Assembly (NCBI GenBank): GCA_029261155.1 | Contig: JAJDBW010000061.1 | Coordinates: forward strand, 1 to 64,000 | Source of the DNA: Nitrospirota bacterium | GTDB lineage: Bacteria; Nitrospirota; Nitrospiria; SBBL01; JAADHI01 | Length of the DNA: 64,000 bases | Reading direction: 5' to 3' | Shown: positions 1-64,000 of the stretch, one piece after another | Layout of the letters: each line of letters opens with the position of its first letter | Position numbering within the stretch: the first letter of the stretch is position 1 | Notes under the pieces: generated by a model | What the model saw: the letters and a program-made list of their open reading frames with translations, nothing else | What the model was told of the DNA's origin: nothing | The model's database searches: none | Made by a program: the position numbers and the translations under genes

Positions 1-79
1 TACCGGCTCAACCAGAGCAATAAAAGAAAAAACAAAGGGAAGTAACAGGTAAAAAAAGGGAATGATTAAGTAAAGATCT

Positions 80-742
80 TTAACCTAGGTGGCCCACTTT
101 TGCGGCGCCACGCTGGCTCCTTTTTACAACGCCATTGACAGATCCAGAAGGGCTCCAACGTATGGGTATTTCCTGACGCCTCGAATAGACAATATCTGAG
201 GCACTTAAGGGCGACGTAATTTCGAAACTGGCGGGGAGAACGATTTTTGAATCGGGCGCGCTGGTCTTATTTCTTCGTATTAAGGAGACGATAAACTCGG
301 TCTCCGGGTCCGCAACGTCAAAGACCGTATGATACCAAACCCCTTTTGGACCCAACTGGCGATGACCCAAGAAATCAAATGTGAGGTCTTCGCTTGCTGT
401 CATTCTTTTTTGACCATCGGATAATTGATTGATACGATTGAAAAGATTTTCTGAAAGATGAATTTCATCGGGATGCCCCAACACAGAGGCTATTAAATGA
501 TCGCCCTCTTCTAGATCCAAAAAGCTGGTCGTGTTTCCGCCTACTTTCAGTTGCGCTTCAACTGCAATGGTTTTGCCGTTATCGTTTGTCACATGGATTT
601 CTGCAAAAATGTCTTTTGTAAATACGCCTTGCGACCCGACTTTTGAATTCGAGTCGCCACAAGCCCAAAGGGGAAGGACGAGAATGACAACGAGGCCTCG
701 ACTTAGAAAAATGCTCAGATTAAAAGCGATAGCTTCCTCCAA
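80..742 (-). CDS. Putative lipoprotein of unknown function
   Basis: ORF with hydrophobic N-terminus ending in a lipobox-like LPLWAC; no recognised domain. Confidence 0.5.
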   Translation of the reverse strand: MEEAIAFNLSIFLSRGLVVILVLPLWACGDSNSKVGSQGVFTKDIFAEIHVTNDNGKTIAVEAQLKVGGNTTSFLDLEEGDHLIASVLGHPDEIHLSENLFNRINQLSDGQKRMTASEDLTFDFLGHRQLGPKGVWYHTVFDVADPETEFIVSLIRRNKTSAPDSKIVLPASFEITSPLSASDIVYSRRQEIPIRWSPSGSVNGVVKRSQRGAAKVGHLG

Positions 743-1259
743 TCGCGATACGATCTATTGTGCTGCCACTAATACCAAAATACATTTCCATATTCAGGAA
801 AACGCCGACCTTGGGACTATACTGAAGGCCTAAGCCGCCACTTACCCAAGCATCCGTTCCCTTATCCTTTCCAAGGGGATTCCCTAGGAATCGGGCGTCC
901 GCACGCCAATGGTATAGACCCGCCTTAAAATCAAAATGGAGAATATCGAAGAGCGGAAATCCTTTTATCGCGGCTAGGGTAAATCCCTCGACTTTAATAT
1001 CGGTATCCTGGGCTTTCTTTGTAGAAAATCGACCGAGATTTAAATATCCAAGGTCAATATTCATAAAATCTAAATCGATACCCAAAGTAAAGTTGGCACT
1101 GGGCGCGACTTTGAATGCGGATTGTCGCACTTCTGAGCCACCCAGAGAAATACTTACGAGGATCGGTGGCCTCTCGGCTTGCACCTCATGTTTACTGCTG
1201 AAAAGAAGAAATACGCTAAACAAAAAAAGTAGGGTTATGCGATATTTCAAAGTCACCAC
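720..1259 (-). CDS. Putative outer-membrane beta-barrel protein
   Basis: Signal peptide (LLFLFSVFLLFSSKHEVQA), alternating amphipathic strands, C-terminal GGSYRF ending in Phe. Confidence 0.6.
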   Translation of the reverse strand: MVTLKYRITLLFLFSVFLLFSSKHEVQAERPPILVSISLGGSEVRQSAFKVAPSANFTLGIDLDFMNIDLGYLNLGRFSTKKAQDTDIKVEGFTLAAIKGFPLFDILHFDFKAGLYHWRADARFLGNPLGKDKGTDAWVSGGLGLQYSPKVGVFLNMEMYFGISGSTIDRIAIGGSYRF

Positions 1260-1537
1260 AGTGCTCTAGGATGATCGGAATGGGATAAAACACACGCAAA
1301 TTTCTTATCATAATTCTATAAAAATCACGCTCAAATGAAAAGACGTATTTTCTGCATCATTTTTTATCGGTCATTAAGCGATATTTGATAATGGTTTAAC
1401 GAAAGGATTAGGATAATGCTAAGGTCATACTTACATCGACTATTTTTATTGACGGAATGGAGACGTATCACGATTTTTATGTCCGTCTATTTTAAGAAAT
1501 CCAATATAAATGATGCGAAAGGATAAGGAGGAGGAAA

Positions 1538-1924
1538 ATGGGTTATTACTTTAATAAAATAGTGTCGATGCCATTTGATGAAGCGATTGCTAAGCTTACA
1601 GAAGCGTTGCAAAAGGAGGGTTTCGGCATTCTCAGTGATATTGATGTGAAAGCGACGCTCAAAAAAAAGCTGGATGTCGATTTTAAACGCTATCGCATAT
1701 TAGGTGCATGCAATCCTCAATTTGCCTACAAGGCGCTTCAGGCCGAAGATAAAATCGGGACCCTGCTCCCTTGTAATGTCATCGTTCAAGAATTAGCGGA
1801 GGGTGAGGTTGAAGTCGCGGCGATCGATCCGGCGTCTTCCATGCAGGCCGTAGACAATTCACAATTAAAAGAGATTGCAGGACAGGTTCAAGGAAAACTC
1901 AAACGTATTATTACTGATCTCTAA
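1538..1924 (+). CDS. DUF302 domain protein
   Basis: Sequence typical of DUF302 (MPFDEAIAKLTEALQKEGFGILSDIDVKATLKKKL...LGACNPQFAYKAL...LLPCNVIVQE); RBS ggaggagg just upstream. Confidence 0.85.
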   Translation: MGYYFNKIVSMPFDEAIAKLTEALQKEGFGILSDIDVKATLKKKLDVDFKRYRILGACNPQFAYKALQAEDKIGTLLPCNVIVQELAEGEVEVAAIDPASSMQAVDNSQLKEIAGQVQGKLKRIITDL

Positions 1925-2074
1925 TTCCATATTCTCCTTTTCTATAATCGGCCATCGGCAGCTGGCTTTTGCACCTAACTAATCCTCGCACCTTGTTTAT
2001 GCCGTAGGTCTTGATTTACAATCGATGGGCTAAGCGTAGGATTTTCTTGCCAATAATATAAAAGGAGGTCGAAA

Positions 2075-2431
2075 TTGTCTGAATTGGCGAACAAAACCTG
2101 TACGGCCTGCCGTCCGGGAGCCCCTTTGGCCACTAAAGCTGAAATACAATCCTTTATGCCTCAAATTCCCAAATGGGAAATATTGGAAGTCGAAGGCGTG
2201 AATCGTCTGGTCCGTGATTATGAATTTCAGGGTTTTGCAAAAGCGCTCTCCTTTACGAATCAAATCGGTGCACTTGCCGAAGCGGAGGGACATCACCCTG
2301 CAATTCTCACCGAGTGGGGCAAGGTGAAGGTTTCTTGGTGGACGCATAAGATTAAAGGACTCCATGTGAACGATTTTATCATGGCAGCCAAAACTGATGG
2401 GCTCGCCCAGGCCATGGAAAAAGACAAGTGA
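2075..2431 (+). CDS. phhB: Pterin-4a-carbinolamine dehydratase family
   Basis: PCD/DCoH motifs [33 protein letters not shown]. Confidence 0.9.
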
Positions 2432-3027
2432 AACGCCTTCACCGAAAAGACTTATTTTGCTGGTCGGAATTTAACGAGACGAACAATATCGATTTTCATG
2501 GTTTTCTGTGGGTAAGGGAGGGTGGCAATGTGTTGATCGATCCGCTTCCCATCACTCCGCATGATGAAGCGCATCTGCATGAATTTGGACCTGTTGCAGC
2601 CATCATTTGTACCAATTCGGATCATGTTCGTGCGACTCTACGGATCGCAGAGATTTCAGGTGCTAAGGTTATGGGACCGGCGGCAGAGCAAAGCACCTTT
2701 CCAATCGATTGCACAAGATGGCTAAAGGAAGGCGATGAGGTCTTTCCGGGTCTCCGTGTTTTGGAAATGGCCGGATCAAAGACACCCGGAGAATTAGCCT
2801 TATTGCTGGGCGATACGACTTTGATTACCGGGGATTTAATTCGATGTCACATCGGCGGAGCGCTTTGTTTATTGCCCGATGCAAAGCTAAGCGACAAAGA
2901 AAGCGCGTTGGCCTCCGTTAAGCGTTTATTGGATTTTCCCAAACTAGATTCCATATTACCAGGTGACGGCTGGCCGGTTTTTAATGGCGCAAAAGACCGA
3001 CTCACTGAACTCATCAAAGGGGCATAA
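2428..3027 (+). CDS. Metallo-beta-lactamase-fold protein with degenerate metal site
   Basis: MBL-like layout ([25 protein letters not shown]), but HxHxDH is replaced by CTNSDH. Confidence 0.65.
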
Positions 3028-3100
3028 CTTTTAGAAAATACATAGCCAAGAGATCGACCGAACGATACCATTGAATAAACAAAACATTAAAGGTGCACTG

Positions 3101-3451
3101 ATGAAATTAAGCCTCTTTCACAACCCAAAATGCAGCAAGAGTCGGGAAGCACTCCAACTGCTTAAAGACAAAGGCATCGACCCGGAAATCATCCTCTATC
3201 TTAAAACCCCGCCATCAGAAAGCGAGTTAAAAGACATTGTAGCCAAATTGAATCTCTCCCCCAAAGAACTCCTTCGCTTTAAAGAAGCTCAAGCAATGAC
3301 CTTAGGTTTATCTTTCTCCGACGCTCGATCAGACAAAGAATGGATCAAACTCATGTGCGACTACCCCATTTTAATCGAACGCCCGATCCTCATCACATCA
3401 GGCAAGGCGATTATCGGCCGTCCACCAGAACGTATCTTTGATCTGATCTAA
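3101..3451 (+). CDS. arsC: ArsC-family (glutaredoxin-dependent) arsenate reductase
   Basis: HNPKCSKSREALQLLKDKGI ... RPILITSGKAIIGRPPERI; start taken at internal MKLSLFHNPKCS rather than the ORF start at 3071. Confidence 0.88.
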   Translation: MKLSLFHNPKCSKSREALQLLKDKGIDPEIILYLKTPPSESELKDIVAKLNLSPKELLRFKEAQAMTLGLSFSDARSDKEWIKLMCDYPILIERPILITSGKAIIGRPPERIFDLI

Positions 3452-3502
3452 TTTCTTTCGAGAGGAGAGCGGTGAACCTTTGAAATGAAGGGAATCTTCT
3501 TC

Positions 3503-4165
3503 TTAGAAATGAAAGGTCACGCCAAAGTCGGCACGATCTTCGTCTAGTTTAAAGTAGGGGATGAAGCTATCGTCCTGGGAACTCATGCGGTAGTAGTTAA
3601 TCGCGCTTTGCAAGAGGGCTGCGCCAGCGATGGCATGAGGGGAGATCCCCGTTTCCTGAGAGATACCAACGGGATCGTAACTCGGATCTTTGCTGTCTTG
3701 AATATAGAAAGACCAGATGCTATACCAAAGAAAATCTGTTCCTGAAAAGAACATCAGTGTTTTATTATAAGTGGTCGGGAACCTTCGGTAATCGCTAAGC
3801 GCCAGATTAAAAAGATGGTTTGAAGCCACAACGCCAGCCGCACGAAAAGGGAGAACCGATTCAGGTTCAATCGATTTTACCGAGGAAACGCCAAGAAAGA
3901 AATTCCCGTCCTGGTTTTTGAAAAAATCCATTCTTGGATTCTCTCCCTCAACCATCGTCGCAGCGATATGGTGTCCAGACTCATGCGCGGCAATCTGTGT
4001 TAAAAATGCCGCGCCCCCTTGGACAAAATCGCTCAATTCCATGGCTGAAACTTTGGCGTTTAACGAAAGAAAGATCAATAGAAAAGCCGCGCCAAGGAAT
4101 GTATTTCTTGTCTTGATTGTTTTCTGTACCAACGCTTTTATTTTCTTTGTCGTTTTCATCTTCAT
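3503..4165 (-). CDS. Hypothetical exported/membrane protein with HExxH motif
   Basis: Hydrophobic N-terminus, AAHESGHHIAA motif, C-terminal FHF. Confidence 0.5.
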   Translation of the reverse strand: MKMKTTKKIKALVQKTIKTRNTFLGAAFLLIFLSLNAKVSAMELSDFVQGGAAFLTQIAAHESGHHIAATMVEGENPRMDFFKNQDGNFFLGVSSVKSIEPESVLPFRAAGVVASNHLFNLALSDYRRFPTTYNKTLMFFSGTDFLWYSIWSFYIQDSKDPSYDPVGISQETGISPHAIAGAALLQSAINYYRMSSQDDSFIPYFKLDEDRADFGVTFHF

Positions 4166-4510
4166 TCTCTACCTTCAAACTTAAGGCTAATCCTCATCCC
4201 GGTATTGATCAATCCCCTCAAACGAGGGGGCTAGGCGCTCATTATTCCTCTAAGTTGTTAATAATAAATGGATTATCAAGGCTAACGCAATGAGATAAAA
4301 TTCGACGAATTCGCTTGAGTTTCCTTAATTTGAAAATAAGTGGTGCGCGAATAAGACGTCGATACTCACAGCTGGATACGCTAAATATACGATGGGATGA
4401 ATGGAACGAATTAAATTTCGGCTAGGAACTCATGAGGAGAGATGGGATTTAGTTGATGGGAATTCGTTTATTTTATATTTTGCCATTCGGAGAGGACGAA
4501 GCGCTTCGTT

Positions 4511-5920
4511 TTACTTTTTCGTGAGATAGGCCTCAATTCCTTGAGCGGCATCTCGACCTTCTCGAATGGCCCAAACAATTAAGGAAGCTCCGAGCTTGAC
4601 GTCACCAGCAGCAAAGACACCGTCGATATTGGTCATATGATTTTCGTCGACAATCACACTACCGCGCGCGTTCGTCTTTACACCGAGGTCATTAAGGAGG
4701 CCTTCCTTTTTCGGCCCCGTAAAGCCCATCGCCAATAACACAAGGTCGGCCTTAATCTCAAAATCACTACCGGGAATCTCGATAATCTTGCTTCCTCCTG
4801 AATCGTTGATAATCATCTCAACACGGACGGCATGAAGTTTCTCCACATGGCCACTCGATCCAGAAAAACGTTTTGTCAAAAAAGACCATTCCCGCAAACC
4901 CCCTTCCTCATGTGCCGGAGAAGTTCTCAGTTGCATCGGCCATAAGGGCCACGGCGTCGATTCCGCGCGTTTCGGGGGTGGTTCGGGTAGGAGTTCGACT
5001 TGTCGCACCTCGCGCGCGCCCTGTCGATGACAAGTGCCTAGACAATCCGCACCCGTGTCTCCGCCTCCGAGAATCACGACATGCTTGTTATGTGCCGAAA
5101 TGAGCTCAGCGGGATCGATTGTGTCTCCGGCGCCTATTTTATTTTGTTGAGTTAAAAAATCCATCGCAAGGTGAACCCCATTGAGTTCTCGGCCGGGGAC
5201 AGGAAGATCCCGAGCGGCTTCGGCCCCCATTGAAAGGCAGACGGCATCAAATTCCGTATTAAGGGTCTCAATGGATAGATCTTTTCCAACCGTCACTTGC
5301 GTCTTAAAAATGACGCCTTCAGTCCGTAATTGTTTCAGACGTCGATCAATATAGGTTTTTTCCATTTTAAAATCCGGAATGCCATAACGGAGCAGGCCAC
5401 CAATTCGGTCCGACTTTTCAAAAACGGTCACCTGGTGTCCATTGCGGCGGAGCTGTTGTGCCGCGGCAAGCCCTGCCGGGCCCGAACCCACCACGGCCAC
5501 CTTTTTACCGGTATCGCGTTTAGGCATTACCGGCGCCACCCAGCCTTCGGAAAAACCTTTTTCGATAATATTCCACTCCAGCACGCGGATTGAAACGGGT
5601 TTTTCAATGAGGCCAAGAACACAAGCAGACTCGCAGGGGGCCGGGCAAAGCCGACCGGTAAATTCCGGAAAGTTATTGGTGACATGCAGGGCTTTTAAGG
5701 CATCTTTCCAGCGGTCTTGGGCAACCAAGGTGTTCCACTCAGGGATAATATTTTGAACCGGACAACCGGAATAGCCTTGGCAAAAAGGCACGCCGCAGTC
5801 CATGCACCTGGCGCCTTGCTGCTTGAGGGTCTCGTCCGGGATTGGCTTGTAGATTTCACGCCAGTCCAACACCCGTTCTTCGACAGAACGTTTCCGTGGC
5901 CCCTTTCTTTGTAATTTCAT
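4511..5920 (-). CDS. gltD: Glutamate synthase small subunit
   Basis: GltD signatures CMDCGVPFCQGYSGCPVQNIIPEWN, GSGPAGLAAAQQLRRNGHQVTVFE; start chosen at MKLQRKGPRKRSVEER. Confidence 0.95.
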   Translation of the reverse strand: MKLQRKGPRKRSVEERVLDWREIYKPIPDETLKQQGARCMDCGVPFCQGYSGCPVQNIIPEWNTLVAQDRWKDALKALHVTNNFPEFTGRLCPAPCESACVLGLIEKPVSIRVLEWNIIEKGFSEGWVAPVMPKRDTGKKVAVVGSGPAGLAAAQQLRRNGHQVTVFEKSDRIGGLLRYGIPDFKMEKTYIDRRLKQLRTEGVIFKTQVTVGKDLSIETLNTEFDAVCLSMGAEAARDLPVPGRELNGVHLAMDFLTQQNKIGAGDTIDPAELISAHNKHVVILGGGDTGADCLGTCHRQGAREVRQVELLPEPPPKRAESTPWPLWPMQLRTSPAHEEGGLREWSFLTKRFSGSSGHVEKLHAVRVEMIINDSGGSKIIEIPGSDFEIKADLVLLAMGFTGPKKEGLLNDLGVKTNARGSVIVDENHMTNIDGVFAAGDVKLGASLIVWAIREGRDAAQGIEAYLTKK

Positions 5921-5933
5921 AAAACCTCTAGGA

Positions 5934-8900
5934 TCACCCACGGATCGTCGCCTCCTTCGCCTTTCTATCCTCAAGTACCTTTTTATATTCTACGGAAATC
6001 ACCTTAACGAAATGCGGCAACATCGTGTCCCATTGGCTCAGAATCATTTCTGCTTTAGCACTTTGTGTATAACGGACATGTTTTTCGATTAAGGCCTTGA
6101 GTGACTCTATATCTTCAGCAACTCGAACGGGTTCTAATTCGACGAGGCTTAAGTTGCATTGTCGTTCGAAGGTATTGTCTTCATTAAAAACGAAAGCCAG
6201 ACCGCCGCTCATTCCTGCCGCAAAGTTTCGGCCCGTTTTTCCCAGGACGACAACAGTGCCGCCCGTCATGTATTCGCAACCATGGTCGCCGACGCCTTCA
6301 ACTACAGCCACTGCGCCGCTGTTTCGCACGGCGAATCGTTCTCCAGCCAGGCCGTAAAAATAACCCTCACCGCCGGTCGCCCCATAGAGCGAAGTATTTC
6401 CAATCAGAATGGTTTCTTCTGGTTTAAAAAGCGAGGCCTTGGGTGGATAAACGATCAAGCGTCCACCGGAGAGGCCTTTTCCTGTGTAATCGTTGGCATC
6501 GCCTTCTAGGGTCAAGGTGACACCTTTAACGCAAAATGCACCAAAGCTTTGTCCCGCAGTGCCTTTAAAATTAAAGCGGATCATATCGTCAGGAAGGCCA
6601 TCCGCTCCATACTGTTTCGCGATCTTGCCCGAAAGCATTGCTCCCACTGTTCGATGGACATTACGAATAGGGAGATCGATCTCGATCGGGGTCTTCTCTT
6701 CGAGCGCCGGTTTGGCCAATTCTATTAATTTATGATCGAGGGCCTTATCCAGGCCATGATCTTGTGCCTGCACGCAAGAAACGGCGACTTTCGAATCCAC
6801 TTTGGGCTGATAGAGCATTCCGGAAAGGTCCAAGCCACGGGCTTTCCAATGATCTAGGGTCTTTGGCGCGCGTAACATGTCCGAGCGGCCGATCACATCT
6901 TCAATGCGCCGGAAGCCAAGATGAGCCATGAGTTCCCGAACTTCCTCTGCAATAAATTTAAAAAAGGTGACAACGTCTTCCGGACGACCGCGATAATGTT
7001 TACGTAGCTCCGGGTCTTGGGTGGCGATGCCAACCGGACAGGTATTTAGATGACACTTGCGCATCATAATACACCCTTCCACGATCAGGGGCGCCGTGGA
7101 AAAACCGAATTCTTCCGCACCCAGAAAAGCGGCGACAATAACATCACGACCGGTTTTAAATTGCCCATCGGTTTGAATGCGTGTTCGCCCACGAAGATCG
7201 TTTAGCACAAGTGTTTGATGCGTTTCCGCCAATCCCAATTCCCATGGAAGTCCTGCATACTTAATAGAAGACGCGGCGGCGGCGCCTGTTCCTCCCGAAT
7301 CCCCTGAGATTAAGATCAAGTCGGCATGGGCCTTTGCGACACCTGCCGCCACAGTGCCAACGCCGACTTCGGAAACAAGTTTTACGGAAACCGCTGCCGT
7401 GGGATTGACATTTTTCAGATCGAAAATCAGTTGCGCCAAGTCTTCAATCGAATAAATGTCGTGATGGGGCGGAGGCGAAATCAGTGAGACCCCCGGAGTT
7501 GAAAAACGCAATTTGGCGATGATTTCATCGACCTTGTGACCGGGGAGCTGACCGCCTTCACCCGGTTTAGCGCCCTGGGCGATTTTAATTTGCAGCTCAC
7601 TGGCGTTGACCATGTAATCCGTCGTCACCCCGAACCGGCCGGAAGCAACCTGCTTGATGGCGCTGTTGCGTTCGTCGTGATAGCGCTCCGGATCTTCGCC
7701 CCCTTCGCCGGTGTTGCTGCGTCCGCCGATTTGGTTCATTGCGATGGCCAGCGTTTCGTGCGATTCTCGACTAATCGCACCATATGACATAGCTCCCGTT
7801 GTAAATCGCTTCAGAATTTCCGAGACCGGCTCGACTTCTTCGATCGGAATCGAATCCGTTTCTCTGAAGCTTAAAAGGCCTCTTAAGGACGAATGGCGTT
7901 TCGATTCATCATTCACAATCTGAGTGAATTTCTTAAAGGTATCGTAGTTGTTCTGCCTACAGGCATGCTGTAGGGTCGCGATGGTTTCCGGATTCCAGTT
8001 GTGATGTTCCCCCTGAATTCGGTAGTGGTACTCTCCGCCGAAGTCGAGTTGGGGAATGGGCTGTTCGGTGTGATAGGCCGTTTGATGACGACGAAGGGAT
8101 TCCTCGGCAATCACTTCGATCCCAATGCCGCCAATTCGAGAGGCGGTGCCGGTGAAGTAACGGTCAATCAATTCCTGGCTCAGTCCGATGGCCTCATAAA
8201 TCTGAGCGCCGCAATAGCTCTGTACCGTCGAGATGCCCATCTTGGAAAAAACTTTTAAAAGGCCTTTATTAATTGCTTTGATATATTTTGTGGCCGCCGT
8301 CGTCTCGTCAATTGTCTCAGGGAAATAGCCTTCGCGTGAAATATCGGTCAGTGTTTCGAAGGCAAGATAGGGATTGATGGCACCCGCGCCATAGCCAATA
8401 AGGAGGGCGAAATGAGGCACCTCCCGTGCTTCGCCGGTTTCGACAATCAGACCGACTTCCGTGCGTAAGGCTTCGCGAATAAGATGATGATGAACGGCCG
8501 AGATGGCGAGTAGGGAGGGGATGGGCGCCCATTCACCATCGATCCCTCGATCGCTTAAGATGATAAATTTACATCCGTCTTCGATCGCGGTGCTGACCTC
8601 GCGGCAAAGTTTATCGATGGCCGTCGCCATCTCTTTTGGACCGTTTGCGGCGCGGAAAAGGGTATTGAGCGTAATGGCTTTAAAGTCACCGTCCGAGATC
8701 TGGCGTATTTTTTCGAGATCGGCATTGGTTAAGATGGGTTGTTGAACCTTAATGCGCCGCGCATGCTCCGGGGTTTCCCCCAAAAGATTCGCCTTCGGGC
8801 CGATGGTCGTAATGAGCGACATCACAAGGTGTTCCCGAATGGGATCAATCGGCGGATTGGTCACTTGGGCAAAGAGTTGCTTGAAATATTTAAACAAGAG

Positions 8901-10475
8901 TTGAGGCTGATCCGATAAGACGGCCAAGGGCGTATCGTTGCCCATGGAGCTGATTGCCTCTTCCCCAGAGAGCGCCATGGGCGCAAGGAGCAGTTTCATA
9001 TCTTCAATGGTATAACCGAAGGTCTGCTGCCGTTGACGTAGCGAGGCATGGTCGGGCTGAAGCAGGTTGAGTGGCTCGGGAAGATCGTCGATGCTGATGC
9101 GGTTTTCCAAAACCCAGGCGCGATAGGGCTTTTGGGAAGCCATCGTCGCCTTAATGTCTTCGTCATCGATAATGCGGCCTTGAACGGTGTCGATCAAAAA
9201 CATTTTACCCGGCTGAAGGCGACCTTTGCTGCGGATTTCTTCGGGTCGAAAGGGGAGGACGCCCGTTTCGGAAGCCAAAACCACCAGGTCATCTTGTGTG
9301 ACAAGATAACGCGCGGGGCGAAGGCCGTTTCGATCAAGCGTCGCCCCGATCACTTTGCCGTCTGTAAAGGCGATTGCCGCCGGTCCATCCCAAGGTTCCA
9401 TCATCGCGGCGTGATATTCGTAAAAGCCTCGTAGGTCGAGATTCATGTGGGGATTGCCGGCCCAGGCCTCTGGAATCAGCATCATCATGGCGTGAGGGAG
9501 CGATCGTCCGCCCATGACCAAAAATTCGAGGGCGTTGTCGAAACAAGCAGAATCGCTTTGTTCTTCGCTAATAATGGGGAAGAGATCCTCGATTTTTTCT
9601 CCAAATACATTTGACGAAAGTCGCCCTTGCCGCGCCCGCATCCAATTAATATTTCCCTTGAGGGCATTTATCTCGCCATTGTGGCAGGTATAGCGATAGG
9701 GGTGAGCCAGCGGCCAAGCAGGAAAGGTGTTCGTCGAGAACCGGGAATGCACGAGGGCCATCGCGCTGACGGTCATCGGATCCTCAAGATCCGGATAAAA
9801 GCGCGGAAGCTGTTCAGGGAGCATGAGCCCTTTGTAAATAATGGTGCTGGATGAGAGGCTGCAGATATAAAATGAGGTTTTGTCTTCAATGGCGGAATCA
9901 CGGACCGCATTTTCAACCCGTTTTCGGATAATATACAGTTTTCGTTCGAATTCGCTTTCATTTAAAATACCCCGGGCGATAAAAATTTGGCGAATACAGG
10001 GTAGGGTTGATCGGGCGACTGAACCGATCTGATCTTCTTTAATCGGCACATCCCGCCAGCCAATCAAACGCTGATCTTCTTCTTCAAGGATCTTTTCGAA
10101 GATCTGCGCACAGGATTGCCGATCATTCGAAATCGGAGGTAGAAAGACCATGCCCACACCGTAGGCCTTTGCACTGGGGAGGTGAAGACCGGTATCTTCG
10201 GCCACCCGCGCGAAGAGGGGATGGGGAATTTGAATGAGAATCCCAGCGCCATCGCCCGTATCGGGATCACTACCCACTGCCCCGCGATGGGCCAAATTTT
10301 CTAGGATTTCGAAGCCCTTTTGAACGATGTCGTGCGAACGGAGGCCTTTAATATTAACGACGAAGCCGATTCCACAACCATCATGTTCAAAAGCAGGATC
10401 GTAAAGTCCTTGTTTGGGAGGAATGATGGGCCTGAAGCTAGGGTTTCTTAAGGGTTTCCTTGGTGTTTTCATCAC
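5934..10475 (-). CDS. gltB: Glutamate synthase large subunit
   Basis: 1513 aa; class II glutaminase N-term (HDGCGIGFVVN), FMN/Fe-S region (CIMMRKCHLNTCPVGIATQ), GXGXG repeats. Confidence 0.96.
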   Translation of the reverse strand: MMKTPRKPLRNPSFRPIIPPKQGLYDPAFEHDGCGIGFVVNIKGLRSHDIVQKGFEILENLAHRGAVGSDPDTGDGAGILIQIPHPLFARVAEDTGLHLPSAKAYGVGMVFLPPISNDRQSCAQIFEKILEEEDQRLIGWRDVPIKEDQIGSVARSTLPCIRQIFIARGILNESEFERKLYIIRKRVENAVRDSAIEDKTSFYICSLSSSTIIYKGLMLPEQLPRFYPDLEDPMTVSAMALVHSRFSTNTFPAWPLAHPYRYTCHNGEINALKGNINWMRARQGRLSSNVFGEKIEDLFPIISEEQSDSACFDNALEFLVMGGRSLPHAMMMLIPEAWAGNPHMNLDLRGFYEYHAAMMEPWDGPAAIAFTDGKVIGATLDRNGLRPARYLVTQDDLVVLASETGVLPFRPEEIRSKGRLQPGKMFLIDTVQGRIIDDEDIKATMASQKPYRAWVLENRISIDDLPEPLNLLQPDHASLRQRQQTFGYTIEDMKLLLAPMALSGEEAISSMGNDTPLAVLSDQPQLLFKYFKQLFAQVTNPPIDPIREHLVMSLITTIGPKANLLGETPEHARRIKVQQPILTNADLEKIRQISDGDFKAITLNTLFRAANGPKEMATAIDKLCREVSTAIEDGCKFIILSDRGIDGEWAPIPSLLAISAVHHHLIREALRTEVGLIVETGEAREVPHFALLIGYGAGAINPYLAFETLTDISREGYFPETIDETTAATKYIKAINKGLLKVFSKMGISTVQSYCGAQIYEAIGLSQELIDRYFTGTASRIGGIGIEVIAEESLRRHQTAYHTEQPIPQLDFGGEYHYRIQGEHHNWNPETIATLQHACRQNNYDTFKKFTQIVNDESKRHSSLRGLLSFRETDSIPIEEVEPVSEILKRFTTGAMSYGAISRESHETLAIAMNQIGGRSNTGEGGEDPERYHDERNSAIKQVASGRFGVTTDYMVNASELQIKIAQGAKPGEGGQLPGHKVDEIIAKLRFSTPGVSLISPPPHHDIYSIEDLAQLIFDLKNVNPTAAVSVKLVSEVGVGTVAAGVAKAHADLILISGDSGGTGAAAASSIKYAGLPWELGLAETHQTLVLNDLRGRTRIQTDGQFKTGRDVIVAAFLGAEEFGFSTAPLIVEGCIMMRKCHLNTCPVGIATQDPELRKHYRGRPEDVVTFFKFIAEEVRELMAHLGFRRIEDVIGRSDMLRAPKTLDHWKARGLDLSGMLYQPKVDSKVAVSCVQAQDHGLDKALDHKLIELAKPALEEKTPIEIDLPIRNVHRTVGAMLSGKIAKQYGADGLPDDMIRFNFKGTAGQSFGAFCVKGVTLTLEGDANDYTGKGLSGGRLIVYPPKASLFKPEETILIGNTSLYGATGGEGYFYGLAGERFAVRNSGAVAVVEGVGDHGCEYMTGGTVVVLGKTGRNFAAGMSGGLAFVFNEDNTFERQCNLSLVELEPVRVAEDIESLKALIEKHVRYTQSAKAEMILSQWDTMLPHFVKVISVEYKKVLEDRKAKEATIRG

Positions 10476-10774
10476 ACGTCATACTTCCTTATTCAGAACG
10501 ATTTATCTTAAAAAAAACCTTATGTAGGTAGCATGTGGACCTTATTTTTGTCAAGCAGATAAGCCCACAGGTCCTTTATTGTTATAGGGAAATTCCAATA
10601 TCGAAGGATTAAAAATCTTGGAAATGAAGTTAAATTATTCCATCAAAATGCGGCATGATAATCCACATCCAAAATACCGTGTTCCCTGTTTTGGGCTTTA
10701 AGACCCACCACAGAATTTATGAAAGTTGACAGCGTCGAGGGGCATTGATAAGATGCCTCTCCGAGGAGATATCC

Positions 10775-11782
10775 ATGGCAAAAAAGAAAGCAATTTCTCT
10801 CTTATCCGGCGGACTGGACAGCACCTTAGCGACAAAATTGATACTCGATCAGGGCATCGAAGTGATCGGTCTATTTTTGGAAAGCCCTTTTGGTTGTAAA
10901 GACGACGTCAGTCTCATTGCCGAGCATCTTGGCATTCGCCTTATCACAGTACAAAAAGGGATGGATTATGTCGATTTGGTGCGAAATCCGAAATACGGCT
11001 ACGGAAAAAACATGAACCCCTGCATTGATTGTAGGATCTATATGTTTAAAATTGCACAACAAGTCATGGATGCGGAAGGTGCCGATTTCATCATTACGGG
11101 CGAAGTTCTGGGGCAACGTCCAATGTCACAACGCAAGGAGGCCATGGCCATTATCGACCGTGACAGCCAATCGGATGAAAGAATCCTGCGCCCACTCTCC
11201 GCACAGTTTTTCCCGCCCACGCTCATGGAACGCGAAGGCTGGGTTGATCGCGACAAGCTTTTGAACCTTACGGGACGAAGCCGATCGGAGCAATTGAAGT
11301 GGGCGGAACGATTGAAGCTAAAGGGCTATGCCGCGCCCGCCGGGGGTTGCTTATTAACCGATGCTAATTTTTCAGCACGGCTTTCGGAATTTTTTGATCG
11401 GACATCCGCACCGACGATGACAGAGGTTCGTCTACTCCGTCTGGGCCGCCATTTTAATTTATCCAATGGCGCCCATCTGATACTCGGAAGGAATGCAGAA
11501 GAAAGCGAAGAGCTCTGGGAGATCTCTCGCAAAACGGTCTTGGAGGGGGAAATGACCTTCTTCCGAGCAGATTTTTCGGGACCAGATGCCGTATTATCCG
11601 GAAAGACCTGCTCTGAGATCAGCAATGAGGTAAGCCATTTAATCGCAAAATATTCAAACAAATCCTTGGTTTCTCAAAAGGAAGTCGAGGTGGTATGCGG
11701 TAAAAGCACATTCATTATTAACATAAATTTTCCATATACTTCTAATCCTTTATCTAAAGAAGAACTTCCCGTTATTCAATAA
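10775..11782 (+). CDS. PP-loop ATPase, tRNA 2-thiouridylase/MnmA-like
   Basis: LLSGGLDSTLA PP-loop, CIDCRIYMFKIAQQVM, GEVLGQRPMSQRKEAM; start ATG at 10775 after aggagat. Confidence 0.8.
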   Translation: MAKKKAISLLSGGLDSTLATKLILDQGIEVIGLFLESPFGCKDDVSLIAEHLGIRLITVQKGMDYVDLVRNPKYGYGKNMNPCIDCRIYMFKIAQQVMDAEGADFIITGEVLGQRPMSQRKEAMAIIDRDSQSDERILRPLSAQFFPPTLMEREGWVDRDKLLNLTGRSRSEQLKWAERLKLKGYAAPAGGCLLTDANFSARLSEFFDRTSAPTMTEVRLLRLGRHFNLSNGAHLILGRNAEESEELWEISRKTVLEGEMTFFRADFSGPDAVLSGKTCSEISNEVSHLIAKYSNKSLVSQKEVEVVCGKSTFIININFPYTSNPLSKEELPVIQ

Positions 11783-11799
11783 GGAAATACCACCAAGCC

Positions 11800-12423
11800 A
11801 TGTTTTTAGAAACCTTCCCGGTTGGGCCTTTTCAATGCAATTGCTCCGTCTTGGCTTGTGAGGAAACCCGCTCTGCCGTGGTGATCGATCCCGGGGAAGA
11901 CGCCGATCGAATCCTTGCCCTGCTTTCGGATCAAAACTTTAAACCAGTTTTCCTTTTACATACCCATGCGCATTTAGACCATGTCGGCGCAAGTGACGCT
12001 GTCCAAAAAACTGCCGGCGGCGAAAACTGTTTACATGAAGACGACATGCCTCTGTGTAATATCCTGGGTATACAGGCAGAATTGTTCGGGCTGCCTGAAC
12101 CCACGACACCCACGATTGATCGCTTTTTAATAAACGGGGATCGGCTTCAATTTGGGAAAGAAACGATTGAAGTCTTGCACACACCGGGACACACGCCGGG
12201 TAGCCTGAGCTTTTTCATTCCCGGGAGCGGGCTATGGACGGGAGATACCCTCTTTGCCGGGAGCGTTGGGCGCACCGATCTCTGGGGTGGATCGCATCCG
12301 ACTTTAATCGATTCGATCCACAAAAAACTGCTTTCCTTTCCGGGAGAAACGTGCGTTTATCCTGGGCATGGCGGGCCGACCGCAATCGCGGTGGAGAAAG
12401 AAAGGAACCCTTTTCTCCAATGA
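11800..12423 (+). CDS. MBL-fold hydrolase, glyoxalase II-like
   Basis: Intact HTHAHLDHVGA, TPGHTPGS, YPGHGGPT. Confidence 0.9.
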   Translation: MFLETFPVGPFQCNCSVLACEETRSAVVIDPGEDADRILALLSDQNFKPVFLLHTHAHLDHVGASDAVQKTAGGENCLHEDDMPLCNILGIQAELFGLPEPTTPTIDRFLINGDRLQFGKETIEVLHTPGHTPGSLSFFIPGSGLWTGDTLFAGSVGRTDLWGGSHPTLIDSIHKKLLSFPGETCVYPGHGGPTAIAVEKERNPFLQ

Positions 12424-13403
12424 CCACCGGATTCATCTCCCATCCCGATACGCTTAAACACGATACGGGTCTTGGACATCCGGAGTCATCCCGTCGGCAA
12501 TCGGTGATACAAGAGCGGGTAACGAAAATCGCCCGACCGAAAGAAGGTTCCGATCAGGGCCTGCCCCTAGAGCTGATTCAGCCCATTGCGCAACCCGATC
12601 TCTATCAGTGGGTCTCCAAGGTTCACCAAACCCCCTATATTGATGATTTAAAACAACGGAGTCCCCAAAAAGGGCGAATTTACCTCGATCCGGATACGCC
12701 GCTTGGCCCTGGATCACTCAAGGCCGCGGAATGGGCCGTCTCGGGTATTTTAACGGCGGTCGATTGGGTTATGGAAAAGCGGCTGAAAAATGCCTTTTGT
12801 GCCATACGCCCCCCCGGCCATCATGCTGAAAAAGACCACGCCATGGGATTTTGCCTCTTCAACAATGTGGCCATTGCGGCAAAATACATCCAAATAAAAT
12901 ATGGCCTTGAGCGCGTTTTGATTATCGATTGGGACGTCCATCACGGCAATGGCACGCAAAATAGTTTTTACAGCGATCCGAGTGTGTTCTATTTTAGTAC
13001 GCACCAATTTCCCTGCTATCCCGGCACTGGGAGAAACCAGGAAAGAGGCAGCGGCGAGGGAGAAGGCTTTACCTTGAATTGCCCTCTACCGAGTGGCTCG
13101 GGGGATAGACATATCCTTTCCAAGTTCGAAAAGGAACTGGAAGAAGCGTGTTCCTCATTTCGACCGAATTTTATCCTTATTTCCGCCGGATTTGACGCCC
13201 ATCGTGATGATCCCCTTGCGGGACTCGAAGTCACAGAAAGCGGTTTTCAAGAGATGACAAGGATTGTAAGCGCACTGGCCGCCATGCATTGCCATGGACG
13301 AATTGTGTCTTCTCTGGAAGGCGGATACAACATGGAGGCCTTAAGCCGATCGATTGAAAAACATCTGGAAGTTTTATGCAATTTTTCTCCTATAAAAGCT
13401 TGA
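12420..13403 (+). CDS. Histone deacetylase/acetylpolyamine amidohydrolase family protein
   Basis: RPPGHHAEKDHAMGFCLFNN, IDWDVHHGNGTQNSFY, ISAGFDAHRDDPL; ATGA overlap with upstream stop. Confidence 0.92.
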   Translation: MTTGFISHPDTLKHDTGLGHPESSRRQSVIQERVTKIARPKEGSDQGLPLELIQPIAQPDLYQWVSKVHQTPYIDDLKQRSPQKGRIYLDPDTPLGPGSLKAAEWAVSGILTAVDWVMEKRLKNAFCAIRPPGHHAEKDHAMGFCLFNNVAIAAKYIQIKYGLERVLIIDWDVHHGNGTQNSFYSDPSVFYFSTHQFPCYPGTGRNQERGSGEGEGFTLNCPLPSGSGDRHILSKFEKELEEACSSFRPNFILISAGFDAHRDDPLAGLEVTESGFQEMTRIVSALAAMHCHGRIVSSLEGGYNMEALSRSIEKHLEVLCNFSPIKA

Positions 13404-13463
13404 CATAAAAATGTATGCCTTCTAAAATGCCTCATCCTTCCTAAATATTCGTTCCAAAGTGCG

Positions 13464-13499
13464 AAATCTTTCCACTTGGGGCCCTAAGTGGAAAGATTT
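13464..13499. promoter_or_regulatory. Perfect 14-bp dyad (AAATCTTTCCACTT-8 nt-AAGTGGAAAGATTT) upstream of the GGDEF gene
   Basis: Seen directly; abuts TTGACT (13501-13506), a -35-like hexamer. Confidence 0.6.
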
Positions 13500-13553
13500 A
13501 TTGACTAAACCAACGCCAAAACCTTACTAATATACAGAATCTAAGGAGATCCA

Positions 13554-15503
13554 ATGCAAGACTTGGAGACTGCACGAGATCATTTGGTATCTGAAACTGT
13601 GTGGAATGACCTTCAGAGCTGCCTTTCCTCCCTATCATCTTATTCTGTCATTATTTTCGATCCAGTCGAAAGTAAAATATGCACATCAAAATCCCGCTCG
13701 GGCATTTTAAACCATCTACTCCCTGAAAAAGAAGACGATCCTTGTAAGGAAGAATTTCGGAATGCCCTTGATCGCGCTGCCTCATCAAGAGAAATCAACT
13801 TTTCCTCTTGCCCGGACCATCTCCATTACTTTGTGATTCCTATCGAAGTGAGTAAAGATAAACTATTGATGATCGTTGCCGGAAAGACGGGCGACTCTGA
13901 AGATCTACCGCCAAAATGGGACACCGCTTCTAAACTACGGGCCGCAGGGCGAATCTTATTGGTTGACGCTTTTTCCAGAAATCGGCAGAGCGATGATGCT
14001 GAGGTCTTTCCCATTTCGAATAATCTCTCCGATCTCTTTGAACTCGATCAAGCCGCAATTAAGCGAAACGTATCTATTCTCTTCGAAGCCCTTGTCACGC
14101 GTTTTGACGTGGATACGGCCGCCGTTTTTTATCAGAGCCAGCAAGGCACCCCGCATCGGGCTATCGCGGTTTTTGGAGAAAAAAAGGAGAAACTGAGAGA
14201 CATTAAGGTCGAACTCGATTTTTTATATCGGCCCTACAAATCAGACCAAGCCTATGTCACCGTCAATGCGCCCTACGAACTTACTGAATCGGGTCTACCT
14301 CGCGTGTTTAATTCGTGCAGCATTTTTGGGATCTACGAAGGCGAAGGGACGATATTGACACTTGCCATCTTCAATAGTGAACTCAGCGATAACGACATTC
14401 AGCGTATCGTGTCGTTGTGCAAAAAAGCCGGTACCCTGCATGAAAATATTAAACTCAAAAGTCAGTTACTACAGTACAAGAAAACCATTCAATCCTTTTC
14501 CAATTTCAAAAAAATAATCGAGTCGCCTCGAAATTTTGAAGCCTTTTACGAAAAGGCCTTGGAACTCGCGATCAAAACGCTTCAAGCCGAACGGGGTTCT
14601 TTAATGATGATGGACAAGGACAAAAAAGAATTATCGATTAAGGCAATCGAAGGCTGCGATCCTTCCTTAATCAGTCCTTTGAATATCAAAATGGGGGAGG
14701 GGATTGCTGGAAAAGTGTTTCAAGAAGGAAAAGGTATTTTGGTCGAAAACTTAAATCAAAGCCGGTGGTTGAAACAAAAGCCCAAAACCTCTTATCGGAC
14801 CGCATCTTTTATCAGTACGCCGATTAAACAGAAAGACCAAACCATCGGATTGATTAATGTGGCCGACCGACTCAACGGCGTCCCTTTTTCCGAAGAAGAC
14901 CTGGCCGTACTCGAAGCCATTGGCGGTTACATTGCCATGGCCCTGGAACGCTCTGCCTTGTATAAAATTACGAAGGAACTGAAGCGAATTTCCATCACCG
15001 ATCCACTTACCGGTTTGCTCAACCGCCGAACCTTTCATGATCGCCTGCTAGAAGAAATCGAGCGGACCCGCCGTCATCAAGTGCCGGTGTCATTAATAAT
15101 CTTGGATTTAGACGATTTTAAGATGACGAACGACACCTACGGGCATCAAAAAGGAGACGAATTACTCAAGGTCCTCAGTAATGTCATTCGCCAATACATT
15201 CGCTCGATTGACGTGCCCTCGCGCTATGGGGGGGAAGAGTTCACGATTATCCTGCCTCAAACCCGAAAGGAAGACGCGTGGATTATTGCCGACCGGCTTT
15301 GCAAGGGTATCAAAGAAAAGGGACAGCAGATCAAACAAAGTGGAGAGGGTGGACACCTCGCCGTGAGCGTCGGATTGGCGACTTTTCCGGACGACGCGGC
15401 CAGCATGGAAGACCTAATCCGAAATGCAGACCGCGCCCTTTATCAAGCCAAACTCCAGGGGAAAAACAGAGCGATTGCCTTTAATAAGCAGGCCTTTAAT
15501 TAG
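13554..15503 (+). CDS. GAF-domain diguanylate cyclase (GGEEF)
   Basis: GAF-like region (AERGSLMMMDKDKKELSIKAIEG...GEGIAGKVFQEG) and DPLTGLLNRRTF...RSIDVPSRYGGEEF with RxxD I-site. Confidence 0.92.
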   Translation: MQDLETARDHLVSETVWNDLQSCLSSLSSYSVIIFDPVESKICTSKSRSGILNHLLPEKEDDPCKEEFRNALDRAASSREINFSSCPDHLHYFVIPIEVSKDKLLMIVAGKTGDSEDLPPKWDTASKLRAAGRILLVDAFSRNRQSDDAEVFPISNNLSDLFELDQAAIKRNVSILFEALVTRFDVDTAAVFYQSQQGTPHRAIAVFGEKKEKLRDIKVELDFLYRPYKSDQAYVTVNAPYELTESGLPRVFNSCSIFGIYEGEGTILTLAIFNSELSDNDIQRIVSLCKKAGTLHENIKLKSQLLQYKKTIQSFSNFKKIIESPRNFEAFYEKALELAIKTLQAERGSLMMMDKDKKELSIKAIEGCDPSLISPLNIKMGEGIAGKVFQEGKGILVENLNQSRWLKQKPKTSYRTASFISTPIKQKDQTIGLINVADRLNGVPFSEEDLAVLEAIGGYIAMALERSALYKITKELKRISITDPLTGLLNRRTFHDRLLEEIERTRRHQVPVSLIILDLDDFKMTNDTYGHQKGDELLKVLSNVIRQYIRSIDVPSRYGGEEFTIILPQTRKEDAWIIADRLCKGIKEKGQQIKQSGEGGHLAVSVGLATFPDDAASMEDLIRNADRALYQAKLQGKNRAIAFNKQAFN

Positions 15504-16461
15504 CCTCTTTTAATAAAGCCTCATGGGCGAGATGATCAATTTCGTCTTCCGTTTTCCCTAAGAAATATAAGATCAACGAAAGATCTCTTTGCCTCAGGTT
15601 GATCAGGGCCTTTGCGCGAACGGCCGGTTTTGCATCGAAGGCGATCCCCAATCCGGCCCGCTGGATCATGGGCAAATCATTCGCCCCATCCCCAACCGCG
15701 ATGACTTGGTTTAAGGGAATCTTTTCTTTCGCGGCAATCTCTTCCATCAGCGCGACTTTTCGGTTTCCATCGACAATCTCTCCGAGCACTTCCCCTGTTA
15801 ATGCACCGTCTTTTGTCTCCAAGCGATTCGAATAAGAATAGTCGAGTTGAAGGACTTCTTTTACTCGGGATGTAAAATAGTCGAAGCCGCCGGAGAGCAC
15901 GGCGATTTTTGTACCTAAACGCTTTAAGACTCCGATGAGTTTTTCGGCGCCGGGACTAAAGGGCATGCGGTGATAGACCCGATCCAATGCCGAAATCGGG
16001 AGACCTTCGAGGAGGCCGACCCGTTCACGAAGGGCCTCTGGAAAGGACAACTCACCATTCATTGCACGGCGGGTGATGCCAACCACCTTATCTCCCACAC
16101 CAGCTTCTTTTGCGAGTTCATCGATGACTTCGATCTCGGTCAGGGTTGAATCCATGTCCATAACCATGAGTTTTTTTGGAAGATGATAAAGCGCTTCTTC
16201 TTGGACGGCGAAATCGATGCCGTATTGTTCATTGAGAAAAAGAAGTTTTCCAGTCAAATATTCAGACGAGTATCCTGCCGCAGAGACCCTCAATTCCATC
16301 GCGGAAAGGCCCTTTTGAGCAAGCATTTTCGAATCTTCGAAATCGACCTTCGCTTTGGCGAGCTTGGTCTTGATCTCTGAGAGGACAGTTGGGCGGAGAT
16401 TGGGGCCTATACAAGTGATGACATAGCGTATCGTGGCCTGTGTATCGGGCATCGTAGGCAT
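15496..16461 (-). CDS. serB: Phosphoserine phosphatase with N-terminal ACT-like region
   Basis: MDMDSTLTEIEVIDELAKEAGVG, SGGFDYF, AVGDGANDLPMI. Confidence 0.93.
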   Translation of the reverse strand: MPTMPDTQATIRYVITCIGPNLRPTVLSEIKTKLAKAKVDFEDSKMLAQKGLSAMELRVSAAGYSSEYLTGKLLFLNEQYGIDFAVQEEALYHLPKKLMVMDMDSTLTEIEVIDELAKEAGVGDKVVGITRRAMNGELSFPEALRERVGLLEGLPISALDRVYHRMPFSPGAEKLIGVLKRLGTKIAVLSGGFDYFTSRVKEVLQLDYSYSNRLETKDGALTGEVLGEIVDGNRKVALMEEIAAKEKIPLNQVIAVGDGANDLPMIQRAGLGIAFDAKPAVRAKALINLRQRDLSLILYFLGKTEDEIDHLAHEALLKEAN

Positions 16462-16755
16462 CTCGTTATTTCTTAATTCATTTTTCAGAGCATATCATTT
16501 TCGCTTGGTGTTATACAGCAAAGTAGGGGCGCTCGCAAGATTCATTTCCTTCTTGGTTTTCCATCGATCCAGAAAAAATAGCGCCGAGGCGTGGCCAGGG
16601 TCACCTCCAATGCATTCTCGGGTTTACGGGACGAAACGACTGCTGTATAGTGCAGGGGTTCCCTAAATTTACCGGATCAATTGCTGCGTTTAGATTCTTC
16701 ACGACCTTTTCAATTTTATACGAAGGGATTGTCGATTTGAGGCCAGTTGTGATAA

Positions 16756-18453
<1,698 letters not shown>

Positions 18454-18480
18454 CCGGATCGCTTTTATTAAGGTAAGTCT

Positions 18481-19299
18481 ATGTTTCAAGGCATTTCCAT
18501 TGGTCCTCTCCGAGTAGAAAAAGGTCAGTTTTTTTTAATCGCCGGACCCTGCGTCATTGAAAGCAGGGACATGGTAATTAAAACGGCAGACACAATCGCC
18601 AAAATTGCACGTGCCCATCATATTCCACTCATCTTTAAATCGTCCTACGATAAAGCAAATCGAACCTCCACGACATCGTATCGCGGAGTCGGTATTGATG
18701 AGGGCCTTAAGATTTTACAAGCGGTTCAATCGGAGATTGGCCTGCCGGTTTTATCCGATGTCCACAGCGAACAAGAAGTATCGGAAGCAGCCGGGGTATT
18801 GGACGTTTTGCAAATCCCGGCCTTCCTTTGCCGACAGACCGACCTCTTGGTCGCCGCAGGAAAAACGGGAAAGACCGTTAATATTAAAAAGGGTCAGTTC
18901 TTGGCCCCGGGCGATATGATTCATGCGGTGGAAAAAGTAAAATCGACCGGAAACGAGAATATCCTCCTTACCGAGCGCGGGGCAAGCTTCGGCTATAATA
19001 ACCTGGTGAGCGATATGCGGGCCTTAACCATTATGCGAAAATGGGGCTATCCGGTTATTTTCGATGCGACGCACAGCGTGCAATTGCCTGGGGGCGGCGG
19101 CAAGGTTTCTTCCGGCCAACGCGAATTTGTCCTACCGCTTTCCCGCGGTGCAGTCGCCGTCGGGTGTGATGGCCTCTTTTTAGAAGTCCATCCCAACCCG
19201 GATCAAGCGCCTTCCGATGGACCCAATATGATCAATTTTCAAGATCTCGACCGCCTCCTTTCACAAATCGAAAAATTATGGCCTGTCCTGGAGCACTGA
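18481..19299 (+). CDS. kdsA: KDO-8-phosphate synthase
   Basis: [39 protein letters not shown]. Confidence 0.95.
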
Positions 19300-19335
19300 G
19301 ATTATTTCTTTTTCTATCATAGGTACAAATTCACG

Positions 19336-20316
19336 ATGACCTTGGGAATTTTAGAGGAGGGGATTCGCGTTCTTCAAATTGAAGCGGCGGCGATTCTCAA
19401 CCTGGTTAAAAAAATCGATGCGAAATTTGTCGCGGCCGTGGAGTACTGCTACGCCTGTACAGGCCGCATTGTGGTGACCGGTATGGGTAAATCGGGCTTA
19501 ATCGGACGGAAAATGAGTGCGACCTTTTCCAGCACCGGAAGCCCGGCCTTTTTTCTTCACCCCTCCGAAGGCATTCATGGCGATCTCGGAATGATTTCAA
19601 AGGACGACCTCGTGATGGCCATTTCAAATAGTGGTGAAACCGAAGAAATTTTGCGGATTTTACCTTCGCTTAAACGGCTTAACTTAAAAATGATAACCTT
19701 AACCGGAAACTTGCAATCGACGCTGGCCAAACAAAGCGATGTCATGCTGGATGTGTCCGTCACTGAAGAAGCCTGTCCCCTGGGCCTGGCACCCACGGCC
19801 AGTACCACGGCCACACTGGCCATGGGTGATGCTTTGGCCGTCGCCCTGCTCCAGAAGCGTGGATTCCGAAAGGAAGATTTCGCATCTTTTCATCCGGGTG
19901 GCGCTTTAGGACGTAACCTTCTCCTGAAAGTATCGGATCTAATGCATCAAGGGGAAGACATCCCAAAGGTCTTGGAGGACAGCCCGATGAAAGAAGTTGT
20001 TCTCGAGATGACGGCAAAAAAATTGGGTATGACAACCGTCTTAAACAAAAAAGGGGACTTGGTTGGCGTGATTACGGATGGCGACTTACGCCGCCTGATT
20101 CGAAGTTTGGAACAAGACGATGGCACCCTTTTTTCCCGCCCGGCCTCTGAGCTGATGAACCCAGATCCGAAGACGATTGCATCGGATGCCTTGGCGGCCA
20201 AGGCCATTCAAACAATGGAAACACATTCAGTTACCTCTTTAATTACAGTTGATTATAAAAACAAACTTAATGGCATAATTCATCTTCACGATCTATTAAA
20301 AAAAAGGATCGCTTAA
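19336..20316 (+). CDS. kdsD: Arabinose-5-phosphate isomerase (SIS + CBS)
   Basis: GRIVVTGMGKSGLIGRKMSATFSSTGSPAFFLHPSEGIHGDLGM plus two CBS motifs. Confidence 0.94.
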   Translation: MTLGILEEGIRVLQIEAAAILNLVKKIDAKFVAAVEYCYACTGRIVVTGMGKSGLIGRKMSATFSSTGSPAFFLHPSEGIHGDLGMISKDDLVMAISNSGETEEILRILPSLKRLNLKMITLTGNLQSTLAKQSDVMLDVSVTEEACPLGLAPTASTTATLAMGDALAVALLQKRGFRKEDFASFHPGGALGRNLLLKVSDLMHQGEDIPKVLEDSPMKEVVLEMTAKKLGMTTVLNKKGDLVGVITDGDLRRLIRSLEQDDGTLFSRPASELMNPDPKTIASDALAAKAIQTMETHSVTSLITVDYKNKLNGIIHLHDLLKKRIA

Positions 20317-20346
20317 TAAGTTTTTCAAGCGAACACTGAAATCAAG

Positions 20347-20871
20347 ATGAAAGTCAAAGACGCCCTCAAAGCAAAGGCACGCCAGATTCGCTATCTCCTT
20401 TTGGATGTCGACGGCGTACTGACCAACGGCCTCTTAACTTTCGATGAAGCAGGTCGGGAGATCAAATCTTTTTCGATATACGACGGACTGGGAATTAACC
20501 TATTACACCAGGCGGGAATTGGGGTGGGTATCATTTCGGGCCGAAATTCTCCGGTTGTGGCGCGACGGGCTGCCGAACTTCAAATTGTCGATGTCTTTCA
20601 AGGCTGCAGCGATAAACTTGGGCCCTACAGTGAAATTAAAAGCAAAAGAGCGCTGATCGACGATTCAGTCGCTTTTATTGGAGACGACCTCATTGATCTC
20701 CCTGTCCTAGATAAGGTCGGCCTTGCCGTTGCCGTCGCCAACGCTGTCGATACTGTGAAAGCGCATGTGGATTGGATTACCGAACGAAAAGGCGGGGATG
20801 GCGCCGTCAGAGAGGTCATCGACTTTATCTTAAAATCGCAGAAGCATGATGAGAAATATGAAGTGGTCTAA
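20347..20871 (+). CDS. kdsC: KDO-8-phosphate phosphatase
   Basis: LLLDVDGVLTNG, AFIGDDLIDLPVLDKVGLAVAVANA. Confidence 0.93.
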   Translation: MKVKDALKAKARQIRYLLLDVDGVLTNGLLTFDEAGREIKSFSIYDGLGINLLHQAGIGVGIISGRNSPVVARRAAELQIVDVFQGCSDKLGPYSEIKSKRALIDDSVAFIGDDLIDLPVLDKVGLAVAVANAVDTVKAHVDWITERKGGDGAVREVIDFILKSQKHDEKYEVV

Positions 20872-21772
20872 AAAAATCGTCCATGCCTTGCTTTTTTTTG
20901 CATTGCGATCGATTGCCTTTGTCTTTCGTTTCCTACCTTGGCGACTTGGCGTTCGCATCGGGGGCGTCTTAGGCCTGCTCTCCTTTTATCTCTTAGGACG
21001 AGAACGCAGACGTTCTTATGAGAGCCTTCGCATCGCCTTTGGCCCAGATGCCTCGATCCAGAAGCTTCGTATGATTGCGAAACGGAATTTCGCTAATCTC
21101 GGAAAAGGGTTGATTGAGGTCTTAAATCTGCAGTACCTCAATCCGGGTCAACTCGATAAAATTATTTCGATCGAAGGGGAGGAATATCTAAAAAAGGCGG
21201 AGGCCGCCGGTAAAGGCACGATTTTGATTACTGGCCACATCGGCAATTGGGAATTGATGGCTGCTGTGCTGTCCATACGGGGCTATCGACTAAACGTGAT
21301 TGCCGCACCACTTTATGACCCACGAATTGACGAATGGATTATTCGCCTCAGACGGAAATTTAAAGTTGAGACAATTAGCCGTGGCAGTCCTTCTTCTTCA
21401 AAAAAAATCCTTGGGGTCCTCCGGAAAAAGGAGGTGCTCGGACTATTAATAGACCAAGATACGCGTGTGGAAGGCGTTTTTGTGAATTTTTTTAACAAAA
21501 AGGCTTACACGCCTTCCGGTGCGGCACAACTCGCCTTGCGAAGCGGCGCGACGACCATGATGTGTTTCGTGACCCGACTTCCAGGAGACCGCCATCGCAT
21601 TACAATCGAAAAACCGATAGATTTGCTTGAAAGTGACGACCGGGATCACGATATAGAAGTGAATACCGCCCTGTTTACGGCGCGTATTGAAGAACATATA
21701 AAGCAATATCCCGACCAGTGGGTTTGGATGCATCGTAGGTGGAGAACTCAAGGACGGGCAGAGAAACCCTAG
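20846..21772 (+). CDS. lpxL: Lipid A biosynthesis (late) acyltransferase, LpxL/HtrB family
   Basis: GKGTILITGHIGNWELMA, LLIDQDTRVEGVFVNFF, WVWMHRRWRTQ. Confidence 0.88.
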   Translation: MMRNMKWSKKIVHALLFFALRSIAFVFRFLPWRLGVRIGGVLGLLSFYLLGRERRRSYESLRIAFGPDASIQKLRMIAKRNFANLGKGLIEVLNLQYLNPGQLDKIISIEGEEYLKKAEAAGKGTILITGHIGNWELMAAVLSIRGYRLNVIAAPLYDPRIDEWIIRLRRKFKVETISRGSPSSSKKILGVLRKKEVLGLLIDQDTRVEGVFVNFFNKKAYTPSGAAQLALRSGATTMMCFVTRLPGDRHRITIEKPIDLLESDDRDHDIEVNTALFTARIEEHIKQYPDQWVWMHRRWRTQGRAEKP

Positions 21773-21828
21773 TAGTACACCACTTTCTTTTTTTAAACGA
21801 TATTTCGAGATCACACTCCGAGCCGACC

Positions 21829-22371
21829 ATGAATCTTCCGAATATTCTAACCCTGTTTAGGATCGTTCTCATTCCATTTTATATTCTTTTTTTTTACCGA
21901 CATACTTTTGAAGGCTCAATCATCGCCGCCGTTATTTTTCTTGTCGCCTCGCTCACCGACATCCTTGATGGTTATCTTGCCCGCGCAAGATCGGAAGTTA
22001 CGAAATTTGGTAAGTTCTTGGATCCCATCGCCGATAAACTCTTGGTCGTATCGGCCTTGATTCTATTGGTGGACCAACAACGTGTACCCGCTTGGCTCGT
22101 TATTGTCATCATTGGACGGGAGTTTGCAGTCACTGGCTTTCGCGCCATCGCAGCCTCGGACGGTGTCGTGATTGCCGCAGAACGGACGGGAAAATACAAG
22201 ATGATCTTGCAAACGATCTCGGTTATTTTCTTAACCCTCGATTTCCCGAATGTGGTCTTTCATCAAATCGGATTAACCTTCTTATTTGTTTCAATGTTCC
22301 TTGCTGTCTTCTCCGCTGTCCAATACTTTTTAAAATTCGGCGGCAGTCTAAACTTGCTCAAAGAAAAATAA
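21829..22371 (+). CDS. pgsA: CDP-diacylglycerol-glycerol-3-phosphate 3-phosphatidyltransferase
   Basis: NLPNILTLFRI, DILDGYLARARSEVTKFGKFLDPIADK. Confidence 0.93.
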   Translation: MNLPNILTLFRIVLIPFYILFFYRHTFEGSIIAAVIFLVASLTDILDGYLARARSEVTKFGKFLDPIADKLLVVSALILLVDQQRVPAWLVIVIIGREFAVTGFRAIAASDGVVIAAERTGKYKMILQTISVIFLTLDFPNVVFHQIGLTFLFVSMFLAVFSAVQYFLKFGGSLNLLKEK

Positions 22372-22634
22372 TAAAAACCAAGCCCTTAAAAAGACCGCCT
22401 TTCTTTTGGGGTCTCAATAATTACATTTTCTGGATATGCAGTTATAATGTCCTGAAAAATAAATAAAATTGTTATTAACGCATTATATTCATTATAAAAG
22501 CACAAGATAAGTTGGCTAATATATAAATTTTCAGTATCCGATGTTCAACCAACATTGAATCATACTTTAAATCTAGATATTTTCTTGCTAGAGACCACCA
22601 ACTTTTTTAGATCATGTATAATCTTATTTAAAGG

Positions 22635-23228
22635 ATGAGGGCTGACATTTTTAACGCAGTTGCGATCATCATCGCCAGTTATCTTATCGGATCTCTACCC
22701 TTTGGACTGATATTATCAAAAACCCTGCGCGGCATCGACCCAAGAACGCAAGGAAGTGGTAATATTGGAGCGACCAATGTTTGGAGGGTCGTCGGCAAGA
22801 AAGAAGGCGTGATTACCGTACTTTGCGATCTCCTAAAAGGGATGCCACTCCTCTTGCTCGCCAAAACCATAGAGATGGACAGTAAGATCGTTTATCTTGT
22901 CGCACTAGCGGCAGTTTTTGGTCATATCTTTTCTATTTTTTTAAATTTTAAAGGAGGGAAGGGGGTTGCGACGAGTTTGGGCGTATTGCTCATGCTCTCC
23001 CCAAAGCTGGTATTGGTCGCATCTTTATTTTGGGCGGTAAGTGTTTTTCTAAGCAAAATCTCTTCTGTTGGGGCGCTGACCGCCTTTAGCCTCCTTCCAA
23101 TTTTGGCATATTTTTTACAAATGGACCGTCATTTCCTGTTATTAGTCACGACGATTTCTTTGCTGGTCCTGGTTCGCCATCGAGAAAATATTCGCCGACT
23201 CCTTAAAGGAAAAGAACAGGCCTTGTAA
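22635..23228 (+). CDS. plsY: Acyl-phosphate glycerol-3-phosphate acyltransferase
   Basis: YLIGSLPFGLILSK, GSGNIGATNVWRVVGKK, FKGGKGVATSLGVL. Confidence 0.94.
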   Translation: MRADIFNAVAIIIASYLIGSLPFGLILSKTLRGIDPRTQGSGNIGATNVWRVVGKKEGVITVLCDLLKGMPLLLLAKTIEMDSKIVYLVALAAVFGHIFSIFLNFKGGKGVATSLGVLLMLSPKLVLVASLFWAVSVFLSKISSVGALTAFSLLPILAYFLQMDRHFLLLVTTISLLVLVRHRENIRRLLKGKEQAL

Positions 23229-23242
23229 GTCAATCAGGAGAA

Positions 23243-25111
23243 ATGAGAACAATGGCTGCGATAAAGTCACTTCTTCTCGGGTTTGCCATAACGCTATTTT
23301 TGATGGCTGCTGTTTCCAAAGCAGAAACCGTGGAAGAAAATACGAACGCACACCCTGAAGAAACTACCGAACCGTTCACATTGGAAAATAAAAAGTCTTC
23401 AGAGACAATCGCACTTTCTCCTTTTGTATCGGCCGTGGAGTCCGATACATTCGATCAATTCATTCTTGAACTTGGTATCGAGCGTTCAGATCGGGCGGCA
23501 AGCTACTTCCTCTTTAAAGCTGAAGATGCCCTTAACCAAGGCCGGGGAGCAGAGGCTATTCGCTTGGGGGAACTGGCGAAAAAAGTATCTCCTTTCTCGC
23601 CTTTACCCTATTTTTTCTTAGCCGATGCCTATTGGCAACTTAACCCTTTTAGTCCTTTAAGCCCCATTCTTCACGATTTACGAGGTGTCATTCTTACGTT
23701 ACAGGATTTCTCCCTGCTCTTCACGCTGATCAGCCCTTACCTATTCTTCTTTCTTCTTTCAATCATTCTCACTTTGGTTACCTTCATGCTCTATTCGCTC
23801 GTTTCATATACATCCATTTGGATCCATGAAATATCGGAAAGTTCGAATGGCATTCTGCATCCCATTGCTGCGACCTTCTTATTCTTCTTAATCTTATTGA
23901 CACCACTCTTACTCGGTCTACCCATGTTGTGGTTCTTTCTTTTCACTTTTATTATATTTTGGCGATTTTACAGCCGCGGCGAAAAAGGAATTATTTTCAC
24001 TTTTCTTTTGGGCCTCGGCAGTGCCGCCTGGCTCCTTCCAATGATTGTCACCTTGTTTACGGTCAAAGGGTCCTTCCAATTTGATGAAATCTCCCGAAAT
24101 GCACGGGCCGAATATCCTTGGGTTTCTCCCATTGCAAATACAGATAATCCCAGTTGGGAAGATGCATTCATTCAGGCCTCCTTCAATATGACACGGGGAG
24201 AATACCAGGATGCCGAAAAGGCTTATAAAACAGCCCTTGAACAAAACCCAAATTCCCCAAAAATCTTAAATAATCTAGGCAATATTGCCTTTTACCTAAA
24301 GGATTACAATAAGGCAATCGACTATTACCAAGGCGCCATCTCAGCAGCACCAGAACTGATGTCCGCCCATTATAATTTAAGCCAAACCTATCGTGAGATG
24401 CTTTTGTTCGGAGAAGGGGAGGCGGCCTACGCGAAAGCCAAGAAGATCAGCGAAAAAACCGTCGAAGTGTATTCTATGAAGTCCGCCCGATTCTCAAAAT
24501 ACCCGGTGATCGAAGAGCGCTTGTCTTCAGCAAACCTGATAAAACTGATCTTTGCCGAAAATAAAGAAACCGTCCATTTAAGTGAACAGCTTTGGCAGAG
24601 CTGGGTCGGGGAGATCCCACTGAGTTTGTCGCCTTTGATTGCTTTATTGTTTGTGATTCTCTTGGGTGTCTCAAGTTATTGTTTAGGGCTTATTTTTACG
24701 GCGAAGCCTTGTTCATTTTGTAAACGTGCCGTTTGTATCAAGTGTGTCAAACGGCTCTTTAGCTATCAGGTGTGTGATCGATGCCAAATGGAATACAAGT
24801 TCATTCAAACAAAGGCCGACTTTAAAATTATCGAAGACGCGGTCAGAAAAGTGCCGTCAAAACTTTATCCGTTTTTTTTACTCCCAGGTGGGGGACATCT
24901 CGCAACAAGAAATACAACGCTCGCCTTTTTCTTTCTCGTGCCCTTTTATCTGATCGTCGCTTCCGTCTTTGAATCGGGTGTGGTCATTCCGCCTACTGAA
25001 TGGTATTTACATCGTTCTGGCTCGTTTATACAGCTTATTCTTCTTGTCGCACTTTTCTTTTTTGCAGGCTATCATTTGTTTCAAATGAGGAAAAGGCGGA
25101 TATGGCTTTAA
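23243..25111 (+). CDS. TPR-containing membrane protein with zinc-finger-like Cys cluster
   Basis: TPR units (GEYQDAEKAYKTALEQNPNSPKILNNLGNIAFYLKDYNKAIDYYQGAISAAPELMSAHYNLSQTYRE), several TM segments, CSFCKRAVCIKCVKRLFSYQVCDRC. Confidence 0.7.
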   Translation: MRTMAAIKSLLLGFAITLFLMAAVSKAETVEENTNAHPEETTEPFTLENKKSSETIALSPFVSAVESDTFDQFILELGIERSDRAASYFLFKAEDALNQGRGAEAIRLGELAKKVSPFSPLPYFFLADAYWQLNPFSPLSPILHDLRGVILTLQDFSLLFTLISPYLFFFLLSIILTLVTFMLYSLVSYTSIWIHEISESSNGILHPIAATFLFFLILLTPLLLGLPMLWFFLFTFIIFWRFYSRGEKGIIFTFLLGLGSAAWLLPMIVTLFTVKGSFQFDEISRNARAEYPWVSPIANTDNPSWEDAFIQASFNMTRGEYQDAEKAYKTALEQNPNSPKILNNLGNIAFYLKDYNKAIDYYQGAISAAPELMSAHYNLSQTYREMLLFGEGEAAYAKAKKISEKTVEVYSMKSARFSKYPVIEERLSSANLIKLIFAENKETVHLSEQLWQSWVGEIPLSLSPLIALLFVILLGVSSYCLGLIFTAKPCSFCKRAVCIKCVKRLFSYQVCDRCQMEYKFIQTKADFKIIEDAVRKVPSKLYPFFLLPGGGHLATRNTTLAFFFLVPFYLIVASVFESGVVIPPTEWYLHRSGSFIQLILLVALFFFAGYHLFQMRKRRIWL

Positions 25112-26265
25112 AAGGATCGATAAAAGAGTTTGCGCTCACCGAAATCTTTCAACTGATCTTTCATCAAAATAAAGAAGGACTCCTGACCTTAACGCGCGAA
25201 GATACCAAAGTTTCCGTGCTATTTAAGGAGGGAAAAATCATTCGTGCTTACGAAGGCGAATTCCAAGAGGTTTTCGGCCAGAACTTAATTCGGGCGGGAT
25301 TACTTTCGAACGATCAACTCGGCATCGCCCGATATCGCCTTCAAAATCAAAAGACAACTTTGGATGCATTGCTTGCCGAATTAAAGTTTCTTTCCGAATC
25401 CGAACTGATGCGGCTAACGCGGCTTTTTACCGAAGAAACTTTATATCTTCTTTTTAATTGGGAAAAAGGCGACTATGAATTTCAACAAAAGACCATTAAC
25501 TACAATGCCAACCTGGTCTCGCCCTTAGAAACGCAATTCCTTTTAATGGAGGCCGTGCGTCAAATTGACGAATGGCCGGCATTACTAAAGAAAATTCCCT
25601 CTAGAGAAATGGTCTTCGAGAAAATACCGGAGCTCGAGGATCTCCGTTCGGAATCGGACGACGCCGGTAAGCTTGAGGATGATGATCCTTTCGGATCGAT
25701 TGAGGGTTTAGAAGAAGAGGGTGAAAATGAAGAAGAAAGCGATACGACATGGCTTCTCCAGAACTTGGATGGACAACAAAATGTTCAGCAGGTCATTGAC
25801 CGGGCGCAAATGGGCGCCTTTGCGGTGCATCAAGGCATTGTCGAACTTCTAAAAGAAAAAAAGGTTCAAGAAATAAAGGGTCCTGAAGTCCCCAAGGAAA
25901 GCAGCAATCCTCTGCTGAAAAAAGAAACAGTGTTCAAATGGGTTGCGGGGACTGTCGTTCTTTGCATCGCAATCTTCCTTTTTATTGCATCCTATCCTTC
26001 CATTCGACTGACAACCCTCATGTCTCTCACACCCCTTGAAGAATTTAAGGAGCTGTCCATTAAAAACGAGCGTTACTTTATTCGATTCGCCCTAGATCTT
26101 TATCATTTGAAGCATAATCGATATCCTGATACACTACATGCCTTGGTCGAAGAGGGCTACTTAGGACCCAATACTGGGATAAAACCACATTTCAAGAATT
26201 GGTCTTATCAGCCTTCGCCAGTAGGCGATGACAGCTTCCTACTCAATTCAATAAACCCACAATAG
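25102..26265 (+). CDS. DUF4388 protein with C-terminal TM and pseudopilin-like segment
   Basis: MALKGSIKEFALTEIFQLIFHQNKEGLLTL (DUF4388) ... TM ... FALDLYHLKHNRYPDTLHALVEEGYL; start ATG 25102 overlaps upstream stop. Confidence 0.75.
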   Translation: MALKGSIKEFALTEIFQLIFHQNKEGLLTLTREDTKVSVLFKEGKIIRAYEGEFQEVFGQNLIRAGLLSNDQLGIARYRLQNQKTTLDALLAELKFLSESELMRLTRLFTEETLYLLFNWEKGDYEFQQKTINYNANLVSPLETQFLLMEAVRQIDEWPALLKKIPSREMVFEKIPELEDLRSESDDAGKLEDDDPFGSIEGLEEEGENEEESDTTWLLQNLDGQQNVQQVIDRAQMGAFAVHQGIVELLKEKKVQEIKGPEVPKESSNPLLKKETVFKWVAGTVVLCIAIFLFIASYPSIRLTTLMSLTPLEEFKELSIKNERYFIRFALDLYHLKHNRYPDTLHALVEEGYLGPNTGIKPHFKNWSYQPSPVGDDSFLLNSINPQ

Positions 26266-26295
26266 TTTACATAATATACATTATCAGACATTAAT

Positions 26296-26859
26296 ATGAT
26301 TAAACGCTTGGAGCAATTTCGGCGGAATTCCATACTGGCCTTTATTGGGTTTCAGGAGGCCTTGATTGCTATCGCCGACCACGCCAACCAACATGTCCAG
26401 AAAGTGAAGATAAATCTACAAGCTGAGGCGCTAGAAAATCAGATAAGAAAAGATCAGGTCAAACTGGGTGAGGCCATTTATCAACGGCAAGAACTTGATT
26501 TCGAAGACTTATTTAAATCAAAAGGCGTCGAAGAATTAGTCCTAAATATAGAAATGTCCAAGAAACAACTGGATGCATTGGAGGGCATTATATCGCCCTA
26601 TGAGGCATTACATGATTTTGAGCGCCTACTGATTCGCTCCGACTTCATCATCCAACATGTCATCATCTTGGACGGATTCCACGGCATCGGTAAAACGATT
26701 CAAGAATTGAATCTCCCAACCCAAATGCTGATCTTTTTTATTAAAAAGAGCGATCAAATTGAAATCGCGGACGGCAAGGTCATCATCGAAACAAAAGATG
26801 AAATCACTTTTCTTTGCTCAAAAGAAAATACAAATAAATACATTGAGTTATGGAAGTAA
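26296..26859 (+). CDS. Hypothetical protein
   Basis: Co-directional ORF after DUF4388 gene; no recognised domain. Confidence 0.5.
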   Translation: MIKRLEQFRRNSILAFIGFQEALIAIADHANQHVQKVKINLQAEALENQIRKDQVKLGEAIYQRQELDFEDLFKSKGVEELVLNIEMSKKQLDALEGIISPYEALHDFERLLIRSDFIIQHVIILDGFHGIGKTIQELNLPTQMLIFFIKKSDQIEIADGKVIIETKDEITFLCSKENTNKYIELWK

Positions 26860-26866
26860 CTTAAAG

Positions 26867-27130
26867 CTAAGCTTCTTTATTTTCAGCCTCCTTGATCTCC
26901 ATATGCATTTCTTCTTCTGAAAGAATCTTCTTTTTTAGCAACAAGCCAACCACCGCATCCAATTTCTTTTCGAATCGTTCAAGATCTTCTTCTAAATGCC
27001 TTACATCCGTTTTTTTGGGTGCTTTTTTTTCTTCCACCATGCGCTCTTCCTCGGGCCTCACTTTGGAAGCAAGCTTCGCAACAATGATAATAGCGACGAT
27101 TCCTCCTAAAAATAAGAATAATATACCCAT
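26867..27130 (-). CDS. Small single-TM coiled-coil protein
   Basis: N-terminal TM (GILFLFLGGIVAIIIVAKLA) followed by charged helical segment. Confidence 0.5.
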   Translation of the reverse strand: MGILFLFLGGIVAIIIVAKLASKVRPEEERMVEEKKAPKKTDVRHLEEDLERFEKKLDAVVGLLLKKKILSEEEMHMEIKEAENKEA

Positions 27131-27165
27131 AATTTAAATTAAGCCGTTTAAGGCATTTAATTTAT

Positions 27166-28011
27166 TCAAAGGAGAACCTTATCTAATAGCTTCAATTTCA
27201 ATAATTGTTCCGCACTATCATAAGGCGAAAAGATCTCCAGATGCCCAGAACTATTAATAATCAGGTTTCCCTCTCCCTTGTTACCCTCAGAATATGAAGA
27301 CTTGAGTCCGGAAATTTCAGCTTTATCCTGAATAGTCACTTTTAAATGATCGCGTTTGGCTTGCAAAGACGGTGTCATTAAATTCGTAATGGCATTGCCA
27401 TATGTGTCGAAGTAGACGATCCTTCCTCTAAGCCTTCCTCCGGTATTTCGATAAAACAGGTCTCCCAATATCTTCGCGCCTTTCATTTCACGCCCCAATT
27501 CCGAGGGTAATTTCCCATTGGCCAAGGCAGCCGCCAGTGGAGCAAAATGATCTCTTCCGGCAAAGGTCGGACTCTTTTTCGAAAGCAAAAGCCCATCGTC
27601 GACGACTTCATAAACGCGACATTTTTTATCCTTGAGGAGGTATGTAAAAACGCCATTGTCCGGTCCCACGAAATAATGGTCCCGATAGTTCAACAAGAGC
27701 ACCTTTCGATTTGTGCCGACGCCGGGATCGATAACAACAAGGTGGACTGTGCCTCTGGGAAAATAGTTGAAGCTTTCCTTTAGGATAAAAGCGCCGCTAA
27801 CGATATCGTGTCGGTCGATTTGGTGCGTGACATCCACAATCTGAGCGCCGGGTGCTTTTTGGAGCAACACGCCTTTTAAGGATGCGACAAAATAATCCTT
27901 CAGTCCAAAATCGCTCGTCAGTGTAATGATAGACGCGCCAGGACTAGGCTTCTCCCTTCCTGCAGATTGTAAGGACTGTTTAACGTTTAAAACTGATTTT
28001 GAGGACTTCAT
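27166..28011 (-). CDS. SAM hydroxide adenosyltransferase family (DUF62)
   Basis: [52 protein letters not shown]. Confidence 0.9.
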
Positions 28012-28453
28012 ATTCGACGGTCTTGTTCGGCGCTTTCACTTCGACAAAGTCACCCACCTGACGGCTAATGAGTGATCTCGCTACGGGCGAGTGAACGGAT
28101 ATGGTTCCGTTTTTCAAATCCGCCTCGTCTTGGCCGACAATCGTATAGACTTTCTTTTCGTCACTTTCGATGTCGAGCAATTCGACCGTCACGCCGAACA
28201 CCACTTTCTCTGCGGAGAGGTTCGATGTATCGATCACCTGTGCGTCGACCAGCTTTGATCCGATTTCCCGAATCCGGCCCTCGATAAAACCTTGCCGTTC
28301 TTTTGCTGCGTGATATTCCGCATTTTCGGAAAGATCGCCATGGGCCCGCGCTTCGGCAATGTCGGCGATATTTTTGGGCCGCTCTATTTTCTTCAGCCGG
28401 TCGAGTTCGTCTTTAAGTTGCGCATGACCTTTCGGTGTCATGGGTATTTTCAA
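27980..28453 (-). CDS. greA: Transcription elongation factor GreA
   Basis: [48 protein letters not shown]. Confidence 0.96.
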
Positions 28454-28466
28454 AATGACCTCCAGA

Positions 28467-31400
28467 CTAATGTTGGTGATAAACTTGCAGCGGCCTGACC
28501 CTCAATTTATTCTTTAAAAGTGCTTCAATACCATGGATCGCCGCCTTTGCACCCGCAATTGTTGTAAAGTAAGGGGTCCCGTCTTGTAACACCCGTTTTC
28601 GAATCACTTGAGAATCTTCTTTCGACCGCTTATCCCCCACCGTATTAACGACCAAGTGCACCTGATGGTTCTTTAAACGATCGAGAATATTCGGGCTCCC
28701 CTCTTGCACTTTTTTTAGACCTTCGACCTTCAATTCGAATCGATTGAGATAATCCGCAGTGCCCTTCGTCGCGATCAGTTGAAAGCCTAAGGCGTTTAGT
28801 TTTTGAGCAATCGGGGTCACCGCCGCCTTGTCCCCGTCTTTCACGCTAATAAAAACCGTACCGCTTGTCGGAAGCGGATTGTCCGCCGCAGTCTCCGCCT
28901 TGGCAAAGGCATTACCGAAATCCTGATCAATCCCCATCACCTCCCCGGTCGATTTCATCTCCGGACCCAGAATCGCATCGGTTTTAAAGCGTTTAAATGG
29001 AAACACGGCCTCCTTCACCGCAACGTGATGAAGCGTTTTTTTCATTATCCCTTGTTCCTTTAAACGGATGCCCATAATCACTTTCATGGCGATTTTTGCA
29101 AGGGCCTGTCCGATGGTTTTACTTACAAAGGGCACCGTCCGTGAACCGCGAGGATTCACTTCCAAGATATAAACCTCCCCGTCCTTCACCGCGAATTGTA
29201 TATTGATCAAGCCAATGACTTTCAGTTCTTTCGCGATGACGGTGGTTTGATCGGCGATAATTTTGAGAACCGAGGGTCCAATTGAAAAAGGCGGCAGGGA
29301 ACAGGCCGAATCGCCCGAATGCACCCCCGCCTGCTCAATATGCTCCATGATGCCACCGACAAAAACATCCTCGCCGTCACAAACCGCATCGACGTCAATT
29401 TCGATGGCGTCCTCTATATAATCGTCCACCAAGACCGGGTGTTCGGGAGAAATAGTAACAGCATGAACCATATAGTCCCTGAGGCTTTGTGGATCGTAGA
29501 TAATCTCCATTGCACGACCGCCGAGCACGTAAGAGGGGCGAACAATCACAGGATAACCGATCTCCCCCGCCGTCTTTTCGGCTTCTTCAATCGAGCGTGC
29601 AAAGCCGTTTGTCGGCTGTTTCAATCCCACCTTGTCGAGTAGTTTTTTAAAACGCTCCCGGTCTTCCGCGCGGTCAATCGCATCCGGTGAGGTCCCCAAT
29701 ATTTGCACGCCGGCCTTCTGCAGTGGAACGGCTAACTTCAGTGGCGTTTGTCCGCCGAACTGCACAACCACACCCAGGGGCTTTTCCACTTCGACAATGT
29801 GCATCACATCTTCCAGGGTCAAGGGTTCGAAATAGAGCCGGTCCGAGCTGTCGTAATCCGTGCTTACCGTTTCGGGGTTACAATTCACCATAATGCTTTC
29901 GTAACCCATTTCGCTTAAGGCCAGCACCGCATGCACGCAACAATAATCGAATTCAATTCCCTGCCCAATTCGATTCGGCCCGCTCCCCAAAATGATCACC
30001 TTCTTTCGGTCACTGGGTGCCGCTTCGCATTCCTGTTCGTAAGTGGAATAGAGATAGGGCGTGTGGGCCTCGAATTCGGCGCCGCAGGTATCGACCCGCT
30101 TGTAGACCGGCACAATCCCCTCCCGCTTTCGCCACGCTGTGATCTCCGATTCGGGCCGATGCGTAATACGGCCAATTTGGCGGTCCGAATAGCCCGATGC
30201 CTTTGCGCGGCGGAGTAGCACGGCATCTTGATCCAAGCCCACCAAGTCCGCTTCGATTTGAACGATCTGTTGTAGTTGATTCAAAAACCAGGGGTCGATC
30301 TTCGTCAGGCCATACAATTCATCAATCGATACCCCAAGGCGGATGGCGTCGGTGATTTGCGAAATTTGATTAAAGGTTGGCCGCGAGAGCATCTTTTTCA
30401 GGGCCTCGACGCCGAGGTTTTTTTGAAAACTCGGTTCCATGCCTTCTCGGTTAACTTCCAGCGAGCGCAGGGCCTTTAAAAATGCCTCGCGGAAGTTGCG
30501 GCCAATGGCCATGACCTCTCCGACCGACTTCATTTGTAGGCTCAAGGTTCGATCCACATCGGGAAATTTTTCAAAGGCAAAGCGCGGTATCTTTACAACC
30601 ACGTAGTCGATCGTGGGCTCAAAGGAAGCCGGTGTGACGGCGGTGATGTCGTTTCTGATTTCGTCGAGCGTCAGGCCGACGGCCAATTTCGCGGCGATCT
30701 TAGCAATGGGAAAACCCGTGGCCTTCGAGGCCAAGGCGGAACTGCGAGACACGCGCGGATTCATCTCGATCACGCGCATCTCGGCGTTGGCGGGGTTCAA
30801 AGCGAATTGGATATTCGAGCCGCCGGTATCGACTCCCACGCCCCGGATGATCTTAATCGCCGCGTCCCGCATCCGCTGATATTCCTTGTCCGTCAGCGTT
30901 TGCACCGGCGCTACCGTGATGGAATCGCCCGTGTGCACGCCCATGGGGTCCAGGTTTTCGATGGAGCAGACGATCACGACGTTGTCGTTCTTATCGCGCA
31001 TCACCTCCAGTTCGAATTCCTTCCAGCCGATGGCCGATTCTTCAATTAAAACCTCATGCATCGGACTACTTGCAAGTCCCGCTTCGACGGCGCGCTCGAA
31101 ATTTTCCATGTCATAGGCAATGTCGCCCCCAAGGCCTCCCATCGTAAAAGAAGGACGTATGATAGAAGGGAAACCCGTCTGCCTTACAAGTGCTTTCGCT
31201 GCTTCTAGGGTACTCGCAATGCCGCTTTGAATAAACGCCAGGCCCGCATCGCTGATCACCTTTTTAAAGGCCTCTCTGTCTTCTGCTTTTTTGATCGAGT
31301 CGTAATTCGCGCCAATCAATTCCACCTGGTAGCGTTTAAGAATGCCCGCATCGTACAAAGCCACCGCCATATTTAGAGCGGTTTGTCCGCCCATTGTCGG

Positions 31401-31661
31401 CAGCAGGGCTTGGGGTCGTTCCTCCTCAATAATCGCATTGAGCACCTCAAGCGTAATGGGTTCCACATAGGTGCGGTCCGCCACGTCCGGATCGGTCATA
31501 ATCGTCGCGGGATTGCTGTTCACCAGCACCACTTGATAGCCTTCTTCACGAAGGGCCTTGCAGGCCTGGGTGCCAGAATAATCGAACTCGCAGGCCTGCC
31601 CGATGACGATGGGCCCCGCGCCGATGATTAAGATTTTTTGTATGTCAGTCCGTTTTGGCAA
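28467..31661 (-). CDS. carB: Carbamoyl-phosphate synthase large subunit
   Basis: 1064 aa, duplicated ATP-grasp halves, [22 protein letters not shown]. Confidence 0.97.
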
Positions 31662-31714
31662 GTGCTGTCCTTTAACTAAGCATTCAATTTTTTAAAAAGC
31701 ATAGCCTCGCAACT

Positions 31715-32680
31715 TTAGGGCATCCAAAGGTAGAGAAATTGCGGCGAGGCGCCGCGTAAGAGCTGCCTCGGATCGAGTCCCCAAGCCGCAAAAGGATCGG
31801 CCGGTTTTGCGAAGCTTTGCGAATAGATGTTGTCGCTGTATTCGCCGGGGCTGGAGTATAAAATCACTTTCGCCTCCTCTACGCCCGCCATGATTTTAAC
31901 CCGATCAATGGCCTGATCGAGATAGGCGATTTCGTCGATTAAGCCCCTAGCCTTCGCATCCGATGCCGTATATACCCGCCCGTCCGCCAGTGCCTTAATT
32001 CGGGCCGGGGTGAGTTCGGGCCTTCCCGTTTCGATCACCTTTAAAAACCGCCCATACATATCGTCGATGATGCCTTGCATAATCTCCCGGCCTTCCGGCG
32101 AAAGCGCCTTGGTCGGCGAGCCCAAATCCTTGTTTTCGCCTGACTTGATCGATTCGGCCTTGACCCCGACCTTGTCCATGAGCCCTTCCAAGTTTACATG
32201 CGTCATAATCACGCCGATGCTGCCCACCACAGAGGTCGGATGCGCCAGAACCCGGTCGGCCGCCATCGCAATATAATAAGCGCCCGAGGCCCCCACGTCC
32301 AAAATCGACACCACCACGGGCTTGCCGCTTTGCTTTTTAAATTGGCGAACCTCGTGATAAATCAAATCGGAGGCGGTAATCGTGCCCCCCGGACTGTTCA
32401 CACGCAAGACAATCCCCTTCACCGCCGGGTCCTGCGCCGCGCGCTTTAATTCTTCTTTTACGCGCGACACCATGTCCGGTTTTTCGAAGAAACCAGAATC
32501 CTTTTGTTCCGAGATAAAGCCGGAAATCTCGATCAAGGCGATCTTGAACGCCCCTTCGCCGCCGACCACCTTTTCTTGCAGCGGCTTCGATTCCGGTAAG
32601 AGCGATATGTTGTAGATACAGCCTGTCATGGACACCATCAAGGCCACAAGGAACGCAAAGCTTTTTATCTTATTTCTCAA
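31715..32680 (-). CDS. sppA: Signal peptide peptidase SppA-type serine peptidase
   Basis: VKGIVLRVNSPGGT, VVSILDVGASGAYYIAMAADRVLAHPTSVVGSIGVI; lipobox-like MVSMTGC. Confidence 0.9.
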   Translation of the reverse strand: MRNKIKSFAFLVALMVSMTGCIYNISLLPESKPLQEKVVGGEGAFKIALIEISGFISEQKDSGFFEKPDMVSRVKEELKRAAQDPAVKGIVLRVNSPGGTITASDLIYHEVRQFKKQSGKPVVVSILDVGASGAYYIAMAADRVLAHPTSVVGSIGVIMTHVNLEGLMDKVGVKAESIKSGENKDLGSPTKALSPEGREIMQGIIDDMYGRFLKVIETGRPELTPARIKALADGRVYTASDAKARGLIDEIAYLDQAIDRVKIMAGVEEAKVILYSSPGEYSDNIYSQSFAKPADPFAAWGLDPRQLLRGASPQFLYLWMP

Positions 32681-32852
32681 TTTTTAAATCTCCCCTAAGG
32701 ATATAGACCGGTTCAATCCATACGAAGCAAGACAGGGCCTGTGCCGCCGATAAAGGCTTATTCGAGTTGTTCCAAATCAGCCAAGTCTTGGTGTCTTCCA
32801 ACTGCCTTCTTATTTTTTCTTGCATCTGAATGATTTTAAGCATGGTAAGAGT

Positions 32853-32954
32853 AATCCCCCCTTTGAAAAAGGGGGGCAAGGGGGGATTTAAACAGGTCAA
32901 CAATACAAATAAGGATAAAATCCCCCTCAATCCCCCTTTTTCAAAGGGGGAAGC
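32853..32954. repeat. MITE/REPIN-like element: two ~36-bp inverted arms each containing CCCCCTTTGAAAAAGGGGG
   Basis: Left AATCCCCCCTTTGAAAAAGGGGGGCAAGGGGGGATTT; reverse complement of right GCTTCCCCCTTTGAAAAAGGGGGATTGAGGGGGATTTT; ~28-bp centre. Confidence 0.8.
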
Positions 32955-32976
32955 ATAAGATACCTTTTGCTGAAGA

Positions 32977-33204
32977 TTATTCAGAGCCATCTTGTTTAAC
33001 AACGCGAAAAATTCGCTGCTTGCCTTGCCGATCATGATATTTCCAATTGTTATATTCGTCCCGAATCTCTTCCAGTGCCGCCAGCCGGGCTTCGGGCGAT
33101 TGGCGGGACCAATAGGCGTAGTCGGACTTTAGATCTTCCAGCTTAATCACTCGGATCGCTTTTTTATTTAAAGGCGGCACGGGCTTATTTCCTATTTCGA
33201 ACAC
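32977..33204 (-). CDS. Small hypothetical protein, possibly an orphan toxin-antitoxin partner
   Basis: [37 protein letters not shown] resembles small proteins that often precede nucleotidyltransferase-type genes; overlaps the carA 3' end by about 13 bp. Confidence 0.45.
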
Positions 33205-34280
33205 GAATCAACAAAATTCTTAAAAAAGAAGGCGGCGTCGTGTGGGCCGGGCGCGGCCTCGGGGTGATATTGAACCGAAGAGGCCTGTAAATTACGGTGG
33301 CGCATGCCCTCGACGGTTTGGTCATTGAGGTTGATGTGCGTGACTTCAATGTCCTTTTCGACGGCGGAGAAGTCGATGGCGAAGCCGTGATTCTGCGCGG
33401 TGATCTGTACTTTTTTTGTCGCCATCTCCATCACCGGTTGATTGCCGCCGTGGTGGCCGAACTTCATCTTAAAACATTTGCCGCCCAAGGCGAGCCCTAA
33501 AATCTGATGTCCCAGACAGATCCCAAAGATCGGTTTTTTTCCGAGGAGTGACTTCACCGCTGCGATTGCATAAGGCAGCGCCTCCGGATCGCCGGGACCG
33601 TTGGAAAGCAGGATGCCATCGGGCGACATTCCCAGCACCACATCGGCGGGGGTCTGTGCGGGCACCACCGACACGCGGCATCCTAATTCAGCCAGGCTAC
33701 GCAGGATGTTTCGTTTAACGCCGAAGTCGTAAACCACCACGTGAAAACGAGTAGTGCTCCCCGTCTCCCCTTTCCATTCGTAAGGCTTGGCGCAGGTGAC
33801 TTGAGTCACCAGATCTTGGCCGACGAGCGAGGGGACTTTTTTAAGCCGTTCTAAAAGCAGGGCTGTGTCCTGCGTTTCGGTGGAGAGAATGCCCTGCATC
33901 GCGCCGTGCACGCGGATTTTGCGCGTGAGGGCACGGGTGTCGATGCCGTCTATTGCGATCACTCCCCGCCGCTTCAAGAGCACATCGAGCGCTTCTTCCG
34001 AGCGCCAGTTGCTGGGAAAGCTGGAGTATTCCTTGACGATGAATCCTTCGAGCCAAATCCGTTCGCTCTCCTCGTCCTCCGCATTCACCCCATAGTTGCC
34101 GATGAGCGGATAGGTCATCGTCACCATCTGGCCCTTGTAAGAAGGATCGGTCAAGACCTCCTGATAACCCGTCATGCTCGTATTGAACACCACCTCCCCG
34201 GCCGCCTCCCCCTCCGCGCCGAAGGACTGGCCGGTAAAGCTTGTGCCGTCTTCTAAGACTAATATCGCTGGTTTATTCAT
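33192..34280 (-). CDS. carA: Carbamoyl-phosphate synthase small subunit
   Basis: [42 protein letters not shown], GATase [17 protein letters not shown]. Confidence 0.97.
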
Positions 34281-34376
34281 ATCCGTTGAGTTAACCCACG
34301 AGCCGACGGTTCAGCCTAGAATCAAAACGGTCGTTCGCGGTTGGTTGAGCATATGTTTATGTTCGTTGCGACACAA

Positions 34377-34886
34377 TTAAGAAACGGACTTATACGTAAT
34401 ATCAATGTTCATTGTTGCTACGCTGTTCTCATCTATTTCTAATGGCATAATACTATCGACACCAATTAAGTTACCGTAAAACAGATCATTTTCTTTCACA
34501 AAAATACTGTATTTCCCAGGTGGCAATTCTTGTTGATAGAATCCGCTATTATCCGATTTTAGTTCAGCGACCAGATTGGTGGAAATATTTGAATAGAAAC
34601 CTCCACGATCGACCTCTTCTACGTCATCCGATGATGTTTTCTCATAAATATATAGATTACGTATCACAGGAGTGATCTGTCCAAGTTTTGCTCCGGGCAT
34701 AAAATTACCTTCCCAAAACCTAACAATTCCCGCTACGCCTTGCTGGATAGTAACTTTTTCGCGATTAAGAGGAATCATTGATCGACCCTTGTAGTTAGTT
34801 TCACTACTAACCGCAGAGATTGTTATCACAGAAAATAATACAACCAGAAATAAAACATTGGAATATAACTTAAATATCACTGTCAT
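34377..34886 (-). CDS. Hypothetical secreted protein
   Basis: N-terminal hydrophobic signal; ELPPGKYSIFVKEND suggests a carboxypeptidase-regulatory-like fold. Confidence 0.5.
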   Translation of the reverse strand: MTVIFKLYSNVLFLVVLFSVITISAVSSETNYKGRSMIPLNREKVTIQQGVAGIVRFWEGNFMPGAKLGQITPVIRNLYIYEKTSSDDVEEVDRGGFYSNISTNLVAELKSDNSGFYQQELPPGKYSIFVKENDLFYGNLIGVDSIMPLEIDENSVATMNIDITYKSVS

Positions 34887-34909
34887 TTAGTCTGTATATC
34901 CAATAAAAA

Positions 34910-35119
34910 CCTAACAGTTATTGTCCATCACCCCGCCCCATTCAACTCATTCTCAATCAACTTCCCCGCGACAATCACCGCAGTCGCCCGACCTTTCATC
35001 GTCCAACCAATAAAGGGGGAATTCTTTCCAAGCGATTTAAAACTTTGCGCCTTCACCATCCACTCGGCTTCGGGATCGATGATACTAATATCGGCACGGT
35101 CGCCGATTTCGAGCCGCCC
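34910..35119 (-). pseudogene. Diverged partial duplicate of the pyrC 3' end
   Basis: Ungapped colinear match to 35588-35797 (offset 678 bp); encodes [62 protein letters not shown]-stop. Confidence 0.92.
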
Positions 35120-35159
35120 AGCGTGTCCCCCGTGCCCGTGTTCATGGCGTTTTTATGTA

Positions 35160-35348
35160 TCATTTGGGTTCTTCTACACCGAGATCCCGACATATTTTGC
35201 GTGCGAGATGCGCGTTAATCTCCCGGTGGCGTGGAATTGCTGAGCGTTTATTGAGCACCGGATTGTGCCACCACGAGTGACGGCCCCCTTCCCTCAGTAA
35301 CGCGCATCCGAACGATTCAAGTTGCTTTATCAGGTCGCGCCGCTTCAT
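35160..35348 (-). CDS. hicA: HicA-family toxin
   Basis: 62 aa; MKRRDLIKQLESFGCALLREGGRHSWWHNP...RSAIPRHREINAHLARKICRDLGV. Confidence 0.92.
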   Translation of the reverse strand: MKRRDLIKQLESFGCALLREGGRHSWWHNPVLNKRSAIPRHREINAHLARKICRDLGVEEPK

Positions 35349-35557
35349 ACGGCGATATCAAGTTCCTCGTATTCGTCGCCTGCGGCATCGATTGCTTCCG
35401 AACGGTTCAACTCCAGGGCTTCCCGAAGTGTGACCTCAAGCGATTCAATCAATTCTTCACGCGTCGCTTCTTGGCAATTTACCCCAGGCACTTCTTCAAT
35501 CCAACCGATCCACCAACCCGCATCTTTCTTAAGTACTGCTGTAAATTTCGTTTTCAT
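35345..35557 (-). CDS. hicB: HicB-family antitoxin
   Basis: 70 aa; KKDAGWWIGWIEEVPGVNCQEATREELIESLEVTLREAL; 4-bp overlap with hicA. Confidence 0.92.
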   Translation of the reverse strand: MKTKFTAVLKKDAGWWIGWIEEVPGVNCQEATREELIESLEVTLREALELNRSEAIDAAGDEYEELDIAV

Positions 35558-35605
35558 CCTGGATTCCTACCTCTTCGGTTAATGACACATAACGGTTGTT
35601 ATCCA

Positions 35606-36902
35606 TTATCCTGTACTGCTAAGCGCATTCTCTATCAACTTCCCCGCCACGATCACCGCCGTGGCGCGGCCTTTCATCGTCCAGCCGATAAAGGGCGAAT
35701 TCTTTCCGAGGGATTTAAAGCTTTGCGCCTTCACCGTCCATTCCGCATTCGGATCGATAATGCTGATGTCGGCGCGATCGCCGATTTCGAGCCGCCCCGT
35801 TTTTTTGCCTAATACGGCGGCGGGCCCGGCGGTGAGTTTCCGTATCGCTTCCATTAAACTCAACACGCCTTCATCCACCAAACGGAGCGAAAGCGGCAAG
35901 GCCGTTTCCAGACCGACAATACCGAAGGGCGCGCAATCTAACTCTTGTTCTTTTTCGTCGGCGGCGTGGGGCGCGTGATCGGTGGCGATGACTTCTAGGG
36001 TGCCGTCCGCCAGCCCGGCACGGACAGCCGCTTGATCGCTCTGGGCGCCGAGCGGCGGTTTCATCTTCGCATTGCTGTTATATCCTCGGACGGCCTCATC
36101 TGTGAGCGTAAAATAATGGGGACAGGTTTCCGCCGTCACACGAACGCCCCGGCGTTTTGCATCGCGGATGAGCGCGACGGAACCGGCGGTGCTGATGTGG
36201 GCCAGATGAACGCGGGCCCCCGTGAGTTCCGCCAGTTCGATATCGCGGGCGACCATCACCGTCTCCGAGGAGGCCGGAATGCCGCGCAGTCCTAAAGCCG
36301 TCGAGACTTCGCCTTCGAACATCACCCCGTCGGCCGTCAGATTCAAATCCTCGCAATGGTCGATGACGGGCACGTCGAAAATCTTCGCGTAGTTCATGGC
36401 CTGGCGCATGACTTGGCTGTTCATCACGGGCAGGCCGTCGTCCGAAACCGCGACGCAACCGGCGGCGACCAGCTCGGCCATCTCCGCCAGTTCCTCCCCT
36501 TTCGAACCCTTCGTAATCGCCCCGACGGGCAGCACATGAACGATGCCTTCTTCTTTCGCCTTTTCGAGAATAAATTCCGTGACGGCTTGGTTGTCGTTTA
36601 CAGGTTCGGTGTTGGGCATGCAGCAGACGGTCGTAAAACCGCCCCAGGCTGCAGCGGCAGTGGCGGTCGCCACGGTTTCTTTGTATTCGAAACCCGGCTC
36701 GCGAAGATGGGTGTGCAGGTCGATGAGGCCGGGCACGACGAGCTTGCCCTTTGCGTCTATCGTTTTGCAATCATTCGGTGCTTTGATCGATGGGCCCAGT
36801 TCGCGGATGAGGCCGTCTTCGACGAGCAAATCCCCGACTTCGTCCCGATTGCTGGCGGGATCGAGGATGCGCCCGCCTTTGATCAATATTTTTTCTAAGG
36901 GA

Positions 36903-36910
<8 letters not shown>
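35606..36910 (-). CDS. pyrC: Dihydroorotase
   Basis: [36 protein letters not shown]. Confidence 0.96.
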
Positions 36911-38432
<1,522 letters not shown>

Positions 38433-38468
38433 ATGGTCTTTTGCTTCTTGATAAAACCCATCTTCTTA

Positions 38469-38499
38469 CCTTTCCGGTCTCACGGAACCAGTTTAAAGG
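38469..38499 (-). promoter_or_regulatory. PyrR mRNA-binding stem-loop
   Basis: Minus strand CCTTTAAACTGGTTCCGTGAGACCGGAAAGG, matching the conserved PyrR loop (CCGUGAG flanked by paired arms). Confidence 0.82.
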
Positions 38500-38916
38500 A
38501 ACTAAAGCTATTATTCAGATTTCTGAGAAGAATGTCAAGGGAGAATTGGCGTGGAAGAATGATACTAACTTAGTGCTCCGACAAATTCGCAGACCCTAAT
38601 ACCATCTCGATGGGAATGTGAGGCATTTAGACCTTAGCATGGGGCAGTTAACCCCAGAGAATTGGGTGAAAAAAGTCCAAAACACTTGAGGCGCAAATAA
38701 GCCTTTTTTTAGTTCACTATAAAATATATTGATATCAATAAGATCGAGTTTTTTAATCTTTATATCAATGTTAGGCACATCATCTGCTTAACATGATAGG
38801 GAGCAAGAACAAAAGCCGGATCTAGCAATCGCTTAAACGAGCGAATACTTTATTACGGGATTGACAAAGGATGGCTTAAACGCGCGATTATAGTAGTTGA
38901 TGAGCAATAGGACGGC

Positions 38917-40368
38917 ATGACAGATAAACAAACCCAAAAAGACAAGCCGTTTAATCTGGTCCGTTGGTTTGCAATATCGAGCAGCCTATCCATTCTCATT
39001 ATTACCATCACCTCGTCGTTGCTCCTCTCTCGATATATATCCGATAACATGCTTTATCGCGATGCCGTCATCACAGAAGCCTTTGTTCATCGCCTGATTG
39101 GAGCTCAGGATGCGAGTATCTATTTTCAAGGTTCTCAAACGGAGAGCGCCAAGAAAAGAGTTGAAGACCTTTTCAAGCAGATCGCCTTAATGCCTGAAGT
39201 CGTTCGAGTCAACATCTACGACGTCGAAGGCACGGTCCTCTGGTCAGACGATGAACGCTTCATAGACCATAACTTTATGCCAAACCGAGAATTAATCCGC
39301 GCCCTCGATGGAACCATTGCGATCTCAAGCGGGACATCGGGGAGACCCGCAAAAGGAGAACATGTCTTCGACAAAGAGGTCCCTTTTTTCGTTGAGATCT
39401 ATATTCCGATATGGAGCAAAAATCACGACAAGGTTCTGGGCGCCTTTGAAACCTATAAAGAGCCATTGACCTTATTTAATGCCATACAAAAAGGAGAGCG
39501 AATCGTTTGGGTCATGGCTATTTTGGGTGGACTTTTCTTGTACGCCTCCCTGTTTTGGATTGTACGACGCGCGGCCATCACGATCCATACCCAACAGGAA
39601 CAACAGATTCAATCGGAAAAATTAGTGGGGATCGGGGTCATGGCTGCGGGCATCGCTCATGAAGTCAATAACCCGCTCGCCGTCATGCTTGGCAAAGCCG
39701 AAATGATTATAGATGAAACAGACCCGAAACACATAAAAAAATATGCCCAGGAAATTATCAGGTTCGCTAAAAAAGCCTCAGAAATTGTGAAGGGAATCAC
39801 CTTATACTCACGCTCTAACACGCCCTCCGAAAACAAGACTCAAATATTTCTTAACGATCAACTCGAAGACGCAATAAAGCTTTCGGGTTACTCGAACCCT
39901 TTTACCCATGTTGAAGTCGTAAAAGATTTTGAGCACATCTCCCCGATTCTCGGAAACATTGGCGAAATAGAACAAGTCTTCGTTAACTTAATTAACAACG
40001 CAGTCCAAGCCATGAAGGGAAAGGGCCGCTTGCTCGTGAAAACGCGACAGGAAGGCGATTCAGCGGTGGTGACATTTCAGGACACAGGTTCCGGGATGAA
40101 AAAGGAACACCTCAAGGAACTCTTTACGCCTTTTTTCACCACAAAAGACCCTGGAGAAGGTACAGGGCTGGGATTAAATGTCGTTCACAATATCATCACA
40201 AACCATGGCGGAAACATTAGTGTGGAAAGCGAAGAAGGACAGGGTGCAACTTTTATTGTGAGATTTCCTTCAACCGAAGACACCGCGAAGAAAGGAAGGA
40301 TCAACGGCATTGAGAAATTCGAAATGTCAGAGAAAGAAAAAATGGAGACCCGGATATCAAGGTCTTAA
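38917..40368 (+). CDS. Membrane sensor histidine kinase
   Basis: Two TM segments, H-box AAGIAHEVNNPLAVMLGKAE, N/G boxes (NLINNAVQAM, GTGLGLNVVHNIITNHGG). Confidence 0.93.
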   Translation: MTDKQTQKDKPFNLVRWFAISSSLSILIITITSSLLLSRYISDNMLYRDAVITEAFVHRLIGAQDASIYFQGSQTESAKKRVEDLFKQIALMPEVVRVNIYDVEGTVLWSDDERFIDHNFMPNRELIRALDGTIAISSGTSGRPAKGEHVFDKEVPFFVEIYIPIWSKNHDKVLGAFETYKEPLTLFNAIQKGERIVWVMAILGGLFLYASLFWIVRRAAITIHTQQEQQIQSEKLVGIGVMAAGIAHEVNNPLAVMLGKAEMIIDETDPKHIKKYAQEIIRFAKKASEIVKGITLYSRSNTPSENKTQIFLNDQLEDAIKLSGYSNPFTHVEVVKDFEHISPILGNIGEIEQVFVNLINNAVQAMKGKGRLLVKTRQEGDSAVVTFQDTGSGMKKEHLKELFTPFFTTKDPGEGTGLGLNVVHNIITNHGGNISVESEEGQGATFIVRFPSTEDTAKKGRINGIEKFEMSEKEKMETRISRS

Positions 40369-40425
40369 AATACACATGCAAGTGCGTGTGGCATTAAAAT
40401 AACCCACAACAAAGAGGAGGACGCT

Positions 40426-40815
40426 ATGCCAACAAGAGTTTTACTCATTGAAGACGAGAAAGAGATTCGAGAAACAGTCAAACATCAACTAATCAACGCA
40501 AAGTACGAGGTGATAGAGGCGGGAGATGGGGAGGAAGCGATCCGAAAAATTAACGAGGGGAGCAACCCAGTAGATGTCGACGTGGCGATCTGCGACATCC
40601 GGATGCCCAAAATTAATGGAATAGAGGCCACCTCTTATTTCCATGAACAATTCCCTCACCTTCCCATCATTATTATGACCGGCTATCCAAAGACTGAGAC
40701 CGCAATCGATCTTTTAAAAAAGGGGATCAAAGATTATCTGGTTAAGCCTGTCGAAAAAGAGGTTTTGCTTGCCGCCGTCCAAAAAGCGGTTAAAGAGCGA
40801 ACCTGGCCCACATAA
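40426..40815 (+). CDS. Single-domain response regulator
   Basis: VLLIEDEKEIRETV, VAICDIRMPKINGIEA, GIKDYLVKPVEKE; no output domain. Confidence 0.93.
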   Translation: MPTRVLLIEDEKEIRETVKHQLINAKYEVIEAGDGEEAIRKINEGSNPVDVDVAICDIRMPKINGIEATSYFHEQFPHLPIIIMTGYPKTETAIDLLKKGIKDYLVKPVEKEVLLAAVQKAVKERTWPT

Positions 40816-40833
40816 TATTGTGGTGAGTAAGCG

Positions 40834-40863
40834 CCTTGCACCGCCTTTCGAGGCGGTGCAAGG
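40834..40863. terminator. Strong hairpin between convergent genes
   Basis: CCTTGCACCGCC-TTTCGA-GGCGGTGCAAGG, 12-bp perfect stem; weak T-tract. Confidence 0.6.
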
Positions 40864-40906
40864 TCAGCTGATGCGACATCTCATTTTTCTATTCAAGGAA
40901 CATCAA

Positions 40907-42163
40907 TTACTGTAAAAGACTTCCCTCTTTCTCGTTAGGCAGCCGATCCATACCCGCCTCCCTGGCCTCTTTTTCTCCTATCGTCAAAAGAAAATCGACA
41001 AAACGGTCCAAGGCATTTACGGTAAATTTATGGCCGAAACCTTTGATCATGTCGTCGGCAAAACCGGGGACGATGAAGGCCGCAGGATCGATGATGGATT
41101 CGATGACATATTCCTTCGGGCTTGTGGCATGGGCCTTTCCCGCCTGAACAGCCTTTTGGTATTCGGGAGATCGAATACGATTTTCGGCATTGGTTTTCAT
41201 AATGAGCAAAGGACCAATCAAGCCGGTTCCGGCAATGGAAACACCTGGGATTTTGTGGCAGGCAAAACAGACCATCATTTTGACGATTTGTTCTGGAGTG
41301 TCGCTTGCTTGGGCTATTGGTGGAGATGTAGATTCTGAATTGTCTTGAAGTCTCGATGCTTCATTGAATATTTCTTCAAGGAGTTGGGTGATAGAAAATT
41401 TTTTGCCAAAATAATGTTCCCAATCTTCTAGCACTGTTATTTTAGAATAATCCCCTGGTGTGTGCATTGATTGTAATGCCGCCACTACAGCCACAATCTC
41501 AAAATCATTCAAAGAAATAGGTGGTTTGTTAATCCTCGGCATCGTGGGAGATTTATCGCCTGGAATGGAACTCTCTTTATCGTCGCTTCCCTTAAGTCCA
41601 TAACCATAGACAACATAGCAGCCCGGACAATAGAGCGATTCGATCAAGTATTCGCCGGGGGATTCGGCATGTGGACGGAAGCCACTATATGGTTCGCCTT
41701 TCGAAGCATACTTTTCCTTGTACATCCGATATCGTTCTTCTCGAATTCGAACATGAGAACGTGCTTCAATTGAAATATCTAATGCTAGATCTAACTCGCT
41801 TGGGTCGAAGCTTTCAAGCCCGATTAAAGGAGGTGCCCGGTCTGCCTGCTGCTCCGCGATCATTTTATGGCAGAGTGCGCATTGCCCCTTACCAATCGGT
41901 CCTTCTCCCCTCTTCAAAGCTTCGAGAGGATCTTCCGTTCCAAAGATGATACGCATTCCATATTTCACTAGATCTTCTTTGGTGATTTGGATGGAAAGAT
42001 CGTTTGAAAGATTTATGCTGAGTTCATTTGAAGAATTTTCACCTGTTGGAGTAGATGCGATGAAACCAGATGGAGGGCCTGGATCGGACGCATTCGCGCT
42101 GCCAAGTGAAACAAGGAGCCAAGCGGTGGCTATAAATAAGCGCCATCTAACTCTATTTTTCAT
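40907..42163 (-). CDS. Tandem-domain c-type cytochrome
   Basis: CALCH and CFACH heme motifs, signal peptide after MKNRVRWRLFIATAWLLVSLGSANA; extra CPGCY. Confidence 0.85.
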   Translation of the reverse strand: MKNRVRWRLFIATAWLLVSLGSANASDPGPPSGFIASTPTGENSSNELSINLSNDLSIQITKEDLVKYGMRIIFGTEDPLEALKRGEGPIGKGQCALCHKMIAEQQADRAPPLIGLESFDPSELDLALDISIEARSHVRIREERYRMYKEKYASKGEPYSGFRPHAESPGEYLIESLYCPGCYVVYGYGLKGSDDKESSIPGDKSPTMPRINKPPISLNDFEIVAVVAALQSMHTPGDYSKITVLEDWEHYFGKKFSITQLLEEIFNEASRLQDNSESTSPPIAQASDTPEQIVKMMVCFACHKIPGVSIAGTGLIGPLLIMKTNAENRIRSPEYQKAVQAGKAHATSPKEYVIESIIDPAAFIVPGFADDMIKGFGHKFTVNALDRFVDFLLTIGEKEAREAGMDRLPNEKEGSLLQ

Positions 42164-42355
42164 TTCGTTTATTCTCCAAGCGCCGTAGGTTGAAGAAATT
42201 CTACCCAATTATAATAAAAAGGTCTATTTAAGGGATAGGTACTCGACAGTCGCCGTTCAATAGGCTAATAGACAAATAAGAACGATTCGGGTATTTTCCA
42301 ATCGCGATATCATAAAACTCTCGCTCTATTATTAAACAGGACAAAGGCTCAGAAG

Positions 42356-43096
42356 ATGGTGCCGACAATTGAATCGATTCTGCTCACAGCTGTGCACATC
42401 TTCACTTTCCAGGGGCAGCAGGGCCTCACAAATGCCAGCGGTTTTTTCTTTGAACGTGAGGGGCGCTTGTTTCTGGTTACCAGCCGGCACGTGCTCATCG
42501 ACGAACCGAGCACGCACTTCCCCGACCGCATCGAAATTGAGTTGCATATCGACCCGAACAACATGGCCCTTTCTACCGGTTTTTCCATTCCACTCTACCG
42601 CGAAGGTCAACGCTTCTGGCGCCAAGGCCTGGACACAGCCGGGGCAATTGATGTGGCGGTGATCGAAATTGAACGCGCCGCCCTGCCCGAAACAACCGTT
42701 TACCGGGCCTTTACGATAGAGCACCTCATTGCTCCGAAGGAAACCGTCGATGTGGGCACCTCGCTTTTGGTGGTGGGATTCCCGCTCGGCTTCCACGACA
42801 CCCTTCACCACATGCCTGTTGTGCGGCAGGCCGTGATCGCCTCTTCCTTTGGACTGCGCTTTCAGGGTGAAGGGTACTTTCTTACCGATGCCCGCACACA
42901 CCGAGGCACCAGCGGCGCGCCGGTGGTCATGCGCGTGCCCGAAAACCAAAGCCTGCAGGGCGATTTACCTTGGAAGCTCCTTGGTGTCCACTCCGCACGG
43001 CTCGATGTCGGCACGCGCGACCGGAAATTGGACGAGGCCCTCGGCTTAAACTGTGCCTGGTATGCCGACATCTTGTTGACCCTCACCCAATCTTAA
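42356..43096 (+). CDS. Trypsin-like serine protease
   Basis: TSRHVL (His), DVAVIE (Asp), RGTSGAPV (Ser). Confidence 0.85.
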   Translation: MVPTIESILLTAVHIFTFQGQQGLTNASGFFFEREGRLFLVTSRHVLIDEPSTHFPDRIEIELHIDPNNMALSTGFSIPLYREGQRFWRQGLDTAGAIDVAVIEIERAALPETTVYRAFTIEHLIAPKETVDVGTSLLVVGFPLGFHDTLHHMPVVRQAVIASSFGLRFQGEGYFLTDARTHRGTSGAPVVMRVPENQSLQGDLPWKLLGVHSARLDVGTRDRKLDEALGLNCAWYADILLTLTQS

Positions 43097-43301
43097 TGGG
43101 GCGAAAAGCCGCGCAAGGCCATTCCCCAAAAATCAATTTTCACGCTCATTTTTTACTCCCATTGGACAGGCCCTGAGCGTATACTATGGCCTTAAAAAAT
43201 GAGAAGGGTCTTTTGGGAGCGCAGCGGTTTTTCAGCATTGAATCTTGCGCTGCGAAAGCGAAAAGCCTTCCTTTAAATCGGGCGAAAGCGCACAGGTGAA
43301 A

Positions 43302-44216
43302 ATGGATTACCAAAAAATTCTGGATGAAATTTATGAAGAGACAAGGCCTCTGCTGGGGCAAGGCCGCGTGGCGGATTATATCCCCGCCTTGGCACACGTC
43401 GATCCAAAAAAATACGGCATTGCAATTGAAACCCTGGAAGGCGGATGCTTCCATGTGGGCGATGCGGCTGTCCCTTTTTCAATTCAAAGCATTTCGAAGG
43501 TCTTTGCCTTATCAATGGTGCTAAAGGTCTTGGGCGAAAAACTGTGGACCCGCGTCGGACGCGAACCCTCTGGCGGGGCCTTTAATTCTCTTGTTCAATT
43601 GGAGCGGGAAAACGGCATTCCGCGGAATCCCCTGATCAATGCTGGGGCCCTGGTGGTGACCGATTGCTTAAGCTCGATCACCGAGAATCCACTGCATCGC
43701 CTTCTCGAATTTGTACGCAAAAATTCGGACAATCCGCAGGTGAATTACGACAGTTTGATTGCGAACTCGGAACGGGAAACCGGCTATCGCAATGCCGCCC
43801 TCGTTAACTTCATGAAGAGTTTCGGAAACATCGAAAACGATGTCGATGCCGTATTGAATATTTATTTTCACCAATGCGCGCTCATGATGAGCTGCATCGA
43901 TCTGGCGCAAGCCTTTTTATATTTTGCGAATGGCGGCAGACATCCGATCACTCAAGAGCAGGTTATTTCCCTGAGCCAGTGCAAGCGGGTCAACGCGGTG
44001 ATGCAGACTTGCGGCTTTTACGACGAGTCGGGCGAGTTTGCATTTTCTGTCGGCTTGCCCGGAAAAAGCGGCGTCGGTGGTGGCATCGTCGCCGTGATTC
44101 CCAAGATGCTTTCCATCTGCGTCTGGTCACCCGAACTCAATCCAAAGGGCAACTCCTTGGTGGGCATGAAGGCGCTGGAGTTGTTTACAACGAAGACCGG
44201 CGTTTCTATTTTCTAA
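43302..44216 (+). CDS. glsA: Glutaminase
   Basis: VPFSIQSISKVFALSMVL, REPSGGAFNSLVQLERENGIPRNPLINAGALVVTD; start at ATG 43302. Confidence 0.95.
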   Translation: MDYQKILDEIYEETRPLLGQGRVADYIPALAHVDPKKYGIAIETLEGGCFHVGDAAVPFSIQSISKVFALSMVLKVLGEKLWTRVGREPSGGAFNSLVQLERENGIPRNPLINAGALVVTDCLSSITENPLHRLLEFVRKNSDNPQVNYDSLIANSERETGYRNAALVNFMKSFGNIENDVDAVLNIYFHQCALMMSCIDLAQAFLYFANGGRHPITQEQVISLSQCKRVNAVMQTCGFYDESGEFAFSVGLPGKSGVGGGIVAVIPKMLSICVWSPELNPKGNSLVGMKALELFTTKTGVSIF

Positions 44217-44246
44217 GCGTCGCTTTATTCGACTGAAGCGGAGACC

Positions 44247-45986
44247 ATGATAAAGATCTCTATATTAAACGATTCGCATTTCCCGCTTGCCGGAAACAGG
44301 ATGGCACAGGTGCAGGAGATTTTCCGCCAAAGCTTTCCCGATCTGGCCGACTATGCGGATGCCCTCCCCTCCCGCTTGCAAGACCCCATTGAACATGGGT
44401 ACCGATCGATGCTCCTGATTGCCGAGCGGGTACTGGGTCAAGTGGAAGCCTTTGCCCTCCTTGTCCATTTTCCCACTATTGGGTGCGCCTTCCTGGATTA
44501 TATTGCATCGAGAGGCGTCGTCCGTGGAACCGGTGTTGGGAGTGCGCTCTATGAAGGCGTTCGAGAACTTTGCCAGGATATGCAGGTGAAAGGGCTCTAC
44601 ATTGAAGTCCAACCGGATCGAGATGCAGCAAGCGCCGATACGCTCTTGATGAAAAATGCGGAAAAACGGATTCGTTTCTATGAGCACTACGGCGTTCGAA
44701 TTATCGACAATCCGGCCTACTCGGTGCCCGTGGGCGATCCTTCGACATCGGCCTTCCTACTTTATGATTGCTTAGGTAAGACGCCGACTTTAAAACGTAA
44801 GGAAGCGCAAACAGCCGTTGAAAAGATACTGACGCAACGCTTTGGGCACCTTGCCGATCCGGCCTATCTTCAAGCGGTTCTTCAAGGTTTTCCGAACGAT
44901 CCGGTTTCCTTTCTCCCCTTTCGTTCTAAAAAGATTCAAGAAGAAGACGGCTTAATTCTCACGCAACGCCTTTCCAAGTGGTTCGCCGTGGTGCATAGCC
45001 CGAAACACGAACTCCACCATGTCAAGGAACGGGGTTATTTTGAACGGCCGGTCCGTCTGAATGCAATCAATCAAATCTTAAATGCGGTCCATCTCTTTTC
45101 GCCCGTTACGCCAAAAAAATACAGCGACAAACATCTCTTAGCCGTACACGACGCCGACTTTGTGACCTATTTAAGGACCATCTGCACAAAGCTCAAGGAA
45201 AAGCGACCGGTCTACCCCAACACCTTTCCATTGCGCCGAAAGGTCAGTCGTCCAAAAGTTTTGGCCGTGCAAGCCGGATATTATTGCATCGATACGGGGA
45301 CACCGCTCTATCCCAACGCCTACATTGCCGCCCGTGCGACGGTCGATACCGTCCTCACCGCCGCTGACGAAATCCTAATGGGCAAACGCATGGCCTATGC
45401 GGTGTGCCGCCCGCCGGGCCATCATGCCGGGAAACGATTTTACGGCGGATTTTGCTACTTTAACAATGCGGCTATCGCGGCGCAATATTTGGCCTCACAG
45501 ACCCAAAGCCGAATCGCTATTTTGGATATCGATTTTCATCACGGCAACGGCACGCAAGACATCTTCTACGAACGCGCTGACGTATTGTTTGTGTCGATAC
45601 ACGGCCACCCCGACTATGCCTACCCTTATTTCAGCGGTTATGCGGACGAATCTGGTGAAGGCCCTGGCCTCGGCTTCAATCGAAATTTTCCTTTGCCGCC
45701 GCAGACCGACGAAAAAAAATATCTGAGCACCTTCAAAACGGCACTGGAAACGATTATGGATTTTAAACCGGAAGTCCTCGTCGTCTCTGTGGGATTCGAC
45801 ATTTTAAAAGGAGATCCCACCGGTACCTTCCTGCTGCCACCCGCCATCTTCCGCAACATCGGAGAAGGCTTGATGGCGACACGTATTCCCCTACTCCTTG
45901 TACAAGAAGGTGGATACAACATTCGCAATATCAAACGCGGCTGCGTGGCCCTCTTCAATGGACTACAGGCTTCGAGCGCTGCATAG
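44247..45986 (+). CDS. Fusion: N-terminal GNAT acetyltransferase + C-terminal HDAC-family deacetylase
   Basis: GNAT motif A (VRGTGVGSALYEGVREL) and HDAC motifs RPPGHHAGKRFYGGFCYFNNAAIAAQYL, LDIDFHHGNGTQDIFY, VSVGFDILKGDP in one uninterrupted 579-aa ORF. Confidence 0.9.
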   Translation: MIKISILNDSHFPLAGNRMAQVQEIFRQSFPDLADYADALPSRLQDPIEHGYRSMLLIAERVLGQVEAFALLVHFPTIGCAFLDYIASRGVVRGTGVGSALYEGVRELCQDMQVKGLYIEVQPDRDAASADTLLMKNAEKRIRFYEHYGVRIIDNPAYSVPVGDPSTSAFLLYDCLGKTPTLKRKEAQTAVEKILTQRFGHLADPAYLQAVLQGFPNDPVSFLPFRSKKIQEEDGLILTQRLSKWFAVVHSPKHELHHVKERGYFERPVRLNAINQILNAVHLFSPVTPKKYSDKHLLAVHDADFVTYLRTICTKLKEKRPVYPNTFPLRRKVSRPKVLAVQAGYYCIDTGTPLYPNAYIAARATVDTVLTAADEILMGKRMAYAVCRPPGHHAGKRFYGGFCYFNNAAIAAQYLASQTQSRIAILDIDFHHGNGTQDIFYERADVLFVSIHGHPDYAYPYFSGYADESGEGPGLGFNRNFPLPPQTDEKKYLSTFKTALETIMDFKPEVLVVSVGFDILKGDPTGTFLLPPAIFRNIGEGLMATRIPLLLVQEGGYNIRNIKRGCVALFNGLQASSAA

Positions 45987-46078
45987 AGAGATCTCCCATC
46001 GACCATTAAAGCGATTGGATTTAAATCGCCAAATCGGTTATTTTCTACGCAATCATAGGCATAAAGGAGGACTGCAAA

Positions 46079-46879
46079 TTGACGATGGCGTTTGGGCTCG
46101 ATCCCCCGGACAACCCTAAAGGCGGGAAAACCTTGATTGTGGGTCCGGAAGGCGAAAGCGATTTCCTCCTGCCCAGCGAGGCTTTAAAAAATGCGGGTCC
46201 GGACGACCAAGTCTTTGTGCTCCCCGGTCGCTATGAAGACAAGATTTTCGCCGTGGATCGACCCATTCAATTGGTGGGTGCAGGGAAAGACCAGGTCGAA
46301 ATTTTCAACCGTCGTGGCGGGCCCATCTATTTGCAAAAGGTGCCGGAAGGGCTCATTGGCGGCATCACGTTCCGATATGTGGGCAGCGATCAGCACTCGG
46401 CCATGAATCTGCTGGATAGCACCTGCATTATCACCGGCTGCCGGATTAAGGATGGCATCCAATCTGGGATTGTTATCTACGGGCCGGAGTCGCGCGCCTC
46501 TGTCGTGAACAGTGAAATCTGCCACAATCGCGAATCCGGCATCTTTATCTTTGCCGGCGCGCGGCCCTATATTCGCGAAAACGACTGTTTCGACAACCAC
46601 CACTTTGGCATCGCCGTGCGGGATGCAGACACTTGTCCCGATTTGGTTCGCAACACCTGCCGGAACAACATGCTCAGCGGCATCCTCCTTTTTCATTTCG
46701 CCGAAGCGATGATGCTCGAAAACCGCTGCTTCGAGAATGAAGATTGGGGCATGGTCATCACGCCCGACTGTAAACCCTCACCGCCACTCGAATCCATCGC
46801 CCAGTCCAATCGTTTAGAACCCAATCCCCGTGGGGCGCTCATTGAAACGGACGATCCCTTGCGTGAAATCGGACGCTAA
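46079..46879 (+). CDS. Right-handed parallel beta-helix protein
   Basis: Repeats such as SGIFIFAGARPYIRENDCFDNHHFGIAVRDADTCPDLVRNTCRNNMLSGILLF; RBS aaaggagg; TTG start. Confidence 0.8.
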   Translation: MTMAFGLDPPDNPKGGKTLIVGPEGESDFLLPSEALKNAGPDDQVFVLPGRYEDKIFAVDRPIQLVGAGKDQVEIFNRRGGPIYLQKVPEGLIGGITFRYVGSDQHSAMNLLDSTCIITGCRIKDGIQSGIVIYGPESRASVVNSEICHNRESGIFIFAGARPYIRENDCFDNHHFGIAVRDADTCPDLVRNTCRNNMLSGILLFHFAEAMMLENRCFENEDWGMVITPDCKPSPPLESIAQSNRLEPNPRGALIETDDPLREIGR

Positions 46880-47038
46880 AACGAAAGAGGGCCTCCGGCT
46901 TATCATTTGTTCCATTATCGCTTTACTTTAGGGCGCTTAGGCTTGACAAGTTAAAGCGAAACAAGATAGCCTTAAGCCACTTATCCCCGTTCGATCAGGC
47001 CTAAGCGATTGGGACCTTCCATTCGGAGCAAGATGCGA

Positions 47039-47806
47039 ATGAACAAAACAAGCCCATCATCCTTCTCCTTCGTTTTTATACTGACCTTTATTACAGGCTG
47101 CGGGAGCAGTAATCCCAGCGAGGAAGCCGGCTCGCCGGCCACGACGAGTGCCCGTGTCTTAAACGCCGGCACGGCGATTTCTGAAGAATTTCCGCCCAGC
47201 CCGCTCTGCGAACCCACTGCGACCACAGGCGTCATCCAAGGATCCGTTAAAGATCCCTTCCTGGATTTCGTCGTTTTCGGCGCAGGCGTCACGCTGACGC
47301 GCGAAGGAACATCCCCCCAGCATACCTCAACCGATGAACACGGCACTTACCGCTTTTGTAATTTAGAACCCGGCATTTATCAACTGGCCGCTTATGCCCT
47401 CGGTTTTGAGTCAGTGAATGGCACCTCGGAATTAAATGTTGAGGTCAAAGCGGGCTTGTTTCATACAAGCGATCTGGAACTGAATTTGGGTGCACAAGAA
47501 ATCCCAAGCAACATTGGGGCGGTACGAGGAAGCGTAAGCGATAAGGCCACCTTAAAAGTGCTTTCAGGTGTTGCCGTAGAAGCCTTAAATAATGTCATCA
47601 CCACCGAAAATGGCACCACCGGCGATATCGTCAAAGGCACAGAGACTGATATTAACGGCGAGTTCTTTCTATCGCTCAGTATCGGCACCCATGTCCTCCG
47701 GATTTCTAAACAAGGCTATATTACCCCAGCCATCCTTTTAGTCACCATCCACAGCGATAAAGTCACCAGGCTAAGAAACGATCCGGTCGAACTTTTTCCC
47801 GAATAA
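47039..47806 (+). CDS. Lipoprotein with carboxypeptidase regulatory-like repeats
   Basis: Lipobox FITGC; TDEHGTYRFCNLEPGIYQLAAYALGFE and DINGEFFLSLSIGTHVLRISKQGYI. Confidence 0.75.
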   Translation: MNKTSPSSFSFVFILTFITGCGSSNPSEEAGSPATTSARVLNAGTAISEEFPPSPLCEPTATTGVIQGSVKDPFLDFVVFGAGVTLTREGTSPQHTSTDEHGTYRFCNLEPGIYQLAAYALGFESVNGTSELNVEVKAGLFHTSDLELNLGAQEIPSNIGAVRGSVSDKATLKVLSGVAVEALNNVITTENGTTGDIVKGTETDINGEFFLSLSIGTHVLRISKQGYITPAILLVTIHSDKVTRLRNDPVELFPE

Positions 47807-48030
47807 TACGCTTTTCCTTTTTAAGCCCTCTTTGATAACTTCCGGCCGGATATAGCCCCCATTAAAATTCCCATTGCTTCGGGAAGAGACCAGCGGTATA
47901 ATTGGCTCAGTTCAAGCCCTTCACATGTTCATTCTTTTCAATACTCCCTAGACAAGATTGACTTTTGAGGAAGAACACCACGCCAAATAGGCTTGGCGTG
48001 TGTACAAATGCACCGATCGAGGTATGATGT

Positions 48031-49866
48031 ATGAAGACAGAGGCAAAGATGAAACTTAGAGAAGATATTCGAAACATTGCAATCATCGCCCATGTCGACC
48101 ACGGGAAAACCACCCTCGTCGATAAAATGCTCCAGCAAGGGGGAGCGTTTCATGCGCGTGAAGGCATCGTTGAACGCGTCATGGACTCCAACGATCTCGA
48201 ACGGGAACGCGGGATCACCATTCTTGCCAAAAATACCTCGATTCATTACCGGGACTATAAGATCAATATTGTCGATACTCCGGGTCATGCCGATTTTTCG
48301 GGCGAAGTCGAACGCACACTCAAGATGGTCGATGGCGTCCTTCTGCTCGTTGACGCCTTCGAAGGGGCAATGCCGCAGACCAAGTTCGTGTTAAAGAAGG
48401 CACTGGAACTCAATCTAAATCCGATTGTGGTCATCAATAAAATCGATCGGCCGGGCGCACGGCCCTTGGAAGTGGCCGATCAGGTAACAGACCTTTTTCT
48501 CGAACTCGATGAAGAAGGAAACCAACTCGACTTTCCCATCGTTTATACCTCGGCAAAAGCAGGCATCGCCAAACTAAAAATGGAAGATGAGGCCTCGGAC
48601 CTCGCGCCCCTCTTCGACATGATTTTGGATAAAGTGAATCCCCCGACCGGTGACGACGAAGCCCCCTTTCAGATGTTGGTGTCTTCCCTCGAATACGACA
48701 ACTTCATCGGCCGTGTATCGCTAGGCAGAATAAACCATGGGAAAATTTCGCTCGGCGCCCAGGTCGCCCTCATCCAGAAAAGTGGGGAGATTGTAAAGGG
48801 GAAAGTCACCCGACTTATTGGGTATGAAGGATTGAAAAAGGTGGAATTGAAAGAGGCTGCCGCGGGCGAAATTGTGGGAATTGCCGGACTCGAATCCGTC
48901 CAAATCGGCGAAACCCTCGCCGACCCGGAAAACCCGCTTGCCCTTCCGTCAATTTCCATCGGTGAACCCACCATCTCGATGAACTTTATGGTGAACACCT
49001 CCCCCTTTGCGGGCACGGAAGGCGACTACGTCACCAGCCGACAAATTCGAGACCGCCTCTTCCAGGAACTGCGATCGAACGTCGCCCTCAAAGTCGAGGA
49101 AACCGAGACGACCGAATCGTTCAAAGTGTCCGGACGCGGCGAACTGCATCTATCGATTCTCATCGAAACCATGCGACGCGAGGGCTATGAGTTTGCCGTC
49201 TCCCGTCCGAACGTGATTTTCAAAACTGTGAATAACGAAAAGCAGGAACCGGTCGAGTCTCTGACCTTAGACGTGGATGACACCTACATTGGAGCAGTCA
49301 TGGAAAGCCTTGGACGGCGGCGGGGCGAACTTCAACAGATGGGCAATTCCCACGGGGGCCATACGCGCTTGGAATTTGATGTACCCTCGCGAGGCCTCAT
49401 CGGTTACCGGTCCGAATTTTTGACGACGACCCGCGGCACCGGCATCATGAATTACGTTTTTTCGGGCTACCAGCCTTACAAAGGGGAAATTCCAGCCCGA
49501 ACCAAAGGGGCATTAATTTCATTAGGCGCGGGAGACGCCATCACCTTCTCTCTTCACAATATCCAAGAAAGAGGCCAGCTCTTTATTGCTTCAGGCGAAA
49601 AGGTCTACGAAGGCATGGTTATCGGGGCCCACAGCCGCGCCAGTGACTTGGTCGTGAATGCCTGCAAGAAGAAGCACTTAACCAATATGCGTTCATCGGG
49701 TGCTGACGATGCCTTAGTTCTCACACCCCCTCGAAAGATGTCCCTCGAAGAAGGTATCGCCTTCCTGGCGGATGACGAGTTGCTTGAGGTTACACCCAAA
49801 TCGATTCGATTCCGAAAAAAACTCCTGAATGAGAATGACAGAAAACGGATGGCGAAAACGGGTTAG
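48031..49866 (+). CDS. typA: GTPase TypA/BipA
   Basis: [40 protein letters not shown]; alternative start ATG 48049. Confidence 0.96.
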
Positions 49867-49913
49867 AGGCATTGTCCGATAACCCTCGTGTTCCGGTCAT
49901 CAGGGACGAAGGT

Positions 49914-50258
49914 TTAGGATTTGTTTTTCGGCTTTCCTGCAAAATGTTCCGGACGACTGACCGATACATCCGATACAAGCATAATGCCCATGTAACGGTG
50001 AAAGATCGGATTTAAGCCTGCCAAAACAGATTCGACTTTTTCTTCGGGAATGACCGTCATCACCATCTGCAAACTGTCCATTTCGTTAAACATCGGATGC
50101 GCGGAGTGGTAACCATGCTCCCCTTTCCCCGAGATATTGCTGATAATGGTGTAGCCTCCCGCCTCGATACTATCGAGTAAATCTGTGACATAGTCAATAT
50201 GTTCGCCTTGAATGATGATGCGGATTTCTTTCATGGGATAGAGTATTAATTCGGTCAT
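49914..50258 (-). CDS. PII-like regulatory protein linked to the Dab operon
   Basis: Short alpha/beta PII-like sequence (KEIRIIIQGEHIDYVTDLLDSIEAGGYTIISNISGKGEHGYHSA); immediately downstream of dabA. Confidence 0.7.
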   Translation of the reverse strand: MTELILYPMKEIRIIIQGEHIDYVTDLLDSIEAGGYTIISNISGKGEHGYHSAHPMFNEMDSLQMVMTVIPEEKVESVLAGLNPIFHRYMGIMLVSDVSVSRPEHFAGKPKNKS

Positions 50259-50293
50259 TTTTCTATTTTCCTTTCTGAATTTAAAAAGCCCCT

Positions 50294-53200
50294 CTAAAGT
50301 TCTTGTTTCATTTTCTTTAAGTCCAATGTCTCTTCCTGCCAGGTCCTATTTTTCGTATAACGATAGAAGATGTTTTCATCGAGGGCGACAAGATGAACCC
50401 AACCCTTGTGAAAGTGGTTTTCCAATACACGATGACGCTTAATAATCTTTTCAATGCGTTCTCTGGGTGCTTCAATAATCGTAAACAGTCGCATGGGTTC
50501 ATGATAGGGTAAGGGGCCATCCCAAACAGACTGAAGTGGGAGACCGATACGGAGATCGCTTTCGGCACCATACATGATACCGAGACGACCGACCACATTG
50601 TGATAAATCTTGTTACCGCTGCCATAAATTTCATTGTCGGTCGTCGAAAAGTAATAGGCCATATTAATCCATTGCGCAACCACCTGAGGACCCGTCATAA
50701 TAATTTCTAACAATTGACCTCTCGGATCGATCCGGTAATCGTAAGAATGAAGAAACGTCCGTCCGCCAAGATCGATTCCTTTGATCAGTTGACCTCTTGA
50801 AATGATCATTGCCGCATTTCCGGAAAGACCCCATTCCGGACGCACTTGGCTCCACGTTGCGCTCCGCGCATGAACCTCGTCATCCGCTTTTTGAAGAGAG
50901 AGCTCGCCCACGATTCCAGGAAAAGATCGACAGCGTTCCTGGCTGTTGTGTTGACCTGCCTTTTTAAGATCCGCTTTTAAAACCTCGATATCGTCCAGAT
51001 GGCTTGATGGAAGATCATTAAGATCGTAGAGCTCAACCTCATCTGTTGTGGTATCGTGTTGTCCGGCAATAAAGACGGTGTCTTCAGGAATAATCATCCC
51101 CTCCTTCTTCAGCACTTCACGTACATGTCTTTTATTTGCCAAGGCGACCAAAACCCGCGCATTAGGATTGCCTGGGTTTCCACCACAGGCCCCGCAATCC
51201 AGGGCGGCTTCATAGGGATTATTATCCGAACTGCTGCCATGTGCACAAAAAAGGACAAGTCGGGCAAAATTCCGGGTCAAGCCCATCAGGCTTAATGCAG
51301 TCCGAACGGTAAAGGCCTGCTCGTTTAAGGTAAAGCCTGTACGCGTAATGCGCTCCATCCTGGCGGAAGCCCAGGACGTTGTAATCATGTACTCCTCGCG
51401 GAGTATTTGCACAAAAGCCAGTAGGTCTTCGGACGATTGAAACGGCGTACCTGTGACGAGGCTTCCCACTTCTGCTGGATCGATCTCAAGGAGATCTCCT
51501 TTCATCGCCAAGACACGTAGGGCTTCTATGACATCGGTCGTAATGGATTTTCGATGCCTAGGGAACTTTTCTAAAAAGGCGTTTTTCACCTTGAGTTGCT
51601 GTTCGGACGCGATCGTCTTTTCGACCGCCTCTCGCGAGAACTTATCGAGGGTTAACTCCGTACCAATGGGTGGGGCCAAGCGCTTTAGAAGCTTCCCCAC
51701 CTGTCTTTTATAGCTTGCGGGAAAGAATGTTTTACCGAACAAGGGAATTCCGAAAAACCAACCGATCGATTCAACCATGACATAAGGTGTAATTACATTC
51801 TCCTTTAAATCATGAAGGAGCGTATGCGCTGCATGAATAAAGACCAAGCCCATCTGATGCCTTGAAACCTCTTGCTTCTGAGAAGGATGCGGGTTTTCAT
51901 TCACCACGTTTTTTGCGCTGACTATCGGCGGAAAAAGATCGTTTTCGTGGTGCCGACCGAATCCACAATAGCGAATAAAAACGGTGAAGAAACCCGCCAT
52001 GCCAAAGCATTCGTAATTCCCAAGTTTTTCGAGATTTCGACGGAAGGGCTCCGAACGGACATCAATACAGAATACGGCTTGCGCCCGAGGCCGTTGGCTT
52101 TCCTTGTCCGAAGCAGCTTGATCAATCCGATCAATCTGACCGACCCTGTCCTGCAATTTATTGAGTAACTCGCTTTGATATGCCGATTCTAAGGCCACGA
52201 GCCAGCTTGTGCCGTGAGTCGATTCCGGGTTTGAGTCGATCCAATAAATGACTTTCATCAGATCATCAACAGGGCTTTCGAGCCAGGTTTTCGTATCGAC
52301 ATCGAGAATGCTTCCTAAAACCAAAAGACGCCAGGCCGCTGACAATGATTTTATTTTTAGTTGTTGCGGTTCAATTGCGTGCGCGTATTCCGCAAAGAGA
52401 GTCTGCCATGGACCCTGGTCACTCGCCGGCCCTCGGCTGGAAAGGCGGTCAACTTGATCCGCATACCCAGGTGGAAGCCCCCGCCCGCGCCTTTCTCGCC
52501 TAAGAAAAACTTGCTCGGGATGGCTCGTAATAAAATTTGAAAAGGCCGTGTAGGTCGCGGCAGTTTGAATCGTTTGCCGACAGGCGACCTCTAAATATTC
52601 ACGCGCATACCAAAGTCGAACTGCAAGGTATTGGACCAAATCAACCGGGTAGGCATCCTGCCAAGCATAATCGTGATGTTCGGCCCGCCATTTGATAAAG
52701 GCAGTCCATCCAGGCATGGCCGCCAAATGAAGCATGAGGTAATCTTGACGCAGGTTTTCCGGAATCTCCATCGCGTCCAAGCTTTCCAATAGACAGTCTT
52801 CCGATGAATGAGACAATTGTGCTATTTTAAGACCAATCTTGGGGATCCCTCCGAGGTCCGATGCGTTTACAGCAAGTTCCTTCCAGCTTAAATAAAGCCC
52901 CTTTTCTCGTCCCGGAATTTCCCAAGGCGCATGACCTTCATCCAAAAAAATGCGGCACCATTTAATCATCTCACTGTTAATTAATGATGTAACATCTGTG
53001 CCAGCAATGGCGTCCAAGCCATCGGCAAGATCGAACTTCCGTCCCAGCCCTGTACGGAGGGCATCGACAGAAACATTTAATTCGGTTTCCAGGTCAGCGG
53101 GTTTTAAAATCGATTCCAGTTTTCTGGCAAGATCCTGAAGAATGATTCGGTCTGGACGATGATCGACTGCGGCCGCAATGGTCTCCGGTGCCGGCGCGGA

Positions 53201-53563
53201 TAAACCGCGCAAAAAGTGAGCCCGAAGCACTGCAAGTTGACTTATACTGCATCCGCCCAATACGACATCTTCATCTAAGGCGATTTTTTGAAGCGCGGCG
53301 TCGAGATCGTTTTGCTGAATGCGCCCGGAGGAATAATATTTTCTGTAGGTCTCATTCGAAAGGTAGCCTTTTCCACCAAATAGCTGTTTACCGCGATCGA
53401 CCGCGTCTTCGAACGCCAAATATTCTAAATCATGCAGTGGATTATTCGAAATGAAATTATGCATCGGCCAAGTATGCGCCAGGCCTTCACTCGCCAGTTT
53501 TACCAAGCCTCGAAGGCTCATTCGAGATGATCTGCTATAGGTTTTGGAACTTACTTCTGCCAT
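50294..53563 (-). CDS. dabA: DUF2309/UPF0753 inorganic carbon transporter subunit DabA
   Basis: AVFCIDVRSEPFRRNLE, VLFCAHGSSSDNNPYEAALDCGACGGNPGNPNARVLVALAN. Confidence 0.93.
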   Translation of the reverse strand: MAEVSSKTYSRSSRMSLRGLVKLASEGLAHTWPMHNFISNNPLHDLEYLAFEDAVDRGKQLFGGKGYLSNETYRKYYSSGRIQQNDLDAALQKIALDEDVVLGGCSISQLAVLRAHFLRGLSAPAPETIAAAVDHRPDRIILQDLARKLESILKPADLETELNVSVDALRTGLGRKFDLADGLDAIAGTDVTSLINSEMIKWCRIFLDEGHAPWEIPGREKGLYLSWKELAVNASDLGGIPKIGLKIAQLSHSSEDCLLESLDAMEIPENLRQDYLMLHLAAMPGWTAFIKWRAEHHDYAWQDAYPVDLVQYLAVRLWYAREYLEVACRQTIQTAATYTAFSNFITSHPEQVFLRRERRGRGLPPGYADQVDRLSSRGPASDQGPWQTLFAEYAHAIEPQQLKIKSLSAAWRLLVLGSILDVDTKTWLESPVDDLMKVIYWIDSNPESTHGTSWLVALESAYQSELLNKLQDRVGQIDRIDQAASDKESQRPRAQAVFCIDVRSEPFRRNLEKLGNYECFGMAGFFTVFIRYCGFGRHHENDLFPPIVSAKNVVNENPHPSQKQEVSRHQMGLVFIHAAHTLLHDLKENVITPYVMVESIGWFFGIPLFGKTFFPASYKRQVGKLLKRLAPPIGTELTLDKFSREAVEKTIASEQQLKVKNAFLEKFPRHRKSITTDVIEALRVLAMKGDLLEIDPAEVGSLVTGTPFQSSEDLLAFVQILREEYMITTSWASARMERITRTGFTLNEQAFTVRTALSLMGLTRNFARLVLFCAHGSSSDNNPYEAALDCGACGGNPGNPNARVLVALANKRHVREVLKKEGMIIPEDTVFIAGQHDTTTDEVELYDLNDLPSSHLDDIEVLKADLKKAGQHNSQERCRSFPGIVGELSLQKADDEVHARSATWSQVRPEWGLSGNAAMIISRGQLIKGIDLGGRTFLHSYDYRIDPRGQLLEIIMTGPQVVAQWINMAYYFSTTDNEIYGSGNKIYHNVVGRLGIMYGAESDLRIGLPLQSVWDGPLPYHEPMRLFTIIEAPRERIEKIIKRHRVLENHFHKGWVHLVALDENIFYRYTKNRTWQEETLDLKKMKQEL

Positions 53564-54843
53564 AGTGCGACATCCATGATTGGCGTGAAAAGATTAGGAA
53601 CTTGGGTCAGCCCAAAAAGACGATAAGGGGCAATCCCAATAAGGATTAAGACAATGATAATGAGCGATAAGGATATTATTTCACCCCGTCCGAAATCACG
53701 ATGAATCCAGTCGGTTTTTACAGGTCCAAAAAGAATTTTTTGCATCAAGACCGGGAGGGTCCAGGAAACCAAAAACCAAGCCAGCAATATGATCACTAAA
53801 CCCACTGAGAAATTATTCGAATGCGAAAACGCCATCTCGATAAATCCGGAAAATACACCAAAAAATGGAAGACCCATGGCCGAAGCAATCAGCAGTGAAA
53901 ACAAGATGCCAAATCGAGGCATGGCCGAAGCAAGCCCACCGAATTGCTCAAGGGTCAGATCGCCATATCGCGATTTTAGACCCAGCCAACTTAGAAAGAG
54001 CCCACTCAGTGTAAGAGAAGACGCGCATAAAAATATGACAGCAGGAGGCAGTTTCGCCTCAGGTCCAAGAATGTACCACCACAGAATTGACCAGAACACA
54101 AGCGCGACCTGCGATAAGAGCTGGGAAAGGCTATTTTGTTTGAAACTTCTGAGTGCACCAACCATGAGGCCCAGCAAGGCGCACACAAGCAGAATAGGAT
54201 TCAAGGCTTCTGGGAGTTCAGAGTAAATCTGCGCGAGTCCGAAAAACCCCAAAATCGGGAGAAACAGAGAAAGGAACGCCGGCAGTATCCCATGAAAATT
54301 TCTTAGCAGACTGAGGTATGCGCCATGAAAAGGAAAAAGCGGCAGTAAAGTTATATAGACCACGAACAATGCGATTTGTCGATATGTATCCTCCAAAAAG
54401 GGCGAAGTTATGAGACAAAGAATACTGAGACCATAAAGGCCAAAAAGCCAGGGGGCATGGGGATCGGAGAAACGGCCTGTCCGCAACTGGATTACAATAA
54501 TTAAAGCAAGAATGCCGACCAAATAGATCAAGCCGCCTTGGTCCGGACTCAATAAATAACCAAAACCGAGACCGGAAAAAAAGAGCAGATTAAAAAGTTC
54601 GGAAGCGCTGCCTCTTTGCGGATATCCGAGCACCAACACGCAAGCAGAAAGCGCAATTAAAAGAAGCAGCGGTGCCGTGAGGGCATTCATTATATGAGGT
54701 GGAAAACGGAGCAGAAGAAAAAGTTCCACGGTCGTAATGAATAAAAACCATCCTCGCATTCCTTTCGGTTTCGATCCAAGGAAGAGGCCAATCATCGCGC
54801 CGAGGATAGGCAGCCCGACTAGAACATGTACGGAAGTGATCAT
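53551..54843 (-). CDS. Antiporter-like (NuoM/N-type) multi-pass membrane subunit
   Basis: About a dozen TM stretches, operon position between dabA and a NuoL-like gene; 13-bp overlap with dabA. Confidence 0.75.
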   Translation of the reverse strand: MITSVHVLVGLPILGAMIGLFLGSKPKGMRGWFLFITTVELFLLLRFPPHIMNALTAPLLLLIALSACVLVLGYPQRGSASELFNLLFFSGLGFGYLLSPDQGGLIYLVGILALIIVIQLRTGRFSDPHAPWLFGLYGLSILCLITSPFLEDTYRQIALFVVYITLLPLFPFHGAYLSLLRNFHGILPAFLSLFLPILGFFGLAQIYSELPEALNPILLVCALLGLMVGALRSFKQNSLSQLLSQVALVFWSILWWYILGPEAKLPPAVIFLCASSLTLSGLFLSWLGLKSRYGDLTLEQFGGLASAMPRFGILFSLLIASAMGLPFFGVFSGFIEMAFSHSNNFSVGLVIILLAWFLVSWTLPVLMQKILFGPVKTDWIHRDFGRGEIISLSLIIIVLILIGIAPYRLFGLTQVPNLFTPIMDVALWQK

Positions 54844-54854
54844 ACCTTCACCAT

Positions 54855-56573
54855 TTAGGGCAACCTCGCCAACACTTTTTTGTCCAAAATCTGGATAAAA
54901 GCAATGATCTTTTTTGCGCTGTGTCGATAGAGGGTATTTACATAGAGTCCGTTGATAAACAGGACATAGAGTCGAATCTTAAAACGATCGACCCAAGGCG
55001 GCATAAGAATATGTTTCCCACGGGCATCCGCATAAAGAAAAATCCACACCGAGACAATGGCGATTGAAGCCAGGATCACAAAAAAATCGAAAAGGCCGGT
55101 CGGCAATGCGGCAACCTTAAAATAGTGCGCCGCTTCTCCCGGAGCCGGGTATAGGTATAAGGAAAAAAGTTCGCCAGCGAAAAGATAGGTGAAAATAATC
55201 AAAACCAAGGCTGCAGACATTGCGCCGACGACCTTCCAAGACGCGACGGCATTCATCCGGTATAAGCTAATAATCGCTTGAGAAGAAGTGACCCAACCAA
55301 AAAAGAGGAAAATGATTGCGCCGTGGGCTTGATCGGACAAAGGGATATGGAATACATCGTGCGCTGCAAAAAGAAGCAGCAACGGGAGAATTAAAGTCAG
55401 GGTGAGTCCGGATACCCAGGTTAGAAAGGAAAAGGTTTTTGGAGATTCGGGTGTCGATAGAATTCGGACCGTCTTTGATGGCCTCGGTATTTTGGGCTCA
55501 TTTCGGGTTGAATGAATAACCGAACCGGCACTTAAAAAAAGGGAGGCTTTAAATAAGCCGTGGGCAATAAAATGAAAGATCGCGAGTGCGAAGGCACCTA
55601 GGCCGCACTCCATGATCATGTATCCCATTTGGGCGATTGTTGAGTAGCCCAACATCTTTTTCACATCATTTTGTGTCAACATGATGCTTGCACCAATAAA
55701 GGTGGTAAGAGCGCCGACAAGAAAAATAAAATTGAGGCTGGTCGGAGACAATCCATAAAGCGGCGCCAGGCGATTAAGTAAAAACCCACCCGAATTAACG
55801 ATGCCGGCATGCATCAAGGCCGAAACAGGTGTCGGACCAAACATTGTATCCGGCAGCCAGATGTGCAATGGGAACTGGGCCGATTTACTCATGGCGCCGA
55901 CAAAAATAAGCAAAGCCACCGCAGTCACGCCATCAAAAGCCAATCCGCCGCCTGGGAGCAGGGAAAAACTGATTTGGTAGGCTGCCGCCCGCTCAAATAA
56001 CGCTGGAAACTCAAGCGTGCCATATAGCATGTAAGCCAGAATGACTCCGCCTAGAAAAACGAGGTCGCCGAAACGGAAGACGATCAAGGATTTAAATGCA
56101 GCGCGACAACTGGGTAGATGACTCTGGTTGTGTGCCAAAAGTAAATATAGGATCCAACCCAGCAGTTGCCAGAAGATAAACAGCATCAGCAGATTAGGGC
56201 TCGCGACCATATAAAATAGGACGCTTGTGATAAATGACAGGAGTGAGAAAAAACGCACATAGCCGGGATCTTGCTGCAAATATCGTGCAGAAAAGACATG
56301 AATAACCACGCTCACCCCCGCGATTAAAACCATCATAATTGCGGTCAAGCGATCGATATACAGCCCAAAACGAAGCAGCATGCTGTCGGCAAACATATGG
56401 GGAAATAACGAAATGTGAATCGGAGGGCCGACGCTAACGGCGTAGAGGCTTAGAAGACTTAGAATAAAAACGAAGCTTTGAGAGATAAGGCCGATCTTAC
56501 TTACGCCCTCACCGAGACGTGTTCTCATAAGGAAAATGGCGAGTCCCGCCAGCAAAGGCAACAATGGGATCAA
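54855..56573 (-). CDS. dabB: NuoL/DabB-type proton-conducting membrane subunit
   Basis: SKSAQFPLHIWLPDTMFGPTPVSALMHAGIVNSGGFLLNRLAPLY. Confidence 0.88.
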   Translation of the reverse strand: MIPLLPLLAGLAIFLMRTRLGEGVSKIGLISQSFVFILSLLSLYAVSVGPPIHISLFPHMFADSMLLRFGLYIDRLTAIMMVLIAGVSVVIHVFSARYLQQDPGYVRFFSLLSFITSVLFYMVASPNLLMLFIFWQLLGWILYLLLAHNQSHLPSCRAAFKSLIVFRFGDLVFLGGVILAYMLYGTLEFPALFERAAAYQISFSLLPGGGLAFDGVTAVALLIFVGAMSKSAQFPLHIWLPDTMFGPTPVSALMHAGIVNSGGFLLNRLAPLYGLSPTSLNFIFLVGALTTFIGASIMLTQNDVKKMLGYSTIAQMGYMIMECGLGAFALAIFHFIAHGLFKASLFLSAGSVIHSTRNEPKIPRPSKTVRILSTPESPKTFSFLTWVSGLTLTLILPLLLLFAAHDVFHIPLSDQAHGAIIFLFFGWVTSSQAIISLYRMNAVASWKVVGAMSAALVLIIFTYLFAGELFSLYLYPAPGEAAHYFKVAALPTGLFDFFVILASIAIVSVWIFLYADARGKHILMPPWVDRFKIRLYVLFINGLYVNTLYRHSAKKIIAFIQILDKKVLARLP

Positions 56574-56635
56574 GAAGGCTGTATTCAGTATGATCGTGTG
56601 AATCAGACCGTTTTGTCCTTTCTTGAAACAGGCAC

Positions 56636-56685
56636 AAAAAAGCCGGCATTCAGCAGTAAACCAAATCTTGAGCGTTTTGCCGGCT
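56636..56685 (-). terminator. Terminator-like hairpin in the 5' leader of the dab operon
   Basis: Minus strand AGCCGGCA-29 nt-TGCCGGCT followed by TTTTT, 60-110 bp ahead of the dabB start. Confidence 0.6.
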
Positions 56686-57055
56686 GACCCGCTGTTCTAC
56701 ATCCTACGATAATGATTAAGAAGCGGTCAAAAACTAAAAATATTAAACAATGGTGCAATTAGCGAGGTCAAGAAAAAAGTATCCGATTCATCTTTTTCAG
56801 AATAAATCCGATAAGTAGAAACAAGAGATTACGAATGATATTACGACCGATGCTTTGATGCCTTTGGCACTCTAATAGAATAGGTCCTTGTCTGGCGTCC
56901 TCATCGAACTACCGCTTCGCCTTTCTAAGCGGGCTGATCGACCGACTCATTGAAAAATAGCCCGGCAGGCTTTTCTTTTCGGCGATCATTGATAAAACCT
57001 TGGATTCATGACTCTTTTTCAGTTGAATTTATATTCATTGAGACTATTTTTTAAT

Positions 57056-57085
57056 TTGACAAGGCTTTGGCGCCTGTCATATGAT
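57056..57085 (+). promoter_or_regulatory. Sigma70-like promoter P1
   Basis: TTGACA-18 nt-TATGAT. Confidence 0.75.
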
Positions 57086-57093
57086 GGGACAAA

Positions 57094-57121
57094 TTGACAA
57101 GGTTCTTCCTCAGGATATACT
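57094..57121 (+). promoter_or_regulatory. Sigma70-like promoter P2
   Basis: TTGACA-16 nt-TATACT; shares TTGACAAGG with P1. Confidence 0.65.
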
Positions 57122-57172
57122 TATTTTAAACATTGTTTTCTTTGGATTTTCATTAAAGTAGAAGGAGTTTTA

Positions 57173-57928
57173 ATGGGAAATGTAAATGCAACGCCCTACC
57201 GAGTTGTCCCAGGCCCCGAAGGTCTGCTGCCCCCTGCCGCGACCATAATGGGTGTGCCGCTTCCTGAAGAAGGCGAGGGGCTCGTTGAAGGACGCATCAC
57301 AACAGAAGAAGAAGCGCTTGAAGCCGCTGCAACCGCCATGCTCACACGAAAGAATCCCACACTTTTCCCCGGACCCATGATTATTTGGGGCTGGAATGAG
57401 CACACGCGGGAAAAAGCACAACCTTTTTTTGAGGTGGCGAATGAAATACCGGGTGTTCGGATTATTCCCATGCCCGATTATCGCCCAATCTACCCGAAGA
57501 TCGATCCCGAGGCTGTGATCAACCCTTGTCATCCAAATCTAACGATTTGGCACAACAAGATTGAGGCCTGTGTGCTCATCGGTGTCCATTGTCACTATGC
57601 GAATATCACCTTGAAAATGATCCGTGCGGGAACGAACTGCTACACCATCGCGCTTTGCGCAGAAGCCGGGCATGAAGATGCCATGGCCTCCGTCCCCAAT
57701 TTCGATGCAGAAAAGGTGGTTCGCTTTCGCGATGCCTTGATAAAGGTTAAGAAAAATGGAATAAAACCACTCTACGAAGGAACAGGCATTATTCCCTCCG
57801 GTTGGGCGCAAATCGCAAAGTTAAAAGGAGAGATTCCGATTAAACCAAGAGAAGCATCGATTGATGGTGAAGCGCGCGGTGCTTTTTCTCATGAACTTGT
57901 TACCGGTCTTGACGAAACGGCAGAGTAA
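57173..57928 (+). CDS. 2-oxoacid:ferredoxin oxidoreductase, accessory (epsilon-type) subunit
   Basis: First gene of a five-gene OFOR operon; resembles the extra subunit of five-subunit OFORs. Confidence 0.65.
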   Translation: MGNVNATPYRVVPGPEGLLPPAATIMGVPLPEEGEGLVEGRITTEEEALEAAATAMLTRKNPTLFPGPMIIWGWNEHTREKAQPFFEVANEIPGVRIIPMPDYRPIYPKIDPEAVINPCHPNLTIWHNKIEACVLIGVHCHYANITLKMIRAGTNCYTIALCAEAGHEDAMASVPNFDAEKVVRFRDALIKVKKNGIKPLYEGTGIIPSGWAQIAKLKGEIPIKPREASIDGEARGAFSHELVTGLDETAE

Positions 57929-57951
57929 GCAACAACGATGGAGGTTATGTC

Positions 57952-59220
57952 ATGAAAGATGGCGCCAAAGTAGAAGATAAAGCGACACATCAAGTTAGGG
58001 AGGATGACCCCCGGGATCGTGTTGCATCTCCCCCAGCACCGACACCCGAAAAAATTGAAGAGAAAAAAAAGGGAGCGGCCGCGCAACGCATCGTCGATCC
58101 GGATTATCTCATGATCGACGCACCACGGGAAAGAGAGTTTATTACCGGCAGTGAAGCGGCCAAAGAAGCCATTCGCCGCGCAAATGTCGACATCGCCATT
58201 GCCTATCCGATTACCCCACAAAGTGAGACGATGCAACAGGTTGGCTACCTTTATGCAGAGGGTTACATTAAGGATTACTACCGGGCGGAAGAAGAAATCG
58301 GCGTTATGGGTGCCATCGCAGGTGCCTCCCGTGCAGGCGTCCGGGCATTGACAGCAACAGCGGGTCCGGGGCTGGTTCGGGGGATCGAACAGATTGCATC
58401 TTGGCCTGGGGGACGACTCCCTTCCGTTTTGCTGGTCATGTGCCGAGTGGTGAATTGCCCTCTCGCGATCCAGCCGGATAATGTTGAGATTTCCTATTTA
58501 CTCAATTGTGGCGGTATTGTGCTACATGGTGAAAACCAACAAGATTTTTACGACTACTCCGTTGCTGCCTTTATGATTGGCGAGAAACCGGAGGTGACCC
58601 TGCCTGTTGCCGTGGCCGTGGACGGTTTCTTTGTCACCCATGCCCGAGGATGGGTGAACATGCCAGCGGAAGACTTGAAATTACCACCACGCGACTGCTA
58701 TCATGAGTCAGTTCCGATGATGGACAATGAAAATCCGCCGATCCGAATTTCACGCGACGCCCCGATTCAAAAATCGAATTTCATTTCTTATCAAATGCAT
58801 GCTTCTTGGCAACAGGAGGTTTTTGCCGCCCAAGAACGGGCGAAAAAATGGATTAACCGGTGGTTGGGCGGTATCATCGAAGTGGTCAACCCAAAGGCAA
58901 AGACCATGATTGTCGCCTCCGGGGCCGCAGTATCTCAGTCACGCGAGGCCGTCCGGCAGGCAGAAGAGTTGGGTTTGGATGTGGGCCTCATTAAAATTAA
59001 ATCGATTCGGCCTTTCCCTGCACAAGAATTAATTGAAGCAACCGATCATGCGGAACGAATTATTGTTCCCGAATTTAATTATGTAGGATGGCTTGCGAAA
59101 GAAGTGAAGTCGACCATTGGCCGCAACGAGCGTGTGATCGCAGGCCCGAGGGTTTTCGGCGGGATGTCCATGCCGACGGAATTGATTATGGAAACCATTG
59201 TAGGTTCTAAAATAACCTAG
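57952..59220 (+). CDS. 2-oxoacid:ferredoxin oxidoreductase, alpha subunit
   Basis: GSEAAKEAIRRANVDIAIAYPITPQSETMQQV, TATAGPGLVRGIEQIA. Confidence 0.9.
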   Translation: MKDGAKVEDKATHQVREDDPRDRVASPPAPTPEKIEEKKKGAAAQRIVDPDYLMIDAPREREFITGSEAAKEAIRRANVDIAIAYPITPQSETMQQVGYLYAEGYIKDYYRAEEEIGVMGAIAGASRAGVRALTATAGPGLVRGIEQIASWPGGRLPSVLLVMCRVVNCPLAIQPDNVEISYLLNCGGIVLHGENQQDFYDYSVAAFMIGEKPEVTLPVAVAVDGFFVTHARGWVNMPAEDLKLPPRDCYHESVPMMDNENPPIRISRDAPIQKSNFISYQMHASWQQEVFAAQERAKKWINRWLGGIIEVVNPKAKTMIVASGAAVSQSREAVRQAEELGLDVGLIKIKSIRPFPAQELIEATDHAERIIVPEFNYVGWLAKEVKSTIGRNERVIAGPRVFGGMSMPTELIMETIVGSKIT

Positions 59221-59236
59221 AGAGGGAGATTAGCAT

Positions 59237-60115
59237 ATGTCATTAGAAACCATTAAGCCGTCACCTGGTTTTCACAACTACTTACCAAAAGAATATCAAG
59301 ATCTTATCGAAGACGGGCCGTTTCATCAGAAACGGAAAGTCTCTGAACTGGGTTCATTTAAAGAGGCCATCGAAGAACATCCGATGTGTGCCGGTTGCGC
59401 CATGACCCTCTTTATTCGTCTCGTCTATTTGGGGCTTCCAAGCCTTGAGCACAGCGTCATTGTGGGTACGGCGGGGTGTGGACGCCTTGCGATTACCCAA
59501 GGTGCGGTGCCTTTTATTTACGGTAACTACGGCGATACCAATTGCGTTGCCTCCGGCCTAAAAAGAGGGCTGGATATCCGTTTTAAAGACACGCCCAAAG
59601 ACGTCATTGTCATGGCGGGTGATGGCGGGCTTGCCGACATCGGTTTCCATGCCGTGATGCATTCCTGGTTCAGGAAAGAAAAATTCACCACAATTATGCT
59701 GGATAACGAAGTGTATGGAAACACTGGGGGCCAAGAAAGTGGCATGACGCAGAAAGGCATGGTCTTGAAAATGGCGCCAAATGGCAAGAAATTCGAGAAG
59801 ATGGACATGCTCGGATTGGCAAAGACCTCCGGGGTTGCCTATACGGCAAGAATCTCCCCGACCAATCCCACCAAGGTCGTCAATACCATTCGTAAGGCCG
59901 TTTTGATTGCCCGTGAAGTGGGTCCGACCTATATCCAGGCCTATACCTCTTGCAATATTGAATATGCCATCCCAACGCCCAAGGTGATGGACGATGCCAG
60001 AGAGGTGGAAAAAGATCGCTATGGCTACTTAGAGTATTTTAGCGATGAAGCCAAGGAATATTGGGACAAAAGCGAGGCCGATAGGAAAAAGGCCCGAAAA
60101 GCCCAAGTAAAATAA
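59237..60115 (+). CDS. 2-oxoacid:ferredoxin oxidoreductase, beta (TPP) subunit
   Basis: HPMCAGCAM, VMAGDGGLADIGFHAVMHSWFRKEKFTTIMLDNEVYGNTGGQESG. Confidence 0.92.
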   Translation: MSLETIKPSPGFHNYLPKEYQDLIEDGPFHQKRKVSELGSFKEAIEEHPMCAGCAMTLFIRLVYLGLPSLEHSVIVGTAGCGRLAITQGAVPFIYGNYGDTNCVASGLKRGLDIRFKDTPKDVIVMAGDGGLADIGFHAVMHSWFRKEKFTTIMLDNEVYGNTGGQESGMTQKGMVLKMAPNGKKFEKMDMLGLAKTSGVAYTARISPTNPTKVVNTIRKAVLIAREVGPTYIQAYTSCNIEYAIPTPKVMDDAREVEKDRYGYLEYFSDEAKEYWDKSEADRKKARKAQVK

Positions 60116-60146
60116 AGGCACAAACGGATTCGATAGAGGAGAGATT

Positions 60147-60875
60147 ATGACAGACATGTCGACAATGCGCTTTAATGTTCGAATGGCAGGAATCGGAGGG
60201 CAAGGGGTGGTTACGGCCTCTCATATTCTGAGTAACGGCGTTATTCTTGGAAAGGGAGAAAGCACCATGGTCCCCTTCTTTGGTTCCGAGAAACGTATGG
60301 CACCCGTGGAAAGCTATGTCAGGATCTCCGGCACGTCGATCTACGAAATTGGTGAGATCATCTACCCGAACATGATTGTCATTTTCCATTCTCAGGTGAT
60401 TACCCATGGAAAATCGTATACCATGCCTTTTTATACGGGCTTGAAACGTCATGGTGCTGTGTTGATTAACACTGAAGAACCCATCAAACTCATCCCGGAA
60501 GAACAGAAAGAACTGGATGACCTCGACGCCCATGTCTACAATATTCCCGCGTCTAAGATGGCTTTGGAAGTGGGTCAAACGGAGCTTGCGACGAACATGG
60601 CCATGGTTGGCGCCGTGACGGCCTTAATCGGCATGCCGAGTTTAGAGGCGATTTCACAATCGATTAAAGAGCGTTTTGTCGGAAAAGGCATTGTGACCTC
60701 GGGCGGCACGGCATCTCTTGATAGTGTCATCGAGAAAAAATTTGCAAAGAAGGCGGAACTGGTGTCGAAAAACCAAGATGTTGCCAAAGCAGCCCATGCC
60801 TATGCCATGGAAAGAGGATGGGGAGAATGGTTGGGCTACATTACTGAGGCCTCAAAAATCACCCTTGCCACTTAG
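60147..60875 (+). CDS. 2-oxoacid:ferredoxin oxidoreductase, gamma subunit
   Basis: VRMAGIGGQGVVTASHILSNGVILGKGESTMVPFFGSEKR. Confidence 0.92.
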   Translation: MTDMSTMRFNVRMAGIGGQGVVTASHILSNGVILGKGESTMVPFFGSEKRMAPVESYVRISGTSIYEIGEIIYPNMIVIFHSQVITHGKSYTMPFYTGLKRHGAVLINTEEPIKLIPEEQKELDDLDAHVYNIPASKMALEVGQTELATNMAMVGAVTALIGMPSLEAISQSIKERFVGKGIVTSGGTASLDSVIEKKFAKKAELVSKNQDVAKAAHAYAMERGWGEWLGYITEASKITLAT

Positions 60876-60902
60876 TCAATTAGTCTTGAGGAGGAGTATT
60901 GA

Positions 60903-61187
60903 ATGTACGTAGTAGCCGATATTGATGAAGAAATTTGTGGCGCGACAAAATGCAGACTTTGCACGCAGTTTTGCCCTGAAGGGAACACCATTCTCTACGA
61001 TGAAGTCCGCGGTACGGCCTATGTCGCCGTTGATCGTTGCAAAGGTTGCGAAATTTGTGTCGGCATCTGCGACGATCTGGCCAAACACCATGCCATTAAG
61101 ATGCTCGGAATTAACGAAATCGTGGACGGTTTTGAAATTAGCAAGGTCGGGTTTAAAACGACTTTGGTTGAAAGTAAACCGGAATAG
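60903..61187 (+). CDS. 2-oxoacid:ferredoxin oxidoreductase, delta (2[4Fe-4S]) subunit
   Basis: CGATKCRLCTQFCP and CKGCEICVGIC. Confidence 0.9.
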   Translation: MYVVADIDEEICGATKCRLCTQFCPEGNTILYDEVRGTAYVAVDRCKGCEICVGICDDLAKHHAIKMLGINEIVDGFEISKVGFKTTLVESKPE

Positions 61188-61245
61188 ATCGCGCTATTGG
61201 GCCGCTTGTACTTGGATCGATCCTTCATATTAAGAATATCCGACC

Positions 61246-61431
61246 ATGCTCTGCTTAAAATGTGGTCATAAGAATGCGCCGGATCTCCCATGGTGCACAA
61301 ACTGTTTAACACCCTTCCCAAGCAATAAACATACTTCTCTCGTTTGCCCTGAGTGTCGGCACGAAAACGATCCCGATGAGACTTATTGCGAGATCTGCCA
61401 TGAGCACCTTCGTCCCGGCCAGACGGAATGA
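61246..61431 (+). CDS. Double zinc-ribbon protein
   Basis: Four CxxC knuckles: CLKCG, CTNC, CPEC, CEIC. Confidence 0.8.
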   Translation: MLCLKCGHKNAPDLPWCTNCLTPFPSNKHTSLVCPECRHENDPDETYCEICHEHLRPGQTE

Positions 61432-61943
61432 GGGCTTCTCTCCCGGACATCTTGGAGGCGGATCTCGACATCGTCTTCGTCGGAATCAATCCGGGACTGG
61501 CCTCTTCTAAAGCAGGCCATTATTATGCGCATAAAGCCAATCGCTTTTGGCCCATGCTCCATCAAAGCGGCTTACTTCCGCTTCCCTTAGGACCTGAAGA
61601 CGATTGGAAGCTGCTCCGCTTCCGCATCGGCATGACCGACCTTGTCAAACGGGTCACATCCGGATCAGCAGATTTATCCGCCGTCGAATTAAAAAAAGGC
61701 GGGACAATGCTTAGGAACAAGATCCGCTATTATCAACCTCGGGTCGTCTGCTTCATTGGTCTCGTTTCATACCGAAGTCTATTCGGGCCAACTTGCCTCC
61801 CCGGCCCATCCGAAACAAAAATCCACACCAGCCGTCTCTTTGCAATTCCTTCAACCAGTGCCCGAAATGCCCGCTATACAAACGAAAAACTACTCTCCTG
61901 GTTTATCCAACTTGCGCATTTTCGAAAAGAAGTCAGCCCATGA
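61428..61943 (+). CDS. mug: G/T(U) mismatch-specific DNA glycosylase, Mug family
   Basis: FVGINPGLASSKAGHYYAHKANRFWPMLHQSGL; ATGA overlap with preceding ORF. Confidence 0.88.
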   Translation: MRASLPDILEADLDIVFVGINPGLASSKAGHYYAHKANRFWPMLHQSGLLPLPLGPEDDWKLLRFRIGMTDLVKRVTSGSADLSAVELKKGGTMLRNKIRYYQPRVVCFIGLVSYRSLFGPTCLPGPSETKIHTSRLFAIPSTSARNARYTNEKLLSWFIQLAHFRKEVSP

Positions 61944-62764
61944 GAAGTCGCCTTAGACCCAATGGTCCGAAGGGATTTTCCTTTGTCCTACTCTTAATCA
62001 TCCAGTTGGGTGTCCTTTATTCTCCGATCGATGGATGGAGCCAAGGCAGAGAAAACAGACTCATGTTGGCCGCGGCATCGAATTTACGCTTTCCGATGAA
62101 TGAAGTCATTGCGGAATATAAAAAACAACGGTCAACCCAGATCACGGTCTCCTATGGCGCATCGGGAAGCCTTGCCGCACAAATTATCGCCGGGGCACCT
62201 TATGATCTTTTTTTTTCCGCTGATGAAGAGATGCCTATAAGACTGAGTGAGGCAAAGCTTGTCTTAGCCGATTCCTATTTTATTTATGGAAGCGGACAGA
62301 TTGTCCTTTGGGTTCTAAATCAATCGCCGATTGATCTTAATGAGGAAGGCATGAAGGCCTTGCTTCACCCCACCGTTAAAAAAATTGCGATTGCTAACCC
62401 CAGATATGCACCCTACGGGATGGCCTCAATCGCCGCTTTGAAATCGATGGGTTTCTATGAAGACTTAAAATCAAAACTGGTCTTCGGCGAAAATATCTTC
62501 CACACGGCTGAATTCGTCCGTAAGGGAGGTGCCGAAATCGGTATTCTTTCATATTCCCTCGCCAGCGCGCCACCGCTTGAAGCCTCAGGACGACATTGGC
62601 CTGTTCCACTAAACCTTTATCCGAAATTCAATCAAGCCGCAGTGATTTTGCGGCGAAGCCAGAATATACGAGAAGCACAATCCTTCGTAAAATTTATTCA
62701 AGAGGAAGACGGCCGCGCCATTTTCGCCAAATACGGCCTCTTAGATCAAAGGCTTGCGCCATGA
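61940..62764 (+). CDS. modA: Molybdate ABC transporter substrate-binding protein
   Basis: LMLAAASNLRFPMNEVIAEYKK, YGASGSLAAQIIAGAPYDLFFSAD; ATG 61940 overlaps mug stop. Confidence 0.92.
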   Translation: MRSRLRPNGPKGFSFVLLLIIQLGVLYSPIDGWSQGRENRLMLAAASNLRFPMNEVIAEYKKQRSTQITVSYGASGSLAAQIIAGAPYDLFFSADEEMPIRLSEAKLVLADSYFIYGSGQIVLWVLNQSPIDLNEEGMKALLHPTVKKIAIANPRYAPYGMASIAALKSMGFYEDLKSKLVFGENIFHTAEFVRKGGAEIGILSYSLASAPPLEASGRHWPVPLNLYPKFNQAAVILRRSQNIREAQSFVKFIQEEDGRAIFAKYGLLDQRLAP

Positions 62765-63447
62765 GTTGGGAGGCCCTCTGGTTATCGATAAAACTCGCCT
62801 CCGTAACAGCCCTATTGCTCCTCATCATCGGAATACCTCTGGCCTATTGGCTTGCTTTTTCGAAATGGAAATGGAAATTTTTGGTCGAGGCACTCGTGGC
62901 CCTGCCCATCGTCCTTCCGCCAACAGTCCTAGGATTCTACCTCTTAATTGCACTTGGATCACAAAGCCCAGTCGGTCGTATCTATCAGCGCATTTTCGAC
63001 TCGACTTTGATATTTACATTTAAAGGTCTGGTCATCGCATCAATTCTATACTCGCTTCCTTTTGCGGTGCAGCCCCTTTCCATGGCTTTTTCAGGCGTTA
63101 ATACTCGGCTGATTCAAATTTCATCGCTCTTAGGTGCATCTCCCTTAAAGACTTTTATGAAAATTATTCTCCCGCTCTCGCTGAACGGTGTTTTGATGGC
63201 CTTTGTCCTAAGCTTTGCGCATACCATTGGTGAGTTCGGCCTTGTGCTCATGGTTGGAGGCAATATCCCTGGTGCCACACGAACCATCTCCATCGATTTA
63301 TACGACCAGGTCCAGGCCATGAACGACCAAGCCGCGTCTGAGACGGCACTTTTTCTACTCATGCTTTCCTTCTTCTTTTTGTCTTTGATCTACTTTATCG
63401 ACCGAAAAAAAGGACCTTACTTCCCCGGTTTTAATCGTACATATTAA
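62761..63447 (+). CDS. modB: Molybdate ABC transporter permease
   Basis: ALPIVLPPTVLGFYLL, FAHTIGEFGLVLMVGGNIPGATRTISI; ATG 62761 overlaps modA stop. Confidence 0.93.
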   Translation: MSWEALWLSIKLASVTALLLLIIGIPLAYWLAFSKWKWKFLVEALVALPIVLPPTVLGFYLLIALGSQSPVGRIYQRIFDSTLIFTFKGLVIASILYSLPFAVQPLSMAFSGVNTRLIQISSLLGASPLKTFMKIILPLSLNGVLMAFVLSFAHTIGEFGLVLMVGGNIPGATRTISIDLYDQVQAMNDQAASETALFLLMLSFFFLSLIYFIDRKKGPYFPGFNRTY

Positions 63448-63457
63448 TGTTGAATTT

Positions 63458-64000
63458 ATGATGGATTCTGCCCTCTTTGTTGACTTGGATTATCGCTTTT
63501 CAAAGGGAGGCCAGCTCAAAGTTTCCTTTTCCATTGCTTTAGATATGCCATCCACAACCGTCATTTTCGGTCCCTCCGGGAGCGGAAAAAGCACCTTGCT
63601 GCATTGCCTCGCCGGGATCGAAACACCCGATACCGGCAATATCCGATTGGGTGATCTCGATTGGTTCAATAAATCTAAAAATCAGAACCTCCGCCCTCAG
63701 GATCGTTCCGTCGGCCTGCTTTTTCAAGACTATCCCCTCTTTCCTCACCTGAATATATTTAAAAATACAGCCTATGGACTACACGGACTATCGAAGCAAG
63801 AACGCAAAGAAAGGGTTCAATCCTGGATGGATTTATTTGGTTTACGAGGCAAAGAAAACAGGTATCCGGATGAACTTTCAGGTGGAGAACGGCAACGGGC
63901 GGCCCTGGCTCAAATTTTAGCGTCGCAGCCCCGTCTTCTCTTATTGGACGAACCCTTTTCAGCGCTTGACCTTCACGCCCGTAACAACTTACATGAAAAA
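63458..64000 (+). CDS. modC: Molybdate ABC transporter ATP-binding protein, truncated by window edge
   Basis: Walker A FGPSGSGKSTL, LSGGERQRAALAQ, LLLLDEPFSALD; open at the window end. Confidence 0.9.
   Translation, partial: MMDSALFVDLDYRFSKGGQLKVSFSIALDMPSTTVIFGPSGSGKSTLLHCLAGIETPDTGNIRLGDLDWFNKSKNQNLRPQDRSVGLLFQDYPLFPHLNIFKNTAYGLHGLSKQERKERVQSWMDLFGLRGKENRYPDELSGGERQRAALAQILASQPRLLLLDEPFSALDLHARNNLHEK

Follow-up and report, generated by a model that had tools for sequence, protein, structure and literature searches.

The locus analysed here raises the question of what a single polypeptide would do with both a GNAT acetyltransferase domain and an HDAC-family deacetylase domain, and on which substrate. 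The gene lies in a 64,000-nt stretch of a Nitrospirota contig (JAJDBW010000061.1), the whole of which we call the window, and consists of a single ORF of 579 aa that runs without interruption at 44247-45986 on the (+) strand, precisely where an earlier note on this DNA had placed it. That note had proposed opposed acetylation and deacetylation in one chain, with a bidirectional switch, or a substrate such as a polyamine processed both ways, as possible roles.

Organization of the fused gene

The domains, motifs, and flanking features of the gene are collected in Table 1. The window also contains a second HDAC-family gene, unfused, at 12234-13400 (+), the product of which is ~41% identical to the fused domain over aa 340-565.

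Table 1. Features of the fusion gene and its immediate upstream region (window coordinates)
Feature	Position	Strand	Basis
Glutaminase gene, ~30 bp upstream of the fusion gene	43302..44216	+	Pfam Glutaminase, E 3e-117
Shine-Dalgarno-like GGAG upstream of the ATG (44247)	44240..44243	+	Read directly in the sequence
GNAT N-acetyltransferase domain, aa 1-180	44247..44786	+	Pfam Acetyltransf_1; order of secondary structures (AF2)
Acetyl-CoA pyrophosphate loop R93-G-T-G-V-G98 (R-x-x-G-x-G)	44523..44540	+	G96 and G98 invariant, 50/50
GNAT F144-Y145 pair	44676..44681	+	Invariant, 50/50
Linker, aa 181-247, moderately conserved, helical in part (184-198, 205-213)	44787..44987	+	Conservation profile; AF2 model
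HDAC/acetylpolyamine amidohydrolase-like deacetylase domain, aa 248-579	44988..45983	+	Pfam; profile; Foldseek
Extended L2 loop, aa 323-349 (YPNTFPLRR...GYYCID)	45213..45293	+	Aligned through the APAH L2 loop; definition of PMC11532494
His-His catalytic pair H392-H393	45420..45425	+	Invariant, 50/50
DIDFHH motif, aa 427-432, with Zn ligands D429 and H431	45525..45542	+	Invariant
D518, third Zn ligand	45798..45800	+	Invariant
Gatekeeper segment D523-P-T-G526, counterpart of PIS (APAH)/PEG (HDAC10)	45813..45824	+	Invariant, 50/50
EGGY motif with catalytic Y557	45906..45917	+	Invariant

The fusion defines a family spread over many phyla

A scan of GTDB-representative contigs yielded ~55 full-length orthologues with 37-80% identity from >10 bacterial phyla. 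These included Nitrospirota, Planctomycetota (Scalindua and another anammox planctomycete among them), Omnitrophota, and Hydrogenedentota, as well as Spirochaetota, Kiritimatiellota, Bacteroidota, Pseudomonadota, Campylobacterota, Thermodesulfobacteriota, Fidelibacterota, and others. The fusion was present in 6 of 198 Nitrospirota genomes; the sixth case, G079, seemed at first sight to encode the HDAC only, but its GNAT domain lies within an over-long ORF, at aa 367-546. In a maximum-likelihood tree that included 13 unfused HDACs, picked by their similarity to the query, the fused HDAC domains formed one clade with support of 100/99. Because the presence of the gene is patchy and the phyla are mixed, this pattern suggests a single old fusion followed by horizontal transfer.

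An artefactual join of two neighbouring genes, through a sequencing error or in assembly, could in principle give such an ORF, but with ~55 independent full-length orthologues from many phyla falling into one well-supported clade, the probability of this explanation is negligible. A sequencing-error fusion in relatives, which the earlier note had named as evidence that would overturn its reading, is thus excluded by full-length fusions in dozens of independent assemblies.

Pairwise dN/dS values between close pairs were low for both the GNAT domain (~0.05-0.14) and the HDAC domain (~0.02-0.12), which indicates purifying selection and therefore retention of both domains for function. Both halves are members of known families, and the apparently new part is their combination in one chain and its association with KamA/ATP-grasp genes (see below): no description of either was found in the open-access literature searched, and the fusion may already be listed in domain-architecture databases.

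The N-terminal GNAT domain is divergent and conserved at its acetyl-CoA loop

In the window protein, Pfam Acetyltransf_1 (PF00583) matched aa 21-128 with a score of 21.5 bits against a cut-off of 20.7. This marginal score is attributed to divergence and not to chance, because 45 of 50 orthologues, each scanned singly against Pfam, matched Acetyltransf_1 at E<=0.01. The acetyl-CoA loop, RGTGVG, conforms to the pattern R/Q-x-x-G-x-G/A, and together with the Pfam match bears out the GNAT domain with an R-G-x-G-x-G motif described in the earlier note. Across the 50 orthologues, G96, G98, F144, and Y145 were invariant, and position 93 was variable (R in 19, T in 15, H in 4, and K in 4); Y145 is a candidate for the general acid of the domain. 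In an AlphaFold2 (AF2) model built on the 50-sequence alignment (mean pLDDT, 82.5; pTM, 0.75), residues 1-175 showed strands and helices in the GNAT order, with a pLDDT of ~85 for the GNAT domain.

The domain matched no substrate-specific family in NCBIfam, and its sequence had no significant match in the PDB (best E, 0.11). Since TIGR03827, the AblB family, was unmatched by the window protein in NCBIfam and absent from the window genome, the GNAT domain was rejected as an AblB beta-lysine acetyltransferase.

A Pfam score so close to its cut-off and a motif whose first position varies would also be compatible with a GNAT domain that has become a non-catalytic acetyl-CoA sensor regulating the deacetylase. 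The low dN/dS of the domain and its four invariant residues count against such a sensor, even though invariance of this kind fits binding as well as catalysis, and we consider it quite improbable.

The C-terminal domain resembles acetylpolyamine amidohydrolases

Pfam Hist_deacetyl was matched at aa 266-571 of the window protein (E 4e-78) and in all 50 orthologues. The classical catalytic set of Zn-dependent HDACs/deacylases (His-His, D-x-H, D, and GGY) is complete, and H392, H393, D427, D429, H431, D518, and Y557 were invariant in 50/50 orthologues, so that the intact His-His, Asp-x-His, and Asp motifs reported earlier for the window protein hold across these orthologues. The best profile matches of the domain were the acetylpolyamine amidohydrolase (APAH) structures 9gkz (E 2e-103), 6phr, and 3q9b, and the best PDB matches of the AF2 model found by Foldseek were likewise APAHs, with TM-scores of 0.84-0.89 by target length. 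In the 2024 classification of bacterial deacylases, APAHs including MrApaH and PsApaH constitute cluster 4, and their extended L2 loop is termed the "polyamine-specificity loop" (PSL) (PMC11532494). The sequence comparison places the fused deacetylase near this cluster.

The fusions share with the bacterial APAHs MrApaH (3q9b), PsApaH (9gkz), and msAPAH (6phr) the same catalytic core, with all Zn-binding and catalytic residues, and an extended L2/PSL loop, in which Y323, P324, F327, P328, R330, and D349 were invariant in the 50 orthologues, R330 being the equivalent of PsApaH R95. The glycine at the PsApaH G117 position is also found in the window clade. The fusions differ from the APAHs in their additional N-terminal GNAT domain and linker and at several pocket positions. 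Their gatekeeper is PTG in 50/50 orthologues, whereas the PIS motif of APAHs was not encountered; the position of PsApaH D163 (residue 397, R in the window protein) is R, K, S, or N, mostly R or K, and the dimer salt-bridge partner is therefore missing; the position of MrApaH E106 is A, P, S, or E; and the His-His pair is followed by E-R-R or G-K-R.

These features bear on whether the substrate is a protein. In Bacillus subtilis, the GNAT enzyme AcuA and the HDAC-family enzyme AcuC act on AcsA in trans, a functional precedent for acetyl writer and eraser working as a pair, and a fused AcuA/AcuC-like protein could form a protein-lysine acetylation switch with one protein target, e.g., acetyl-CoA synthetase. 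AcuA, AcuC, and AcsA are among the proteins studied in PMC11532494. The cluster 4 enzyme PsApaH, moreover, deacetylates some lysine peptides (PMC11532494). AcuA and AcuC differ from the fusion, however, in being separate proteins with a protein substrate, and AcuC belongs to another HDAC cluster (2c); by its best structural matches the fused HDAC domain is APAH-like and not AcuC-like. The Asp or Glu at the BsAcuC D91 position (PsApaH G117), which is tied to the binding of peptide-type and cyclic-peptide inhibitors (PMC11532494), is replaced by G, F, or C at position 351 of the fusion family. An acetyl-CoA synthetase gene was not seen in the conserved neighbourhood, and the KamA/ATP-grasp context described below suggests a metabolite. 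A protein switch is thus an improbable explanation. A small acetyl-amine is favoured over a protein as the substrate of the deacetylase, because the nearest relatives in both sequence and fold are APAHs and because position 351 is G, F, or C; the claim does not extend to acetylpolyamine.

In some other clades the fusion accompanies a KamA/ATP-grasp/GNAT module

At the Planctomycetota loci, the gene order was TetR, KamA, GNAT-HDAC, ATP-grasp 1, ATP-grasp 2, and small GNAT, and this module was partial or rearranged in Spirochaetota, Kiritimatiellota, Fidelibacterota, and Bacteroidota. The module KamA contains LAM_C and scored 512.7 bits, just below the 525.4-bit equivalog cut-off for lysine 2,3-aminomutase (AblA); the ATP-grasp proteins carry a D-Ala-D-Ala ligase C-terminal domain; and the small GNAT is related to 2r7h, deposited as a putative D-alanine N-acetyltransferase. 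Desulfatitalea sp. BRH_c12 encodes a GNAT-HDAC-GNAT triple fusion of 760 aa (L060:7968-10247, +), the C-terminal GNAT of which shares 49% identity with the module's small GNAT. This context, in clades other than that of the window, speaks for a pathway based on lysine 2,3-aminomutase, and the module genes around the fusion appear to make a lysine-derived small molecule. The AblA/AblB pathway to N-epsilon-acetyl-beta-lysine likewise places a lysine-2,3-aminomutase-like protein beside a GNAT, as KamA is in the module clades, but the GNAT of the fusion system is outside the AblB family, its KamA falls below the AblA cut-off, and it adds ATP-grasp ligases and a deacetylase.

In four Bacteroidales genomes in which the fusion was unlinked to the full module, KamA, ATP-grasp 1, ATP-grasp 2, and GNAT genes lay in this order elsewhere in the genome. 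Of 247 Bacteroidales genomes drawn, 30 had ATP-grasp 1 and 9 had the fusion, every one of the 9 being among those with ATP-grasp 1 (hypergeometric p ~2e-9, uncorrected for kinship). The remaining 21 genomes with ATP-grasp 1 lacked the fusion, and 12 module loci of this kind were read. Since the module occurs in numerous Bacteroidales that lack the fusion, the fusion is regarded as an accessory to it. Nearly all of the loci L136-L146, as well as the Bacteroidales loci L129-L132, contained KamA, two ATP-grasp genes, and usually a GNAT gene in a row, often without GNAT-HDAC. In the genome of locus L006, a KamA-like gene, two genes for ~720-aa ATP-grasp proteins, a peptidase-like gene, and a gamma-glutamyltranspeptidase gene stood in a row (L125:5097-13917), possibly representing a related but distinct peptide pathway.

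The order of KamA, fusion, two ATP-grasp ligases, and second GNAT, along with the co-occurrence in 9/9 Bacteroidales fusion genomes, would suit a protecting-group enzyme: its GNAT domain would mask one amine of a diamino acid with an acetyl group so that KamA and the ATP-grasp ligases act at the intended position, and its HDAC domain would deprotect last. Against this reading stand the 21 genomes that have ATP-grasp 1 and no fusion and the clade of the window, where the module is absent, and we hold this explanation to be unlikely.

The window clade may use a different diamine

In the window genome and its clade (members of Nitrospirota, Scalindua, Omnitrophota, and Hydrogenedentota), the ATP-grasp module was absent, the matches being restricted to Ddl-like and methyltransferase-ATP-grasp proteins. 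The latter, ~650-aa proteins joining a methyltransferase to a D-Ala-D-Ala-ligase-like ATP-grasp domain, are encoded at L124:7604-9553 (window genome, C46) and L127:5648-7579. They were rejected as a partner (L053_5, L124_5): their gene adjoins the fusion once, in a Nitrospirota genome, and otherwise occurs unlinked to it, in many genomes. The glutaminase gene is not relied on as a functional partner either: it is adjacent in some near relatives only. The glutaminase-then-fusion order was common to L003/L083 and L004/L084 and missing in G001, of the same genus; as it is kept only in near relatives, this neighbour is probably incidental.

The pocket positions of the window clade are G351, G395, and N/D325, and those of the module clade are F351, usually E395, and Y325. 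Because these positions differ, the substrate may differ between the two clades, and the window protein may act on a different diamine from its module-linked relatives. The host genome has one KamA homologue, unlinked to the fusion, and speE and speD homologues adjacent to each other, the latter making spermidine a plausible cellular substrate in the host.

A proposed bifunctional diamine acetyltransferase/deacetylase

Motif conservation and purifying selection support the view that both domains are apparently competent, and to this extent the opposed activities put forward in the earlier note stand. We put at about an even chance that the protein is a bifunctional small-diamine acetyltransferase/deacetylase that sets the acetylation of one metabolite pool both ways; in so reading it, we infer that both domains are catalytic and share a substrate, as well as the identity of that substrate and any regulation. 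The N-terminal GNAT domain would use acetyl-CoA to acetylate a small diamine at one of its amino groups, and the C-terminal Zn-dependent, APAH-type HDAC domain would hydrolyse the resulting acetyl amide or its isomer, so that one chain would control the acetylation state of the pool in both directions. A futile cycle might be avoided by reciprocal regulation, by the use of different regioisomers, or by a protecting-group role.

For the clades with the KamA/ATP-grasp module, the probable substrate is an amine of the lysine or beta-lysine type, and for the Nitrospirota clade of the window it is possibly a polyamine. The polyamine-type substrate of the earlier note therefore survives in part: a small amine is favoured, but the gatekeeper is PTG instead of PIS/PEG, the residue at MrApaH E106 is unconserved, and the module suggests a lysine 2,3-aminomutase pathway.

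Bifunctional enzymes with opposed activities in one chain include PFK-2/FBPase-2, GlnE, and RSH. The predicted forward and reverse reactions of the fusion would resemble theirs in arrangement, although the chemistry differs and any reciprocal regulation of the fusion would be hypothetical.

More tentatively, and with considerable doubt, the family could belong to an undescribed pathway spread by horizontal transfer: KamA would make beta-lysine, GNAT-HDAC would reversibly acetylate one amine in a protecting or regulatory role, the two ATP-grasp ligases would couple the product, and the second GNAT would cap it, with the Nitrospirota as a derived branch reusing the enzyme on another diamine.

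The union of writer and eraser of an acetyl mark in one polypeptide that is stable across phyla is unusual, and the fusion makes it possible to ask directly whether bacteria adjust the acetylation of small molecules by means of one bifunctional enzyme. The KamA/ATP-grasp/GNAT module, in turn, hints that uncultured Planctomycetota and Bacteroidales contain a metabolite derived from lysine.
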